Position numbers and translations under genes: made by a program. DNA of 64,000 nt, from NCBI GenBank assembly GCA_023954195.1, contig JAMLIK010000005.1, positions 248,001 to 312,000 on the forward strand, in the 5' to 3' direction. The first letter of the stretch is position 1. Each line of letters starts with the position of its first letter. This document shows, piece after piece, positions 1 to 64,000 of this stretch. The notes beneath the pieces are model-generated. The model did not search any database, was not told the DNA's origin, and was given only the letters and a program-made list of their open reading frames with translations. The DNA is from Xanthobacteraceae bacterium. GTDB lineage: Bacteria > Pseudomonadota > Alphaproteobacteria > Rhizobiales > Xanthobacteraceae.

Positions 1-531
1 GATGCGCTGGTCGGCGCGCGGCTGACCGGCCTGAAGGATTTTTCGGCAAAACCCTGGCCGGCGCGCTTCCGGGAGATTCAGGCGGCCGGCGGCAAGATCA
101 AGATCGAGCGCGCCCGCGTCCAGCAGGGCGGCATGATCGCGATTGCCGCCGGCACGCTCGGTCTCACGCCGGCGGGAAATCTCGACGGCGAATTGCAGAT
201 GACGGTCGCGGGCTTCGAGCAGGTGATTCCGCTGCTCGGCATCGAGAAAATTCTGGAGGAAGGCGTGCCGCAGGCGACGCTGGACCGCCTCGCGCCGGGA
301 GTGAAGTCGCGCGACGTCGACAATCTGCTCGGCTCGCTCGACCGGATGATTCCGGGACTCGGCCGCATGGTGCGGCGCAACGCCGGCGCCGGTCTCGCCG
401 CGGTGGTCAATTCGCTCGGCAGCGCGGCGGAGCTGGAAGGCAAGCCGGCACGGTCGTTTCCGTTGCGATTCGTCGATGGTGCGGTGCTATTGGGACCGAT
501 CAAGGTCGGGCAGGTCCCGCCGCTGTTCTAA
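1..531 (+). CDS. DUF2125 family protein, C-terminal part (5' end outside window)
   Basis: The reading frame is open from base 1 and ends at TAA 529-531, so only the last 176 residues are present. The text resembles the C-terminal half of alphaproteobacterial DUF2125 proteins: a GK(I/L) beta-rich segment, then a region describing 'AAGTLGL..GNLDGELQMTV' repeats, and a hydrophobic end PIKVGQVPPLF. Members are usually secreted or membrane-anchored and have no assigned biochemical role. The gene ends 73 bp before ppa and has no obvious terminator behind it. The family call rests on recollection of the family; function is unknown. Confidence 0.6.
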   Translation, partial: DALVGARLTGLKDFSAKPWPARFREIQAAGGKIKIERARVQQGGMIAIAAGTLGLTPAGNLDGELQMTVAGFEQVIPLLGIEKILEEGVPQATLDRLAPGVKSRDVDNLLGSLDRMIPGLGRMVRRNAGAGLAAVVNSLGSAAELEGKPARSFPLRFVDGAVLLGPIKVGQVPPLF

Positions 532-604
532 AAAAATTTTCAGCCTGTCGTGCGCGGCGGCATCGTGCTGTTAAGGTGCAGTGATTGCAACCACGGAGCC
601 TGCC

Positions 605-1141
605 ATGCGCATCGACGCCATTTCCCTCGGAGCGAACCCGCCCCACGAGGTCAACGCCATCATCGAGGTGCCGGTGGGCGGCGAGCCGATCAAGTACGAG
701 ATGGACAAGGAAGCCGGCACCCTGGTGGTGGACCGCTTCCTGTATACGGCGATGCGCTATCCGGGGAATTACGGCTTCATCCCGCACACGCTGTCGAGCG
801 ACGGCGATCCGTGCGACGTGCTGGTGGCCAATACCCGCGCCATCGTCCCCGGCGCGGTGATCGCGATCCGTCCGGTCGGCGTGCTGGTGATGGAGGACGA
901 GGCCGGCGGCGACGAGAAGATCATCGCGGTGCCGACCTCGAAGCTGACGCAGCGCTACGACAAGATCCGCACCTACAGCGATCTGCCGGACATCACCTTG
1001 CAGCAGATTCAGCACTTCTTCGAGCACTACAAGGACCTTGAGCCGGGCAAATGGGTCAAGGTGCTGCGCTGGGGCGGCGCCGAGGACGCGCAGCGCCTGA
1101 TCCTCGAAGGCATCGCGCGCGCCAGGGGCCAAAAGGCGTAA
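605..1141 (+). CDS. ppa: Inorganic pyrophosphatase
   Basis: Cytoplasmic family I soluble pyrophosphatase, which hydrolyses PPi to two phosphates and pulls biosynthetic reactions forward. The 178-residue length is typical. The signature DGDPCDVLV at about residues 66-74 supplies the metal-binding aspartates (D66, D68, D71), and the upstream [12 protein letters not shown] segment is also characteristic. ATG 605 was chosen over an in-frame GTG at 581 because a GGAG Shine-Dalgarno lies 8 bases upstream and MRIDAISLG is the expected N-terminus. The next gene starts 29 bp downstream, so the two may be co-transcribed. Confidence 0.95.
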
Positions 1142-1170
1142 CGCCGCAACCACGATCACGGGAGTTATCG

Positions 1171-2652
1171 ATGCGGCGCATCTTGAAATGGATCGGCGGC
1201 GTTCTCGCGGTCGTGGTCTTGGCGACGGTGGTGCTTGCCGGTGTCGTGCTGGTCAACACCTTCCGCCTCGGCTCCCGGCAGCTTCAGGTCGCGGCGCTCC
1301 CGCGCGCGACCGTCGACGAGCAGGGCGCGGCCAAGCGGCTCGCCGAGGCGGTCCGGTTCCGGACGATCTCGAATTTCGACAATCCGGATCAGGATGCCGA
1401 GGCGCTGGCCGGCCTGCGCGCGCACATCGCGGCGAGTTTTCCGGCGTTTCACGCCGTGGCCAAGCGCGAGATCGTCGGCGGGCACAGCCTGCTCTACACC
1501 TGGGAAGGGTCGGACCCGGCGGCGAAGCCGATCGCGCTGCTGGCGCATCAGGACGTGGTGCCGGTCGCGCCCGGCACCGAGAAGGACTGGCAGCACCCGC
1601 CGTTCGACGGCGTCATCGCCGACGGTTTCATCTGGGGCCGCGGCTCGTGGGACGACAAGGGCAATCTCTATTCCATGCTTGAAGCCGCCGAGCAGATGGC
1701 CAAGAGCGGTTTCCGCCCGAAGCGGACGATCTATTTCGCGTTCGGCCATGACGAGGAGGTCGGCGGCACGCTCGGCGCCAAGGCGATCGTGGCGCTGCTC
1801 GAGTCGCGCGGGGTCAAGCTCGACTTCGTGCTCGACGAGGGCCTGCTGATTACCGACGGCATCATGAAGGGCCTCGACAAGCCGGCGGCGCTGATCGGCA
1901 TCGCGGAAAAGGGCTTCGCGACCCTGGTGCTGACCGTGCGGGCCACGCCCGGCCATTCGTCGATGCCGCCGCGCGACACCGCCATCGGCATGATGGCCGC
2001 CGCGCTGGTCCGGCTTGAGGACCGCAGCCTGCCGGCGCGGGTGCGCGGCGCGGTCGGCGAGATGTTCGAAACGCTGGCGCCGGAGATGCACGGCTTCAAC
2101 CGCGTGGCGCTGTCCAACCTCTGGCTGTTCAAGCCGCTGCTGCTGCGCGAGTTCGACAAGTCGGGGCCGACGCGGGCGATGATCCGCACCACCACGGCGC
2201 TGACCATCTTCAATGCCGGCGACAAGGACAACGTGCTGCCCGGCAAAGCCGAGGCGACGGTGAATTTCCGGCTGCTGCCGGGCGACACCCAGGACAGCGT
2301 CACCGCCCATGTCCGCGACGCCGTGAACAACGACAGGATCGCGATCGCGCCGTTCCCCGGCAACACCGATCCGCCGCCGGTGACCGGCACCGCGAGCGCG
2401 GCCTATCGCGCGCTGAACCAGACCATCCGCGAGGTTTTCCCGGACGTCGTGGTCGCGCCCGGACTGATGATCGCCGCGTCCGACTCGCGGCATTTTGCCG
2501 GGCTGACCGACAACATCTTCCGCTTCTCCCCGGTGCGCGCGAACTCGGAGGATCTCAAGCGATTCCACGGCACCAACGAGCGGCTCAGCATCGCCAACTA
2601 CGCCGACATGATTCGCTTCTACCTGCGGTTCATTCAGTCGAGCGCAGGGTAG
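1171..2652 (+). CDS. M20 family metallopeptidase with N-terminal membrane anchor
   Basis: A 493-residue zinc-dependent M20 peptidase of the carboxypeptidase S / PM20D1 type. One hydrophobic segment (about residues 7-30) follows a basic start, so the catalytic part is probably periplasmic. Metal and catalytic motifs are visible: LLAHQDVVPV (H126, D128), GRGSWDDKGN (about D161) and GHDEEVGG (E195, E196), with a late SDSRHFAG histidine. A dimerisation insert lies between. Start ATG 1171 follows a GGGAG ribosome site. The substrate is not evident from sequence; the family hydrolyses C-terminal or N-acyl amino acids. Confidence 0.85.
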   Translation: MRRILKWIGGVLAVVVLATVVLAGVVLVNTFRLGSRQLQVAALPRATVDEQGAAKRLAEAVRFRTISNFDNPDQDAEALAGLRAHIAASFPAFHAVAKREIVGGHSLLYTWEGSDPAAKPIALLAHQDVVPVAPGTEKDWQHPPFDGVIADGFIWGRGSWDDKGNLYSMLEAAEQMAKSGFRPKRTIYFAFGHDEEVGGTLGAKAIVALLESRGVKLDFVLDEGLLITDGIMKGLDKPAALIGIAEKGFATLVLTVRATPGHSSMPPRDTAIGMMAAALVRLEDRSLPARVRGAVGEMFETLAPEMHGFNRVALSNLWLFKPLLLREFDKSGPTRAMIRTTTALTIFNAGDKDNVLPGKAEATVNFRLLPGDTQDSVTAHVRDAVNNDRIAIAPFPGNTDPPPVTGTASAAYRALNQTIREVFPDVVVAPGLMIAASDSRHFAGLTDNIFRFSPVRANSEDLKRFHGTNERLSIANYADMIRFYLRFIQSSAG

Positions 2653-2728
2653 AGCGTGCGCTTGCGCCGCCTTGCCGGGATGTGAGTTCCGAAGCGATCC
2701 GGTGCGATCCTGCCCGCGACGCGGAACG

Positions 2729-2780
2729 GATCCGGCGCCGGACCCCGCATCCCGACAAGATCCGCCGGGACGGATATTTT
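2729..2780 (+). terminator. Weak candidate intrinsic terminator after the M20 peptidase gene
   Basis: An ATCCGGCG arm near 2729 can pair, with a bulge, with CGCCGG...GGAT near 2765-2775, and the stem is followed at once by TATTTTTC. A smaller TCCCG/CGGGA stem (2750-2770) is nested inside. The stem is imperfect and the loop long, so this is only a suggestion. The rest of the 260-bp gap holds the candidate Pho box. Confidence 0.3.
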
Positions 2781-2841
2781 TCTCCTTCCCTTCGGGCGAC
2801 CTTCCCCCTTACCATCCGCCGCACCAAGACGTTCGGTTGGA

Positions 2842-2859
2842 CGGTCACTTGCACGTCAT
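2842..2859 (+). promoter_or_regulatory. Candidate PhoB box upstream of ugpB
   Basis: Two GTCA cores, GGTCAC at 2843-2848 and CGTCAT at 2854-2859, sit exactly 11 bp apart. This matches the spacing of the two 7-bp half sites in the Pho box consensus (CTGTCAT-N4-CTGTCAT). The site is 54 bp before the ugpB start. Ugp importers are classical members of the phosphate-starvation regulon, so the position makes sense. The first half site is degenerate and no -10 was verified. Confidence 0.4.
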
Positions 2860-2912
2860 CCGCCGCTGCTATCGCGCGAAACGAAGATGACGGCTGAAAC
2901 TGGAGGAACGCG

Positions 2913-4241
2913 ATGCCGATTCGACGCTTTACCGCTGTAGCCGCCGCCGCGCTGACGCTGGCACTGACCTCGGCGCTGCCCGGCCCCGCCCTCGCCGTCA
3001 CCGAAATCCAGTGGTGGCATGCCATGACCGGCGGCAACAACGACGTCATCGTCAAGCTGGCCAACGACTTCAACGCCTCGCAGAACGACTACAAGGTGGT
3101 GCCGACCTACAAGGGCAGCTATCCCGACACCATGAACGCCGGCATCGCCGCCTTCCGCGCCGGCAACGCGCCGCACATCATGCAGGTGTTCGAGGTCGGC
3201 ACCGCCACCATGATGGCCGCGAAAGGCGCGGTGAAGCCAGTCTACCAGCTGATGAAGGAAACCGGCGAGCCGTTCGATCCCAACGCCTACCTGCCGGCGA
3301 TCACCGGCTACTACTCGACCTCGAAGGGCGAGATGCTGTCGTTCCCCTTCAACTCGTCGTCGACGGTGATGTGGGTCAACCTCGATGCGCTGAAGAAGGC
3401 CAATATCGCGGAGATCCCGAAGACCTGGCCGGAGGTGTTCGAGGACGCCAAGAAGCTGAAGGCCGCCGGCTACGCCACCTGCGGGTTCTCCAACGCCTGG
3501 GTGACCTGGGTCAATCTCGAACAATTGTCGGCCTGGCACAACGTGCCGCTGTCCTCGAAAGCCAACGGCCTCGATGGCTTCGACACCGTGCTGGAGTTCA
3601 ACGGCCCGCTCCAGGTCAGGCACCTGGAAAAGCTGATCGAACTCCAGAAGGACAAGACCTACGACTATTCCGGCCGCACCAATGCCGGCGAGGGCCGCTT
3701 CACCTCCGGCGAATGCCCGATCTTCCTGACCTCGTCCGGCTTCTTCGGCAACGTCAAGTCGCAGGCCAAGTTCCACTGGACCAACGCGCCGATGCCTTAT
3801 TACCCCGACGTCAAGGACGCGCCGCAGAATTCCATCATCGGCGGCGCCTCGCTGTGGGTGATGGGCGGCAAGACGCCGGAGGAATACAAGGGCGTCGCCA
3901 AATTCCTCGCCTTCCTCTCCAACACCGACCGGCAGGTCTACATCCACCAGGCGTCGGGTTATCTGCCGATCACCAAGGCGGCTTACGAGAAGGCCAAGGC
4001 CGACGGCTATTACAAGGAGCACCCCTATCTCGAAACGCCGCTGAAGGAACTGACCAACAAGCCGCCGACCGAGAATTCGCGCGGCCTGCGGCTCGGCAAC
4101 ATGGTGCAGCTGCGCGACGTCTGGGCCGAGGAGATCGAACAGGCGCTGGCCGGCAAGAAATCCGCCAAGGACGCCCTGGACGCGGCCGTTTCGCGCGGCA
4201 ACACCATGCTGCGCCAGTTCGAGCGGACCGTGGCGAAGTAG
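2913..4241 (+). CDS. ugpB: ABC transporter periplasmic binding protein for glycerol-3-phosphate
   Basis: A 442-residue family 1 solute-binding protein that captures sn-glycerol-3-phosphate (or its diesters) in the periplasm and delivers it to UgpAEC. A signal peptide covers residues 1-28, with likely cleavage after ALA. The mature start TEIQWWHAMTGGNND and the PTYKGSYPDTMNAGIAAFR segment are UgpB hallmarks. GGAGG lies 8 bases before ATG 2913. It heads the ugpB-(DUF559)-ugpA-ugpE-ugpC group and has a Pho-box-like site upstream. The substrate is inferred from family and operon. Confidence 0.92.
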   Translation: MPIRRFTAVAAAALTLALTSALPGPALAVTEIQWWHAMTGGNNDVIVKLANDFNASQNDYKVVPTYKGSYPDTMNAGIAAFRAGNAPHIMQVFEVGTATMMAAKGAVKPVYQLMKETGEPFDPNAYLPAITGYYSTSKGEMLSFPFNSSSTVMWVNLDALKKANIAEIPKTWPEVFEDAKKLKAAGYATCGFSNAWVTWVNLEQLSAWHNVPLSSKANGLDGFDTVLEFNGPLQVRHLEKLIELQKDKTYDYSGRTNAGEGRFTSGECPIFLTSSGFFGNVKSQAKFHWTNAPMPYYPDVKDAPQNSIIGGASLWVMGGKTPEEYKGVAKFLAFLSNTDRQVYIHQASGYLPITKAAYEKAKADGYYKEHPYLETPLKELTNKPPTENSRGLRLGNMVQLRDVWAEEIEQALAGKKSAKDALDAAVSRGNTMLRQFERTVAK

Positions 4242-4297
4242 GTCTGGACGCAATCAGGACGATGAGTTCTTCTGCCTCACCAGATGGCGATACCAAC

Positions 4298-4350
4298 TCC
4301 CCTCCCCCCGCTCTTGCGGCGGGGAGGGGTCGGGGGTGGGGGGACGCCAC
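4298..4350. repeat. Left 53-bp inverted repeat bounding the DUF559 gene
   Basis: The reverse complement of 4298-4350 matches 4689-4740 at 50 of 53 positions (two substitutions and a 1-base indel). The repeat is itself partly palindromic: CCCTCC...CCGC, then CTCTTGCGGCGGGGAGGGG. It ends two bases before the DUF559 start codon. The pair may mark the ends of an inserted cassette or form a very large hairpin in the ugp mRNA. Confidence 0.9.
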
Positions 4351-4352
4351 AA

Positions 4353-4760
4353 ATGCTGCGCTCCGTTGATTATCGCGTCCCGCGCGCGCGACACTTCCGG
4401 AAAAATCCAACGGGTGCCGAGCGCAAGCTGTGGCAGCATCTCCGCCACCTTCCATGCGCCGCCCATTTCCGACGTCAAGCGACAATCGGTCCCTATTTCG
4501 CGGACTTCGCCTGTCATACCACTCGACTCGTGATCGAGATCGATGGCGGGCAACATGCCGACAGCGTGAGCGATCGCGAACGAACGTGTGATCTGAATGC
4601 GCGCGGTTATCGCGTTCTCAGATTCTGGAATAGCGACGTTCTCGGAAATATCGATGGGGTATTGGCGACCATCGTTGACGCTTTGCAGGTGGCTCCCCCC
4701 ACCCCTGACCCCTCCCCGCCGCAAGAGCGGAGGGAGGGGAATCGCGGGGAGGACAGATAA
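4353..4760 (+). CDS. DUF559 domain protein (Vsr-like endonuclease fold)
   Basis: A 135-residue DUF559 protein, related to very-short-patch-repair endonucleases in the PD-(D/E)XK group. Visible signatures are [10 protein letters not shown] (about 22-31), [15 protein letters not shown] (38-52), the acidic core [10 protein letters not shown] (59-68) and the C-terminal [23 protein letters not shown] 4353 begins the family-typical text; an upstream in-frame ATG at 4284 would read through the left inverted repeat. The last 20 or so residues are encoded by the right repeat. It sits between ugpB and ugpA, where no such gene belongs, and stops 5 bases before the ugpA ATG. The cellular role of DUF559 proteins is not established. 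Confidence 0.88.
4689..4740. repeat. Right inverted repeat bounding the DUF559 gene
   Basis: This 52-bp partner of 4298-4350 overlaps the 3' end of the DUF559 reading frame, giving the proline-rich tail [11 protein letters not shown]. Just outside it, GGGGAGG at 4746-4752 is the only plausible Shine-Dalgarno for ugpA, 13 bases before its ATG. No target-site duplication is obvious immediately outside the repeats. Confidence 0.9.
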
Positions 4761-4765
4761 AGCCG

Positions 4766-5647
4766 ATGCAAAAGCAATCCGTCTTCACCTCCCGTTCGCT
4801 GCCGTGGCTGCTGATCGCGCCGCAGATGCTGATCGTGCTGGTGTTCTTCTACTGGCCGGCGGCGCAGGCGGTGTGGCAATCGTTCCTGTTGCAGGATGCG
4901 TTCGGGCTGTCCACCACCTTCATCTGGTTCGAGAACTACAGCGACCTGCTGGCGGATCCGGATTACTTCGCCGCCGTGGTGCGCACCTTCGTCTTCGCCG
5001 CCGCCATCGGCGTCTCGTCGTTGTCGGCCGCGCTGCTGCTGGCGGTGATGGCCGACAAACCCTTGCGCGGCGTCGGCGTCTATCGCACGCTGCTGATCTG
5101 GCCCTACGCCGTGGCGCCGCCGGTCGTCGGCGTGCTGTGGCTGTTCATGCTCAACCCGTCGCTGGGCGTCCTGGCGCACGGCCTGCGCGCCATGGGCCTC
5201 GACTGGAATCCGCTGCTCAACGGCAATCAGGCGGCGTTGCTAATCATCCTCGCCTCGGCCTGGAAGCAGATTTCGTATAATTTCCTGTTCTTCCTCGCCG
5301 GCCTGCAAGGCATCCCGAAAAGCGTGCATGAAGCCGCCGCCATCGACGGCGCGCGCCCGGTGCGGCGGTTCTGGACCATCACCTTTCCGTTGCTGACGCC
5401 GACCATCTTCTTCCTGATCGTCATCAACGTGGTCTACGCCTTCTTCGACACCTTCGGCATCATCGACACCATGACCCGCGGCGGTCCCGCCAAGGCGACC
5501 GAAACGCTGGTCTACAAGGTCTATTCCGACGGCCTGCTCGGCGGCAACCTGGGCTCGTCGGCGGCGCAGTCGGTGATCCTGATGGGCATCGTCATCGTGC
5601 TCACCGCGATCCAGTTCCGCTTCGTCGAACGCAAGGTGACGTACTGA
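4766..5647 (+). CDS. ugpA: Glycerol-3-phosphate ABC transporter, permease subunit
   Basis: A 293-residue inner-membrane permease of the MalF/UgpA type, with about six hydrophobic segments. The first is [20 protein letters not shown]. The coupling-loop EAA motif reads [20 protein letters not shown] (about residues 190-209), which contacts the ATPase. Its ATG follows the DUF559 stop by 5 bases, and its own stop overlaps the ugpE ATG, showing translational coupling with ugpE. Confidence 0.93.
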
Positions 5648-6495
5648 TGGTCGAGAACGAAGGCATCCGGCGTTACCTCGCGCATGCGATCCTGTGGATC
5701 GGCATCGCCGTCGTGGCGTTCCCGGTCTATCTCGCCTTTATCGCCTCGACCCAGGACAACGCGGCCATCGCCAACGGCCAGATGTCGCTGTTGCCCGGCG
5801 GCCATTTCATCGAGACCTATTACAAGACGCTGTTCGTCGGTTCGTCGGGCACCACGCGCGAGCCGGTCGGCACCATGCTGCTCAACTCGCTGGTGATGGC
5901 GCTGTCGATCGCGCTCGGCAAGATCGCGATCTCGCTGTTGTCCGCCTACGCCATCGTGTTCTTCCGCTTTCCGTTCCGCATGACGGTGTTCTGGATCATC
6001 TTCATCACCCTGATGCTGCCGGTCGAAGTGCGCATCTATCCGACCTACAAGATCGCCGCCGACCTCAATTTGCTCGACAGCTATTCCGGCCTGGCGCTGC
6101 CGCTGATCGCCTCCGCCACCGCGACGCTGCTGTTCCGGCAGTTCTTCATGACGGTGCCGGACGAACTAATGGAAGCCTCGCGCATCGACGGCGCCGGGCC
6201 GTTCCGCTTCTTCAAGGATACGCTGTTGCCGCTGTCGCGCACCAACATGGCGGCGCTGTTCGTGATCCTGTTTATCTACGGCTGGAACCAGTATCTGTGG
6301 CCGCTCCTCATTACCACCCGCGACGACATGCAGACCATCCAGATCGGCATCCGCAAGATGATCGTCACCTCCGACGCGCTGACCGAATGGCCGGTGGTGA
6401 TGGCGACCTCGATCCTCGCCATGCTGCCGCCGGTCGCGGTTGTCATCGTGATGCAGAAACTGTTCGTGCGCGGGCTGGTGGAGACGGAAAAGTGA
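5647..6495 (+). CDS. ugpE: Glycerol-3-phosphate ABC transporter, permease subunit
   Basis: A 282-residue MalG/UgpE-type permease and partner of UgpA in the membrane heterodimer. It has six predicted transmembrane stretches, and the EAA loop reads MEASRIDGAGPFRFFKDTL (about 177-195). The family-typical GWNQYLWPLL follows, then the C-terminal KLFVRGLVETEK. The start codon overlaps the ugpA stop (TGATG). Confidence 0.93.
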   Translation: MVENEGIRRYLAHAILWIGIAVVAFPVYLAFIASTQDNAAIANGQMSLLPGGHFIETYYKTLFVGSSGTTREPVGTMLLNSLVMALSIALGKIAISLLSAYAIVFFRFPFRMTVFWIIFITLMLPVEVRIYPTYKIAADLNLLDSYSGLALPLIASATATLLFRQFFMTVPDELMEASRIDGAGPFRFFKDTLLPLSRTNMAALFVILFIYGWNQYLWPLLITTRDDMQTIQIGIRKMIVTSDALTEWPVVMATSILAMLPPVAVVIVMQKLFVRGLVETEK

Positions 6496-6499
6496 AAGG

Positions 6500-6603
6500 A
6501 GTAAGTAGTGAGTAGCGAATAGCGAGTAGTGAACAAGGGAGTGAAAAAACCGTCTGAATTTGTTTCCTTCCCTATTCGCTACTCCCTATTCGCTATTCGC
6601 TCG
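6500..6603. repeat. Paired GCGAATA heptamer arrays in inverted orientation, copy 1
   Basis: The left arm (6500-6533) is a string of 7-bp units of the form G(C/T)GA(A/G)TA. The right arm (6570-6603) is the reverse-complement string TATTCGC/TACTCCC/TATTCGC/TATTCGC. The arms share the 13-mer GAGTAGCGAATAG in inverted orientation and enclose about 36 bp. The right arm ends 6 bases before the ugpC ATG, leaving no Shine-Dalgarno between. A second copy is at 20729-20837. Confidence 0.85.
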
Positions 6604-6609
6604 GATCAC

Positions 6610-7701
6610 ATGGCTAACGTCACCCTCCGCAACGTCCGCAAGACCTATTCCGGCGGCGTCGAGGCCATCAAGGGCGTCGACCTCGCGATCGGGGACGGCC
6701 AGTTCTGCGTGCTGGTCGGCCCTTCCGGCTGCGGCAAGTCCACGCTGCTGCGCATGGTGGCGGGGCTGGAAACCATCACCGCCGGCGAGATCGACATCGG
6801 CGGCCGCGTCGTCAACCAGGTCGAACCGGCGGACCGCGACATCGCCATGGTGTTCCAGAACTACGCGCTCTATCCGCACATGAGCGTCTACAACAACATG
6901 GCTTACGGCCTGCGCAATCGCGGCATGGCCAAGCCCGAGATCGACCAGCGGGTGCGCGAGGCGGCGCGGATTCTCGAAATCGGCGCGATGCTCGACCGCA
7001 AGCCGAAGCAGCTCTCCGGCGGCCAGCGCCAACGTGTCGCCATGGGCCGCGCCATCGTGCGCCAGCCGAAAGTGTTTTTGTTCGACGAGCCGCTGTCCAA
7101 TCTCGACGCCAAACTCCGCATCGCCATGCGGGTCGAAATCCGCAAATTGCAGCGCCGGCTCGGCACCACCTCGATCTACGTCACCCACGACCAGTTGGAG
7201 GCGATGACGCTGGCCGATGTCCTCGTCGTGATGAACGGCGGCGTCGTCGAGCAGATCGGCAACCCGCTCGACATCTACCAGAAACCCGCCACCACCTTCG
7301 TCGCCGCCTTCATCGGCGCGCCGCCGATGAACCTGACGCCGTTCGCGCCCGGCGAATACGGCCTCGCGGTTCCCGGCGGCGCCGGCGGTATTTTGGGGGT
7401 CCGGCCGGAGGACCTGACTCTGACCACGGGACCCGCGCCGGAGGGTGGCGTGCGCTACGACCTCATCGTCGAGGCCATCGAGCGGGTCGGGGCGGAAACC
7501 TTCGTCTACGGCGCGCGCGACGGCGCGCGGCCGGAACCGGCCGCCGTCAGCGGCAAACCCGGCGAACTGCCGCCCGGCGAGATCATCGTGCGCCTGCCGG
7601 GACAAGCGGCCCCGGCGGTCGGGGAGCGGATCGTCGCGGCGGCGCCGCGCGACAAGCTGCACGTGTTCGCGGCGGATGGCCGCAGCCGGTTGGATTCGTA
7701 A
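6610..7701 (+). CDS. ugpC: Glycerol-3-phosphate ABC transporter, ATP-binding subunit
   Basis: A 363-residue cytoplasmic ATPase that powers import. It has Walker [10 protein letters not shown] (about 38-46), the signature [15 protein letters not shown] (about 135-149) and Walker [17 protein letters not shown]-terminal TOBE/MalK-like regulatory domain follows from about residue 240 (GVRPEDL). The start [13 protein letters not shown] at ATG 6610 matches family proteins. The frame stays open upstream through the heptamer repeat to GTG 6529, but that extension only translates repeat sequence. No good ribosome site is visible before 6610. Confidence 0.92.
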
Positions 7702-7736
7702 TTCCCTTCAATGGGATAGCCCCCGGCAACACGACG

Positions 7737-7765
7737 CTTGAACGGTCCCGCAAGATGCCCATATT
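7737..7765 (+). promoter_or_regulatory. RpoH (sigma-32)-type promoter of hsp20
   Basis: CTTGAAC (7737-7743), a 14-bp spacer and CCCATATT (7758-7765) closely fit the heat-shock sigma consensus CTTGAAA-N(11-16)-CCCCATNT. Transcription would start near 7772, giving a leader of about 80 nt that contains the ROSE-like element. The same CTTG-to-ATAT spacing recurs before grpE and dnaK. Confidence 0.65.
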
Positions 7766-7794
7766 GTGCATTGACCGAACGGCCGGGGCCGGTC

Positions 7795-7850
7795 GGTTGA
7801 TCGGGTGCCGCAAGGGCCCACCAACAAAGTCGCTTCGAGAGGACTTTGGA
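7795..7850 (+). ncRNA. ROSE-like RNA thermometer in the hsp20 leader
   Basis: Two hairpins precede the hsp20 start. The first pairs GTTG (7796-7799) with CAAC (7822-7825), with an inner GGG/CCC stem capped by a GCAA loop. The second, 7826-7847, pairs AAAGTC with GACTTT. Inside it, TCGCT (7830-7834) lies opposite the ribosome site AGAGGA, leaving a G7832-G7841 mismatch and a bulged A7840. This is the U(U/C)GCU-versus-SD arrangement of ROSE elements, which melt on heat shock and free the ribosome site. It was folded by eye only. Confidence 0.75.
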
Positions 7851-8276
7851 ATGTCTCGTGTTCCTTCGTTGTCCAGTCCGTTCCTTTTGGGATTCGATGA
7901 GATCGAGCGTGCGCTCGACCGTGTCGTGAAAGGCGCTGACGGCTATCCTCCGTACAACATCGAGCGGTGCGACCGCCCCGACGGTCAGCCCGAGCGCCTG
8001 CGCATCACGCTGGCGGTGGCGGGGTTCACCCGCGATCAACTCGATGTGACCATGGAGGAAAATCAGCTCGTCATCCGCGGCCGCCAGCAGGACGACAAGA
8101 CCCGGCAATACATCCATCGCGGCATCGCCGCGCGCCACTTCCAGCGCACTTTCGTGCTGGCGGAGGGGATGCTGGTGCTGGGTGCGGATTTGAAAAACGG
8201 GCTGTTGTCGATCGATCTGGCCAGGCCCGAGCCTGAACGGATCGTTAAGACAATCGCCATCAATGAGCACGAATAA
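7851..8276 (+). CDS. Small heat-shock protein, Hsp20 / alpha-crystallin family
   Basis: A 141-residue ATP-independent chaperone that holds unfolding proteins in large oligomers. An N-terminal arm (SSPFLLGFDEIERALDRV) precedes the alpha-crystallin domain, about residues 35-125. That domain contains LRITLAVAGFTRDQLDVTM, VIRGRQQ and the closing ADLKNGLLSIDLARP motif. A C-terminal I-x-I-like KTIAINEHE follows. ATG 7851 was chosen because the ROSE hairpin and SD (GAGG, 8 bases upstream) point to it. A DUF1150 gene follows, as in many alphaproteobacteria. Confidence 0.93.
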   Translation: MSRVPSLSSPFLLGFDEIERALDRVVKGADGYPPYNIERCDRPDGQPERLRITLAVAGFTRDQLDVTMEENQLVIRGRQQDDKTRQYIHRGIAARHFQRTFVLAEGMLVLGADLKNGLLSIDLARPEPERIVKTIAINEHE

Positions 8277-8328
8277 TCCGAGAAGTGGAGCGGACTCGAC
8301 CGCTTGTAACTGTAGAGGAGTCGAGACC

Positions 8329-8595
8329 ATGACCGAACCGAACGCTGTTTTCACATCCAGCACCGTGACCCCCGAGGCGCTCGCCAGCCTGGGCGGCGGC
8401 CACATCGCCTATGTCAAGGAGATCCGGTCCGAGGACGTGCGCGGATTGTTCCCGCAAGCGCCGGAACTGGCGCCGGGCACAAAACTGTTCGCGCTGCACG
8501 CCGCCGACGGCACGCCGATGATGCTGACCGATAGCCGCGAGGCGGCGATCGCCAACGCCTGGAGCAACGAGTTGCAGGCGGTCAGCGTCCACTGA
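8329..8595 (+). CDS. DUF1150 family protein
   Basis: An 88-residue protein of the alphaproteobacterial DUF1150 family, recognised from the LASLGGGHIAYVKEIRSEDV and GTKLFALHAADGTPMMLTDSREAA segments. GAGGAG at 8315-8320 supports ATG 8329. A longer in-frame start at 8263 would overlap the end of hsp20 and lacks a ribosome site. It is probably co-transcribed with hsp20, since it is 52 bp downstream and is followed by the strong terminator at 8667. The function is unknown; the linkage suggests a stress-related accessory role (inference). Confidence 0.85.
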   Translation: MTEPNAVFTSSTVTPEALASLGGGHIAYVKEIRSEDVRGLFPQAPELAPGTKLFALHAADGTPMMLTDSREAAIANAWSNELQAVSVH

Positions 8596-8666
8596 CGCGG
8601 ATCGGCCAGCGCACGGCGACCTGACTGACGGCCCGTTTCACGGGCGGGCCCCCAGAGGGTTTTATC

Positions 8667-8704
8667 AAAGCGGCGGCGCGCGATGCGCCGCCGCTTTTGT
8701 TTTG
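8667..8704 (+). terminator. Strong intrinsic terminator after hsp20-DUF1150
   Basis: A perfect GC-rich stem, AAAGCGGCGGCGC pairing with GCGCCGCCGCTTTT around a short GCGAT loop, ends in a T-rich run (CTTTTGTTTT). This ends the heat-shock unit. Bases 8596-8666 before it hold nothing recognisable. Confidence 0.85.
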
Positions 8705-8746
8705 AAGCCCCACAAGCTGATCCATCGGCCAACCACACGGACGGAG

Positions 8747-8858
8747 GCTCCCTCTCCCGTTGGGAGAGGGTTGGGGTGAGGGCTTACAACCTCAACGGCG
8801 AAGGATCACCCTCACCCGAATCGCTCCGCGATCCGACCTCTCCCCGACGGAGAGAGGT
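8747..8858. repeat. GC-rich double-hairpin intergenic repeat
   Basis: The left unit is hairpin CCCTCTCCC-gtt-GGGAGAGGG followed by TTGGGGTGAGGG. The right unit is its inverted relative, CCCTCACCCGAA, then hairpin CCTCTCC-ccgac-GGAGAGAGG. It is related in design to the repeats bounding the DUF559 gene and to a remnant near 39580-39602. It lies in the 416-bp gap between DUF1150 and ilvD. From 8860 to 9011 nothing was recognised apart from the presumed ilvD promoter region. Confidence 0.7.
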
Positions 8859-9011
8859 GAAGCGGAAGCCCCGCATGGCATCCATTCGCGGGCGGATTTT
8901 TCGCGAACGCCGGTTTGATCCGCCGCCGGCCGAGAGTATGGTCGCCCGGCCGTCCACCTTGGCGGCATCGGATCACCAGCACGTCAACCGCCGCCGTTCG
9001 AGGATTTCATC

Positions 9012-10853
9012 ATGCCAGCCTATCGCTCCCGCACTTCCACCCATGGCCGCAACATGGCCGGCGCGCGCGGGCTGTGGCGGGCCACCGGGATGAAGAACGA
9101 GGATTTCGGCAAGCCGATCATCGCGGTGGTGAATTCCTTCACCCAGTTCGTGCCGGGCCACGTCCATCTCAAGGATCTCGGCCAGCTGGTGGCGCGCGAG
9201 ATCGAGAAGGCCGGCGGCGTCGCCAAGGAATTCAACACCATCGCGGTGGATGACGGCATCGCCATGGGCCATGACGGCATGCTCTACAGCCTGCCCTCGC
9301 GTGAAATCATCGCCGACAGCGTCGAATACATGGTCAACGCCCATTGCGCCGACGCCATGGTCTGCATCTCCAATTGCGACAAGATCACCCCCGGCATGCT
9401 GATGGCGGCGCTGCGCCTCAACATTCCCGTGGTGTTCGTCTCCGGCGGGCCGATGGAATCCGGCAAGGTGGTGCTCGACGGCAAGACCAAGTCGATCGAC
9501 CTGATCGACGCCATGGTCGCCGCCGCCGACGATGCCGTCAGCGACGCCGACGTCGAGGTGATCGAGCGCTCGGCCTGCCCGACCTGCGGCTCGTGCTCCG
9601 GCATGTTCACCGCCAATTCGATGAACTGCCTGACCGAGGCGCTCGGTCTGGCGCTGCCGGGCAACGGCTCGGTGCTCGCCACTCACGCCGACCGCAAGGG
9701 CCTGTTCGTCGAGGCCGGCCATCTGATCGTCGATCTGGCGCGGCGCTATTACGAGCAGAACGACGAGCGCGCGCTGCCGCGCAACATCGCCAGCTTCAAG
9801 GCGTTCGAGAACGCGATGACGCTCGACATCTCGATGGGCGGCTCCACCAACACCGTGCTGCACCTGCTCGCCGCGGCCTTCGAGGGCGAGGTGCCGTTCA
9901 CCATGGCCGACATCGACCGGCTGTCGCGCCGCGTCCCGGTGCTGTGCAAGGTCGCGCCCTCGGTGCCCGATGTGCATCTCGAAGACGTGCATCGCGCCGG
10001 CGGCATCATGGGCATTCTCGGCGAACTCGACCGCGCCGGGCTGATCGATTCCAGCCTGCCGACGGTCCACAGCACCTCGATGAAGGACGCGCTGGAGCGC
10101 TGGGACATCACGCGCACCAAAAGCGACAGCGTCCGCACCTTCTACCGCGCCGCGCCCGGCGGCGTGCGCACCGAGGTCGCCTTCAGCCAGGACAAGCGTT
10201 TCGAGGATCTCGACGCCGACCGCGCCAAGGGCTGCATCCGCGACGCCGAGCACGCCTTTTCCAAGGACGGCGGCCTCGCCGTGCTGTTCGGCAACATCGC
10301 GCGCGACGGCTGCATCGTGAAGACCGCCGGCGTCGATGACAGCATCCTCAGGTTCTCCGGCCCCGCGCGCATCTTCGAGAGCCAGGACGCCGCCGTGGAC
10401 GCCATCCTCACCAACAAGATCAAGGCCGGCGACGTCGTGGTGATCCGCTACGAGGGGCCGCGCGGCGGCCCCGGCATGCAGGAGATGCTGTATCCGACCA
10501 GCTACCTGAAATCGAAGGGGCTCGGCAAAGCCTGCGCGCTCATCACCGACGGCCGCTTCTCCGGCGGCACCTCGGGCCTCTCCATCGGCCACGTCTCGCC
10601 GGAAGCGGCGGAGGGCGGCGCGATCGGCCTGGTCGCCGAGGGCGACCGCATCGAGATCGACATTCCCAACCGCAAGATTCACCTCGCTGTGGACGACGCC
10701 GAGCTTGAGCGCCGCCGCGCGGCGATGGAGGCAAAGGGCGACAAGGCGTGGCATCCCGGCCCGCGCAAGCGCCGCATCACCATGGCGCTGAAGGCTTACG
10801 CCGCCCACGCCACCAGCGCTGCGCTCGGCGCGGTGCGCGTGGTCAAGGACTGA
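9012..10853 (+). CDS. ilvD: Dihydroxy-acid dehydratase
   Basis: A 613-residue iron-sulfur dehydratase that converts 2,3-dihydroxy-isovalerate and 2,3-dihydroxy-3-methylvalerate to their 2-keto acids in valine and isoleucine synthesis. The cluster and metal sites are visible: NCDKITPGM (C122, D123, K124), the cysteine-rich [18 protein letters not shown] (C189, C192, C195), and the C-terminal [21 protein letters not shown]. The length is normal for the family. The next gene begins 4 bp after the stop. Confidence 0.97.
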
Positions 10854-10857
10854 CGCC

Positions 10858-11670
10858 ATGACCGGCACCGCCACCGACACCGTCCTGGTCGAGCGCGACG
10901 GCCCCGTCACCATCATCGCGATCAACCGGCCCGAGCGCCGCAACGCCGTCGACGGCCGCACCGCACGGATTCTCTACGACGCCTTCCGCGCCTTCGACGC
11001 CGACGACGCCACATCGGTCGCGGTGTTCACCGGGGTCGGCGATCATTTCTGCGCCGGAGCGGATCTCAAGGCGGTGGCGGCCGGCGACATCGAGAAACGG
11101 CGCGAGATCGGCGGCCACGATTCGATGGCGCCGATGGGGCCGAGCCGGCTGCGGCTGTCGAAACCGGTGATCGGCGCGATCGAGGGTTTCGCGGTCGCCG
11201 GCGGCCTCGAACTGTCGCTGTTGTGCGACATGCGCGTCGCCGGCGCCGGCGCCACCTTCGGGGTGTTCTGCCGCCGTTTCGGGGTGCCGCTGATCGACCT
11301 CGGCACCATCCGCCTGCCGCGCCTGATCGGCCATTCGCGGGCCATGGACCTGATCCTGACCGGCCGCCCGGTCGCGGCCGAGGAGGCGCTCGCCATGGGC
11401 CTCGCCAACCGCGTGGTGCCGAAGGGTCGCGCGCGGGCCGAGGCCGTTGCCCTCGCCAAGGAGATCGCGGCGTTCCCGCAGACTTGCATGCGCGCCGACC
11501 GGCTATCGGCGCTGCGGCAATGGGACATCGCCGACGAGGAAGAAGCCATCGCCAACGAGATGCGCGGCGGGCTCAAGGTGATCGACTCCGGCGAGACGCT
11601 GGCCGGAGCGACGCGCTTCGCCTCCGGCGTCGGCCGCCACGGCCAGTTCGGCGGCGAGCAGGATCGTTAG
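10858..11670 (+). CDS. Enoyl-CoA hydratase/isomerase (crotonase) family protein
   Basis: A 270-residue crotonase-fold protein that acts on acyl-CoA thioesters. Oxyanion-hole segments are present: HFCAGADLKAV (about 62-72) and GFAVAGGLELSLLCDMRV (about 103-120). In the active-site region, FGVFCRRFGVPLIDLGTIRLPRLIG replaces the usual ...PE..LG..P..GGTQRL text. The two catalytic glutamates of classical enoyl-CoA hydratase are therefore not obvious and the reaction may differ. It starts 4 bp after ilvD and is probably co-transcribed. Confidence 0.85.
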   Translation: MTGTATDTVLVERDGPVTIIAINRPERRNAVDGRTARILYDAFRAFDADDATSVAVFTGVGDHFCAGADLKAVAAGDIEKRREIGGHDSMAPMGPSRLRLSKPVIGAIEGFAVAGGLELSLLCDMRVAGAGATFGVFCRRFGVPLIDLGTIRLPRLIGHSRAMDLILTGRPVAAEEALAMGLANRVVPKGRARAEAVALAKEIAAFPQTCMRADRLSALRQWDIADEEEAIANEMRGGLKVIDSGETLAGATRFASGVGRHGQFGGEQDR

Positions 11671-11671
11671 G

Positions 11672-11741
11672 GCATGATCCCGAAAAGCATGCCCTCGGAC
11701 TTGATCCGAGGGTGGACATCGGTTTTCGGAAAGGATCATGC
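11672..11741. repeat. GCATGATCC palindromic element at a convergent junction
   Basis: The outer arms GCATGATCC (11672-11680) and GGATCATGC (11733-11741) are perfect inverted repeats. Next inward, CGAAAA pairs with TTTTCG, and the centre is a perfect CCTCGGA-cttga-TCCGAGG hairpin. This type of element is widespread in Rhizobiales. It fills the whole gap between two convergent genes, so a bidirectional terminator role is likely. Confidence 0.85.
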
Positions 11742-11742
11742 T

Positions 11743-12195
11743 CTAACCGGCAAGGCCGTCGCGGTTGCGGATCGCCATCATCGTCGCCACCAGCAGCGCG
11801 ATTAGCTTCTCCTGCCCGCCGCTTTCCGCGATCACCCGGCTTTGAGCAATGGTCAGGGTCTTTCCCGCCTTCACCACCTCGCCGCGCGCCACGATCCGCT
11901 CGCCGACCGCCGGAGCGATCAGGTTGATCTTGAACTCCGTCGTCAGCACCGCCGTATCCAGCGGCAGGAGGCTGAGCGTGGCGTAACCCGCCGCCGAATC
12001 GGCGATGGCGCCGATCGCCCCGCCATGGACGAAGCCGTTCTGCTGCGAGATGGCGGGCGCCGGCCTTAGCGCGATCTCGACCGCGCCGGGCGCGACCTTT
12101 TCAAGCGTCGCGCCGAGCGTCGCCATCATGCCCTGCCGGGCAAAACTGTCCCGCACGCGCGCCTCGCGTTCGGCATTCCAGAAACTGTCGGTCAT
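11743..12195 (-). CDS. PaaI-family hotdog thioesterase
   Basis: A 150-residue single hotdog-fold protein that probably hydrolyses acyl- or aryl-CoA esters. The signature QQNGFVHGGAIGAIADSAAGYA (about 51-72) contains the HGG substrate loop and the downstream aspartate of PaaI/YbgC enzymes. The ending ...LLVATMMAIRN is typical of the family. The start (CAT at 12193-12195) was chosen because homologous text begins at MTDSFWNAERE; the much longer open frame upstream is not protein-like. The substrate is unknown. Confidence 0.85.
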   Translation of the reverse strand: MTDSFWNAEREARVRDSFARQGMMATLGATLEKVAPGAVEIALRPAPAISQQNGFVHGGAIGAIADSAAGYATLSLLPLDTAVLTTEFKINLIAPAVGERIVARGEVVKAGKTLTIAQSRVIAESGGQEKLIALLVATMMAIRNRDGLAG

Positions 12196-12351
12196 GCTGA
12201 TCTCCCCGCGGCGAAAATGGCCGGAGGCGAGGCGATCCGCAAGGGCGGCCGCGACAGCGCGGCGCGGCCGGTCCCGATGGCGTGACTTGCGGGACGCCGA
12301 GCAACGGGCGAAGATCGGCCAGTTAACAAAAAGCCAGCAGGGAGATACGAC

Positions 12352-13536
12352 ATGCAGGGACGGGCGCAAATCGACCAGGCATTGCGCGGCGCGAGCGACG
12401 CCGGACAAATCCCCGGCGCGGCGGCGATCGCCGCCACCGGCAAGGATATCATTTACGAGGGCGCGGTCGGCAAGCGCGACCTCGGCACCAAGGCCGACAT
12501 GACCCTCGACAGCGTGTTCTGGATCGCCTCGATGACCAAGGCGATCACCGCGGCCGGCGCCATGCAGCTTGTCGAGCAGGGCAGACTGTCGCTGGACGAG
12601 CCGATCGGCAAGCTGCTGCCCGATCTCGCCGCGCCGCAGGTGCTGGAAGGCTTTGACGCCGACGGCAATGCAAAGCTGCGCGCGGCGACCAGGCCGATCA
12701 CGCTGCGCCACCTGCTCACCCACACCGCCGGCTTCTGCTACGACATGTGGAACGGCGACATGGTGACGTATCTGGAAAAAACCGGCACGCCCGGCATCAC
12801 CTCATGCCAGAACGCCGCGTTGAAGACGCCGATCATGACCGATCCCGGCACCCGCTGGGAATACGGCACCAACATCGATTTCGTCGGCAAGGCGGTGGAA
12901 GCGGCGAGCGGGCAGCGGCTCGGCGAATATCTGCGCGCGAATCTGTTCCAGCCGCTCGGCATGACCGACACCGCCTTCAAGATCACCGACGCGATGCGCC
13001 AGCGGCTCGTCGGGATGCACGCGCGCGGGCCGGACGGATCGCTGCAACCGATCCCGTTCGAGCTGGAGCAGACCCCGGAATTCGAGATGGGCGGCGGCGG
13101 CCTCTACGGCACGGCGGCCGACTACATCAAATTCACCCAGATGATCCTGAACAGGGGCAGCGGCAACGGTCATCAGGTGCTGAAGCCGGAGACGGTCGCC
13201 ACGATGGGGCAGAATCACATCGGCGATCTGTCGATGGGCAAGATGACCTCGGCGGTCGCCTTCGCCACCAACGACGTCGATCTCTATCCCGGCATCGTCA
13301 AGAAGTGGGGCCTCAGCTTCATGATAAACACCGCGACGACACCGGAAGGCCGCAGCGCCGGCAGCCTGGCCTGGGCCGGGCTCGCCAACACCTACTTCTG
13401 GATCGATCCGGTGCGTGACATCACCGGCGTGATCCTGATGCAGGTGCTGCCGTTCGCGGACCCGCAATGCCTGTCGGCTTTCGCCGCGTTCGAGGCCGGC
13501 GTCTATGCCGGACTTGATGTCAAAGACGCGGCGTGA
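12352..13536 (+). CDS. Serine hydrolase, beta-lactamase / esterase EstB family
   Basis: A 394-residue class C beta-lactamase-fold enzyme. The nucleophile motif S-x-x-K reads IASMTKAI (S60, K63), and the second motif is EYGTN near residue 171. The HLLTHTAGF segment (about 122-130) is typical of the EstB esterases. No signal peptide is visible, so it is probably a cytoplasmic esterase rather than a secreted antibiotic resistance enzyme (inference). It is divergent from the thioesterase gene, with a 156-bp shared upstream region. Confidence 0.85.
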   Translation: MQGRAQIDQALRGASDAGQIPGAAAIAATGKDIIYEGAVGKRDLGTKADMTLDSVFWIASMTKAITAAGAMQLVEQGRLSLDEPIGKLLPDLAAPQVLEGFDADGNAKLRAATRPITLRHLLTHTAGFCYDMWNGDMVTYLEKTGTPGITSCQNAALKTPIMTDPGTRWEYGTNIDFVGKAVEAASGQRLGEYLRANLFQPLGMTDTAFKITDAMRQRLVGMHARGPDGSLQPIPFELEQTPEFEMGGGGLYGTAADYIKFTQMILNRGSGNGHQVLKPETVATMGQNHIGDLSMGKMTSAVAFATNDVDLYPGIVKKWGLSFMINTATTPEGRSAGSLAWAGLANTYFWIDPVRDITGVILMQVLPFADPQCLSAFAAFEAGVYAGLDVKDAA

Positions 13537-13555
13537 CCCGCGCGAATGCGAAAAT

Positions 13556-13674
13556 CGTCGTCCCCGCCTAGGCGGGGACCCATACGCCGCAGCGGTCCGG
13601 TTCAATCCGTCGGGGTGAGCCGTTCAAATCGCAAAGGCCAGGGGTTATGGGTCCTCGCCTTCGCGAGGACGACG
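13556..13674. repeat. GTCGTCCCCGC palindromic repeat, copy 1
   Basis: It begins CGTCGTCCCCGCC with a hairpin GTCCCCGCC-tag-GCGGGGAC followed by CCATAC. It ends with the inverted counterpart TTATGGGTCCTCGCC-ttc-GCGAGGACGAC. Related copies are at 30591-30724 and 46952-47087. This copy lies between two co-directional genes. Confidence 0.85.
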
Positions 13675-13733
13675 CAACAATCGCTGGATCCTGTGCGCTA
13701 CATTTTTGAGTCAGACTCCGAAGGAGCCTCGCC

Positions 13734-15425
<1,692 letters not shown>

Positions 15426-15447
15426 ATCGCGTGTCGAATTTTTCGCA

Positions 15448-15522
15448 CGTCATTGCCGGGCTTGACCCGGCAATCCATCATTTTCAAAAAGATGGATGCC
15501 CGGATCAAGTCCGGGCATGACT
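15448..15522. repeat. GTCAT...ATCCA / GGAT...ATGAC palindromic repeat, copy 1
   Basis: CGTCATTGCCGGGCTTGACCCGGCAA hairpin, then ATCCATCA, a short centre, and GATGGATGCCCGGATCAAGTCCGGGCATGAC. The two hairpins have different stems but the same outer CGTCAT/ATGAC ends. It occupies most of the 123-bp gap between two convergent genes. Related copies are at 37662-37750 and 44135-44229. Confidence 0.8.
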
Positions 15523-15548
15523 CAGTGCAGGTACGCGCCCTTGCCGAA

Positions 15549-16550
15549 TTACACCGGCAGCCCGCTCTGCTGCGCCAGGTCCTTCAGCGATACCTGCGGC
15601 CGCGCGCCGATGTGCTGGATCACTTCGGCGGCCGCCAGCGCGCCGAGCCGGCCGGCCTCGGCGCGGCTCGCGCCGCGCGCCAGGCCGAACAGGAATCCCG
15701 CCGCGAACAGGTCGCCCGCGCCGGTGGTGTCCACCAGTTCGCCGATCGGGTGCGCCGGCACCGGCGTGGTGTCGCCATCCTCGATCACGACGCAGCCTTT
15801 CTCGCTGCGCGTCACCACCGCGAGTCCGACATCCTTGCGCAGCGCGCCGAGGCCGGTGTCGAAATCGGCGGTCTGGTACAGCGAATGCAATTCGCTCTCG
15901 TTGGCGAACACGATGTCCACCACCTTGCGGCGCATCAGGTCGAGGAACTCGTCGCGGTAGCGATCGACGCAGAACGCGTCCGACAGCGTCAGCGCCACCT
16001 TGCGGCCGGCGCGATGGGCGATCTCCGACGCCTTGAGAAAGGCTTCCTTGGCGTTTTGCGGATCCCACAGATAGCCTTCGAGATAGATCACGGCGGAGGC
16101 TGCGATCTGCGCCGGGTCGATGTCGTTCGGCGTCAGGTTCTGCGCCGCGCCGAGATAGGTGTTCATGGTGCGCTCGCCGTCCGGCGTCACCAGGATGTAG
16201 GAGCAGCCGGTAGCGGGGCCGTCGGCCGCCGCCGGGGTGTCGAACGCGACGTTGGCGGCGCGGATGTCATGGGTATAGGCGCGGCCGACCTCGTCGGTCT
16301 TCACCTTGCCGACATAGGCCGCGCGCGCGCCGAAGGAGGCGACGCCGACGATGGTGTTGGCCGCCGAGCCGCCGGACATCGTCGTCGCCGGGCCCATCGC
16401 GTCGTAGATGGCCTTGGCGCGCGCCTCGTCGATCAGCGCCATCGCGCCCTTGGTCATGCCATGCGCGGCGAGAAACGCCTCGTCGGCGCGCACCAGCACG
16501 TCGAAGATGGCGTTGCCGATTCCAAGCACGTCGTATTTCACGGAGGTCAT
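15549..16550 (-). CDS. PfkB-family carbohydrate/nucleoside kinase (adenosine kinase-like)
   Basis: A 333-residue ribokinase-fold enzyme. Visible are the N-terminal GIGNAIFDVLV, the sugar-binding GGSAANTIVGVASFG (about 60-74), and the catalytic anion-hole motif DTTGAGDLFAAGF with base Asp near 280. The TGCSYILVTPDGERTMNTYLG segment is typical of the group annotated as adenosine kinase in rhizobia and relatives. The start MTSVKYDVLGIGN at CAT 16548-16550 was preferred over an unsupported upstream extension. The exact substrate is uncertain. Confidence 0.88.
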   Translation of the reverse strand: MTSVKYDVLGIGNAIFDVLVRADEAFLAAHGMTKGAMALIDEARAKAIYDAMGPATTMSGGSAANTIVGVASFGARAAYVGKVKTDEVGRAYTHDIRAANVAFDTPAAADGPATGCSYILVTPDGERTMNTYLGAAQNLTPNDIDPAQIAASAVIYLEGYLWDPQNAKEAFLKASEIAHRAGRKVALTLSDAFCVDRYRDEFLDLMRRKVVDIVFANESELHSLYQTADFDTGLGALRKDVGLAVVTRSEKGCVVIEDGDTTPVPAHPIGELVDTTGAGDLFAAGFLFGLARGASRAEAGRLGALAAAEVIQHIGARPQVSLKDLAQQSGLPV

Positions 16551-16678
16551 GGTTGAAAAATCCGGTTGGGCGATTGTGGCGGGGCGCGTAAAGGGTACGG
16601 GGCGCGGTTGCGGCCTAACACGTTCCGCCACGCGCCAGCAAGCATCGACCCGACAATCGAGCCGCGCGACCCCGCCCG

Positions 16679-18223
16679 ATGATCCGCCATCTCCTCACCG
16701 TCTCCACCGGCACGCTGGCCTCGCGCCTGCTGGGATTCGCGCGCGACGCGCTGATGGCGGCGCTGCTCGGCGCGGGGCCGGTGGCCGACGCTTTCCTGGC
16801 CGCGTTCCAGTTGATTAATGTGGCGCGGCGGCTGCTCACCGAGGGCGCCCTGAACGCCGCGCTGGTTCCGGCCTACTGGCGGGTGCACGACCGCGACGGC
16901 GGCGTCGCGGCCGCCGCCTTCGCCGGCCGCGTGCTCGGCACCATCGGCCTCGCGGTATTCGGAGCCGCCCTGCTGATCGGCCTGGTGATGCCGCTGGTGA
17001 TCGCGGCGCTGGCCCCCGGCTTCGTCGGCCAACCGGCGTTCCTGCTGGCCGTCGGCAACGCCCGCCTGATGCTGCCCTATCTCGCCTTCGCCGGACCGGT
17101 GACGGTGATGATGGCGCTCCTCAACGCGCGTCACCGTTTCGCGCTCACCGCGTTCTCGCCGCTGTTGTTCAACGTCGCCCTGATCGCCGCCGCCATCGGG
17201 CTGTTGATGTTTCCGCGCCAGCCCGCCGTCGCGGCGCTGTTGATGTCGGCCACCGTGGGCATCGCCGGCCTGCTGCAACTGGCGGCACTGGCGACCGGCG
17301 GCGGCGGCCTCGCGGCGCCGCTCCGCGTCAGTCTCGACCGCGAGATGCGCGGCTTCCTCAGGCGCGCCGCGCCCGGCATGATCGCCAGCGCCGCGCCGCA
17401 ACTGATGATCGTCGGCGCCGCCGCCATCGCTTCCGCCTCGCCCGCCGCGATCTCGTGGCTGTATTTCGCCAACCGTCTGGTCGAACTGCCGCTCGGCATC
17501 GTCGGTGTCGCCATGGGCACGGTGCTGGTGTCCGAACTGACCCGCGCGACGCGCGACAACGCCGCCGCTTTCTCCCGTGCCGCCACGCGCGGGCTCGAAC
17601 TCGCCATCGGCCTGGCGCTGCCGGCGGCGCTGGGGCTGATGCTGCTGAGCGGGCCGATCGTGCGGCTGCTGTTCGAACACGGCGCGTTCACCGCCGCCGA
17701 CAGCCGCGCCACCGCGCAAGCCTTGACATGGCTCGCGCTCGGCCTGCCGGCGCAGGTGCTGACCAAGGCGCTGGCGCCGATCTTTTTCGCGCGCGACGAC
17801 ACCGGGACGCCGATGTGGGCCGCGCTCGCAGCTCTCGCCGCGACCGTCGCCGCGAGCGTGGCGCTCGACCGCGTCCACGGCGTGGCGGGGATCGCCGCCG
17901 CCATCGCGCTCGGCGCATGGGTCGGCGCGCTGTGGCTGCTGATCCGCGCCCGGATTCGATTCGGCCTCATGCTCGGGGTGCATACGCGCGCGCGGCTGCC
18001 GCGCATCGCGCTGGCGGCGCTGACGATGGCCGCGCCGCTGTGGCTCGCCACCCGCGGCCTCGCGCCATGGCTCGACGGCGGCCATCGCCTGTTTGTCGCG
18101 CTGACGCTGGCCGCCCTGATCGGCACGGCCGTCGCCATCTATGCCGCGAGCCTGGCGCTATTCGGCGTGGTGCGGCCGCGCGAGGCGATCCGGGCGCTGC
18201 GAAAGCCCGGCTTGCGCGCGTGA
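16679..18223 (+). CDS. murJ: Lipid II flippase MurJ (MviN family)
   Basis: A 514-residue inner-membrane protein of the MOP superfamily, with about 13-14 hydrophobic segments. It moves lipid II across the membrane for peptidoglycan synthesis. The N-terminus [30 protein letters not shown] and the [18 protein letters not shown] segment are MurJ hallmarks, and the [19 protein letters not shown] region further supports it. The shared upstream region with the divergent kinase gene is 128 bp. Confidence 0.94.
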
Positions 18224-18296
18224 GGCCGCCGTGGCAAGGGTCGCCCCGACAAGCGAGGCCGGCATCCAACCCCGGCCTTCAGAGGACCTCCAGACC

Positions 18297-19343
<1,047 letters not shown>

Positions 19344-19548
19344 TCGGGGCGCGGTTCCGCCGTTCGTCCGCCATATTTGAAGCGGGGGCGAGGCCGCTTG
19401 CGCGACACGCTTGTCGAACGCGCCCGCACCGTGGCAGCATGGCCGGGTTTTGCGCCGCCGCGCGGCGTGGGGATGGTTGGGGTGGGGCATCGCGTCCGGG
19501 CATCGACCGTCGATCGATCCGGACGATGACCCGAACATCGGAACATGG

Positions 19549-20043
19549 ATGAGCACGCAACGACGCAGCTACGAACAGGGTCACAAGCCGAAATGCCTGG
19601 TGATCGTTGACGACAGCCCGGAATGGGACCGCGCGGTGTATTACGCCAGCCGCTGGGCGGTGCGGGTCGGCGGCGGCGTGGTGATGCTGCGCGTCATCGA
19701 CACCGAGGACCATAACCAGCAATGGCTCGGCGTCGCCGACCTCATGAAGGCGGAAGCCGAGGAGATCGCCAACGCGGCGCTCGACCGTGCCGCCGGCCGC
19801 GCCAACGGCATCGCCGCCATCACCCCGGAGCGGGTGATCCGCGAGGGCCTTCCGAACGCGCAAATTCTCGACGTGATCGATAAGGACGTCGATATCTCCA
19901 TGCTGGTGCTGGCCGCCGGCAGCGGCCCGGAGGGGCCGGGCCCGATCATCACCGCGATGGCCAAGACGGTCGGCTCGTTCCCGATCCCGGTCACCATCGT
20001 GCCCGGCACCCTGACCGACAAGGACATCGACGCCCTGTCGTAA
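19549..20043 (+). CDS. Universal stress protein, UspA family
   Basis: A 164-residue single-domain Usp protein. It opens with KPKCLVIVDDSPEWDRAVYYASRWAVR and closes with VLAAGSGPEGPGPIITAMAKTVGSFPIPVTIVPG, the ATP-binding G-x2-G-x9-G-type end of the fold (approximate). Start ATG 19549 is the probable one; an open frame upstream to 19411 translates a non-homologous arginine- and tryptophan-rich text. The 205-bp gap after trpS has no other recognisable gene. The role is general stress endurance; the ligand is unknown. Confidence 0.88.
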   Translation: MSTQRRSYEQGHKPKCLVIVDDSPEWDRAVYYASRWAVRVGGGVVMLRVIDTEDHNQQWLGVADLMKAEAEEIANAALDRAAGRANGIAAITPERVIREGLPNAQILDVIDKDVDISMLVLAAGSGPEGPGPIITAMAKTVGSFPIPVTIVPGTLTDKDIDALS

Positions 20044-20160
20044 AGGATTGATATCGCTCGGATATAATGCTGTCGCCGCTTGACCGTGCGTTTGCCGCGC
20101 CTATTTGATAAAGTGAAACCATCCGCCGGGCCTTGCACCCGGCCGCGATCGGAGAAAATC

Positions 20161-20727
20161 ATGTTCATTCAGACCGAAGCCACCCCCAACCCCGCCACGC
20201 TGAAGTTCCTGCCCGGCCGCGCCGTGCTGGCCAGCGGCACCATGGAATTCAACGACCGCGCGAGCGCCGTGCGCTCGCCGCTCGCCGAACGGCTGTTCGA
20301 CGTGCCGGGCGTCGCCGGCGTGTTCTACGGCGCCGATTTCGTCACCGTCACCAAGGCGGACGGCGACTGGCAGCACCTCAAGCCGGCGATCCTCGGCGCC
20401 ATCATGGAGCACTACATGTCCGGCGGCCCGCTGATGGCCGACGGCAGCATCGACGGCGACGACACCGACGAGGCGGACGAGTTCTTCAGCGAGGCCGACG
20501 CCGAGACCGTCGGGATCATCAAGGACCTGATCGAAACGCGGGTGCGGCCGGCGGTCGCCAACGACGGCGGCGACATCACCTTCCGCGGCTTCAAGGACGG
20601 CATCGTCTATCTCAACATGAAGGGCGCGTGCTCGGGCTGCCCGTCGTCCACCGCGACGCTCAAGCACGGCATTCAGAACCTGCTGCGGCACTTCGTGCCG
20701 GAAGTCAGCGAGGTCGAAGCGGTGTAG
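20161..20727 (+). CDS. NifU-like iron-sulfur carrier (Nfu type)
   Basis: A 188-residue protein with an N-terminal Nfu domain (MFIQTEATPNPATLKFLPG, about 1-90) and a C-terminal NifU domain. The latter carries the cluster-binding CxxC in GACSGCPSSTATLKHGI (about C157, C160). Such proteins hold and pass on [4Fe-4S] clusters to target enzymes. A possible promoter, TTGACC (20080-20085) with a TATTTG -10 (20102-20107), lies upstream. The heptamer repeat directly follows the stop codon. Confidence 0.93.
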   Translation: MFIQTEATPNPATLKFLPGRAVLASGTMEFNDRASAVRSPLAERLFDVPGVAGVFYGADFVTVTKADGDWQHLKPAILGAIMEHYMSGGPLMADGSIDGDDTDEADEFFSEADAETVGIIKDLIETRVRPAVANDGGDITFRGFKDGIVYLNMKGACSGCPSSTATLKHGIQNLLRHFVPEVSEVEAV

Positions 20728-20728
20728 T

Positions 20729-20837
20729 AGGGAGCGAATAGGGAGTAGCGAATAGAAGGAAGAAACCAGGGACGCATGGGCGCGACGCGCCCTTTCATGC
20801 TAATCTATTCGCTATTCGCTCCTTACTATTCGCTCGC
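20729..20837. repeat. Paired GCGAATA heptamer arrays, copy 2
   Basis: The left arm GGGAGCGAATAGGGAGTAGC (20730 onward) and the right arm, TATTCGC units at 20805-20837, are inverted heptamer strings enclosing about 48 bp. That interior has its own GGCGCG-ac-GCGCC stem. The right arm runs to within 3 bases of the tsaB ATG, as copy 1 does for ugpC. Confidence 0.85.
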
Positions 20838-20839
20838 TT

Positions 20840-21538
20840 ATGCTGATCCTCGCCATCGACACCGCGCTCGACGCCTGCTCCGCGGCCGTTCTTGACACCA
20901 GGTCGACGCGGCTGCTCGCCCATGAATCGCAGCCGATGCAGCGCGGCCACGCCGAGGCGCTGATGCCGCTGATCGCGCGCGTCATGAAGCAGGCGGCCAT
21001 CGCCTTCGCCGCGCTCGACCGCGTCGCCGTCACCACCGGCCCCGGCAGCTTCACCGGATTGCGCGTCGGCCTGTCCGCCGCCCGCGGCATCGCGCTCGCA
21101 GCCCACAAGCCGGTGGTCGGGCTGACCACGCTGACCGCCTTCGCTGCGCCCTATGTCAGCGAGCGCGGCGCGCATCCGATCATGTCGGTGATCGACGCCC
21201 GGCACGATCACGTCTACCTCCAGGTCGCCAGCGGCGGCGGCACGACGCTGCTGCATCCCGATCTGGTTCCGATCGGCACGGCGCTGGAAGCCATCCCCCG
21301 GTTCGGGCCGCCGATCCTGGTCGGCAACGCCGCGCGTCTGGTCGCCGACCGCTGGCCGGCCGATGCCCCGCCGCCGGCGCGGGTCGAACCCAGGCCGGCC
21401 CCCGATATCGGCTGGGTGGCCTGGCTTGGCGCCGCCGTGACGCCGGAAAGCGCCCCGGCGCGGCCCTATTACCTGCGCGCGCCGGACGCCAAGCCCGCCG
21501 CCGGGTCGGCGTCCGCCTTGCAGCCCGCCGCTTCATGA
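20840..21538 (+). CDS. tsaB: tRNA threonylcarbamoyladenosine biosynthesis protein TsaB
   Basis: A 232-residue ASKHA-fold partner of TsaD in making t6A37 on ANN-decoding tRNAs. Visible are MLILAIDTALDACSAAVLD, the paired-histidine region QRGHAEALMPLI, and VTTGPGSFTGLRVGLSAARGIALA, the TsaB signature. The ATG directly follows the heptamer repeat with no Shine-Dalgarno. Its 3' end overlaps rimI by 4 bases. Confidence 0.93.
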   Translation: MLILAIDTALDACSAAVLDTRSTRLLAHESQPMQRGHAEALMPLIARVMKQAAIAFAALDRVAVTTGPGSFTGLRVGLSAARGIALAAHKPVVGLTTLTAFAAPYVSERGAHPIMSVIDARHDHVYLQVASGGGTTLLHPDLVPIGTALEAIPRFGPPILVGNAARLVADRWPADAPPPARVEPRPAPDIGWVAWLGAAVTPESAPARPYYLRAPDAKPAAGSASALQPAAS

Positions 21539-22020
21539 AGAATTTTCTCGTTGCGTGGTGGCTCCCGGAGGTGCCGGTGGTGGAACCCGCCACCGGGCAC
21601 GATCTCGCCGCGCTGGCGCAATTGCACGCGGAATCGTTTCATCGCGGCTGGGGCGAAAGCGAGTTCGACGCCATGCTGCGGGAACCCAATACGCTGGTGC
21701 ATCGGCTGCGGCGCGGGACCAGGGTGATCGGCTTCGCGGTCTCGCGGATCGCGGCCGACGAGGCCGAAATCCTGTCGATCGCGGTGGCGGCGCGCCAGCG
21801 CGGGCGCGGCTTGTCGCGCGGCCTGCTCGCCACCCATCTCGGACATCTCGCCGGACGCGGCGTCCGCACCGTGTTCCTCGAAGTCGAGGAAACCAACCTG
21901 CCGGCGCGGCGATTGTACGACAAAGCGGGTTTCGCCGTGGTCGGCCGCCGCGAGCGTTACTATCGCGAGGCCGGCGGCGAGGAGCGCAACGCCCTGGTGA
22001 TGCGCCGCGACTTGTCGTAG
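21535..22020 (+). CDS. rimI: Ribosomal-protein-alanine N-acetyltransferase (RimI-like GNAT)
   Basis: A 161-residue GNAT acetyltransferase expected to acetylate the N-terminal alanine of ribosomal protein S18. The acetyl-CoA loop reads VAARQRGRGLSRGLLATHL (about 84-102), and the C-terminal ARRLYDKAGFAVVGRRERYY is typical of RimI. It overlaps tsaB by the ATGA arrangement, a near-universal pairing. Confidence 0.92.
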   Translation: MKNFLVAWWLPEVPVVEPATGHDLAALAQLHAESFHRGWGESEFDAMLREPNTLVHRLRRGTRVIGFAVSRIAADEAEILSIAVAARQRGRGLSRGLLATHLGHLAGRGVRTVFLEVEETNLPARRLYDKAGFAVVGRRERYYREAGGEERNALVMRRDLS

Positions 22021-22065
22021 CCGCCGTGGGGTGGCAAGACAGCATCCTCGGGGAGCAAGAGGATC

Positions 22066-22515
22066 ATGACCGCTTTGAAATCCGCACCGTCGTCGAAATC
22101 GACCGGCATCGAGGCGCGTTGCGCGGCCACCGGGATGCGCATGACCGAGCAGCGCCGCGTCATCGCCCGCGTGTTGGCCGAGGCGGCCGACCATCCCGAC
22201 GTCGAGGAACTGTACCGGCGCTGCGTCGCGGTCGACGACAAGATCTCGATCTCGACGGTCTACCGCACCGTGAAATTGTTCGAGGACGCCGGCATCATCG
22301 AGCGCCACGATTTCCGCGAGGGCCGCGCCCGTTACGAGACCATGCGCGACAGCCATCACGATCACCTCATCAACCTGCGCGACGGCACCGTGGTCGAATT
22401 CACCTCGGAGGAAATCGAGGTGCTGCAACGCGAAATCGCCCGCAAGCTGGGCTACCGGCTGGTCGATCACCGGCTCGAACTCTATTGCGTGCCGATCGAC
22501 GAGACGAAGGGCTGA
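22066..22515 (+). CDS. Fur-family metal-responsive transcriptional regulator
   Basis: A 149-residue Fur-type repressor. The winged helix spans about residues 15-85 ([36 protein letters not shown]). The metal-binding/dimerisation part follows, with [16 protein letters not shown] (around 97-112). No CxxC zinc site is present near the C-terminus. This locus (after rimI, before miaB) holds the gene usually called fur or mur in Rhizobiales, which senses iron or manganese. A second Fur-family gene, irr, is at 46378. Confidence 0.92.
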
Positions 22516-22531
22516 GATTTCAGAGTCTTTC

Positions 22532-22648
22532 CGTCATTGCGAGCACTCGGATCAACGCTTCGCGTTGTCCGAGCACAGGCTCCGCGACGCAATCCAGTCC
22601 TTCTTCCTGGCCTCTGGATTGCGTCGTCGCCTCGCTCTCGCAATGACG
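22532..22648. repeat. CGTCATTGCGAGCACTCGG palindromic repeat, copy 1
   Basis: It starts CGTCATTGCGAGCACTCGGA and ends CTCGCAATGACG. An internal CTCGGATCAACG-cttcg-CGTTGTCCGAG hairpin is followed by inverted GCAATCCAG/CTGGATTGC-type arms. Copy 2 (61805-61924) is nearly identical. Here it fills the gap between the fur-like gene and the HAD gene, and ends about 6 bases before the HAD start codon. Confidence 0.9.
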
Positions 22649-22654
22649 ACAGCA

Positions 22655-23344
22655 ATGCGAATAACGATCGTGCCCCTCGACCTCATCATCTTCGATTGCG
22701 ACGGCGTGCTGGTGGACAGCGAGGTGATCTCGTGCCGCGTCCATGCCGAGCAGTTGACGCGGGCCGGCTATCCGATCACCGCCGAGGAGGTGTTTTCACG
22801 CTTCCTCGGCCGCTCGGCGCAGGCGGCGCATCAGGAGGTGGAAGCCGAACTCGGCCGCCGGCTCCCGGACGATTTCGACGCCCGGCTCAAGGCCGCGCTG
22901 TTCCAGGAGTTCGCCGCCTCGCTGCGAGCCGTGCCGCATGTCGCCGAGACGCTGGCCGCCATCACTGTTCCGGTCTGCGTCGCCTCCAGCGGCGCGCCGG
23001 ACAAGATCGCCGCCAGCCTGACCCGCACGGGCCTGCTGCCGCGCTTCGCCCCGCATGTTTTCTCGGCCGCGCAGGTCGCGCGCGGCAAGCCGGCGCCGGA
23101 CCTGTTCCTGTTCGCCGCCGACAGGATGGGCGCGGAACCCGGCCGCTGCCTGGTGATCGAGGACAGCGTTCCGGGCGTCACGGCGGCGCGGGCCGCCGGC
23201 ATGACGGCGATTGGCTTTTGCGGCGGCGGCCATTGCGGGCACGGCCACGCCGCCACCCTGATCGCCGCCGGCGCCCGCGCCGGCTTCGACGATATGCGGC
23301 AATTAACTGAAATCATACGTAAATTCGCCGCGTCCGGCGGTTGA
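22655..23344 (+). CDS. HAD superfamily hydrolase (beta-phosphoglucomutase/phosphatase-like)
   Basis: A 229-residue HAD phosphatase or phosphomutase. Motif I is [13 protein letters not shown] (about 12-24), motif II lies in [11 protein letters not shown], motif III is the lysine of [10 protein letters not shown], and motif IV is [20 protein letters not shown] 22655 was chosen as the first start clear of the repeat; 22643 (ATG) and 22670 (GTG) are alternatives. None has a convincing ribosome site. The substrate is unknown. It interrupts the fur-miaB neighbourhood. Confidence 0.88.
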
Positions 23345-23454
23345 TTCGACCATTCCCGCCGAGGCTTTTCACCGTCCGCGCTGGATTTTCCGCGTCCGAG
23401 CCTATAATTGAGCAGCGCGCCAGAGCACGCGCCGTCCCCGTAGCAACAGGTTCC

Positions 23455-24843
<1,389 letters not shown>

Positions 24844-24848
24844 AACCC

Positions 24849-25904
24849 TTGCCCAAAAGCGCATCGGATTCGCCAACGCTCAACCCTCGCCGCAACTTTG
24901 ATCGCGACACGCAGACAGCGCCGGACGTCCGGATCGAGGTCGATTACGACGACAACCGCGCCGCCTCGGCGCTGGTCGGACCTTACGGACAGAACCTCGC
25001 GCTGATCGAGCGCCGCCTCAACGTGGTGGTGGATTCGCGCGGCAACCACATCTCCATCGCCGGCGCCCGCGACGCCTGCGCCGCCGCGCACCGCGTGCTC
25101 GACGCGCTCTATGCGCTGGCGCGGCAAGGCCACGATCTGGCGCAAGGCGACGTCGAAGGCGCGATCCGCTCGGTGATGGCGCAAGGCTCGCTGTTCGAGA
25201 TCGACGCCAAGACGCCCGCCTCCGCCTTCGAGGCGATCAACCTGCGCAAGCGCCCGGTGCGCGCCCGCACCAAGGCGCAGGACGCCTACATTCGCGCGCT
25301 GAAACATCACGAACTGGTGTTCGGCGTCGGCCCCGCCGGCACCGGCAAGACCTGGCTGGCGGTGGCGCAGGCGGCGCAACTGTTCGAGCGCAAGGAAGTC
25401 GATCGCATCATCCTGACCCGGCCGGCGGTGGAGGCCGGCGAGCGGCTCGGCTTCCTGCCCGGCGACCTGCGCGAGAAGGTCGATCCCTATCTGCGCCCGA
25501 TCTACGACGCGCTCTACGACCTGATGGATTCGCGCATCGTCGAGCGTGCGTTGCAGACCGGCGAGATCGAGATCGCGCCGCTCGCCTTCATGCGCGGGCG
25601 CACGCTCACCAATGCCGCGATCATCCTCGACGAGGCGCAGAACACCACCTCGATGCAGATGAAGATGTTCCTGACCCGGCTCGGCGAGAACAGCCGCATG
25701 ATCGTCACCGGCGATCCGAGCCAGATCGACCTGCCGGGCGGCCAGACTTCCGGCCTGATCGAGGCGATCAAGCTGCTGGACGGCGTCGAGGGTATCGCCC
25801 AGGTGCATTTTTCGGCCGAGGATGTGATCCGTCACGAACTGGTGGCGCGCATCGTCGCCGCCTATGAGGGATTGCCGCGCAAGCCGACAACCAGCCGCTC
25901 CTAA
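24849..25904 (+). CDS. PhoH-family ATPase (TTG start)
   Basis: A 351-residue PhoH-like P-loop protein with an N-terminal KH-like part (about 25-105). Walker A is GPAGTGKTW (about 161-169), followed by RPAVEAGERLGFLPGDL and Walker B IILDEAQN (about 259-266). The best start is TTG 24849, five bases after the miaB stop with CGGAG about 12 bases upstream, because homologous-looking text begins there and no ATG fits. It ends in a TAATG overlap with ybeY. The family is linked to RNA metabolism, but the exact role is open. Confidence 0.9.
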   Translation: MPKSASDSPTLNPRRNFDRDTQTAPDVRIEVDYDDNRAASALVGPYGQNLALIERRLNVVVDSRGNHISIAGARDACAAAHRVLDALYALARQGHDLAQGDVEGAIRSVMAQGSLFEIDAKTPASAFEAINLRKRPVRARTKAQDAYIRALKHHELVFGVGPAGTGKTWLAVAQAAQLFERKEVDRIILTRPAVEAGERLGFLPGDLREKVDPYLRPIYDALYDLMDSRIVERALQTGEIEIAPLAFMRGRTLTNAAIILDEAQNTTSMQMKMFLTRLGENSRMIVTGDPSQIDLPGGQTSGLIEAIKLLDGVEGIAQVHFSAEDVIRHELVARIVAAYEGLPRKPTTSRS

Positions 25905-26422
25905 TGACCGCCTCGATTCCCGATACCGACGTGATTACCGTCGCCACCTGCTGGAACGCCGAGCCCGACGCCGAGGACGTGATCCGCCGCGCCATCGACG
26001 CCGCCGCCGCTTCCGTCACCGCCGATGTCGCGGACGCCGAGCTGGCGGTGATGCTGACCGACGACGACGGCATCCGCACGCTCAACCGCGAGTGGCGCAG
26101 GATCGACAAACCGACCAACGTGCTGTCGTTTCCGGCTCTGCGGCCGGAAGGCGCGCGGCAGCCGGACGATCCGCCGTTGATGCTGGGCGACATCGCCATC
26201 GCCTATGAGACGACGCGCCGCGAGGCCAGCGACGAAGGCAAGCCGTTCGACCATCACCTCACCCATCTCGCGGTGCACGGCTTCCTGCACCTGATCGGCT
26301 ACGATCACGAGACCGACGCCGAGGCCGAGACGATGGAACATCTCGAACGGCGAATCCTGGCGCAACTGGGAATCCCCGATCCTTATCCGGACTCGGGCGC
26401 GGATCGGGAGCGCGTGAGCTGA
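25904..26422 (+). CDS. ybeY: Endoribonuclease / rRNA maturation factor YbeY
   Basis: A 172-residue zinc metalloprotein required for 16S rRNA 3'-end maturation and ribosome quality control. The metal motif H-x3-H-x5-H is seen as HGFLHLIGYDH at about residues 125-135. The upstream DKPTNVLSFP segment is also diagnostic. It starts on the A shared with the phoH stop codon and ends one base before the next ATG. Confidence 0.95.
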   Translation: MTASIPDTDVITVATCWNAEPDAEDVIRRAIDAAAASVTADVADAELAVMLTDDDGIRTLNREWRRIDKPTNVLSFPALRPEGARQPDDPPLMLGDIAIAYETTRREASDEGKPFDHHLTHLAVHGFLHLIGYDHETDAEAETMEHLERRILAQLGIPDPYPDSGADRERVS

Positions 26423-26423
26423 C

Positions 26424-27533
26424 ATGCCGGACTCCGACCCCGTTCAGGACAATCCGCGCGACACGCCGAATCTTCCGGTGCCGGTGCATGACGGCGACGT
26501 GCTGCGGCCGGCGTCCGACAATTGGCTGATCCGCGCGATCCGCACCCTGTTCGGCTGGAAGGCCGGCTCGGTGCGCGACGATCTGCAAGTGGTGCTCGAC
26601 GCCAGCGCGCCGGACGATTCCGGCTTCTCCGCCGTCGAGCGCACCATGCTGCGCAATTTGCTCAATCTGCACGAGCAGCGCATCGCCGACGTGATGATCC
26701 ATCGCGCCGACATCGTCGCGGTGAAGCAGGACATTGCGCTCGGCGAGCTGATGGCGCTGTTCGAGAGCGCGGCGCATTCGCGCTTCGTGGTCTACAACGA
26801 GACCCTCGACGATCCGGTCGGCATGGTCCACATCCGCGACCTGCTGGCGTTCATGACGGCGAAGGCGAAAGTGCCGGAGCCGCCGAAGACGCGCCGCAAG
26901 AAGCCGCCGGTCGCCGGCCTCGACCTGCGCGCGCTCGATCTGGCGCTGCCGCTCACCGAGGCCGGCATCATCCGCAACCTGCTCTACGTGCCGCCGTCGA
27001 TGCGCGCCATCGACCTGCTGGCGCAGATGCAGGCGTCGCGGCTGCATCTGGCGCTGGTGGTGGACGAATACGGCGGCACCGACGGCCTGGTCTCGATCGA
27101 GGACATCGTCGAGCAGATTGTCGGCGACATCGACGACGAGCACGACAGCACCGAGCCGCCCTCGATCGTGCGGCAGGGCGAGAACACCTTCATCGCCGAC
27201 GCCCGCGCCAGCCTCGACGACGTCCGCGAGATGATCGGCGACGCCTTCGACACCGGCGAGGCCGGCGAGGAAGTGGAAACGCTCGGCGGCTTCATCGTCA
27301 CCCATGTCGGCCGCCTGCCGGTGCGCGGCGAGATCATTTCCGGCCCCGGCGATTTCGAGATCGAGGTGCTCGACGCCGATCCACGCCGGGTCAAGCGGCT
27401 ACGCATCGGTCCGCGCAAGGAGCGGCCGGCGACGCGCGGCCGCGAGACGCGCCGCCGCGACGCCGCGCCCGATCCCGGCTCCCCGCCGGGCGAGCGGCCG
27501 GCGACGCCCTCCGGCGAAGGCGACGGCGCATGA
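26424..27533 (+). CDS. CorC/HlyC-type CBS-domain protein
   Basis: A 369-residue protein of the hemolysin C/CorC family. It has two CBS domains (about 90-215, including DVMIHRADIVAVKQDI and MQASRLHLALVVDEYGGTDGLVSIEDIVEQIVGDI) and a C-terminal CorC-HlyC domain (about 235-320). The last 40 residues are rich in Arg and Pro. No transmembrane segment is present, so it is a soluble member associated with magnesium/cobalt efflux or envelope functions. The stop overlaps the lnt start (ATGATG), as in the ybeY-corC-lnt clusters of many bacteria. Confidence 0.92.
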   Translation: MPDSDPVQDNPRDTPNLPVPVHDGDVLRPASDNWLIRAIRTLFGWKAGSVRDDLQVVLDASAPDDSGFSAVERTMLRNLLNLHEQRIADVMIHRADIVAVKQDIALGELMALFESAAHSRFVVYNETLDDPVGMVHIRDLLAFMTAKAKVPEPPKTRRKKPPVAGLDLRALDLALPLTEAGIIRNLLYVPPSMRAIDLLAQMQASRLHLALVVDEYGGTDGLVSIEDIVEQIVGDIDDEHDSTEPPSIVRQGENTFIADARASLDDVREMIGDAFDTGEAGEEVETLGGFIVTHVGRLPVRGEIISGPGDFEIEVLDADPRRVKRLRIGPRKERPATRGRETRRRDAAPDPGSPPGERPATPSGEGDGA

Positions 27534-29137
27534 TGTTTGGCGCGAAGCTACGTGCCGCGGCGCTGTTCATCGTGCTGTCGTGGGGATGGCGACGCGCCCT
27601 GATCGCGCTCGTGGCCGGTGCGCTGTCGTCGCTGGCGATGGCGCCGTTCAACGCCTGGCCAATCCTGTTCGTCACCTTCCCGGTGATGGTGTGGCTGATC
27701 GACGGCGCCGGCGCCGGCCGCTTCAACGGCGTGCCGTCGGCGGCGCTCGCCGGCTGGTGGTTCGGCTTCGGCTATTTCGTGCCGGGGCTGTACTGGATCG
27801 GCTACGCCTTCCTGGTCGACGCCGCTCACTTCGGCTGGCTGCTGCCGGTCGCGGTCTCGGGCCTGCCCGCTTATCTGGCGCTGTTCACCGCCGCCGGTTT
27901 CGCGCTGGCGCGGGCGCTGTGGAGCCGCGACGCGGCGCGCATCCTGGCGCTCGCCGCGGCCCTCACCGTCAGCGAATGGCTGCGCGGCCACGTCCTCACC
28001 GGCTTTCCATGGAACGCTTTCGGCTACGCGCTGACCGAGCCGCTGGCGCTGGCGCAGACCGCCGCGCTGATCGGATTGTGGGGCATGACCTTCCTCAGCG
28101 TCGCGATCTTCGCCAGCCCCGCGGTGCTGATCGACGGCAAGGCGGCGCGCGCGCGGCTCGCCCCGCTCGCGGCGCTGGTGCTGCTGGCGGCGATGGGCGC
28201 TTACGGCGCGCTGCGCCTCGTCAACAATCCGACGCAGCTCCTCGCCGGCCCCAGGCTGCGCATCATGCAGCCCAACCTGACGCAGGACGATCGTTTCAAT
28301 TATTCCGCCAAGGCGTCGGTGATGCGGAAATATCTCGCGCTGTCGGACCGCGCCACCAGCCCGCAAACCTCCGGCGTGCGCGACGCCAATATCCTGATCT
28401 GGCCGGAATCGGCGTTTCCGTTTTTTCTGACGCGCGAGGGTGACGCCATGGCGCAGATCGCCGATCTGCTGCCGCCCGGCACCGTGCTCATCACCGGCGC
28501 GGTGCGCGCGCCCGATCTGCCGCCGGGCGTGCCGGTGCGGCGCGCCTATAATTCGATCTATCTGATCGGCGACGACGGCGACGTCCTGTCGGTCTACGAC
28601 AAGTTGCATCTGGTGCCGTTCGGCGAGTACCTGCCGTTCCAGTCGCTGATGGAGGCGCTCGGCTTCGAGCAACTCACAAGGATGCGCGGCGGTTTCATTC
28701 CCGGCACCCGGCGGAGAATGATCGACGTTCCCGGCGCGCCGCCGATGCTGCCCTTGATCTGCTACGAGGCGATCTTCCCCTCTGACAGCGCGGTCGGCGG
28801 CGAGCGGCCGGGCTGGATCGTCAACCTGACCAATGACGGCTGGTTCGGCATCTCGACCGGGCCGTACCAGCATCTGCAACAGGCGCGGCTGCGCGCCGTC
28901 GAGCAAGGATTGCCGCTGGTGCGCGCCGCCAACACCGGCGTCTCGGCGGTGATCGATCCGTTCGGGCGCATCATCGCCTCGCTCGGTCTCGGCGAGGAAG
29001 GGGTGCTCGACGCCCGCCTGCCGGCGGCGATCCCGCCGACTTTCTACGCGCGCGCCGGCGATGTTCCCGCCGCGATCCTGGTCGCGATCGCGCTGATCGT
29101 GGCGGCGCGACGTCGCGGACGCCGACGGAACCGATAG
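27530..29137 (+). CDS. lnt: Apolipoprotein N-acyltransferase
   Basis: A 535-residue inner-membrane enzyme that adds the third acyl chain to lipoproteins. About eight hydrophobic segments occupy residues 1-230, followed by a periplasmic nitrilase domain with the catalytic triad E293 (IWPESAFPFF), K358 (YDKLHLVPFGEYLPF) and C411 (PLICYEAIFP), and a last hydrophobic segment at the C-terminus. All three residues are intact. The start is the first of two tandem ATGs; the second (27533) is equally possible. Confidence 0.95.
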   Translation: MMFGAKLRAAALFIVLSWGWRRALIALVAGALSSLAMAPFNAWPILFVTFPVMVWLIDGAGAGRFNGVPSAALAGWWFGFGYFVPGLYWIGYAFLVDAAHFGWLLPVAVSGLPAYLALFTAAGFALARALWSRDAARILALAAALTVSEWLRGHVLTGFPWNAFGYALTEPLALAQTAALIGLWGMTFLSVAIFASPAVLIDGKAARARLAPLAALVLLAAMGAYGALRLVNNPTQLLAGPRLRIMQPNLTQDDRFNYSAKASVMRKYLALSDRATSPQTSGVRDANILIWPESAFPFFLTREGDAMAQIADLLPPGTVLITGAVRAPDLPPGVPVRRAYNSIYLIGDDGDVLSVYDKLHLVPFGEYLPFQSLMEALGFEQLTRMRGGFIPGTRRRMIDVPGAPPMLPLICYEAIFPSDSAVGGERPGWIVNLTNDGWFGISTGPYQHLQQARLRAVEQGLPLVRAANTGVSAVIDPFGRIIASLGLGEEGVLDARLPAAIPPTFYARAGDVPAAILVAIALIVAARRRGRRRNR

Positions 29138-29199
29138 TCGCGCGCGGCATGGCAGATCCGCGCGTCCTTCCTTCCATCAACCTTTTGGTTACTTATTAT

Positions 29200-29247
29200 T
29201 TCGGTTTCGCATAAAGGATTAGAAACCGAACCGCCGTCGGGTATATG
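29200..29247 (+). promoter_or_regulatory. Candidate operator/promoter of the XRE regulator
   Basis: A perfect 9-bp inverted repeat, TTCGGTTTC (29200-29208) and GAAACCGAA (29222-29230), has a 13-bp spacer. Its right half overlaps the -35 of a plausible promoter TTAGAA (29219-29224)-N17-TATATG (29242-29247). A second, imperfect inverted pair (TGCGATCAA...TTGTCGCA) lies at about 29288-29326. The 227-bp region is unusually AT-rich for this window. Autoregulation by the downstream HTH protein would fit but is unproven. Confidence 0.45.
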
Positions 29248-29364
29248 TACCGAGCCGCGGGGCCTGCCGAAATTAACCGCAATTGCGTGCGATCAAATCG
29301 TTTCGAACGAATTGACGAATTGTCGCATGCACCCCTATTTCGCCGTCCAGCCAGGGAGAGTTTG

Positions 29365-29781
29365 ATGTCGACCAAAGCGCCCAATCCTGTTGACAAATAT
29401 GTCGGCAGCCGTGTGCGCATGCGCCGCATCATGCTGGGCATGAGCCAGGAGAAACTGGGCGAAGCCCTCGGGCTGACGTTCCAGCAGATCCAGAAATACG
29501 AGAAGGGCACCAACCGCGTCGGCGCCAGCCGGATCCAACAGATCTCCGAGGTCCTGCAAGTTCCGGTGTCGTTCCTGTTCGAGGGCGGGCCGGGCGGCAA
29601 CATCAATGCCGAGGGTTTCAGCGAAGCGCCATCGCCCGCTTATGTTTCAGACTTTCTCGCGACCTCCGAAGGGCTGGCGCTGACCCGCGCCTTCACCCGC
29701 ATCAGCGACGCAAAACTTCGCCGCAGCATCGTCGACATGGTCGAGCAAATCGCCGCGCGCGAGCAGCCCGACGAGCGCTGA
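29365..29781 (+). CDS. XRE-family helix-turn-helix transcriptional regulator
   Basis: A 138-residue regulator with a Cro/C1-type HTH at about residues 13-70 (VRMRRIMLGMSQEKLGEALGLTFQQIQKYEKGTN). A short alpha-helical C-terminal tail follows, including YVSDFLATSEGLALTRAFTRI and RSIVDMVEQIAA. It is the small, highly conserved alphaproteobacterial type that often lies beside metK. ATG 29365 follows GGGAGAG. In this window trmB follows directly and metK is absent from the gap. Confidence 0.92.
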   Translation: MSTKAPNPVDKYVGSRVRMRRIMLGMSQEKLGEALGLTFQQIQKYEKGTNRVGASRIQQISEVLQVPVSFLFEGGPGGNINAEGFSEAPSPAYVSDFLATSEGLALTRAFTRISDAKLRRSIVDMVEQIAAREQPDER

Positions 29782-29875
29782 TCGCCGGATCGCCGGTTGA
29801 CGCCTCCGTCGTTCACCCCGTAAGAGCGGCGTCGATCGCGCACCGCGACCGCGACACCGGCTGGGGTTCGAAGGC

Positions 29876-30580
29876 ATGACGGATTCGACGCGCCCGCACG
29901 GCTCGTTTTTCGGGCGGCGCAAGGGCCACAAGCTTCGCCAGCATCAGGCCGACCTGATCGCGCGGCTGCTGCCGCGTCTCGCGCTCGACCTCAGCCAGAC
30001 GGCTCCGCCCGATTTGCGCGCGCTGTTCGATGTCGCGGTCGATTCGGTACGGCTCGAAATCGGCTTCGGCGGCGGCGAGCATCTCGTCGCCGAGGCGCTC
30101 GCGCGTCCCTCGACCGGCTTCATCGGCTGCGAGCCTTACGTCAACGGCATGGCGAAAATCCTCGTGCAGATCGAGGCGCGCGGCATCCGCAACATCCGCC
30201 TCGTCGCCGGCGATGCCGCCGAACTGCTGGCGTGGGCGCCGCCGCGATCGCTGACGCGGATCGACCTGATTCACCCCGACCCATGGCCGAAGCGCCGCCA
30301 CTGGAAGCGCCGCTTCGTGCAGGACGAAACCGTTGCCGCGATGGCGCGCGTCCTCGTGCCCGGCGGCGAGTTCCGCTTCGTCTGCGACATCGACAGTTAC
30401 GTGGAATGGACGCTCGCGCACCTCGTGCGCGCGCCGCAGTTCGAATGGCTGGCAGAATGCGCCGACGACTGGCGCACGCCATGGCCGGGCTACACCATGA
30501 CGCGCTACGGCCAAAAGGCAGCGCGCGAAGGGCGGCGGACGGCGTATCTGCGGTTTCGGCGGGAGAGCGACGCGGAATAA
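29876..30580 (+). CDS. trmB: tRNA (guanine-N7-)-methyltransferase
   Basis: A 234-residue SAM-dependent methyltransferase that makes m7G46 in tRNA. The SAM loop LEIGFGGGEHLV (about 59-70), the substrate motif HPDPWPKRRHWKRRF (about 132-146) and the C-terminal TRYGQKAAREGR are the standard TrmB signatures. It follows the XRE gene by 94 bp and ends just before a palindromic repeat at a convergent junction. Confidence 0.95.
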   Translation: MTDSTRPHGSFFGRRKGHKLRQHQADLIARLLPRLALDLSQTAPPDLRALFDVAVDSVRLEIGFGGGEHLVAEALARPSTGFIGCEPYVNGMAKILVQIEARGIRNIRLVAGDAAELLAWAPPRSLTRIDLIHPDPWPKRRHWKRRFVQDETVAAMARVLVPGGEFRFVCDIDSYVEWTLAHLVRAPQFEWLAECADDWRTPWPGYTMTRYGQKAAREGRRTAYLRFRRESDAE

Positions 30581-30590
30581 CCCCGCCGCG

Positions 30591-30724
30591 CGTCGCCCCC
30601 GCGCAGGCGGGGACCCAGACTCCGCAGCGCTTGCGATTTACGGATGGCCGTTAAGCGCCTCGAACGAACGCCTCGCCCACACAAGAATGCCAGGGGTTAT
30701 GGGTCCCCGCCTGCGCGGGGACGA
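30591..30724. repeat. GTCGTCCCCGC palindromic repeat, copy 2
   Basis: It begins CGTCGCCCCCGCGCAGGCGG with GGACCCAGAC and ends GGGGTTATGGGTCCCCGCC-tgc-GCGGGGACGAC. It occupies most of the 176-bp gap between convergent trmB and the dioxygenase gene, a position that suits a two-way terminator. Confidence 0.85.
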
Positions 30725-30756
30725 CCTGAGAGAGCGTGCTCGCAATGACGACGCTA

Positions 30757-31599
30757 TCACGACTTCGCCGACGCCCGCGCCTTCTTCACGTCGGTCGCTT
30801 CCCACACCATGCGCTTGCCGCGCTCGCGGCCCAACAGTTCGATCGGGTCGTGATTGTCGATGTGGCCGAACTGTCCCCTGTAAACGCTGTAGCCGCACAG
30901 TTCCTGCAAGCGGCGCGGGAAGCGTTGCGCGATCTCGCGCGGAATGCCGAGTTGCAGGTTCTCCTGCTGTCGCATCCAGCCCCAGCAATAGGCGCAGGAA
31001 AACGCGAAGCGCCTCGCGTCGCTGTCGTTGGCGCCGCCGCCGTGCCATAGCGCGCTGTCGAACAGCATGACGCTGCCCGCCGGCATCGTCGCCATCACCG
31101 TGTCGTAGTCCCTGCCGTATTCCGGCGCGCGATCGTATTTGTGGCTGCCGGGCACGATCCGGGTCGCGCCGTTGGTTTCGGTGAAATCCGATAGCGCCCA
31201 GATCGCGTTGAGCGTGATCGGAATGTGCGGGCGCGGCAGCGGAATGAGCTGGGTGTCCTCGTGGATCGGCTGCGCCTCCTGTCCCGGTCCCAGCACCAGC
31301 GAACAGAACGACGACAGCAGGCACTCCTTGTCGAGCACCGCTTCCACCACCGGCAGCACCGCCTCGTGCAGCGGCACCTCCCAGAACACCTCGTCGTAAG
31401 TCAGCAGGTTGTTGACGCGCAGCGTCTTGTAGCCCTCGAACGAGGTTTTCGCGGTGGAGAGCGAATGCTCGCGCTCGATCCGCTCCACCGCCGCCTTGAG
31501 GTCCGCGACCAGTTGCGGGGCCACGGCCCGCTCCAGCACGGTGTAGCCGTCGTTGCGGATGCGCTCGGCGTGAGCGGTGATGACGGCTTCGTCCAGCAT
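30757..31599 (-). CDS. Phytanoyl-CoA dioxygenase (PhyH) family protein
   Basis: A 280-residue Fe(II)/2-oxoglutarate oxygenase-fold protein. The facial triad is visible as H113 and D115 (PIHEDTQ) with distal H186 ([11 protein letters not shown]). The [14 protein letters not shown] segment is characteristic of PhyH proteins, and an arginine for 2-oxoglutarate is likely in [11 protein letters not shown]. The substrate is unknown; the family includes hydroxylases of fatty acyl-CoAs and secondary metabolites. It is divergent from rimP with a 253-bp upstream gap. Confidence 0.88.
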
Positions 31600-31728
31600 T
31601 GCAGTTCCTCCGGGGCGCGCGCGGTTTCTTCAGGGTCCGCGACCGAGTTTAACCGCTGAAGGGCCGTTGTCAGCCGCACCGAGCCATGAAACGGCGATCA
31701 AATCGCCGCAACCAGGCTGCGCGGGCCC

Positions 31729-31757
31729 TTGCCGGATCGCCGGAAAGGCGCTATATG
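31729..31757 (+). promoter_or_regulatory. Housekeeping promoter of the rimP-nusA operon
   Basis: TTGCCG (31729-31734) and TATATG (31752-31757) are separated by exactly 17 bp, a good sigma-70-type match. Transcription would begin near 31764, giving a leader of about 90 nt before rimP. A CGGCGAT-caa-ATCGCCG hairpin lies just upstream (about 31692-31709). Confidence 0.5.
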
Positions 31758-31795
31758 CGCGCTCAACAGAAAAGTTCTCGTACGATGGCGTATTG

Positions 31796-31830
31796 AGAGT
31801 GGGCCCCCTCGGGACCCGCTCTTTTTTATT
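31796..31830 (+). terminator. Terminator hairpin (candidate attenuator) in the rimP leader
   Basis: AGAGTGGG (31796-31803) pairs with CCCGCTCT (31815-31822), one G-U pair included, around an inner CCC/GGG stem, and is followed directly by TTTTTTATT. It lies between the predicted promoter and the rimP start, 20-odd bases before the ATG. Any transcript from that promoter must read through it. This fits attenuation of an operon encoding NusA, a termination factor known to autoregulate in other bacteria. Confidence 0.7.
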
Positions 31831-31852
31831 ACCTGAACGCCCCCGGAGCCTG

Positions 31853-32593
31853 ATGACCGACACCGCGACAAGCGACGACCTCCTGAACGAGCCCCGCCTG
31901 ATGACGGAACCTGGCGTCGCCGCGCGGGTGGCCGCCGTCGCGACCCCGGTGCTGCAAGGCATGGGCTACCGGCTGGTCCGCATCAAAATCTCGGGCGAGG
32001 CCGGCTGCACCGTGCAGATCATGGCGGAGCGGCCGGACGGAACCATGCTGATCGACGATTGCGAGGCGGTGTCGAAGGCGCTGTCGCCGGTGCTGGACGT
32101 CGAGGACCCGATCGAGCGGGCCTACCGGCTGGAGATTTCCTCGCCCGGCATCGATCGGCCGCTGGTCCGCCGCTCGGACTTCGAGCGCGCGCGGGGTCAT
32201 CTGGCGAAGATCGACATGGCCGCGCCGCATCAGGGCCGCAAGCGGTTTCGCGGCATTCTGGAAAGCCTCGACGGCGACGACCTGCTGTTGCGCCGCGACG
32301 ATCCGCCGGCCGGCGAGGACGCCGTGGTGGCGCTGCCGCTGCATGACATCGGCGACGCGCGGCTGGTACTGACCGACGAACTGATCGCGGAATCGATGCG
32401 CCGCGGCAAGGCCGCCGAGCGCGAATTGAAGGAAAGTCTCGGCATCGAGGCGGCTCCGCCCGCGCACGCCAAAAAGGCCCGCGCCAAGGGCGCGAAGCCG
32501 AAAAAGAAGCCGCTTCCGAAGAATACCAAACAGCACCGTCTTGCCGCCGACGCGCGGCTCGCCGGCGTGATCGATCCCATCGAAGGAGACTGA
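31853..32593 (+). CDS. rimP: Ribosome maturation factor RimP
   Basis: A 246-residue 30S assembly factor. The conserved core is present ([49 protein letters not shown]). A lysine-rich C-terminal tail from about residue 200 ([17 protein letters not shown]) is longer than in enterobacterial RimP, as usual in alphaproteobacteria. First gene of the translation superoperon; nusA starts 3 bp after its stop. Confidence 0.94.
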
Positions 32594-32596
32594 ACC

Positions 32597-34225
32597 ATGG
32601 CCGCCGTCAGCGCCAACCGGCTTGAACTGTTGCAGATCGCCGACGCGGTCGCGCGTGAAAAGTCGATCGACCGCAACATCGTCATCGAGGCGATGGAAGA
32701 CGCCATCGCCAAGGCCGCCCGCGCCCGCTACGGCGCCGAGACCGACGTCCACGCCGAGATTCATCCGAAGACCGGCCAGCTCTCGCTCACCCGCCACATG
32801 CTGGTGGTCGAGCAGGTCGAGAACGCCGCCAACCAGATTTCGCTGATCGACGCCCAGCGCGCCAACCCCGGCGCGCAAATCGGCGACACCATCGCCGACA
32901 CGCTGCCGCCGCTGGAATACGGCCGCATCGCGGCGCAGTCGGCCAAGCAGGTGATCGTGCAGAAGGTGCGCGAGGCCGAGCGCGACCGCCAGTATCAGGA
33001 ATTCAAGGACCGCATCGGCGACATCGTCAACGGCGTCGTCAAGCGCGTCGAATACGGCAGCGTCATCGTCGATCTCGGCCGCGGCGAGGCCATCATCCGC
33101 CGCGACGAGATGCTGCCGCGCGAGGTGTTCCGCAACGGCGACCGGGTCCGCGCCTTCGTGTTCGACGTCCGCCGCGAAACCCGCGGGCCGCAGATTTTCC
33201 TCTCCCGCACCCATCCGCAATTCATGGCGAAGCTGTTCGCGCAGGAAGTGCCGGAAATCTACGACGGTATCGTGGAGATCAAGGCGGTGGCCCGCGACCC
33301 CGGCTCGCGCGCGAAAATCGGCGTGATTTCGCGCGATTCCTCGGTCGATCCGGTCGGCGCCTGCGTCGGCATGCGCGGCTCGCGCGTGCAGGCGGTGGTC
33401 AACGAATTGCAGGGCGAGAAGATCGACATCATTCCCTGGTCGCCGGACATCGCGACCTTCGTGGTCAACGCGCTCGCGCCGGCGGAAGTCTCCAAGGTGG
33501 TGATCGACGAGGATCGCGAGCGCATCGAGGTTGTGGTTCCGGACACCAATAACCAATTATCCCTTGCGATCGGCCGGCGCGGCCAGAACGTGCGGCTGGC
33601 CTCGCAGCTCACCGGCTGGGACATCGACATCCTGACCGAATCGGAGGAATCCGAGCGCCGTCAGGCCGATTTCGAGAACTCGACGCGGGCGTTCATGGAA
33701 GCCCTCAACGTCGACGAGGTGGTCGGCCAGTTGCTGGCGTCGGAAGGCTTTACCTCGGTGGAGGAACTGGCGCTGGTCGACGTCCGCGAATTGGCGAGCA
33801 TCGAGGGTTTCGACGACGAGACCGCCGAGGAATTGCAGAGCCGCGCCCGCGAATATCTTGAAACGCTGGAGGCGGAGCTGGAAGCGCGGCGCAAGGAACT
33901 GGGGGTCGAGGACGCCCTCAAGGAGGTGCCCGGCATCACCTCGAAGATGCTGGTCAAGCTCGGCGAGAACGACGTCAAGACCGTCGAGGATCTGGCCGGC
34001 TGCGCCACCGACGATCTGGCCGGTTGGACCGAGCGCAAGGACGGCGGCGAGGTCACCAAATATCCCGGCTTCTTCGACGGCATCGAGCTGTCGCGCGAGG
34101 ATGCCGAACACCTCATCATGCAGGCGCGGCTCGCCGCCGGCTGGATCACCGAGGCCGACCTCGCCAAGGATGATGACAAGGACGGCGGCGAGGACGCCGA
34201 GGCCGCCGAACACCACACGGTTTAA
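32597..34225 (+). CDS. nusA: Transcription termination/antitermination factor NusA
   Basis: A 542-residue RNA polymerase-binding factor. Domain order is the N-terminal polymerase-binding domain (1-130), S1 (about 137-200; [23 protein letters not shown]), KH1 and KH2 (about 230-350; [23 protein letters not shown] and [18 protein letters not shown]), and two acidic helix-hairpin-helix repeats (about 370-520). The acidic tail ends [11 protein letters not shown]. It probably acts on its own operon's leader hairpin (inference). Confidence 0.97.
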
Positions 34226-34242
34226 GGAGCCATGTCACCGGT

Positions 34243-34980
34243 ATGCTTGACCACGTCGACCCGGCCGATCCCGATCACGGCCCCCGGACCGCAAGGCCCG
34301 GGACCGCGCGGATGTGCGTGGTCACGCGCCAGGTCAAGCCGATCGACGAGCTGATCCGCTTCGTCGTCGGCCCCGCCGGCGACGTCGTGCCCGATCTCAA
34401 GCGCAAGCTGCCCGGCCGCGGCCTGTGGGTGAGCGCCACCCACGGCGCGGTGGCGGAGGCGGCGCGGCGCGGCCTGTTCGCGCGCGGCTTCAAGCGCGCC
34501 GTCAAACCCGCCCCGTCGCTCGCCGACGACACCGAGCGGCTGCTGGCGCGCGGCGTGGTCGAGGCGCTGGCGATGGCGGCCAAGGCTTCCCTTGTGGTGG
34601 CCGGATTCGGCAAGGTCGAGGACGCCTTGGCGCGCGGCCAGGCGGTGGCGCTGCTGCATGCCAGCGACGGCGCCGCCGACGGCATCCGCAAGCTCGACGC
34701 CAAACGAATGGCGGCTATTCGCCCGATCGGCGCCGGCGAGGACGAAATAACCGGAATTCCGGTCATTTCCGTGCTGACCTCGGCAGAATTGGATTTGGCA
34801 CTTGGCCGCTCAAATGTGATACATGCTGCCGTGCTCGCCGGCCCGGCCGGTCAAACGTTCCTGTCGCGGAGCCAGATCCTGGTCCGATACCGGATGGCCA
34901 ACGACGGCGGAACCGATAACAAGACGACACCCGTTTCGCAGACAAGACCCGCGCGAAACCGCGCACCGCAACACGACTAG
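34243..34980 (+). CDS. YlxR (DUF448) RNA-binding protein fused to an L7Ae-like domain
   Basis: 245 residues. The N-terminal DUF448/YlxR domain (about 22-100) has [22 protein letters not shown] and [33 protein letters not shown] segment at about 105-195 resembles the ribosomal L7Ae/L30e fold ([31 protein letters not shown]). Stand-alone YlxR in Firmicutes binds RNA and modulates RNase P. The two-domain form between nusA and infB is common in alphaproteobacteria, and its exact role is not known. The last 40 residues are low-complexity. Confidence 0.88.
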
Positions 34981-34997
34981 AAGATTGGGACTGCTGT

Positions 34998-37625
34998 ATG
35001 GTTGATACGAAGAATCCTGGCGACAAGACTTTGAGCGTCAGCCCGACCAAGACCTTGACGCTGAAACCGCGCGTCGAGCAGGGCACCGTGCGCCAGAGTT
35101 TCAGCCACGGCCGTACCAAGCAGGTGGTGGTCGAGAAGCGCGGCAAGCGCCGTATCGGCGGCGACGCGCCGGCGACCGAGCCCGCCGCCAAGGCCGAACC
35201 CGCCGCCGCCCGGCCCGCGGCGACGCCCGCCCGCGCGCCGTCGCGCCCGACGCCGCCGGCCCGCGCCGGCTCCGGCGTGGTGTTGCGCACGCTGACCGAG
35301 GACGAGCGCAGCGCCCGCGCCTCGGCGCTGGCCGACGCCCGGCTGCGCGAGGAGGAGGAGCGCCGCGCCGCCGAGGCCGAGGCCGAGCGCCGCAAGAGCC
35401 GCGAATACATCGAACAGCAGGAGCGTGAGGCCGCCGAGGCCCGCCGCAAGGCCGAGGAAGAACGCCACCGGCTGGAGGAGGAAGCCAAGCGCAAGGCCGA
35501 GATTCAGGCCAAGAAAAGCATCGAGGCGGAAGCCAAGCCGGCCGCGCCCGGCGGCGCGCCGGTGCGTCCCGCCGCCACCACGGCCCGCGCGCCGATCCCG
35601 ACCGCGCGGCCGGGTACGGTCGCCGCCGACGGCAGCGATGAGGACGAGGCGCCGCGCATGGTGCGCCGTCCCGGCGGCGGGGCCGCCCGCCCGGTCGTCG
35701 CCCCGAAGCCGACGGCGAAGCCCGGCCCGCAGAAGCAGCGCGGCCGCCTCACCGTGGTCACCGCGCTCAACGCCGACGACGTGCGCGAGCGCTCGATCGC
35801 CTCGTTCCGCCGCCGCACCCAGCGCCTCAAGGGCCACGCCTCCAACGAGCCGAAGGAGAAGCTGGTCCGCGAGGTGACGATTCCGGAAGCGATCACCATT
35901 CAGGAACTCGCCAACCGGATGTCGGAGCGCGCGGTCGACGTCATCCGCATGCTGATGAAGCAGGGCGCGATGCACAAGATCACCGACGTGATCGACGCCG
36001 ACACCGCGCAACTGATCGCGGAGGAACTCGGCCACACCGTCAAGCGCGTCGCCGCCTCGGACGTCGAGGAGGGTCTGTTCGACGTCGTCGACGATTCCAC
36101 CGACACCGAGCCGCGCTCGCCGGTGGTCACCGTGATGGGCCACGTCGACCACGGCAAGACCTCGCTGCTCGACGCGCTGCGCCACGCCAACGTGGTGTCG
36201 GGCGAAGCCGGCGGCATCACCCAGCACATCGGCGCCTATCAGGTGACCGCGCCGGGCGGCCAGAAGATCACCTTCATCGACACCCCCGGCCACGCCGCGT
36301 TCACCGCGATGCGCGCGCGCGGCGCCAAGGTCACCGACATCGTCATCCTGGTGGTGGCGGCGGACGACGGCGTGATGCCGCAGACCATCGAGGCGATCAA
36401 CCACGCCAAGGCGGCCGGCGTGCCGATCATCGTGGCGATCAACAAGATCGACAAGCCGGAGGCCAAGCCCGAGCGCGTGCGCACCGAACTGTTGCAACAC
36501 GACGTCCAGGTGGAATCCTTTGGCGGCGACGTGGTCGATGTCGAGGTGTCGGCCAAGAACAAGACCAATCTCGACAAGCTCTTGGAAATGATCTCGTTGC
36601 AGGCCGAACTGCTCGACCTCAAGACCAATTCGCAGCGTCCGGCCGAAGGCACGGTGATCGAGGCCAAGCTCGATCGCGGCCGCGGTCCGGTGGCCACCGT
36701 GCTGGTTCAGCGCGGCACGCTGCGGGTCGGCGACATCATCATCGCCGGCGCCGAAATGGGCCGCGTCCGCGCGCTGATTTCCGATCAGGGCGAGACCATC
36801 GAGGAAGCCGGCCCCTCGGTGCCGGTGGAGGTGCTCGGCTTCAACGGCCCGCCGGAAGCCGGCGACCGGCTCGCCGTGGTCGAGAACGAGACCCGCGCCC
36901 GTCAGGTCACGAGCTATCGCGCGCATCAGAAGCGCGAGAACGCCGCCGCCAGCATCTCCGGCATGCGCGGCTCGCTCGAACAGATGATGTCGCAGCTCAA
37001 GACCTCGGGCCGCAAGGAATTCCCGCTGGTCATCAAGGCCGACGTGCAGGGCTCGCTGGAAGCGATCCTCGGCTCGCTGGAAAAGCTTGGCACCGACGAG
37101 GTCGCCGCGCGCATCCTGCATGCGGGGGTCGGCGGCATCTCGGAATCCGACGTGACGCTGGCGGAAGGCTTCAACGCGGCAATCATCGGCTTCTCGGTGC
37201 GCGCCAACAAGGAGGCCGCCGCGCTCGCCAAGCGCAACGGCATCGAAATCCGTTACTACAACATCATCTACGACCTGGTGGACGACGTGAAGAAGGCGAT
37301 GAGCGGCCTGCTCGCGCCGACGCTTCGCGAGACCATGCTCGGCAACGCGCAGATCCTGGAGGTGTTCAACATCTCCAAGGTCGGCAAGGTGGCCGGCTGC
37401 CGCGTCACCGACGGCACCGTGGAGCGCGGCGCCAACGTGCGCCTGATCCGCGACAACGTCGTGGTCCACGAGGGCAAGCTCTCGACCCTGAAGCGGTTCA
37501 AGGACGAAGTGAAGGAAGTGCAGTCCGGCCAGGAATGCGGCATGGCCTTCGAAAGCTACCACGACATGCGCGTCGGCGACGTCATCGAGTGCTATCGCGT
37601 GGAGACGATCCAGCGTTCGCTGTGA
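34998..37625 (+). CDS. infB: Translation initiation factor IF-2
   Basis: An 875-residue GTPase that brings fMet-tRNA to the 30S subunit. A long Ala/Arg/Glu/Lys-rich charged linker (about 50-260) includes a coiled-coil-like [15 protein letters not shown] stretch. Next comes the IF2_N domain, then the G domain with G1 GHVDHGKT (381-388), G3 DTPGHAAF and G4 NKID, then domains II-IV, with the C-terminal tRNA-binding region near the end. The length is typical of the group. A palindromic repeat separates it from rbfA. Confidence 0.97.
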
Positions 37626-37661
37626 GTCCAAATCTCACAATGAATCTGGAGCGCGAGCGAC

Positions 37662-37750
37662 CGTCATGCTCCGCGAAGGCGGAGCATCCAGTACGCTGTA
37701 AATCATGAATGTTTGGAATACGGGATCATCCGCCTTCGCGGATGATGACC
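37662..37750. repeat. GTCAT...ATCCA / GGAT...ATGAC palindromic repeat, copy 2
   Basis: CGTCATGCTCCGC-gaa-GGCGGAGCATCCAGTA at the left; GGGATCATCCGCC-ttc-GCGGATGATGAC at the right. It is inserted between infB and rbfA inside an essential operon, where it could form an mRNA hairpin that affects downstream expression or decay. Confidence 0.85.
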
Positions 37751-37769
37751 GCAATTCGGATTTCAACCC

Positions 37770-38186
37770 ATGCCTCGCCACCATCAGCCCGCGAAACATC
37801 CCGGCGGCTCGCAGCGCCAGTTGCGCGTCGGCGAAACCGTGCGTCACGCCATCGCGGAAATTCTCGCGCATGGCGACGTGCACGATCCCGACCTCGAAAG
37901 CCACATCGTCACCGTCCCCGAAGTGCGGATGTCGCCGGACCTCAAGCTCGCCACCGTCTACGTGATGCCGCTCGGCGGCGACGACATCGATGCGGTGCTC
38001 AAAGCCTTCGACCGCAACAAGAAGTTTCTGCGCGGCGAGGTGGCGCGGCGCGTTAACTTAAAATTTGCGCCTGATCTTCGCTTCCGCGTTGACGATCGAT
38101 TCGAGGAAGCGGAACGGATCGAGAAATTATTGCGAACGCCCGCGGTCCAGCGCGACCTCAAATCCGATTCGAACGAAAGTGAATGA
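37770..38186 (+). CDS. rbfA: Ribosome-binding factor A
   Basis: A 138-residue KH-fold 30S maturation factor. Conserved text: [41 protein letters not shown] and [26 protein letters not shown]. The start ATG 37770 lies after the repeat. The stop overlaps the truB start by ATGA. Confidence 0.95.
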
Positions 38187-39289
38187 CCGTGACCTCGCCC
38201 AACGACGCTGTCGCCACCCAGAACGCCGATCTCCGCCCCGGCGGCGAAAATAATTTCGGCCCCACGGCGGACCGGATGCGCGCCACCAACGACCCGCGCG
38301 CCGGCAAGCCACGCCAGGGCGGCCAGCACAAGCGCGACCGCCGCGACGTCCACGGCTGGGTGGTGCTGGACAAGCCGATCGGCATGACCTCGACGCAGGC
38401 CGTCGCCGTGGTGAAGCGGCTGTTCAACGCCAAGCGCGCCGGCCACGCCGGCACCCTCGATCCGCTGGCCTCCGGGGGCTTGCCGATCGCGATGGGCGAA
38501 GCCACCAAGACGGTGCCGTTCGTGATGGACGGCCGCAAGCGCTACCGCTTCACCGTGACCTGGGGCGAGGAGCGCGATACCGACGACACCGAGGGCCGCG
38601 TGACGCACACCAGCGACGCCCGCCCCACGGCGGAGGCGATCGCCGCGCTGCTGCCGCGCTTCACCGGGCTGATCGAACAGATCCCGCCGCAATACTCCGC
38701 GATCAAGATCCAGGGCGAGCGCGCCTATGACCTGGCGCGCGACGGCGAAGTGGTGGACCTGAAACCCCGCCCGGTCGAGATTCACGAATTAGTCCTTATC
38801 GAACAGCCGGATAGCTCCCATTCGGTGTTCGAGGCCGAATGCGGCAAGGGCACCTATGTGCGGTCGCTGGCCCGCGACATCGGCCGCCTGCTCGGCTGCT
38901 ACGGCCATATCAGCGCCCTGCGCCGCACCGAGGTCGGCCCGTTCGACGAGGCCGACATGATTCCGCTGGCGGATCTGGAGGCTTTGTGCGATAGAGCCGC
39001 GTCCGGCGAGGGCAGCCTCGCCGACGCACTGCTGCCCGTTGAGACCGCGCTGGACGACATCCCGGCACTGGCCGTCACACGGGCGGACGCGGCAAGGCTC
39101 CATCGGGGCCAGGCCGTTTTGTTGCGCGGACGGGATGCGCCTCATAGCAGCGGCACAGTCTATGTCACGGTGGCAGGCCGGCTTCTGGCCCTCGCCGAAC
39201 TGGGCAATGGCGAACTCATCCCCAAGCGCGTCTTCAACCTGTCCGGGCTGACTGCCAGCGCCGGTCGCAACAGCAACGAAAGAGCATGA
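38183..39289 (+). CDS. truB: tRNA pseudouridine(55) synthase
   Basis: A 368-residue pseudouridine synthase acting on the T-loop U55 of tRNAs. The catalytic aspartate is D93 in [12 protein letters not shown], and [13 protein letters not shown] and the [20 protein letters not shown] segment are diagnostic. A disordered Asn/Gly/Arg-rich N-terminal extension of about 55 residues precedes the catalytic domain ([15 protein letters not shown]). It ends 2 bases before rpsO. Confidence 0.95.
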
Positions 39290-39291
39290 CG

Positions 39292-39561
39292 ATGTCGATT
39301 ACCGCCGAACGCAAAGCGGAAGTCATCAAGTCGAACGCCAACAAGGCCGGCGACACCGGCTCGCCCGAGGTCCAGGTCGCGATCCTCTCGGAACGCATCG
39401 CCAACCTCACCGAGCACTTCAAGACCCACGGCAAGGACAACCATTCGCGCCGCGGCCTGCTCAAGCTCGTCTCCACCCGCCGCTCGCTTCTCGACTACGT
39501 CAAGAAGAAGGACGAGGCGCGTTACAGGGCGATGCTGGAGAAGCACAACATCCGCCGCTGA
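39292..39561 (+). CDS. rpsO: 30S ribosomal protein S15
   Basis: 89 residues, the exact family length: [59 protein letters not shown], ending KHNIRR. ATG 39292 gives the canonical N-terminus; an ATG at 39286 adds only Met-Thr. It binds 16S rRNA early in 30S assembly. It is followed by the hairpin-rich leader of pnp, the conserved rpsO-pnp pair. Confidence 0.97.
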
Positions 39562-39579
39562 GCGGCAGGTGACAATCCC

Positions 39580-39706
39580 GCCTCTCGCCATCGGGGAGAG
39601 GTGAGGAAAAGGGTCCAGCGGCAATCCGGCGGCTGGGCAACGGACGGGCGAGGCGCCCGTCGCGCGGGCAAATGGCCGCGATCGCAGGACGATCGCGTCG
39701 CCCGCA
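39580..39706 (+). promoter_or_regulatory. Hairpin-rich rpsO-pnp spacer (candidate RNase III / autoregulation site)
   Basis: The 323-bp gap 39562-39884 holds no gene. It contains a CCTCTC...GAGAGG hairpin (39580-39602) and a perfect 8-bp stem GACGGGCG-agg-CGCCCGTC (39643-39661). It also has a long stem in which CGCGATCG (39677-39684) and CGATCGCG (39690-39697) pair perfectly, inside outer GCGGGC/GCCCGC arms (to about 39706). In enterobacteria a double-stranded pnp leader is cut by RNase III and used for PNPase autocontrol. The position and structure here suggest the same, but no T-run marks them as terminators. Confidence 0.5.
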
Positions 39707-39884
39707 CCATCGGAAGGATGGACGCCATTCAAGATGCCAGAGCCATGGCAGGATCGCCGGACGCTGGTTTCGCGGATAAAACGGCACCGGATCGGTGCCG
39801 CCGCGAACAGCGTCCCGCCGTCTTGCGCATGGCTTTCGTGCTTTGAGGCTCCCAGCCGGCCGACGAACCATGAAAGAAGATCCC

Positions 39885-42044
<2,160 letters not shown>

Positions 42045-42066
42045 GCGGCCAACAGCCGATCGATTG

Positions 42067-42096
42067 AAAAGGGCGGCCGCGCGGCCGCCCTTTTTG
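42067..42096 (+). terminator. Strong intrinsic terminator after pnp
   Basis: GGGCGGCC-gcgc-GGCCGCCC (42071-42090) is followed by CTTTTTGTT and preceded by AAAA, so it can act on both strands. It ends the rimP-to-pnp operon and abuts the stop codon of the convergent downstream gene. Confidence 0.9.
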
Positions 42097-42471
42097 TTAT
42101 CCCACCACCTTGATGTAGGTGTCCTTCAGGACGATCTTGCCGGCACGGAAGGTATAGAGATCGCAGCCGAGCCATTCCTGCCGCTCGCCGCTGGTGGTTG
42201 TTGCGCTGCGGTGCCATTCGGTGACGGCGCGGTCGCCGCAGATGTATTCGGCGGTGTGCCGCCACTGGACGTTCGGGCTGCTGGCGAACAGCGCCTCGAA
42301 GAACGCCCGGATTTCCGCCTTGCCCGTATAACTGCGCCCGGAGACATCCGGCCCCTTGGCGTTGCGAAACACGCCGTCGTCGGCGAACGAACCGACGATG
42401 GCATCGACGTCATGCCGCGCGAAAGCATCGCCCACGGCCTTCAATTGTTCCAGCGTCACCTCGGATGACAT
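42097..42471 (-). CDS. SnoaL-like / NTF2-fold protein
   Basis: A 124-residue small cone-shaped NTF2-fold protein: LKAVGDAFARHDVDAIVGSFADDGVFRNAKGP at the start, GKAEIRAFFEALFASSPNVQWRHTAEYICGDRAVTEWHRS in the middle and a sheet ending FRAGKIVLKDTYIKVVG. The family includes isomerases, cyclases and proteins with no activity, so no reaction is assigned. It is divergent from the GST gene across a 205-bp gap in which nothing else was recognised. Confidence 0.82.
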   Translation of the reverse strand: MSSEVTLEQLKAVGDAFARHDVDAIVGSFADDGVFRNAKGPDVSGRSYTGKAEIRAFFEALFASSPNVQWRHTAEYICGDRAVTEWHRSATTTSGERQEWLGCDLYTFRAGKIVLKDTYIKVVG

Positions 42472-42676
42472 GACTTCCTCCCGTCTTGATCCGCGCGGCC
42501 CGTTCGCCCGCCCCGGCTTTCGTCGAAGCCCGATCAGCGTATCATGTCACTTGCGCGAACCGGCCGCCATGCGGCCCACCATCGCGCGTTGCGCCGGTCA
42601 TCACAAAGTCTCCATGTTCGGCGATCATCGTCGGCGCTTTCCTTGATAATCCCGTTCATGATGACAGGCCGGATCC

Positions 42677-43273
42677 ATGATGAAACTCTACTGGTCGCCG
42701 CGCTCGCGCGCCTTCACCACGCTGTGGCTGCTGGAGGAGACCGGACAACCCTACGAGAGGGTGCTGACCGAGATTGCCGCCGGCGCGCAAAAAGCGCCGG
42801 AATATCTGAAGATCAATCCGATGGGCAAGGTGCCGGCCTTGCAGGACGGCGATGTCACCATCGCCGAAACCGCCGCGATCTGCGCCTATGTCGCCGAGCG
42901 CGTGCCGGAGGCGAAGCTGGCGCCGCCGCTCGGCGATCCGCGGCGCGGCAAGTATCTGCAATGGCTGTTCTTCGCGCCGGGCTGCATCGAGCCGGCCATC
43001 CTGCAAGCCTACACCAAGCTCGAAATCCCCACATCGAGCGCCGCTTGGGGCAGCACCGCGCAGGTGTTCGACGTGCTGGAGCAAGCCCTGGACAAGGGAC
43101 CATGGATTCTCGGCGATGATTTTTCCGCCGCCGATATCGCGGTCGGCTCCGGCATGAATTTCGCGATCCGCCTGTTCAAGATGGTTCCGTCACGGCCGAA
43201 TTTCGACCGTTACCTCGACCGCTGCGCCGCGCGGCCCGCCTTCCAACGCGCCGAGACAATCGCAGCGGGGTGA
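42677..43273 (+). CDS. Glutathione S-transferase family protein
   Basis: A 198-residue two-domain GST. The thioredoxin-like N-terminal domain (1-78) has the SPRSRAFTTLWLLEE catalytic-turn region, INPMGKVPALQDGDVTIAETAAICAYVAE with the cis-Pro, and the glutathione-binding ETAAI. The helical C-terminal domain has DDFSAADIAVGSGMNF. The substrate is unknown. It ends 38 bp from the convergent fabI. Confidence 0.9.
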   Translation: MMKLYWSPRSRAFTTLWLLEETGQPYERVLTEIAAGAQKAPEYLKINPMGKVPALQDGDVTIAETAAICAYVAERVPEAKLAPPLGDPRRGKYLQWLFFAPGCIEPAILQAYTKLEIPTSSAAWGSTAQVFDVLEQALDKGPWILGDDFSAADIAVGSGMNFAIRLFKMVPSRPNFDRYLDRCAARPAFQRAETIAAG

Positions 43274-43311
43274 CGCACCGTGACGTCGTCCCCGCGAGCG
43301 CGATGATTGAA

Positions 43312-44109
43312 TTACTCGCCCTTCAACTCGTCCGGATGCGGCATCGAGATGACGTTGTAGCCGGAATCGACGAAGTGAATTTCGCCGGTGACGCCGCCGG
43401 ACAGGTCCGATAGGAAATACAGCGCGGTGCCGCCGAGTTCGTCGAGCGTGACGCCGCGGCCGAGCGGCGAGTGCTTCTGCTGGAACGCGAACATCGCGCG
43501 CGCGTCGCCGATGCCGGCCCCGGCGAGCGTCCGCACCGGACCCGCTGAAATCGCGTTGACGCGGATGCCGGAGCGGCCGAAATCGTTGGCGAGATAGCGC
43601 ACCGAGGCTTCCAGCGCCGCTTTCGCCACGCCCATCACGTTATAGTTCGGCATCACGCGGGTCGCGCCGCCGAAGGTCAGGGTGATGATCGCGCCACCGT
43701 CCGGCATCATCGCCGCCGCGCGCTTGGCGACCTCGGTGAAGGAAAAGCATGAGATTACCATGGTGCGCGAAAAATTGGCGCGGGTGGTGTCGGCGTAGCG
43801 GCCCTTCAATTCGTTCTTGTCGGAGAAGCCGATGGCGTGGACCAGGAAATCCAGCTTGCCCCACTTGGCCTTGAGCGCCTCGAACACCGCGTCGACGCTG
43901 GCGATGTCCTCGACGTCGCATGGCAGGATCAACTCGGCGCCGAGCGATTGCGCCAGCGGCGTCACCCGCTTGCCGAGCGCCTCGCCCTGATAGGTGAAGG
44001 CGAGTTCGGCGCCGTGGGCGCGCAGCGTCCGCGCGATGCCCCAGGCGATCGAGTGATCGTTGGCGACCCCCATGATGAGACCGCGCTTGCCTTGCATCAA
44101 AGGTGTCAT
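43312..44109 (-). CDS. fabI: Enoyl-[acyl-carrier-protein] reductase (NADH)
   Basis: A 265-residue SDR-type reductase completing each round of fatty-acid elongation. It has cofactor text GLIMGVANDHSIAWGIA and catalytic Y156 and K163 in MPNYNVMGVAK. The start at CAT 44107-44109 (MTPLMQGKRG) was chosen over 44121 because GGAG lies 6 bases upstream of it and the catalytic numbering then matches E. coli FabI. It is downstream of fabB in the fabA-fabB-fabI set. Confidence 0.95.
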   Translation of the reverse strand: MTPLMQGKRGLIMGVANDHSIAWGIARTLRAHGAELAFTYQGEALGKRVTPLAQSLGAELILPCDVEDIASVDAVFEALKAKWGKLDFLVHAIGFSDKNELKGRYADTTRANFSRTMVISCFSFTEVAKRAAAMMPDGGAIITLTFGGATRVMPNYNVMGVAKAALEASVRYLANDFGRSGIRVNAISAGPVRTLAGAGIGDARAMFAFQQKHSPLGRGVTLDELGGTALYFLSDLSGGVTGEIHFVDSGYNVISMPHPDELKGE

Positions 44110-44134
44110 CGGATGCTCCATGAATCAGTAGGGG

Positions 44135-44229
44135 GTCATTACCCGCGCAAGCGGGTGATCCAGTATCCACGGATGACGCGATGAAACACGCCGCGGAGGA
44201 CCGGATGCCCCGCCGTCGCGGGGCATGAC
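44135..44229. repeat. GTCAT...ATCCA / GGAT...ATGAC palindromic repeat, copy 3
   Basis: GGTCATTACCCGC-gcaa-GCGGGTGATCCAGTATCC at one side; GGATGCCCCGC-cgtc-GCGGGGCATGACG at the other. It lies in the 145-bp space between fabB and fabI within one transcription unit, mirroring the infB-rbfA copy. Confidence 0.85.
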
Positions 44230-44254
44230 GCCAAGGGTATTCGGATTGAAAATC

Positions 44255-45478
44255 TCACGCATCCAGCCGCTTGAACACCAGCGTCGCGTTGGTGCCGCCG
44301 AAGCCGAACGAATTGGACAGCACGGTGCCGACCTGGGCGTTGTCGATGCGCTTGCGCACGATCGGCATGTCGGCGAATGCCGGATCGAGTTCCTGGATGT
44401 TGGCGCTCTCGCAGATGAAGCCGTTGTTCATCATCAGCAGCGAATAGATCGCCTCCTGCACGCCGGTCGCGCCCAGCGAGTGGCCGGTGAGCGACTTGGT
44501 GGCGGAGATCGGCGGGCACTTGTCCTCGTTCCCGAACACCTTGCGGATCGCCTCGATCTCCGGCGGATCGCCGGCCGGCGTCGAGGTGGCGTGCGGATTG
44601 ATGTAATCCACCGGCCCCGTCACCGTCGCCATCGCCATCCGCATGCAGCGTTCCGCGCCTTCGCCGGACGGCGCCACCATGTCGTAGCCGTCCGAGGTCG
44701 CGCCATAGCCGACGATCTCGCCGTAGATGCGCGCGCCGCGCGCCTTGGCGTGTTCGAGTTCCTCCAGCACCAGCACGCCGGCGCCGCCGGCGATGACGAA
44801 GCCGTCGCGGTTGAGATCGTAGGCGCGCGAGGCGACCGACGGCGTGTCGTTGTATTTCGAGGACATCGCGCCCATGGCGTCGAAGAACACCGACAGCGTC
44901 CAGTCCAGTTCCTCGGAGCCGCCGGCGAAGACGATATCCTGCTTGCCCCACTGGATGGTCTCGTAGGCGTTGCCGATGCAGTGGTTCGAGGTGGCGCAGG
45001 CCGAGGAGATCGAATAATTGACGCCCTTGATCTTGAACCAGGTGGCGAGCGTCGCCGAGGCTGTGGACGACATCGCCTTCGGCACCGCGAACGGGCCGAC
45101 GCGCTTGGGACCCTTGGTGCGGGCGATGTCCGCGCCCTCGACGATGGTGCGAGTCGAGGGGCCGCCGGAGCCCATGATGATGCCGGTGCGGACATTGGAA
45201 ACGTCGGACGGCTCAAGCCCGGAATCGCGGATCGCCTGCTCCATCGCGATGTGATTCCAGACGCCGCCCTGCGCCAGGAACCGCATGGCGCGGCGGTCGA
45301 TCATCCCCTCGGGATCGAGCGTCGGCGCACCCTGCACCTGCGAGCGGAATCCCAGCTCGGCGTATTTCTCGGCGCGGGTGATGCCGGGCTTGGCCTCGAA
45401 CAGGCTCGCCAGCACTTCCTGAGTGTTGTTTCCGATCGATGAGACAATCCCCATCCCGGTGACGACAACTCGTCTCAT
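44255..45478 (-). CDS. fabB: 3-oxoacyl-[acyl-carrier-protein] synthase I
   Basis: A 407-residue condensing enzyme, needed with FabA for unsaturated fatty acids. The thiolase-fold active site has the Cys in [12 protein letters not shown] (about 162), His in [14 protein letters not shown], and Lys/His in [12 protein letters not shown]. The start at CAT 45476-45478 gives [18 protein letters not shown], the family N-terminus. The FabB rather than FabF assignment rests on the fabA neighbour and the overall text. Confidence 0.94.
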
Positions 45479-45630
45479 ATTTGCCTCGCCTGTCCCTGCG
45501 TTGATCCCCGAAGTCCGCCCCAGCAACATAACGTCGCCATGGCGGGCTGAAAATTGTGATTTACGTCACGCCCACGGTTGACCGGACGCACGCGGCCGTT
45601 GCCGCGATCCAACACCGGATCCGGCGCGGC

Positions 45631-46149
45631 TCAGTCCGTCGCCGCCTGCTTGAACAATCCGACCCGCAAATCCTTGGCGCGATAGATAATCTCGCCATCG
45701 GCGGAAAGCGAGCCGTCGGCGATGCCGAGCCACAACTTCGAACGCATGACCCGCTTGATATCGACGGTGTAGACCACCTTGCTGATGTTCGGCAGCACCT
45801 GGCCCGAGAACTTCAATTCGCCGAGGCCGAGCGCGCGGCCGGGACCGGGGCCGCCGGACCAGCCGAGGAAAAACCCGACCATCTGCCACATCGCGTCGAG
45901 GCCGAGGCAGCCGGGCATCACCGGGTCGCCCTTGAAGTGGCAGCCGAAGAACCAGAGATCGGGCTTCACGTCGAGTTCGGCGCGGACCAGTCCCTTGCCG
46001 TGCTCGCCGCCGGTTTCGGAAATTTCGGTGATGCGATCGAACATCAGCATCGGCGGCAGCGGCAACTGGGCGTTTCCCGGCCCGAACAGTTCCCCGCGAC
46101 CGCAGGCCAGCAGATCCTCGTAATCATAACTGCCGCGCTTGTCCTGCAT
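45631..46149 (-). CDS. fabA: 3-hydroxydecanoyl-[acyl-carrier-protein] dehydratase
   Basis: A 172-residue hotdog-fold dehydratase/isomerase that introduces the cis double bond at the C10 stage. Active-site H71 is in [19 protein letters not shown], with D85 from the partner subunit. The length is as in E. coli FabA. The start at CAT 46147-46149 gives [14 protein letters not shown]. First gene of the fabA-fabB-fabI unit, divergent from irr across 228 bp. Confidence 0.96.
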
Positions 46150-46303
46150 CTCGCTTGTGCCTTTCGCCGTGAGAATGATCGATGATGATCGACAGCTCCG
46201 CACCCAATCCGACTGACGGACCGAGTCGCTCTCTAACACGGGCTTTCAGGCCGGCAAAGCGGGTCGCGGCACATCGGATCGCGAGGCGCTAGTTGCGAAA
46301 AGC

Positions 46304-46332
46304 TTGCATCTAATGGCCGGACTCCCTATACT
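46304..46332 (+). promoter_or_regulatory. Promoter of irr
   Basis: TTGCAT (46304-46309), a 17-bp spacer and TATACT (46327-46332) form one of the best sigma-70-type promoters in the window, with a start near 46339. An ATG at 46337 opens a 6-codon frame (MNSFPR) ending at 46357, just before the irr coding region; whether it is translated is unknown. Confidence 0.6.
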
Positions 46333-46377
46333 CACGATGAACAGTTTCCCGCGTTGAATGTCGGATCGGGTGCCGAA

Positions 46378-46890
46378 GTGAATCTGTACAATAAATCAGG
46401 GGCGTTTGCTGACGGTGACACGGTTGCGATCGACCCGGTCGAGCCGGCGCTCGTTCCCGGCCGTCATCCGGCGCTGACCGGGTGCCCGTGGCACGACGTC
46501 AACGAAATGCTGCAATCGGTCGGCTTGCGCCCGACCCGGCAGCGCATGGCGCTCGGCTGGCTGTTGTTCGGCAAGGGCGACCGCCACCTCACCGCGGAAA
46601 TGCTCTACGAGGAAGCCACCCACGCCAAGGTGCCGGTGTCGCTGGCGACCGTCTACAACACCCTCAACCAGCTCACCGACGCCGGCCTGCTGCGCCAGGT
46701 CAGCGTCGACGGCACCAAGACCTACTTCGACACCAATATCTCGGCGCACCATCATTTCTATCTTGAGAACAGCCACGAGCTGGTGGACATCCACAACTCA
46801 AACCTGATGCTGCAAAAGATGCCCGAGGTCCCGGAAGGCTACGAGATCAGCCGCGTCGACATGGTGGTGCGGCTGCGCAAGAAGCGCTGA
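46378..46890 (+). CDS. irr: Iron response regulator Irr (Fur family)
   Basis: A Fur-family regulator (170 residues from GTG 46378) that controls heme and iron genes in Rhizobiales and is destabilised by heme. The heme regulatory motif GCPWHD (about residues 34-39) and the second heme site HHHFYLENSHELVD are both present, along with the winged helix LRPTRQRMALGWLLF...SLATVYNTLNQLTDAGLLRQV. No ATG fits: GTG 46378 is favoured, TTG 46354 is the alternative, and neither has a clear ribosome site. It is divergent from fabA. Confidence 0.95.
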   Translation: MNLYNKSGAFADGDTVAIDPVEPALVPGRHPALTGCPWHDVNEMLQSVGLRPTRQRMALGWLLFGKGDRHLTAEMLYEEATHAKVPVSLATVYNTLNQLTDAGLLRQVSVDGTKTYFDTNISAHHHFYLENSHELVDIHNSNLMLQKMPEVPEGYEISRVDMVVRLRKKR

Positions 46891-46951
46891 AGGCTGCACC
46901 TGTAGCTTACTGATACAGGGCTACGGATCACGGATTTCCCAACACGAAAAC

Positions 46952-47087
46952 CGTCGTCCCCGCGCAGGCGGGGACCTATAACCCCTGACGATTGTAGTCA
47001 GTGCACGGGTCCGCCAAAGCAGGGATGACAAACGTCACCTGCATCATGAGCGACACGGCGTATGGGCCCCGCCTGCGCGGGGGCGAC
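46952..47087. repeat. GTCGTCCCCGC palindromic repeat, copy 3
   Basis: CGTCGTCCCCGC-gca-GGCGGGGACCTATAACCCC at the left; GCGTATGGGCCCCGCC-tgc-GCGGGGGCGAC at the right. It fills the gap between convergent irr and the SH3-domain gene and resembles the trmB junction copy. Confidence 0.85.
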
Positions 47088-47101
47088 CCGAAACCCGCTG
47101 C

Positions 47102-47617
47102 TCAGTTCACCTTTTCGTCGGCATAGACGCCCCACAGCCGCGGCTGCTCGATCCAGCCGTCAAAACCTTCGCCGCTGACATGGCACCAGCCGTTGTTGCA
47201 GCGCTTGACCTGCGCCACCACCCCGGCCTGCAAGCGGGCCACGACCGCGCTCTTGGCGTCGGGGCTGTCGCGGAGCGGGGCCAGATCGTCCTTGGACTTC
47301 ATCGTCACCACCGCGGTGCGGCGGCCCGACAGCAGCGAATGATAGACCCAGCCCTCGGCGCCTTCGGAATCGCGCACCCGCCGCCAGTTCTCGAACTCGG
47401 CGGTGATTTCCACCGGCAGGCCGGACTTGGTGTAGATCCAGCTCACATCATTGTCCTTGGTAGGGCCGAGCCGGACGTTGACGTGGTCGGACTTCAGGCT
47501 GACATAGCGCGGAATCGGCAAGCCGCTCGCCGAACCCACCGCGGCGGCGGTCGCCGCGCCTCCCGCCATCAGCCACGCTCCGCCCGCCACCAACGCCACA
47601 ACGCCCTTCAACGCCAT
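47102..47617 (-). CDS. Secreted bacterial SH3-domain protein
   Basis: A 171-residue exported protein. The signal peptide is about residues 1-27 (LVAGGAWLMAGGAATAAA). Two SH3b-like modules follow: one from about 40 (YVSLKSDHVNVRLGPTKDNDVSWIYTKSGLPVEI) and one from about 105 (APLRDSPDAKSAVVARLQAGVVAQVKRCNNGWCHV). The start at CAT 47615-47617 is preferred to a TTG one codon upstream because AAGGGG lies 7 bases before it. The family is often linked to cell-wall binding; the role is not established. Confidence 0.87.
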   Translation of the reverse strand: MALKGVVALVAGGAWLMAGGAATAAAVGSASGLPIPRYVSLKSDHVNVRLGPTKDNDVSWIYTKSGLPVEITAEFENWRRVRDSEGAEGWVYHSLLSGRRTAVVTMKSKDDLAPLRDSPDAKSAVVARLQAGVVAQVKRCNNGWCHVSGEGFDGWIEQPRLWGVYADEKVN

Positions 47618-47929
47618 CAACCTGCCCCTTAACGCTACGCAACATCACTGGCCCGGCCACGCACCCCCGTGCGCGGCCCGGTCGCGGCCTGATCCGGACA
47701 TCGGCGGGTTCTTGTGTTGCCCCCGCCTTCTGCTAGAGAGGGTCCGACGCCAGCCCTCCGGCGCGCGCCTCGGCGCGCCCGACGGGCTGTCGCGAATACC
47801 GTGGACATCCGAACTCAGTGCGGCAGCCGCAGTTTCGAACACCCCGGTTAATGAGGACTGAACAGGCGCGGCCGAGGCCCGAAGTTCGCACGGGATAACA
47901 TCGACCTCGCGGCGGCGGGAGGACAGATC
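47618..47929. other. 312-bp divergent intergenic region
   Basis: Upstream region shared by the SH3 gene (leftward) and the hydroxyacid dehydrogenase gene (rightward). A weak rightward promoter candidate is TTGTGT (47712-47717) with TAGAGA (47734-47739), spacer 16. No RNA gene, repeat family member or convincing reading frame was recognised. Confidence 0.4.
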
Positions 47930-48931
47930 ATGGCGGCCAAAAAGAAACCTCTTGTCGTGGTCACCCGCACGCTACCCGATTCGATCGAGACGCGGATGCG
48001 CGAGCTGTTCGACGCCCGCCTCAATCTCGACGACCGCGCCTTGAGCCAGGACGAACTGGCGGAGGCGATGCGCACCGCCGACGTGCTGGTCCCGACCGTC
48101 ACCGACGACATTACCGCCGAGATGATTAATCAGGCCGGGCCGCAACTGAAACTGATCGCGCAGTTCGGCAACGGCGTCGACAATATCGACGTCGAGGCCG
48201 CCCATGCGCGCGGCATCACCGTCACCAACACCCCGCGCGTCCTCACCGAGGACACCGCCGACATGACCATGGCGCTGATTCTCGCGGTGCCGCGCCGCAT
48301 GATCGAGGGCGCCAGCATCCTGCCCGCGGGCCAGGACTGGCCCGGCTGGTCACCGACCTGGATGCTGGGCCGGCGACTCGGCGGCAAGCGACTCGGCATC
48401 ATCGGCATGGGCCGCATCGGCCAGGCGGTGGCGCGGCGCGCCCGAGCCTTCGGCTTGCAGATCCACTATCACAACCGCAAGCCGGTGGCGCCGAAGATCG
48501 CCGACGAACTCGGCGCCACCTACTGGGATTCGCTCGACCAGATGCTGGCGCGGATGGACATCATCTCCATCAACTGCCCGCACACGCCCGCGACATTTCA
48601 TCTGTTGTCGGCGCGGCGGCTGAAGCTGATTCGCAAGGACGCCTATATCGTCAACACCGCGCGCGGCACGGTGATCGACGAGGACACCATGACCCGGCTG
48701 ATCGAAGCCGGCGAGATCGCCGGCGCCGGCCTCGACGTTTACGAGCACGAGCCGGCCGTCAATCCCAAGCTGATCCGCCTCGCCCGCGCCGGCCGCGTGG
48801 TGCTGCTGCCGCACATGGGCTCGGCCACCATCGAGGGCCGCGTCGAGATGGGCGAGAAGGTCATCATCAACATCCGCGCCTTCCTCGACGCCCACAAGCC
48901 GCCGGACCGCATCCTGCCCAGCATGATTTGA
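47930..48931 (+). CDS. D-isomer-specific 2-hydroxyacid dehydrogenase (glyoxylate/hydroxypyruvate reductase-like)
   Basis: A 333-residue NAD(P)-dependent dehydrogenase. The nucleotide-binding motif is GKRLGIIGMGRIGQAVARR (about 152-170). The catalytic residues are Arg in NTARGTVIDE, Glu in YEHEPAVNP and His in LLPHMGSAT. The order and spacing match glyoxylate/hydroxypyruvate reductases, but related enzymes act on other 2-hydroxyacids. It ends 28 bp from convergent hemW. Confidence 0.92.
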   Translation: MAAKKKPLVVVTRTLPDSIETRMRELFDARLNLDDRALSQDELAEAMRTADVLVPTVTDDITAEMINQAGPQLKLIAQFGNGVDNIDVEAAHARGITVTNTPRVLTEDTADMTMALILAVPRRMIEGASILPAGQDWPGWSPTWMLGRRLGGKRLGIIGMGRIGQAVARRARAFGLQIHYHNRKPVAPKIADELGATYWDSLDQMLARMDIISINCPHTPATFHLLSARRLKLIRKDAYIVNTARGTVIDEDTMTRLIEAGEIAGAGLDVYEHEPAVNPKLIRLARAGRVVLLPHMGSATIEGRVEMGEKVIINIRAFLDAHKPPDRILPSMI

Positions 48932-48959
48932 GGGAACGCGATGGCGCCGGGAAAATCCG

Positions 48960-50120
48960 TCAGGCCGCGAGATCGGCGACCACGGCGTCGAGCAGCGGGA
49001 AGCCGGCCTGGGTAACGCGCAGCCGTCCGGCGGGATCGACCATGATCGCGCCTTCCTCGCGCAGCATCGCGATGCGCGCGGCGTCGAGTTCGCGGCCTGA
49101 CAGCGCGGCGTAGCGCCGGGGATCGATGCCCTCGGCGAGCCGCAGCCCCATCAGCAGGAATTCGTCGGCGCGTTCCTCGCGGTTGAGGCTGTCGTCGGTG
49201 ACGATGCCGTGGCCGTTGGCCTCGACCCGCATCAGCCACGATTCCGGCCGCTTCTCGGTGGCGAGCGCGTGGCGCACGCCATCGATGTCGAGCCGGCCAT
49301 GCGCGCCGGGACCGATGCCGGCATATTCGTGGCCGCGCCAGTAGATCAGGTTATGCCGACACTCCGCGCCCGGCCGGGCGTGATTGGAAATCTCGTAGGC
49401 CGGCAGGCCGTATCTGGCGCAGACCTCCTGCGTGACGTCGTAAAGCGCGCGCGCGGTCGCTTCATCGGGTGTCGCCAGCTTGCCGGCGGCGTGCAGGCCG
49501 AAGAACGGCGTGCCCTCCTCGATAGTCAGTTGATAGAGCGACAGGTGCTCGGCCGCCTCCTTGATCGCGAACGTCAGTTCGTCGGTCCAGGCCCGCGGCG
49601 TCTGCTCCGGCCGCGCATAAATCAGGTCGAAGGAATAACGCTCGAACGCCGAACGCGCGATCGCGACCGCATCCAGCGCCTCGCGCGCGGTGTGCAGCCG
49701 GCCCAGCATCTTCAGCGAGGCGTCGTCGAGCGCCTGCACGCCGAGCGAGACGCGGTTGACGCCGGCGGCGCGATAGCCGTGAAAGCGGGTGGCGTCGACG
49801 CTGGTGGGATTGGCCTCCAGCGTCACCTCGGCGGTGGGTGAAATCGACCAGTTGCGGCCGATGGCGTCGAGAATGCCGCCGATGGTTTGCGGCTGCATCA
49901 GCGAGGGCGTGCCGCCGCCGAAGAAGATCGACGACACCTCGCGGCCGGGCGCGCGCGCCGCCATCGCCGCGATTTCCCGCGCAAACGCCGCGACGTAGCG
50001 CGGCTCGTCGATCGGCGCGTGGCGGACGTGGCTGTTGAAGTCGCAGTAAGGACACTTCGACAGGCAGAACGGCCAATGGATGTAAACGCCGAAAGCGTCG
50101 TTGGCGTCAGCGCGGCTCAA
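48960..50120 (-). CDS. hemW: Radical SAM heme chaperone HemW
   Basis: A 386-residue HemN-like protein. The cluster motif is [13 protein letters not shown] (C19, C23, C26), preceded by [19 protein letters not shown] and [10 protein letters not shown] follow, and the C-terminal HemN domain is at about 300-375. The lack of the longer HemN N-terminus and the position behind rdgB indicate HemW, which binds heme and helps insert it into respiratory enzymes, rather than true coproporphyrinogen oxidase. It overlaps rdgB by 14 bp. Confidence 0.92.
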
Positions 50121-50742
50121 GGCAGATCTCCGCGAGTTTGACGAAGGCGCGGGCGCGATGCGACAGCCCGAGGCCGAGCGGCGGCAACCCGTGCTTCTCG
50201 ATCGCGGTCATTTCGCCGAAGGTGCGCTGATGGCCCTCCGGCAGGAAGGCCGGATCGTAGCCGAAGCCGGCGGTGCCGCGCGGCGGCCACACCAGCGTGC
50301 CCTCGACGCGCGCCTCGACTTCCTCGACATGGCCGTCGGGCCAGGCCACGCACAGCGCCGAGACGAAATGCGCGCCGCGCTTGTCCGGCGCGGTGGCGCC
50401 GCGTTCCTGCAACAGCCGCTCGATCCGGGTCATGGCCGCGACAAAATCCTTCGACGGTCCGGCCCAGCGCGCCGAATGGATGCCGGGCGCGCCGTCGAGC
50501 GCATCGACACAGAGCCCGGAATCGTCGGCGAAGGCCGGCAGCCCCGAGGCTTGCGCGGCGGCGACCGCCTTGATGCGCGCATTGGCCTGAAATGTGTCGC
50601 CGGTTTCCTCCGGCTCAATGAACCCGAGTTCGCCGGCCGACACCGCCGCGATGCCGTAAGGCGCCAGCAGTTCACGCATCTCGACAAGCTTGCCGGGATT
50701 GTGGGTCGCGATCACGAGTTGGCCGGTGATTCGCCGGTGCAT
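50107..50742 (-). CDS. rdgB: dITP/XTP pyrophosphatase (RdgB/HAM1)
   Basis: A 211-residue house-cleaning enzyme that hydrolyses non-canonical purine triphosphates (ITP, dITP, XTP). Signatures: [17 protein letters not shown] (about 9-25), [25 protein letters not shown] and [15 protein letters not shown]. An AGGA ribosome site supports the start. Middle gene of the rph-rdgB-hemW reverse-strand unit. Confidence 0.96.
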
Positions 50743-50789
50743 TCTGTCATCCTACGTCAATGCCGGCTTCGAAACCACGCGCGACGAGC

Positions 50790-51512
50790 TTACGCGACCG
50801 CCATCTTTTGCAAGTCCACCAGTCGCGCCACGCCCTTGCGGGCCAGCGCCATCAGCGCCAGGAATTCGTCCTGCGAGAACGGCGTCTTTTCGGCCGTGCC
50901 CTGCACCTCGACGATGCGGCCGTCGCCGGTCATGACGAAATTGGCGTCGGTCTCGGCCTCGGAATCCTCGGCATAGTCGAGATCGAGCACCGGGGTGCCG
51001 TTGTAGATGCCGCAGGAGATCGCGGCGACGTTGTCGCGCAGCACGTTGCCGCCGCCGTTCTTGAACATGTTGCGGGCCTTCATCCAGCCGATGCAGTCGG
51101 CGAGCGCGACCCAGGCGCCGGTGATCGAGGCGGTGCGGGTGCCGCCGTCGGCTTGCAGCACGTCGCAATCGACGGTGATCTGCCGCTCGCCCAGCGCTTC
51201 GAGGTCGAGGGTGGCGCGCAGCGAGCGGCCGATCAGGCGCTGGATTTCCACGGTGCGGCCGTTCTGCTTGCCGGCGGAGGCCTCGCGGCGGGTGCGTTCC
51301 AGCGTGGCGCGCGGCAACATGCCGTATTCGGCGGTGACCCAGCCCCGGCCCTGGCCCTTGAGCCACGGCGGCAGCCGCTCCTCAAGCGTCGCGGTCACCA
51401 GCACGTGGGTATCGCCGAATTTCACCAGGCACGAGCCCTCGGCGTATTTGACCACGCCGCGTTCCAATGTGACCGGCCGCAACTCATCCGGCGCGCGACG
51501 GCTGGGCCGCAT
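50790..51512 (-). CDS. rph: Ribonuclease PH
   Basis: A 240-residue phosphorolytic exoribonuclease that trims tRNA 3' ends. Diagnostic text: [52 protein letters not shown] and [26 protein letters not shown]. The length is normal. It is divergent from hrcA across 169 bp, the conserved arrangement in Rhizobiales. Confidence 0.97.
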
Positions 51513-51681
51513 GGCAATTCTCCTGCAAATCGAGGGAAGGGTGTGGTCTCGGCGCTGCTTTTAGGTGGCGCGGGCGGCAGGGGCAAGGTTTTTGGGCGGG
51601 CCACCGCCCCGGATGCGATCCCGGCTTGTATCCGGAGCCCAAGATGGACAAATTAAGCCCCGACAATTTAAGGAGTTAACC

Positions 51682-52770
51682 GTGGCCCATCACGATCCGA
51701 TCGGCCTGATTTCCCCCAAGCCGGGGCTGGCCCAGCTCAACGAACGCTCGCGGGAGATTTTCCGGCATATTGTCGAGAGCTATCTCGCCACCGGCGAGCC
51801 GGCGGGATCGCGCAACATCTCGCGCCTTATCACCATGCCGCTGTCGCCGGCCTCGGTGCGCAACGTGATGTCCGATCTCGAACAGCTCGGGCTGATCTAC
51901 GCGCCGCACACCTCCGCCGGCCGGCTGCCGACCGAACTGGGCTTGAGGTTTTTCGTCGATGCCCTGATGCAGGTCGGCGACCTGTCCGAGCCGGAGCGGC
52001 AATCGATCCAGAACCAACTGGCCTCGGTCGGCAAGGCGCAGACGGTGGAGGCGGCGCTGAGCGAGGCGTTGACCCAATTGTCCGGCCTGTCGCGAGCCGC
52101 CGCGGTGGTTCTGACCGCGAAATCGAACGTCCGGCTCAAGCACATCGAGTTCGTCCGGCTGGAACCGTCGCGGGCGCTGGTGGTGCTGGTCGCCGAGGAC
52201 GGCCAGGTCGAGAACCGCATCCTTGAGTTGCCGGCGGGCGTGCCGTCGGCGGCGCTCACCGAGGCGTCGAACTTCCTCAACGCGCGGATTCGCGGCCGCA
52301 CGCTGGCGGAGGCGCGGCTGGAACTGGAATCGGCGCTGGCGCAAAGCCGCGCCGAACTCGATCAACTGACGCAGAAGATCATCGCGGCGGGTCTGGCGAA
52401 CTGGTCCGGCGGCGACGGCGACGATCGGCAACTGATCGTGCGCGGCCACGCCAACCTGCTGGAGGACCTGCACGCGCTGGAGGATCTGGAACGGGTGCGG
52501 TCGCTGTTCGACGATCTCGAAAGCAAGCGCGGCGTGATCGACCTGCTCGGCCGCGCCGAGCGCGCCGAGGGCGTGCGCATTTTCATCGGCTCGGAGAACA
52601 AGCTGTTTTCGCTGTCGGGCTCCTCGACCATCATCGCGCCCTATAGCGACGGCGCCGGCCATATCGTCGGCGTGCTCGGCGTCATCGGTCCGACCCGGCT
52701 GAACTACGCGCGGGTGATTCCGATGGTGGACTACGCCGCGCGCATCGTCAGCCGCATGCTCGGCGGCTGA
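51682..52770 (+). CDS. hrcA: Heat-inducible transcription repressor HrcA (GTG start)
   Basis: A 362-residue repressor of CIRCE-controlled heat-shock genes such as groESL. The winged-helix N-terminus is at about 18-90 ([29 protein letters not shown] and [38 protein letters not shown]). The C-terminal GAF-like region ends SRMLGG. GTG 51682 follows AAGGAG at a good distance. No CIRCE element (TTAGCACTC-N9-GAGTGCTAA) was seen in its upstream region. grpE follows. Confidence 0.95.
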
Positions 52771-52785
52771 TCGGCGTCGCCGCGC

Positions 52786-52814
52786 CTTGATTTTCCCGGC
52801 GAAAGCACCGATAT
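52786..52814 (+). promoter_or_regulatory. RpoH-type promoter candidate of grpE
   Basis: CTTGATT (52786-52792) and CCGATAT (52808-52814), with 21 bp between CTTG and ATAT, match the layout seen before hsp20 and dnaK. It would give a start near 52821 and a 5' leader of about 48 nt. This provides heat induction separate from hrcA. Confidence 0.45.
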
Positions 52815-52868
52815 CCCGGCGAGCCATCCTCCCCTTCAATTCAAGACGACTTTCGAGAAAGCTGTGTG

Positions 52869-53468
52869 ATGACTGAACGTAACGGGCAGAAGGACAATCC
52901 GGAGATGCCCGCGCAGGAAACGGAGCCGGTCGTGTCCAAACCCTACATCATGCCGGACGATCCCGAGCAGGGCTCCGCCGAGGCTTTGGCGAAGGAAGCC
53001 GCCGAGGCGCGCGACAGGGTGTTGCGGACGCTGGCGGAGATGGAGAACCTGCGCAAGCGCACCGCGCGCGAAGTCGCCGATGCCCGGATGTACGGCATCA
53101 CCGGTTTCGCCCGTGACGTGCTCGATATCGCCGACAATCTGCAACGCGCGCTCGACGCCGTGCCGGCGGAGGCGCGGGCGGCCGCCGATCCCGGCCTCAT
53201 GGCGTTGATGGAAGGCGTCGAGCTGACCGAGCGTTCGCTGCTCAACGCGCTGGAAAAGCACGGCGTCAAGAAATTCGACCCCGCCGGTCAGAAATTCGAT
53301 CCGAATTTCCAGCAGGCGATGTTCGAGGTGCCGGACCCGTCGGTGCCGGCGGGAACGGTGGTGCAGGTGATTCAGGCCGGCTACACCATCGGCGACCGCG
53401 TGTTGCGGCCGGCGATGGTCGGCGTCGCCAAGGGCGGCGCCAAGACGGCGGCGCCCGAGCAGGCGTAA
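52869..53468 (+). CDS. grpE: Nucleotide exchange factor GrpE
   Basis: A 199-residue DnaK co-chaperone that releases ADP. The long N-terminal helix is at about 40-85 ([36 protein letters not shown]). The C-terminal beta domain has [50 protein letters not shown] 52869 was chosen; an in-frame GTG three bases upstream adds one residue. The ribosome site is weak. Confidence 0.95.
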
Positions 53469-53489
53469 CGGCCGCGAGCGGCGGCCTCG

Positions 53490-54428
53490 TTATCGCGGCT
53501 GGACGCCGTCGCGCACCGATCGGAAGCGGGGAAATGCCTCCGACCATTGATCGCGCGGGGCGCTGCCGATCACGCGAATCGCGCCGCCGCCCCCGCCGAA
53601 CCGCAGCCACTGCACCACCGTCACCGGCGTCGCGTCCTTGCCGCTGACGGCGTCGATGCGGGTCTCGAAGCCCGGCGTTGAGTCGATCCGGATCGGTTCG
53701 GACATCGTGATGCGCGCCTCGCGCAGGCCCGGAATCTGCCGCGCGGCCTGTTCGGCGTAGCGGGCGCGGTCGTCGGGCTTGTCCGGCACCGAGCCGACCA
53801 GGCCGAGCACCACGAACGGAGCCTTTTCGATATCCATGATTTCGCTGGAATCCGTCAGCATCACGGCCGCCCCCGGCGCCAGCGTCCGCACCGCCTTGAA
53901 GCCGCCGCGCTCGGTGACCTTGAACGGCAAGGTGGCCAGTTGCTCGTCCGGCGGCACCTCCTGGCGAATGCCGATGCTGGCGAACATCGCGCGGACGGCG
54001 TCGTCGGTGTAGATTTTGCCGGCGTTCTCCGGGACCTCGACCGCGACGAAACCGGAAAACGATCCGCCCGACAGGATCATCGAATAGCGCCGGACGCTGT
54101 TCGCGCCGTCGCGGACGGTCTCCGCCGTGTAGTATGCCGGACCGGCGCCGGTCTTGACGGTTTCGGACTTGATGCCGTTGACACCGTTCGGGTGGGCTTT
54201 GAAGGTGGTTTCCACCTCGCGGTAGGCTGCCGCCGGAAGCTCGGCGATCAGCACCTTGACGCGATGGTCCTCGGTTTCGAAGCCAAGGAAGGATTTGGCC
54301 GGCGAGAGCCCGACCAGCGGAACCAGGCCCAGCCGGGAGCCCGGCGGATAGATCGGATCGGCGGCGAGAACCGGCGCGACCCACAGCATGGCCAGCGCGA
54401 CGGCGAGAAGACGGAGGGGATATTTCAT
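53490..54428 (-). CDS. Exported protein of unknown function
   Basis: A 312-residue protein with a clear signal peptide (about 1-22, LLAVALAMLWVAPVLA-AD). The mature part is a mixed alpha/beta sequence without cysteines or recognised catalytic motifs. Segments such as GSRLGLVPLVGLSPAKSFLGFE and GFVAVEVPENAGKIYTDDAVRAMFASIGIR repeat in style, but no family was recalled with certainty. It lies on the opposite strand between grpE and dnaK, 21 bp from the grpE stop, so it is not part of either unit. Function unknown. Confidence 0.8.
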   Translation of the reverse strand: MKYPLRLLAVALAMLWVAPVLAADPIYPPGSRLGLVPLVGLSPAKSFLGFETEDHRVKVLIAELPAAAYREVETTFKAHPNGVNGIKSETVKTGAGPAYYTAETVRDGANSVRRYSMILSGGSFSGFVAVEVPENAGKIYTDDAVRAMFASIGIRQEVPPDEQLATLPFKVTERGGFKAVRTLAPGAAVMLTDSSEIMDIEKAPFVVLGLVGSVPDKPDDRARYAEQAARQIPGLREARITMSEPIRIDSTPGFETRIDAVSGKDATPVTVVQWLRFGGGGGAIRVIGSAPRDQWSEAFPRFRSVRDGVQPR

Positions 54429-54587
54429 CGGGGCTCTATTGCGCGGTTTTGAGGCCGTTCGATGGTCGGCCGGCCAGCCGTCATGTCAATAGAACGGTTT
54501 CGGCAAAAGCGGAATCCGGTTGGCGCCGATAAGCTGCGTTAAAGCGCGAACAACCCTGATTTTCGCGAGCCGTCGCGGCGTCCGGTC

Positions 54588-54616
54588 CTTGCGGCCGATA
54601 TACCCCCCTTCTATAT
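54588..54616 (+). promoter_or_regulatory. RpoH-type promoter of dnaK
   Basis: CTTGCGG (54588-54594) and TTCTATAT (54609-54616), with 21 bp between CTTG and ATAT, lie about 96 bp before the dnaK start. The predicted transcript begins near 54622. No CIRCE inverted repeat is visible, consistent with RpoH rather than HrcA control of dnaKJ in this group. Confidence 0.55.
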
Positions 54617-54711
54617 GAGGCTCACCATCGCAATATCGCGAACATTGGGGGTCGGACCGGGGCGCCGTCAGGGCCCGACCGGCCTGCCGCAACGAGAAGG
54701 ATATGGACACC

Positions 54712-56613
<1,902 letters not shown>

Positions 56614-56657
56614 AGGTCGGGGGCCGACGGCCATGTCGTTCGACAATGACACAATGT

Positions 56658-56690
56658 CCGCCCCCAGGCGCTGCCTGGGGGACGGTTTTG
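56658..56690 (+). terminator. Hairpin between dnaK and dnaJ (partial terminator candidate)
   Basis: A perfect 9-bp stem CCCCCAGGC-gct-GCCTGGGGG (56661-56681), extendable by CCG/CGG with one bulge, is followed by TTTTG. Such a structure could reduce read-through so that dnaJ is made in lower amount than dnaK, or protect the dnaK mRNA 3' end. Confidence 0.55.
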
Positions 56691-56760
56691 AAGCTGGTGG
56701 GGACACAGCAAAACCGATGGCTGGCGCGGTGCGCGCCCGCGGCAGTCGGTGCGGGGATCG

Positions 56761-57897
56761 ATGATGTCGGCAAAGCGCTGCTATTACGAAACGCTTGAAG
56801 TCGAGCGCACCGCCTCGGACGCGGATCTGAAATCCGCCTTCCGCAAGCTGGCGATGAAATGGCATCCCGATCGCAACCCCGGCGACAAGAGCAGCGAAAT
56901 CCGCTTCAAGGAAATCAACGAAGCCTACGAAGTTCTCAAGGACGGCGACAAGCGCGCCGCCTATGACCGTTTCGGTCACGCCGCCTTCGAGCAGGGTCAC
57001 GGCGGCGGCGCCGGTTTCGGCGCCGGCTTCGCGTCGTCGTTCTCGGATATTTTCGAGGATCTGTTCGGCATGGCCGGACAGCGTGGCCGTGGCGGCGGCC
57101 GCGAGCGTGGCGCGGATCTGCGCTACAATATGGAAATCACCCTGGAGGAAGCTTTCTCCGGCAAGACCGCGCAAATCGAAATTCCGGTCGCGGTGACCTG
57201 CGAATCCTGCTCCGGCACCGGCGCCAAGGCCGGCACCAAGCCGAAAACCTGTGCGACGTGCGGCGGCGCCGGCCGCGTGCGCCAGGCGCAGGGCTTCTTC
57301 ACGCTGGAGCGGACCTGCCCCGGCTGTCAGGGGCGCGGCCAGACCATCGAGGACGCCTGCGCGTCCTGCTCCGGTTCGGGGCGGGTGACGCGGGATCGCG
57401 CGCTGTCGGTCAACATTCCGCCGGGCGTCGAGGACGGCACCCGGATCCGGCTCGCCAACGAAGGCGAGGCCGGCGTTCACGGCGGCCCTCCGGGCGACCT
57501 CTATATCTTCCTGTCGCTGACCTCCCATCCGTTCTTCCAGCGCGACGGCGCCGATTTGCACTGCCGCGTTCCGATTTCGATGGTGGCGGCGGCGCTCGGC
57601 GGCGAGTTCGAGGTCCCGACCATCGACAAGACCAAGGCGAAGGTGAAAGTGCCGTCCGGAACGCAATCCGGCCGCCGCTTCCGGATCGGCGGCAAGGGCA
57701 TGCCAGTATTGCGCTCCCGTCAGACCGGCGACATGTATGTCCAGGTGATGGTGGAAACGCCGCAGAACCTGACCAAGAAGCAGCGGGAATTGCTGGCGGA
57801 GTTCGAGAAGCTGTCATCCGGGGCGACGCAACCGGAGGCTGTTGGTTTCTTTACCAAAGTCAAAGACTTCTTTGGCTCGCGGAGCGCGGCGCAATAA
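56761..57897 (+). CDS. dnaJ: Molecular chaperone DnaJ (Hsp40)
   Basis: A 378-residue DnaK co-chaperone. The J domain is at about 5-75 with the HPD triad in [28 protein letters not shown] Gly/Phe-rich linker (about 76-115) is followed by the zinc-finger domain with four CxxCxGxG-type repeats ([32 protein letters not shown]) and the C-terminal beta domains. Start ATG 56761 or 56764 (tandem); GGGGA lies just upstream. Confidence 0.97.
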
Positions 57898-57987
57898 GCC
57901 TTTCGCTTGACCGGTTTCCCGCCGCGCGTTACGTCTTTTGTAAAGCGAAGTTGACATCCCGCCGACCGTGGCCCCTCCGGGTGCGAA

Positions 57988-58590
57988 ATGTCCCTGCAAC
58001 CAGCCGTACGCACCCTGAAGAAGACGCCTCGTCTCGATGACGAGGTGCGCTTTCTCCGCTCATGGATCGAGAAGCCGCTGCACATGGGCGCGGTGATGCC
58101 GTCGGGCCGCGTGCTGGCCCGCACCATGGCGCAATATGTCGATGTCCATGCCACCGGACCCGTCGTCGAACTCGGGCCCGGCACCGGCGCGATCACCAGC
58201 GCGCTGATCGAGCACGGCGTCGACCCGAGCCGGCTGGTGCTGGTGGAATACAACCCCGGTTTCTGCGCCCTGCTGCGCGACCGCTACCCGCAGGCGACGG
58301 TGGTGCAGGGCGACGCCTATGCGTTGCGGGATTCGCTGTCGAAGGTGCTGAAGGAGCCCGCCTCCGCCGTGGTGTCGGGCCTGCCGCTGGTCACCAAGCC
58401 GATGCTGACCCGGCTGAAACTGATCCGCGATGCTTTCTCGGCGCTGACGCCCGGAGCCCCGTTCGTGCAATTCACCTATTCGGTGACGCCACCGATTCCG
58501 AAATCCCTGCCGGGCGTCTCCACCGAAGCCTCGGAACGGATCTGGATGAACCTTCCGCCCGCGCGCGTCTGGGTGTATCGCAAGGGCTGA
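57988..58590 (+). CDS. pmtA: Phospholipid N-methyltransferase PmtA
   Basis: A 200-residue SAM-dependent enzyme that methylates phosphatidylethanolamine stepwise toward phosphatidylcholine. The N-terminal amphipathic helix DDEVRFLRSWIEKPLHMGAVMPS and the SAM motif VVELGPGTGAITSALIEHG (about 53-71) are present. The SGLPL and PFVQFTYSVTPPIP segments are typical of the Sinorhizobium/Bradyrhizobium PmtA type. It is located behind dnaJ, as in related genomes. Confidence 0.93.
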   Translation: MSLQPAVRTLKKTPRLDDEVRFLRSWIEKPLHMGAVMPSGRVLARTMAQYVDVHATGPVVELGPGTGAITSALIEHGVDPSRLVLVEYNPGFCALLRDRYPQATVVQGDAYALRDSLSKVLKEPASAVVSGLPLVTKPMLTRLKLIRDAFSALTPGAPFVQFTYSVTPPIPKSLPGVSTEASERIWMNLPPARVWVYRKG

Positions 58591-58626
58591 TCCCCCGGCC
58601 GCCTGGCCGGAGCATGGCTATTTGCG

Positions 58627-59223
58627 ATGTCCTTGATGAATCCAATCAAAATCCTGGTGATCCCCGGTTCGTTGCGCAGCGGATCGTTGAATATCCGGCT
58701 GGCGGGCGCGGCGATGGCCGAACTGGTCGAGGCCGGCGCCGAGGTTTCGCTGATCTCGCTCGGCGATTATCCGCTGCCGATCTACGACGGCGATCTCGAA
58801 GCCCGCTCCGGGGTGCCGGCCGAGGCCGTCAACCTCAAGCGTCAGATCGAGGCGCATCACGGCGTTTTGCTGGTCAGCCCCGAATACAATTCCTCGCCGC
58901 CGCCGCTGCTCAAGAACGCGCTCGACTGGGTGACGCGGGTGCGCGAGCGCGGCGAGCCGCTCGGACACGCGATGCGCGGACGCCCGTTCGCGCTGGCGGC
59001 GGCGTCAACCGGCCGGTTCGGCGGCGCGCGCTGCCTGATGATGCTGCGGCTGATGCTGTCGGGCTGCCGCGTCACCGTGATTCCCGACCAGCTCGCGTTG
59101 TCGTTCGCCGATCAAGCCTACGACGATCTCGATCGGCTCAAGCCAGGCGCCGACCGCGACATGCTGAAGGCGATGACGCGGCAGTTGATCGATGTCGCGG
59201 AACGGATGAGGCACCATGACTGA
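58627..59223 (+). CDS. NADPH-dependent FMN reductase family protein
   Basis: A 198-residue flavodoxin-fold oxidoreductase. The FMN phosphate loop is [19 protein letters not shown] (about 9-27), and the isoalloxazine-contact [21 protein letters not shown] (about 78-98) is the family signature. Members reduce FMN, quinones, azo dyes or chromate; the physiological substrate is not evident. Start ATG 58627 or 58636. It overlaps pyrF by 8 bp. Confidence 0.9.
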
Positions 59224-59938
59224 CGCCGCCATTTTCGCGCGCGACCGCCTGATCGTTGCCCTGGACGTGCCGAGCGTGGCTGATGCCGAGGCGATGATCG
59301 CGCGGCTGGGCGACAGCGTGACGTTCTACAAGATCGGCTATCAGCTCGCTTACGCCGGCGGGCTGCCGCTGGTCCGACGCCTCGCGGACGCCGGCAGGAA
59401 AGTCTTTCTCGATCTCAAGCTGCATGACATCGGCAACACCGTCGCGCGCGGTGTCGAGAGCGTCGCCGGTCTCGGCGCGACATTCCTCACCGTCCATGCC
59501 TATCCGCAGACCATGAAGGCGGCGGTGGAGGCCAGCGCCGGTTCGGCGCTGCGAATCCTCGCGGTGACGGTGCTCACTTCCTACGACGAAGCCGACCTGC
59601 AAGCCGCCGGCTACCGGCTCGGCGTGTCCGATCTGGTGCGTCTGCGCGCCGAGCAGGCGCAGGCGCTGGGCGTCCATGGCCTGGTCTGCTCGGCCGAGGA
59701 AGCCGCCGGTCTGCGGCCGATCGCCGGCGCGGCCATGCGCCTGGTGACGCCGGGCATCCGCCCCGCCGGCAGCGACGCCGGCGATCAGAAGCGGATCATG
59801 ACACCGGCGCGGGCGATCGCGGCCGGGGCGGATTATCTCGTGGTGGGGCGGCCGGTGCTGGCGGCGTCCGATCCGAAAGCCGCGGCGGAGGCCATCGTCG
59901 CGGAGATCGAACAGGCAAGGAAACAGGCAAGCAACTGA
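59216..59938 (+). CDS. pyrF: Orotidine 5'-phosphate decarboxylase
   Basis: A 240-residue TIM-barrel enzyme forming UMP in pyrimidine synthesis. The catalytic Asp-Lys-x-x-Asp array is seen in [17 protein letters not shown] (about 61-77), with the phosphate-binding TPGIRP and [10 protein letters not shown] at the end. The length is normal. Its start overlaps the previous gene and it is followed 11 bp later by the DUF1330 gene. Confidence 0.97.
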
Positions 59939-59949
59939 CGGAGGCAAGC

Positions 59950-60255
59950 ATGGCCAAGGGATACTGGATCGGGCGCGTCGACGTTCACGATCTCGACGGC
60001 TACAAGCGCGACTATGTCGCCCACAACGGCGCGGTGTTTCACAAATACGGCGGCCGGTTCCTGGTGCGCGGCGGCAATTTCGAGAGCAGGGAAGGGTCGT
60101 CGCGCTCACGCAACGTCGTCATCGAGTTCAAGGACTACGACACCGCGCTGGCCTGCTACAACTCGCCGGAATATCAGGCGCTAATCAAGGCGCGCGCGCC
60201 CTATTCGGAAGGCGATATCGTGGTGATCGAAGGCTATGACGGGCCGCAGCCCTGA
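59950..60255 (+). CDS. DUF1330 domain protein
   Basis: A 101-residue ferredoxin-fold (dimeric alpha/beta barrel-like) protein. Characteristic text: MAKGYWIGRVDVHDLDGYKRDYV, GGRFLVRGGNFESREG, VVIEFKDYDTALACYNSPEYQAL. The family has no settled function. GGAGG before the ATG and 11-bp spacing suggest co-translation with pyrF. Confidence 0.88.
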   Translation: MAKGYWIGRVDVHDLDGYKRDYVAHNGAVFHKYGGRFLVRGGNFESREGSSRSRNVVIEFKDYDTALACYNSPEYQALIKARAPYSEGDIVVIEGYDGPQP

Positions 60256-60320
60256 GGCGGCGATAAGTTGCCGGGACGCTCCGTCCCCGCTATACCGCGC
60301 CATCATTTGAGGCTCAGACC

Positions 60321-61136
60321 ATGTCGGACATGCGATTGATCGTTGCGGGCGCCGGCGGGCGGATGGGCCGGGCGCTGACGCGCGCCATCGCCGAGACCGA
60401 GGGCGCGGTCGTCACCGGCGCGCTGGAGGCGCCGGGCTCGGAGTGGATCGGGCAGGACGCCGCCGCATTGGCGGGTCTGCCGCCGGGTGGCGTCAAGGTG
60501 TCGGCCGACCTGTGGTCGCTTTCCGCCAACGCCGACGGCATTCTCGATTTCACCGTGCCGCGCGCCACCATCGCCAATGTCGCGATCGCCGCGCAGCGCG
60601 GGCTGGTGCACGTGATCGGCACCACCGGCCTGTCACCCTCCGACCACGCCATCATCAACAGCGTGACCGGGCAGGCCGTGGTGGTGCAGGCCGGAAACAT
60701 GAGTCTCGGCGTCAACCTGCTCGCGGCGCTGGTGAAGCGGGTGGCGCGGTCGCTCGATCCCAGTTTCGATATCGAGATCGTCGAGATGCATCACAAGGCG
60801 AAAGTCGACGCGCCGTCCGGCACCGCGCTGATGCTCGGCGAGGCGGCGGCGGCGGGCCGCGACATCCCGTTGCGGGATCATTCGGCGCGCGGCCGCGACG
60901 GCATCACCGGCGCGCGGCGCAGCGGCGATATCGGCTTCGCGGCGCTGCGCGGCGGCACCGTCACCGGCGACCACACGGTGATCTTCGCGGGCCCCTACGA
61001 GCGCATCGAACTCACCCACAAGGCCGAGGATCGCATGATCTTCGCCCACGGCGCGCTGAAGGCGGCGCTATGGGCGCGGGGCAAGCCGCCGGGCCTGTAC
61101 TCAATGGCCGACGTGCTGGGCCTCGGCGATTTCTGA
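60321..61136 (+). CDS. dapB: 4-hydroxy-tetrahydrodipicolinate reductase
   Basis: A 271-residue NAD(P)H enzyme of the lysine/diaminopimelate pathway. The dinucleotide motif is [16 protein letters not shown] (about 8-23). The active-site stretch [22 protein letters not shown] (about 152-173) and the C-terminal [11 protein letters not shown] are present. The length is standard. It is 65 bp after the DUF1330 gene and 24 bp before gpmA. Confidence 0.97.
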
Positions 61137-61160
61137 AAAACGAAGTGGAATGGAAAAGCG

Positions 61161-61784
61161 ATGAGCGATCGGCTTCTTGTTCTCGTGCGTCACGGCCAGA
61201 GCGAATGGAATTTGAAGAACCTGTTCACCGGCTGGAAGGATCCCGACCTCACCGAGTTGGGACGCGATGAGGCGAAGCAAGCGGGGCGCAAGCTGAAGGC
61301 GCAGGGCTTCAGCTTCGACATCGCCTTCACCTCGGCGCTGACGCGCGCGCAAAACACGCTCGACATCATCCTGAAGGAAATGGGTCAGGGCGGATTGCCG
61401 ATCCACAAGAATCTGGCGCTGAACGAGCGCGACTACGGCGACCTGTCCGGCCTGAACAAGGACGAGGCGCGCAAGAAGTGGGGCGAGGAGCAGGTCCACA
61501 TCTGGCGGCGCTCCTACGACGTGCCGCCGCCCGGCGGCGAAAGCCTGAAGGACACGCTGGCGCGCACGCTGCCGTATTTCGTGCAGGAGATCCTGCCGTG
61601 CGTGCTGCGCGGCGAGCGCACGCTGGTGGTGGCGCACGGCAACTCGTTGCGCGCGCTCATCATGGTGCTGGAGAAGCTGACGCCGGAAACCATTCTCAAG
61701 CGCGAACTCGCCACTGGCGCGCCGGTGATCTACCGCCTCAACGCCGATGCCACCGTGGCCTCGGTGCTCGATCTCGCGGCGTAG
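61161..61784 (+). CDS. gpmA: 2,3-bisphosphoglycerate-dependent phosphoglycerate mutase
   Basis: A 207-residue histidine-phosphatase-fold glycolytic enzyme. The phosphohistidine loop [17 protein letters not shown] (about 8-24), [22 protein letters not shown] and the second histidine in [16 protein letters not shown] are intact. It is shorter than E. coli GpmA (250 residues), as usual in alphaproteobacteria. It ends just before a palindromic repeat at a convergent junction. Confidence 0.95.
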
Positions 61785-61804
61785 TCGCGGCGGCCAACGA
61801 GAAG

Positions 61805-61924
61805 CGTCATTGCGAGCACTCGGATCAACGCTTCGCGTTGTCCGAGCACAGGCTCCGCGAAGCAATCCAGTCTTTCCTTGCGGCTCCTGGATTGCTTCGT
61901 CGCTCGCGCTCCTCGCAATGACGA
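61805..61924. repeat. CGTCATTGCGAGCACTCGG palindromic repeat, copy 2
   Basis: The first 55 or so bases match copy 1 (22532-22648) almost exactly, including the CTCGGATCAACG-cttcg-CGTTGTCCGAG hairpin. The end is CTCCTCGCAATGACGAC. It fills the gap between convergent gpmA and the alkyltransferase gene. Confidence 0.9.
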
Positions 61925-61941
61925 CTGCGGCGGACCGATGA

Positions 61942-62838
61942 TTACGCCGCGCTGACCTGCCCGGCTTCCCAGCCCAGCATCGCCTGCTTGCGGGTAATGC
62001 CCCAGTGATAGCCGGTGAGCGCGCCGCTCTTGCCGATCACGCGATGGCACGGCACCACAAACGAGATCGGGTTGCGGCCGACCGCGGCGCCGACCGCGCG
62101 CGAGGCTTTCGGATTGCGCACCTCGCAGGCGATGTCGGAATAGGTGGCGGCGCGGCCCAGCGGAATCTTCAGTAGCGATTCCCACACCCGCACCTCGAAA
62201 TCGGTGCCGATCAGCACCACGCGCAGCGGCTGGTCGGCGCTCCATAGCCTTGTGTCGAAGATGCGCCGCGCCAGGGCGGCGGTGCCGTCGTGATCCTCGA
62301 CGCATTCGGCGCGCGGCCAGCGTCGCCGCATGTCGGCCAGCGCAGCCGTCTCCTCGCCGGGATCGGCGAAGGCGAGTCCGGCCAGGCCGCGCTCGCTGGC
62401 GATGACGATGGCGGTGCCGAACGGCGACGGGTGGAAGCCGTAGCGCAGCCGCACGCCGGCGCCGCCGGCCTTCCATTCGCCCGGCGACATCGCCTCGTGG
62501 GTGACGAACAAATCGTGCAGCCGGCCGGGGCCGGACAGGCCGGAGTCCAGCGCGGCGTCGAGCACGCTGGCGGAGGAGCGCAATAGGCTCTTGGCGTGAT
62601 CGAGCGTCAGCGCCTGCATGAACGCCTTCGGCGTCAACCCGGCCCAGCGCCGGAACAGATGGTGCAGCTCGTCCGGCGTCAGCGCGGCGGCGTCGGCGAT
62701 GGCCTCGATGGTCGGCTGCGCACGCCAGTGCGCGGAAATGAAGGCGATGGCGCGGCGCACCGAGTCGTAGTCGCGCAACGCGGCATCCTGCGGTCCCGGC
62801 TTGGCGAGGCGGTGGTCATGGGTGGCGAGGTTCATCAT
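61942..62838 (-). CDS. AraC-type HTH / methylated-DNA-cysteine S-methyltransferase fusion
   Basis: A 298-residue two-domain protein. The N-terminal AraC-like DNA-binding domain (about 25-115; TIEAIADAAALTPDELHHLFRRWAGLTPKAFMQALTLDHAKSLL) is followed by a C-terminal alkyltransferase domain. The latter has VWESLLKIPLGRAATYSDIA and the acceptor cysteine in FVVPCHRVIGKSGALTGYHWG. It resembles Ada but lacks the N-terminal zinc domain that senses methyl-phosphotriesters. It repairs O6-methylguanine and may regulate genes. The start is the first of two tandem ATGs (62836-62838). Confidence 0.92.
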   Translation of the reverse strand: MMNLATHDHRLAKPGPQDAALRDYDSVRRAIAFISAHWRAQPTIEAIADAAALTPDELHHLFRRWAGLTPKAFMQALTLDHAKSLLRSSASVLDAALDSGLSGPGRLHDLFVTHEAMSPGEWKAGGAGVRLRYGFHPSPFGTAIVIASERGLAGLAFADPGEETAALADMRRRWPRAECVEDHDGTAALARRIFDTRLWSADQPLRVVLIGTDFEVRVWESLLKIPLGRAATYSDIACEVRNPKASRAVGAAVGRNPISFVVPCHRVIGKSGALTGYHWGITRKQAMLGWEAGQVSAA

Positions 62839-62906
62839 GCTGCCAATGTAGGACTTGGCCACGCCCGCAACCACCCGTTTCCCGACAAGTCTCAGATCGA
62901 CAAGTC

Positions 62907-63431
62907 TCAGATCATGTGGTGATAGACCGGCCCGCGCCTGGCCGCCTGCAAGGCGTTGGCCAGCGCGCTGGCGAAACTCGATTTCTCGTCCGGGCCGAGA
63001 CATTGCGCGATGGCGAGGCTGCGGCCGCGCGACACCAGGCAAAGCCGCTCGATGCCGTATTCCTGATGCACGGTCCGGTCGAGCCGCACCCAGAGCGGGT
63101 TGAACACCCATTCGGTGGCCGCGCCGCGATAATCGGTCCGGCGCACCCGCAATTCGGACGCCGTGATGGAAATTTCCTCCGTTGTCCTGGCGTCACGGAA
63201 ATTGATCCGGAACGCCCAGTAGATCGCCAGTACGTCGAGCAGGAAGAAGCCGAGCACCGGCCACGCGCCCTTGAACAGGAAGATCATGCCGGCGGCGAAA
63301 TTGACGACGCTGATGACCGCCATCAGCACCGTGAACCCCTTCCGGCTCAGCGACCGGTGCGGCACCAGACAGGCCGAAAACAGTTCCGGCTCCGGAGCGA
63401 GGGGATCGTCAAAATCGTTGCCTGCGGTCAT
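62907..63431 (-). CDS. DUF2244 membrane protein
   Basis: A 174-residue protein with two adjacent hydrophobic segments at about 33-52 (FTVLMAVISVVNFAAGMIFLF) and 55-74 (WPVLGFFLLDVLAIYWAF). A soluble beta-rich C-terminal part follows, with RTDYRGAATEWVFNPLWVRLDR. This is the alphaproteobacterial DUF2244 family, of unknown function. Head-to-head with nth, 22 bp apart. Confidence 0.88.
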   Translation of the reverse strand: MTAGNDFDDPLAPEPELFSACLVPHRSLSRKGFTVLMAVISVVNFAAGMIFLFKGAWPVLGFFLLDVLAIYWAFRINFRDARTTEEISITASELRVRRTDYRGAATEWVFNPLWVRLDRTVHQEYGIERLCLVSRGRSLAIAQCLGPDEKSSFASALANALQAARRGPVYHHMI

Positions 63432-63453
63432 CGCCTGTCATTATACCGGGATC
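63432..63453. promoter_or_regulatory. 22-bp divergent spacer with a TATAAT on the reverse strand
   Basis: The spacer between the DUF2244 and nth start codons reads GGTATAATGACAGGCG on the reverse strand. This places a consensus -10 (63441-63446) only about 10 bases from the DUF2244 ATG, so a transcript from it would be nearly leaderless. No matching -35 at 17 bp was found. Any nth promoter must lie within the DUF2244 gene. Confidence 0.35.
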
Positions 63454-64000
63454 ATGGCCAAAAGCACGCGCCGCCCCGCCTCGCGATCGAAACCAGCAGC
63501 TGCCGGACCGGTCGGCGGAAAGCGGGCGGCCACCGCGAAATCCGCAGCCACCAAGTCGAAGCCCACCAAGTCGAAGCCCTGGACCGCCGCCGAGGTCCAT
63601 GAAGCGTTCCGCCGGTTTCAGGAGGCCAATCCGGAGCCGAGGGGCGAGTTAGAGCATCTCAACCCGTTCACGCTGCTGGTGGCCGTGGTGCTGTCGGCGC
63701 AGGCCACCGATGCCGGAGTCAACAAGGCGACGCGGGAACTGTTCCCGGTCGCGGATACGCCGGCGAAGATGCTGGCGCTCGGCGAGGAGCGGCTGCGCGA
63801 CGCCATCAAGACCATCGGGCTCTATCGCACCAAGGCGAAAAACGTCATCGCGCTGTCGGAAAAGCTGATGACGGAGTTCGGCGGCGCGGTGCCGCGCACC
63901 CGCGCCGAAATCGAGTCGCTGCCGGGCGCCGGGCGCAAGACCGCCAACGTCGTCCTCAACATGGCCTTCGGCCAGCCGACCCTGGCGGTGGACACCCACG
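63454..64000 (+). CDS. nth: Endonuclease III, N-terminal part (3' end outside window)
   Basis: The first 182 residues of a base-excision DNA glycosylase/AP lyase. A basic Ala/Lys/Ser-rich extension (about 1-42, with a repeated PTKSKP unit) precedes the HhH-GPD domain. The latter includes LNPFTLLVAVVLSAQATDAGVNKATRELF, the helix-hairpin-helix LPGAGRKTANVVLN with catalytic Lys, and the catalytic Asp in AVDTH at the window edge. The C-terminal iron-sulfur cysteines lie beyond the window. Confidence 0.95.
   Translation, partial: MAKSTRRPASRSKPAAAGPVGGKRAATAKSAATKSKPTKSKPWTAAEVHEAFRRFQEANPEPRGELEHLNPFTLLVAVVLSAQATDAGVNKATRELFPVADTPAKMLALGEERLRDAIKTIGLYRTKAKNVIALSEKLMTEFGGAVPRTRAEIESLPGAGRKTANVVLNMAFGQPTLAVDTH

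Follow-up and report, generated by a model that had tools for sequence, protein, structure and literature searches.

A DUF559 gene between inverted arms in the ugp operon

The window, by which we mean the whole 64,000-nucleotide stretch of Xanthobacteraceae DNA analysed here, contains an ABC-transporter operon in which a cassette made up of a DUF559 gene and two inverted arms is located between ugpB and ugpA. The following features were assigned:

2913..4241, + strand: upstream host gene, solute-binding protein (ugpB; PF13416, 7.4e-35)
4298..4350, + strand: left arm, a hairpin with a 9-13 bp stem and a TCTT loop, then an inward G-rich tail TCGGGGGTGGGGGG
4353..4760, + strand: DUF559 gene (PF04480, E=2.7e-32), ATG at 4353 assumed as start
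4689..4740, - strand: right arm, inverted copy of the left arm, overlapping the 3' end of the DUF559 gene
4766..5647, + strand: downstream host gene, ABC permease (ugpA; PF00528, 6.9e-12)
8748..8856: gene-less inward-facing hairpin+tail pair (8748-8782 on the + strand, 8809-8856 on the - strand)

Alignment of the two arms (53/52 nt) gave 50 matches, 2 mismatches and one 1-nt gap with an ungapped core of 47 nt (96%). This bears out the preliminary description, which had reported inverted repeats with 50 matching positions at 4298-4350 and 4689-4740 and one complete DUF559 gene between them. Each arm hairpin carries one inward-pointing G-rich tail; the DNA fold was -16.9 kcal/mol (z -2.6) for the left arm and -14.2 kcal/mol (z -2.1) for the right arm. 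The DUF559 frame is open from an ATG at 4284 as well, the likely start being the ATG at 4353, just past the inner end of the left arm. The C-terminal tail of the protein had been attributed to the right repeat, which is correct; since the stop codon ends at 4760, the tail is encoded by the right arm together with sequence past it.

The genome-wide repeat search proposed at the outset was carried out with a 22-base arm core at up to 3 mismatches. In the 4.18-Mb genome it returned three matches: both arms, without any mismatch, and one site elsewhere with 3 mismatches; the reversed control pattern had one match. The pairing of the arms exceeds chance, and no dispersed copies of the window arm type were detected at this setting. 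Another 8 hairpin-tail motifs, of a GGGAGAGGG..GGGTGAGGG type, are present in the same genome, 6 overlapping matches at a poly-G end being left out of this count. One of the 8 is located within the gene-less pair at 8748-8856. This pair had been described as a recurrence, without a gene, of the GC-rich style of the cassette repeats (8747-8858); the two inward hairpin+tail units are real, but their sequence type differs from that of the DUF559 arms. They are also unlike in design, one showing a simple tail and the other an inner hairpin before the tail. A second DUF559 match of the genome (C1:651972-652274) lies within a 430-aa frame and is not accompanied by inverted arms.

The cassette protein matched PF04480 with 111.3 bits at a curated cut-off of 20.6. 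Its sole family matches were the DUF559 and MTES_1575 nuclease families, with no HUH/Y1 tyrosine transposase among them, and a defence library yielded weak matches only. A structure model (pLDDT 88, pTM 0.80) showed its best PDB fold matches to 3hrl (1.5e-7), an endonuclease-like protein from Neisseria, to 3r3p (3.6e-5), the domain of the homing endonuclease I-Bth0305I, and to 1vsr (3.2e-3), which is Vsr. The 3r3p alignment had a probability of 1.00 and 23% identity to I-Bth0305I. Residues E23, D51, E62, D64 and H68 were invariant in an alignment of 30 relatives. On the basis of the model, the protein is a predicted nuclease of the Vsr/PD-(D/E)XK fold in which acidic and histidine residues are conserved. 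Among six of the seven orthologues (G002 was left out) dN/dS ranged from 0.08 to 0.16 with a median of 0.12 (15 pairs, dS being saturated in some), and this purifying selection indicates that the protein is functional. Because the cassette has a gene of its own for a nuclease-fold protein, and this protein is under constraint, the attribute 'non-autonomous' in the preliminary description is doubtful. A Vsr-like DUF559 protein has been described from C. crescentus (VsrA, CCNA_02930), and in the part of that study covered here it is tied to the SOS/DNA-damage response and proposed to be a mismatch-repair endonuclease, with flanking repeats going unmentioned (PMC12907096). A scan of viral sequences revealed 21 DUF559 loci.

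Thirty ugp loci were sampled, one of which (L136) yielded no ugpB, and the ugpB/ugpA junction was read in 29 genomes including the window's own. A DUF559 gene is missing from 22 of these, in agreement with the earlier statement that the two genes usually have no gene between them. The remaining 7 junctions carry DUF559 with arms and belong to six of the eight genomes of the genus and to one other family member (G035). It had been said that relatives all carrying gene and repeats at this site would argue against a mobile cassette, and this pattern is thus present in part; the comparison for empty sites gave 22 junctions without the gene, but most same-genus sites proved to be filled. The two other genomes of the genus (G005, G006) show a single hairpin in place of the cassette. 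At two same-genus junctions (L109, L114) the single hairpins are located exactly at the cassette site with loop orientations opposite between genomes; they may be scars of loss or empty targets. Two further junctions from other family members (L120 and L124 in G019 and G032) carry gene-less inward pairs of another type of the triplex motif described below. On a tree of ugpB+ugpA the hairpin-only state requires two origins on well-supported branches. Judged by these sequences, loss of the gene would be the simplest reading, with insertion of the gene into a resident hairpin as a possible alternative. The cassette at ugpB/ugpA itself appears to be an old, vertically inherited copy, and its distribution does not support recent movement at this site.

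The arms as intrastrand triplex motifs

The hairpin-tail design corresponds to the intrastrand triplex motif (TM, TM_ECO or PIT) of Holder et al. 2015 (PMC4666352), laid out in the text of that paper as a Y stem, a loop, an R stem, a short loop and a third purine strand. It is reported there with 23 copies in E. coli MG1655 and from >260 genomes, in some cases as inverted pairs. The motifs were found to be intergenic and associated neither with mobile elements nor with gene function, and the terms nuclease, DUF and Vsr are absent from the covered text of the paper. The window arms show all elements of this layout and deviate from the exact TM_ECO consensus, the core being GGGGAGGGG/GGGGTGGGG as opposed to CCCTCNCCC..GGGNGAGGG..GGGNGAGGG. 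Several arms at other DUF559 loci do match the E. coli consensus.

We compared stem and third strand in 111 simple arms, ignoring kinship. A stem A was found opposite a third-strand T/A in 0.57 of cells compared to 0.35 after shuffling, a value reached by 0/1000 shuffles, and G opposite stem A occurred in 71 cells. In these 111 arms, whose relatedness is uncontrolled, the third strand tracks the stem in the way expected of a triplex. Of 236 arms, 46 have an inner hairpin in place of the short second loop. By a crude loop parse, 9 of 37 parsed inverted pairs were of the A/A loop type, E. coli pairs being A + B. Tail-inward hairpins with a Y-rich 5' half were present on both sides at 108/134 loci, and hairpins of the opposite sense on both sides at none. 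Genome G069 contains outward-facing TM pairs uniformly spaced at about 116 bp (C2, C6, C30 and C32), one of which adjoins a DUF559 gene.

Gene and arms across DUF559 loci

We scored inverted arms around other DUF559 genes and considered a locus bracketed at a score of at least 36, or at least 50 at a strict level. From the best 80 of 548 DUF559 relatives 79 were tested (L011 was dropped for its short flank). Bracketing was observed at 62 of these 79 loci compared to 1/1580 random intervals, and at the strict level at 46 compared to 0/1580. As a gene-centred control, other genes at the same loci were bracketed in 8/915 cases, and genes of up to 660 nt in 2/289. Among 50 further DUF559 loci 34 were bracketed, as opposed to 10/1000 random intervals. 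This second set comprises a class sample of 30 loci (17 bracketed), which are the best-scoring ones and not random, and 20 loci selected from genomes that carry more than one DUF559 gene; L150 duplicates L049, and L147 and L164, centred on small fragments, were scored negative. The DUF559 genes tested elsewhere mostly do have flanking repeats, whose lack the preliminary description had named as an argument against a mobile cassette, with arms absent by the score test in 17/79 close relatives and 16/50 further loci. Three of six early loci (L002, L009, L010) lacked arms by this test, as did the DUF559 loci of N. gonorrhoeae (score 32), P. aeruginosa and Synechocystis. E. coli ycjD was considered as an empty-site system and dropped, two loci being without inverted arms (scores 18 and 20). 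At L025, L148 and L149, which share a locus, DUF559 is part of longer frames without arms, perhaps a domesticated form.

Hosts of loci with arms include alpha-, beta- and gammaproteobacteria, Desulfobacterales, Marinimicrobia, Doudnabacteria and Gastranaerophilales, and arms were also found at Deinococcus loci (scores 97 and 41). One unit is plasmid-borne, between sufB and sufC in Sphingomonas. The reading frame ends within or past the right arm in 82 of 101 loci with arms, and the median unit length is 462 bp.

To delimit the units we used 55 locus pairs with an alignment of at least 330 bp and arms in both members, of which 29 are without flank homology. In these 29 pairs the alignment ended no more than 10 bp from the arm tip at the right end in 19 cases, at the left end in 8 and at both ends in 5; a single pair had an alignment overrunning an arm by >10 bp. 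For the window copy and an Afipia copy, DNA similarity breaks off 1 and 3 bp inside the arm tips, and for two paralogues of genome G070 at -2 and +4 relative to the tips. Several other pairs have common flanks and therefore common sites. Gene and arms are thus well supported as one transmissible unit found at unrelated sites in different genomes. The earlier idea of a small mobile cassette, or of a selfish nuclease gene travelling within repeats, accordingly stands as regards the bracketing of most close relatives and the tendency of similarity to end at the arm tips, but not as regards recent mobility at ugpB/ugpA.

Arm similarity averaged 0.46 within loci compared to 0.21 between loci (108 loci). 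A Mantel comparison of arms and protein gave r 0.19 with 0/500 permutations as high (103 loci); for named loci of different taxa the correlation was weak (r 0.10, 11/500). In genome G070, arms were present at 8 of 9 DUF559 loci examined, with a similarity of 0.35-0.93 within loci and a mean of 0.22 between them. Arm similarity is highest for its closest protein pairs (62% identity: 0.60; 64%: 0.40), and two other protein pairs at 57-60% are unremarkable (0.28 and 0.19). Arm pairs are hence locus-specific and show a weak co-variation with the protein. Target duplication was not detected in 106 loci, the mean best direct repeat being 0.90 compared to 0.94 after shuffling, with 136/200 shuffles as high. 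As a test of recent insertion, the flank of locus L169 was followed in 19 congeners of G070; DUF559 lay beside it in 0/19, and the right flank is not syntenic in these genomes.

We also determined the co-occurrence of TM patterns and strong DUF559 matches (E up to 1e-20) in 289 genomes of the class, ignoring kinship and including the units' own arms in the TM count. The pattern was present in 40 of 72 genomes with strong DUF559 compared to 20 of 217 others, with on average 6.7 as opposed to 0.39 copies; at least 5 copies were found in 21/72 and 5/217, respectively. The reversed control equalled or exceeded the TM count in some genomes (G089, G184, G280, G348). When all genomes with any control match were removed, TM was present in 30/60 DUF559-positive genomes compared to 12/208 others. 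TM-rich genomes without a DUF559 match exist, e.g. G094 with 28 copies. Gene-less inward TM pairs numbered 6 in 1.27 Mb with spacers of 12-43 nt. The strict TM regex detected inward arms on both sides at 20 of 80 loci only, so that gene-less units will be undercounted too.

Possible routes of spread

We consider it probable that the cassette is an element resembling REPtrons (RAYT-REP or TnpA-REP, REPINs), in which a DUF559 nuclease gene of the Vsr/homing fold is located between two cognate inverted arms, each a hairpin whose tail is triplex-capable. As in REPtrons, small palindromic hairpin repeats are inverted around the gene of a DNA-acting enzyme, the repeat type is gene-specific, gene-less pairs occur elsewhere and no target duplication is seen, the last also separating the units from classical IS elements and transposons. 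The enzyme, however, has a PD-(D/E)XK Vsr fold and is not a HUH tyrosine transposase, and the repeats are G-rich hairpin+tail TM motifs. The best inference from these sequences is that DUF559 would drive movement of the unit by acting on the arms, cutting and transposition both being inferred. The protein may recognise the folded arms of its own unit, probably when replication or transcription exposes them as single strands, and may nick or cut DNA, whereupon the unit would be copied to new sites without target duplication. Loss of the gene could result from recombination or slippage between the two palindromic hairpins, which are also near-direct repeats, with a single hairpin left behind, and gene-less TM pairs could be relics or non-autonomous relatives of DUF559 units.

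An unlikely alternative is homing, in which DUF559 cuts a resident hairpin or TM pair and is copied in by break repair, the arms representing the halves of the split target. The fold shared with I-Bth0305I (3r3p) is consistent with such a route, as are the gene-less TM pairs (G019, G032) or single hairpins (G005, G006) at the same ugp junction and the existence of inward pairs with short spacers. In contrast to I-Bth0305I, at 23% identity, the DUF559 gene is free-standing in a repeat-bounded unit and no intron or intein was seen. Homing is opposed by the arms being included in the similarity between copies at different sites, and by the lack of the window arm type elsewhere in a genome that has 8 TM copies of another type. 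Because of this lack the arms seem to arrive with the gene, an appearance that co-conversion of the arms could mimic.

A still less probable explanation is that the gene encodes a Vsr-type repair enzyme, with arms that control the mRNA or protect the locus and that are common by inheritance rather than by mobility. Caulobacter VsrA, SOS-linked and similar in its Vsr-like DUF559 domain, favours this reading and differs from the element proposed here in its suggested role in mismatch repair (PMC12907096). Vertical inheritance in the window's genus fits as well, as does the strong RNA structure of the insert (RNA fold z -9.6), which also makes the folding of ugp mRNA by the repeats, suggested in the preliminary description, a possible side effect; such folding leaves unexplained why arms surround DUF559 in unrelated neighbourhoods. 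Against a repair gene speak the different arm pairs at different loci of one genome (G070), the units of similar DNA at unrelated sites and the enrichment of TM in DUF559-positive genomes. That repeats merely settle around short genes and DUF559 plays no part in their spread is very improbable: TM motifs without DUF559 and DUF559 genes without arms do exist, but the random-interval (1/1580; 10/1000) and gene-centred (8/915; 2/289) controls disfavour it, and one of the two bracketed short genes is a GIY-YIG nuclease gene.

This gene-centred control match (L075, 5641-5940, - strand; PF01541, 2.7e-12) is located between inverted palindromes starting with CGTCATT. In a sample of 30 related loci (L209-L238) from 70 of 192 class genomes, inverted arms were found at 14 of 29 testable GIY-YIG loci compared to 3/580 control intervals. 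About 12 of the 14 show, by eye, the GTCA start of CGTC-type REPs, a label assigned from the text of Di Nocera et al. 2013 (PMC3733652). According to that text, GTAG REPs pair with RAYTs and CGTC REPs have no dedicated transposase; the string CCCTC does not occur in it, the consensus-bearing figures being outside the search. In a study of Legionella evolution, as far as covered, GIY-YIG genes and a DUF559 segment are recombination hotspots (PMC12308824). The literature covered, to which subscription journals and most preprints do not belong, yielded no paper linking DUF559 or GIY-YIG genes to these repeats.

The pairing of GIY-YIG genes with CGTC REPs parallels that of DUF559 with TM and hints at a wider principle. 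Tentatively, and with chances somewhat short of even, palindromic repeats lacking a RAYT may be moved by small nucleases of their own, TM/PIT by DUF559 and CGTC REPs by GIY-YIG, each gene recognising its own folded arms, so that nuclease-driven REPtrons would form a broad class of minimal mobile elements. The DUF559 arms share hairpin, short loop, third purine strand and the occurrence of inverted pairs with TM, and differ in the GGGGAGGGG/GGGGTGGGG variant of the window and in their association with a gene, TM having been reported without any (PMC4666352). Our data suggest that the TM repeat family, for which no companion gene had been seen before, constitutes a small mobile element; Holder et al. 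2015 tied TM to genome instability and, in the text covered, left its spread unexplained (PMC4666352). A nuclease gene packaged between the repeats provides a testable enzyme for both CGTC REPs and triplex motifs. At about 460 bp, the units would rank among the smallest mobile elements with a gene of their own. DUF559, a domain of unknown function, would be recast as an arm-recognising nuclease, a link that bears on the Vsr-like DNA-damage activity in Caulobacter (PMC12907096).
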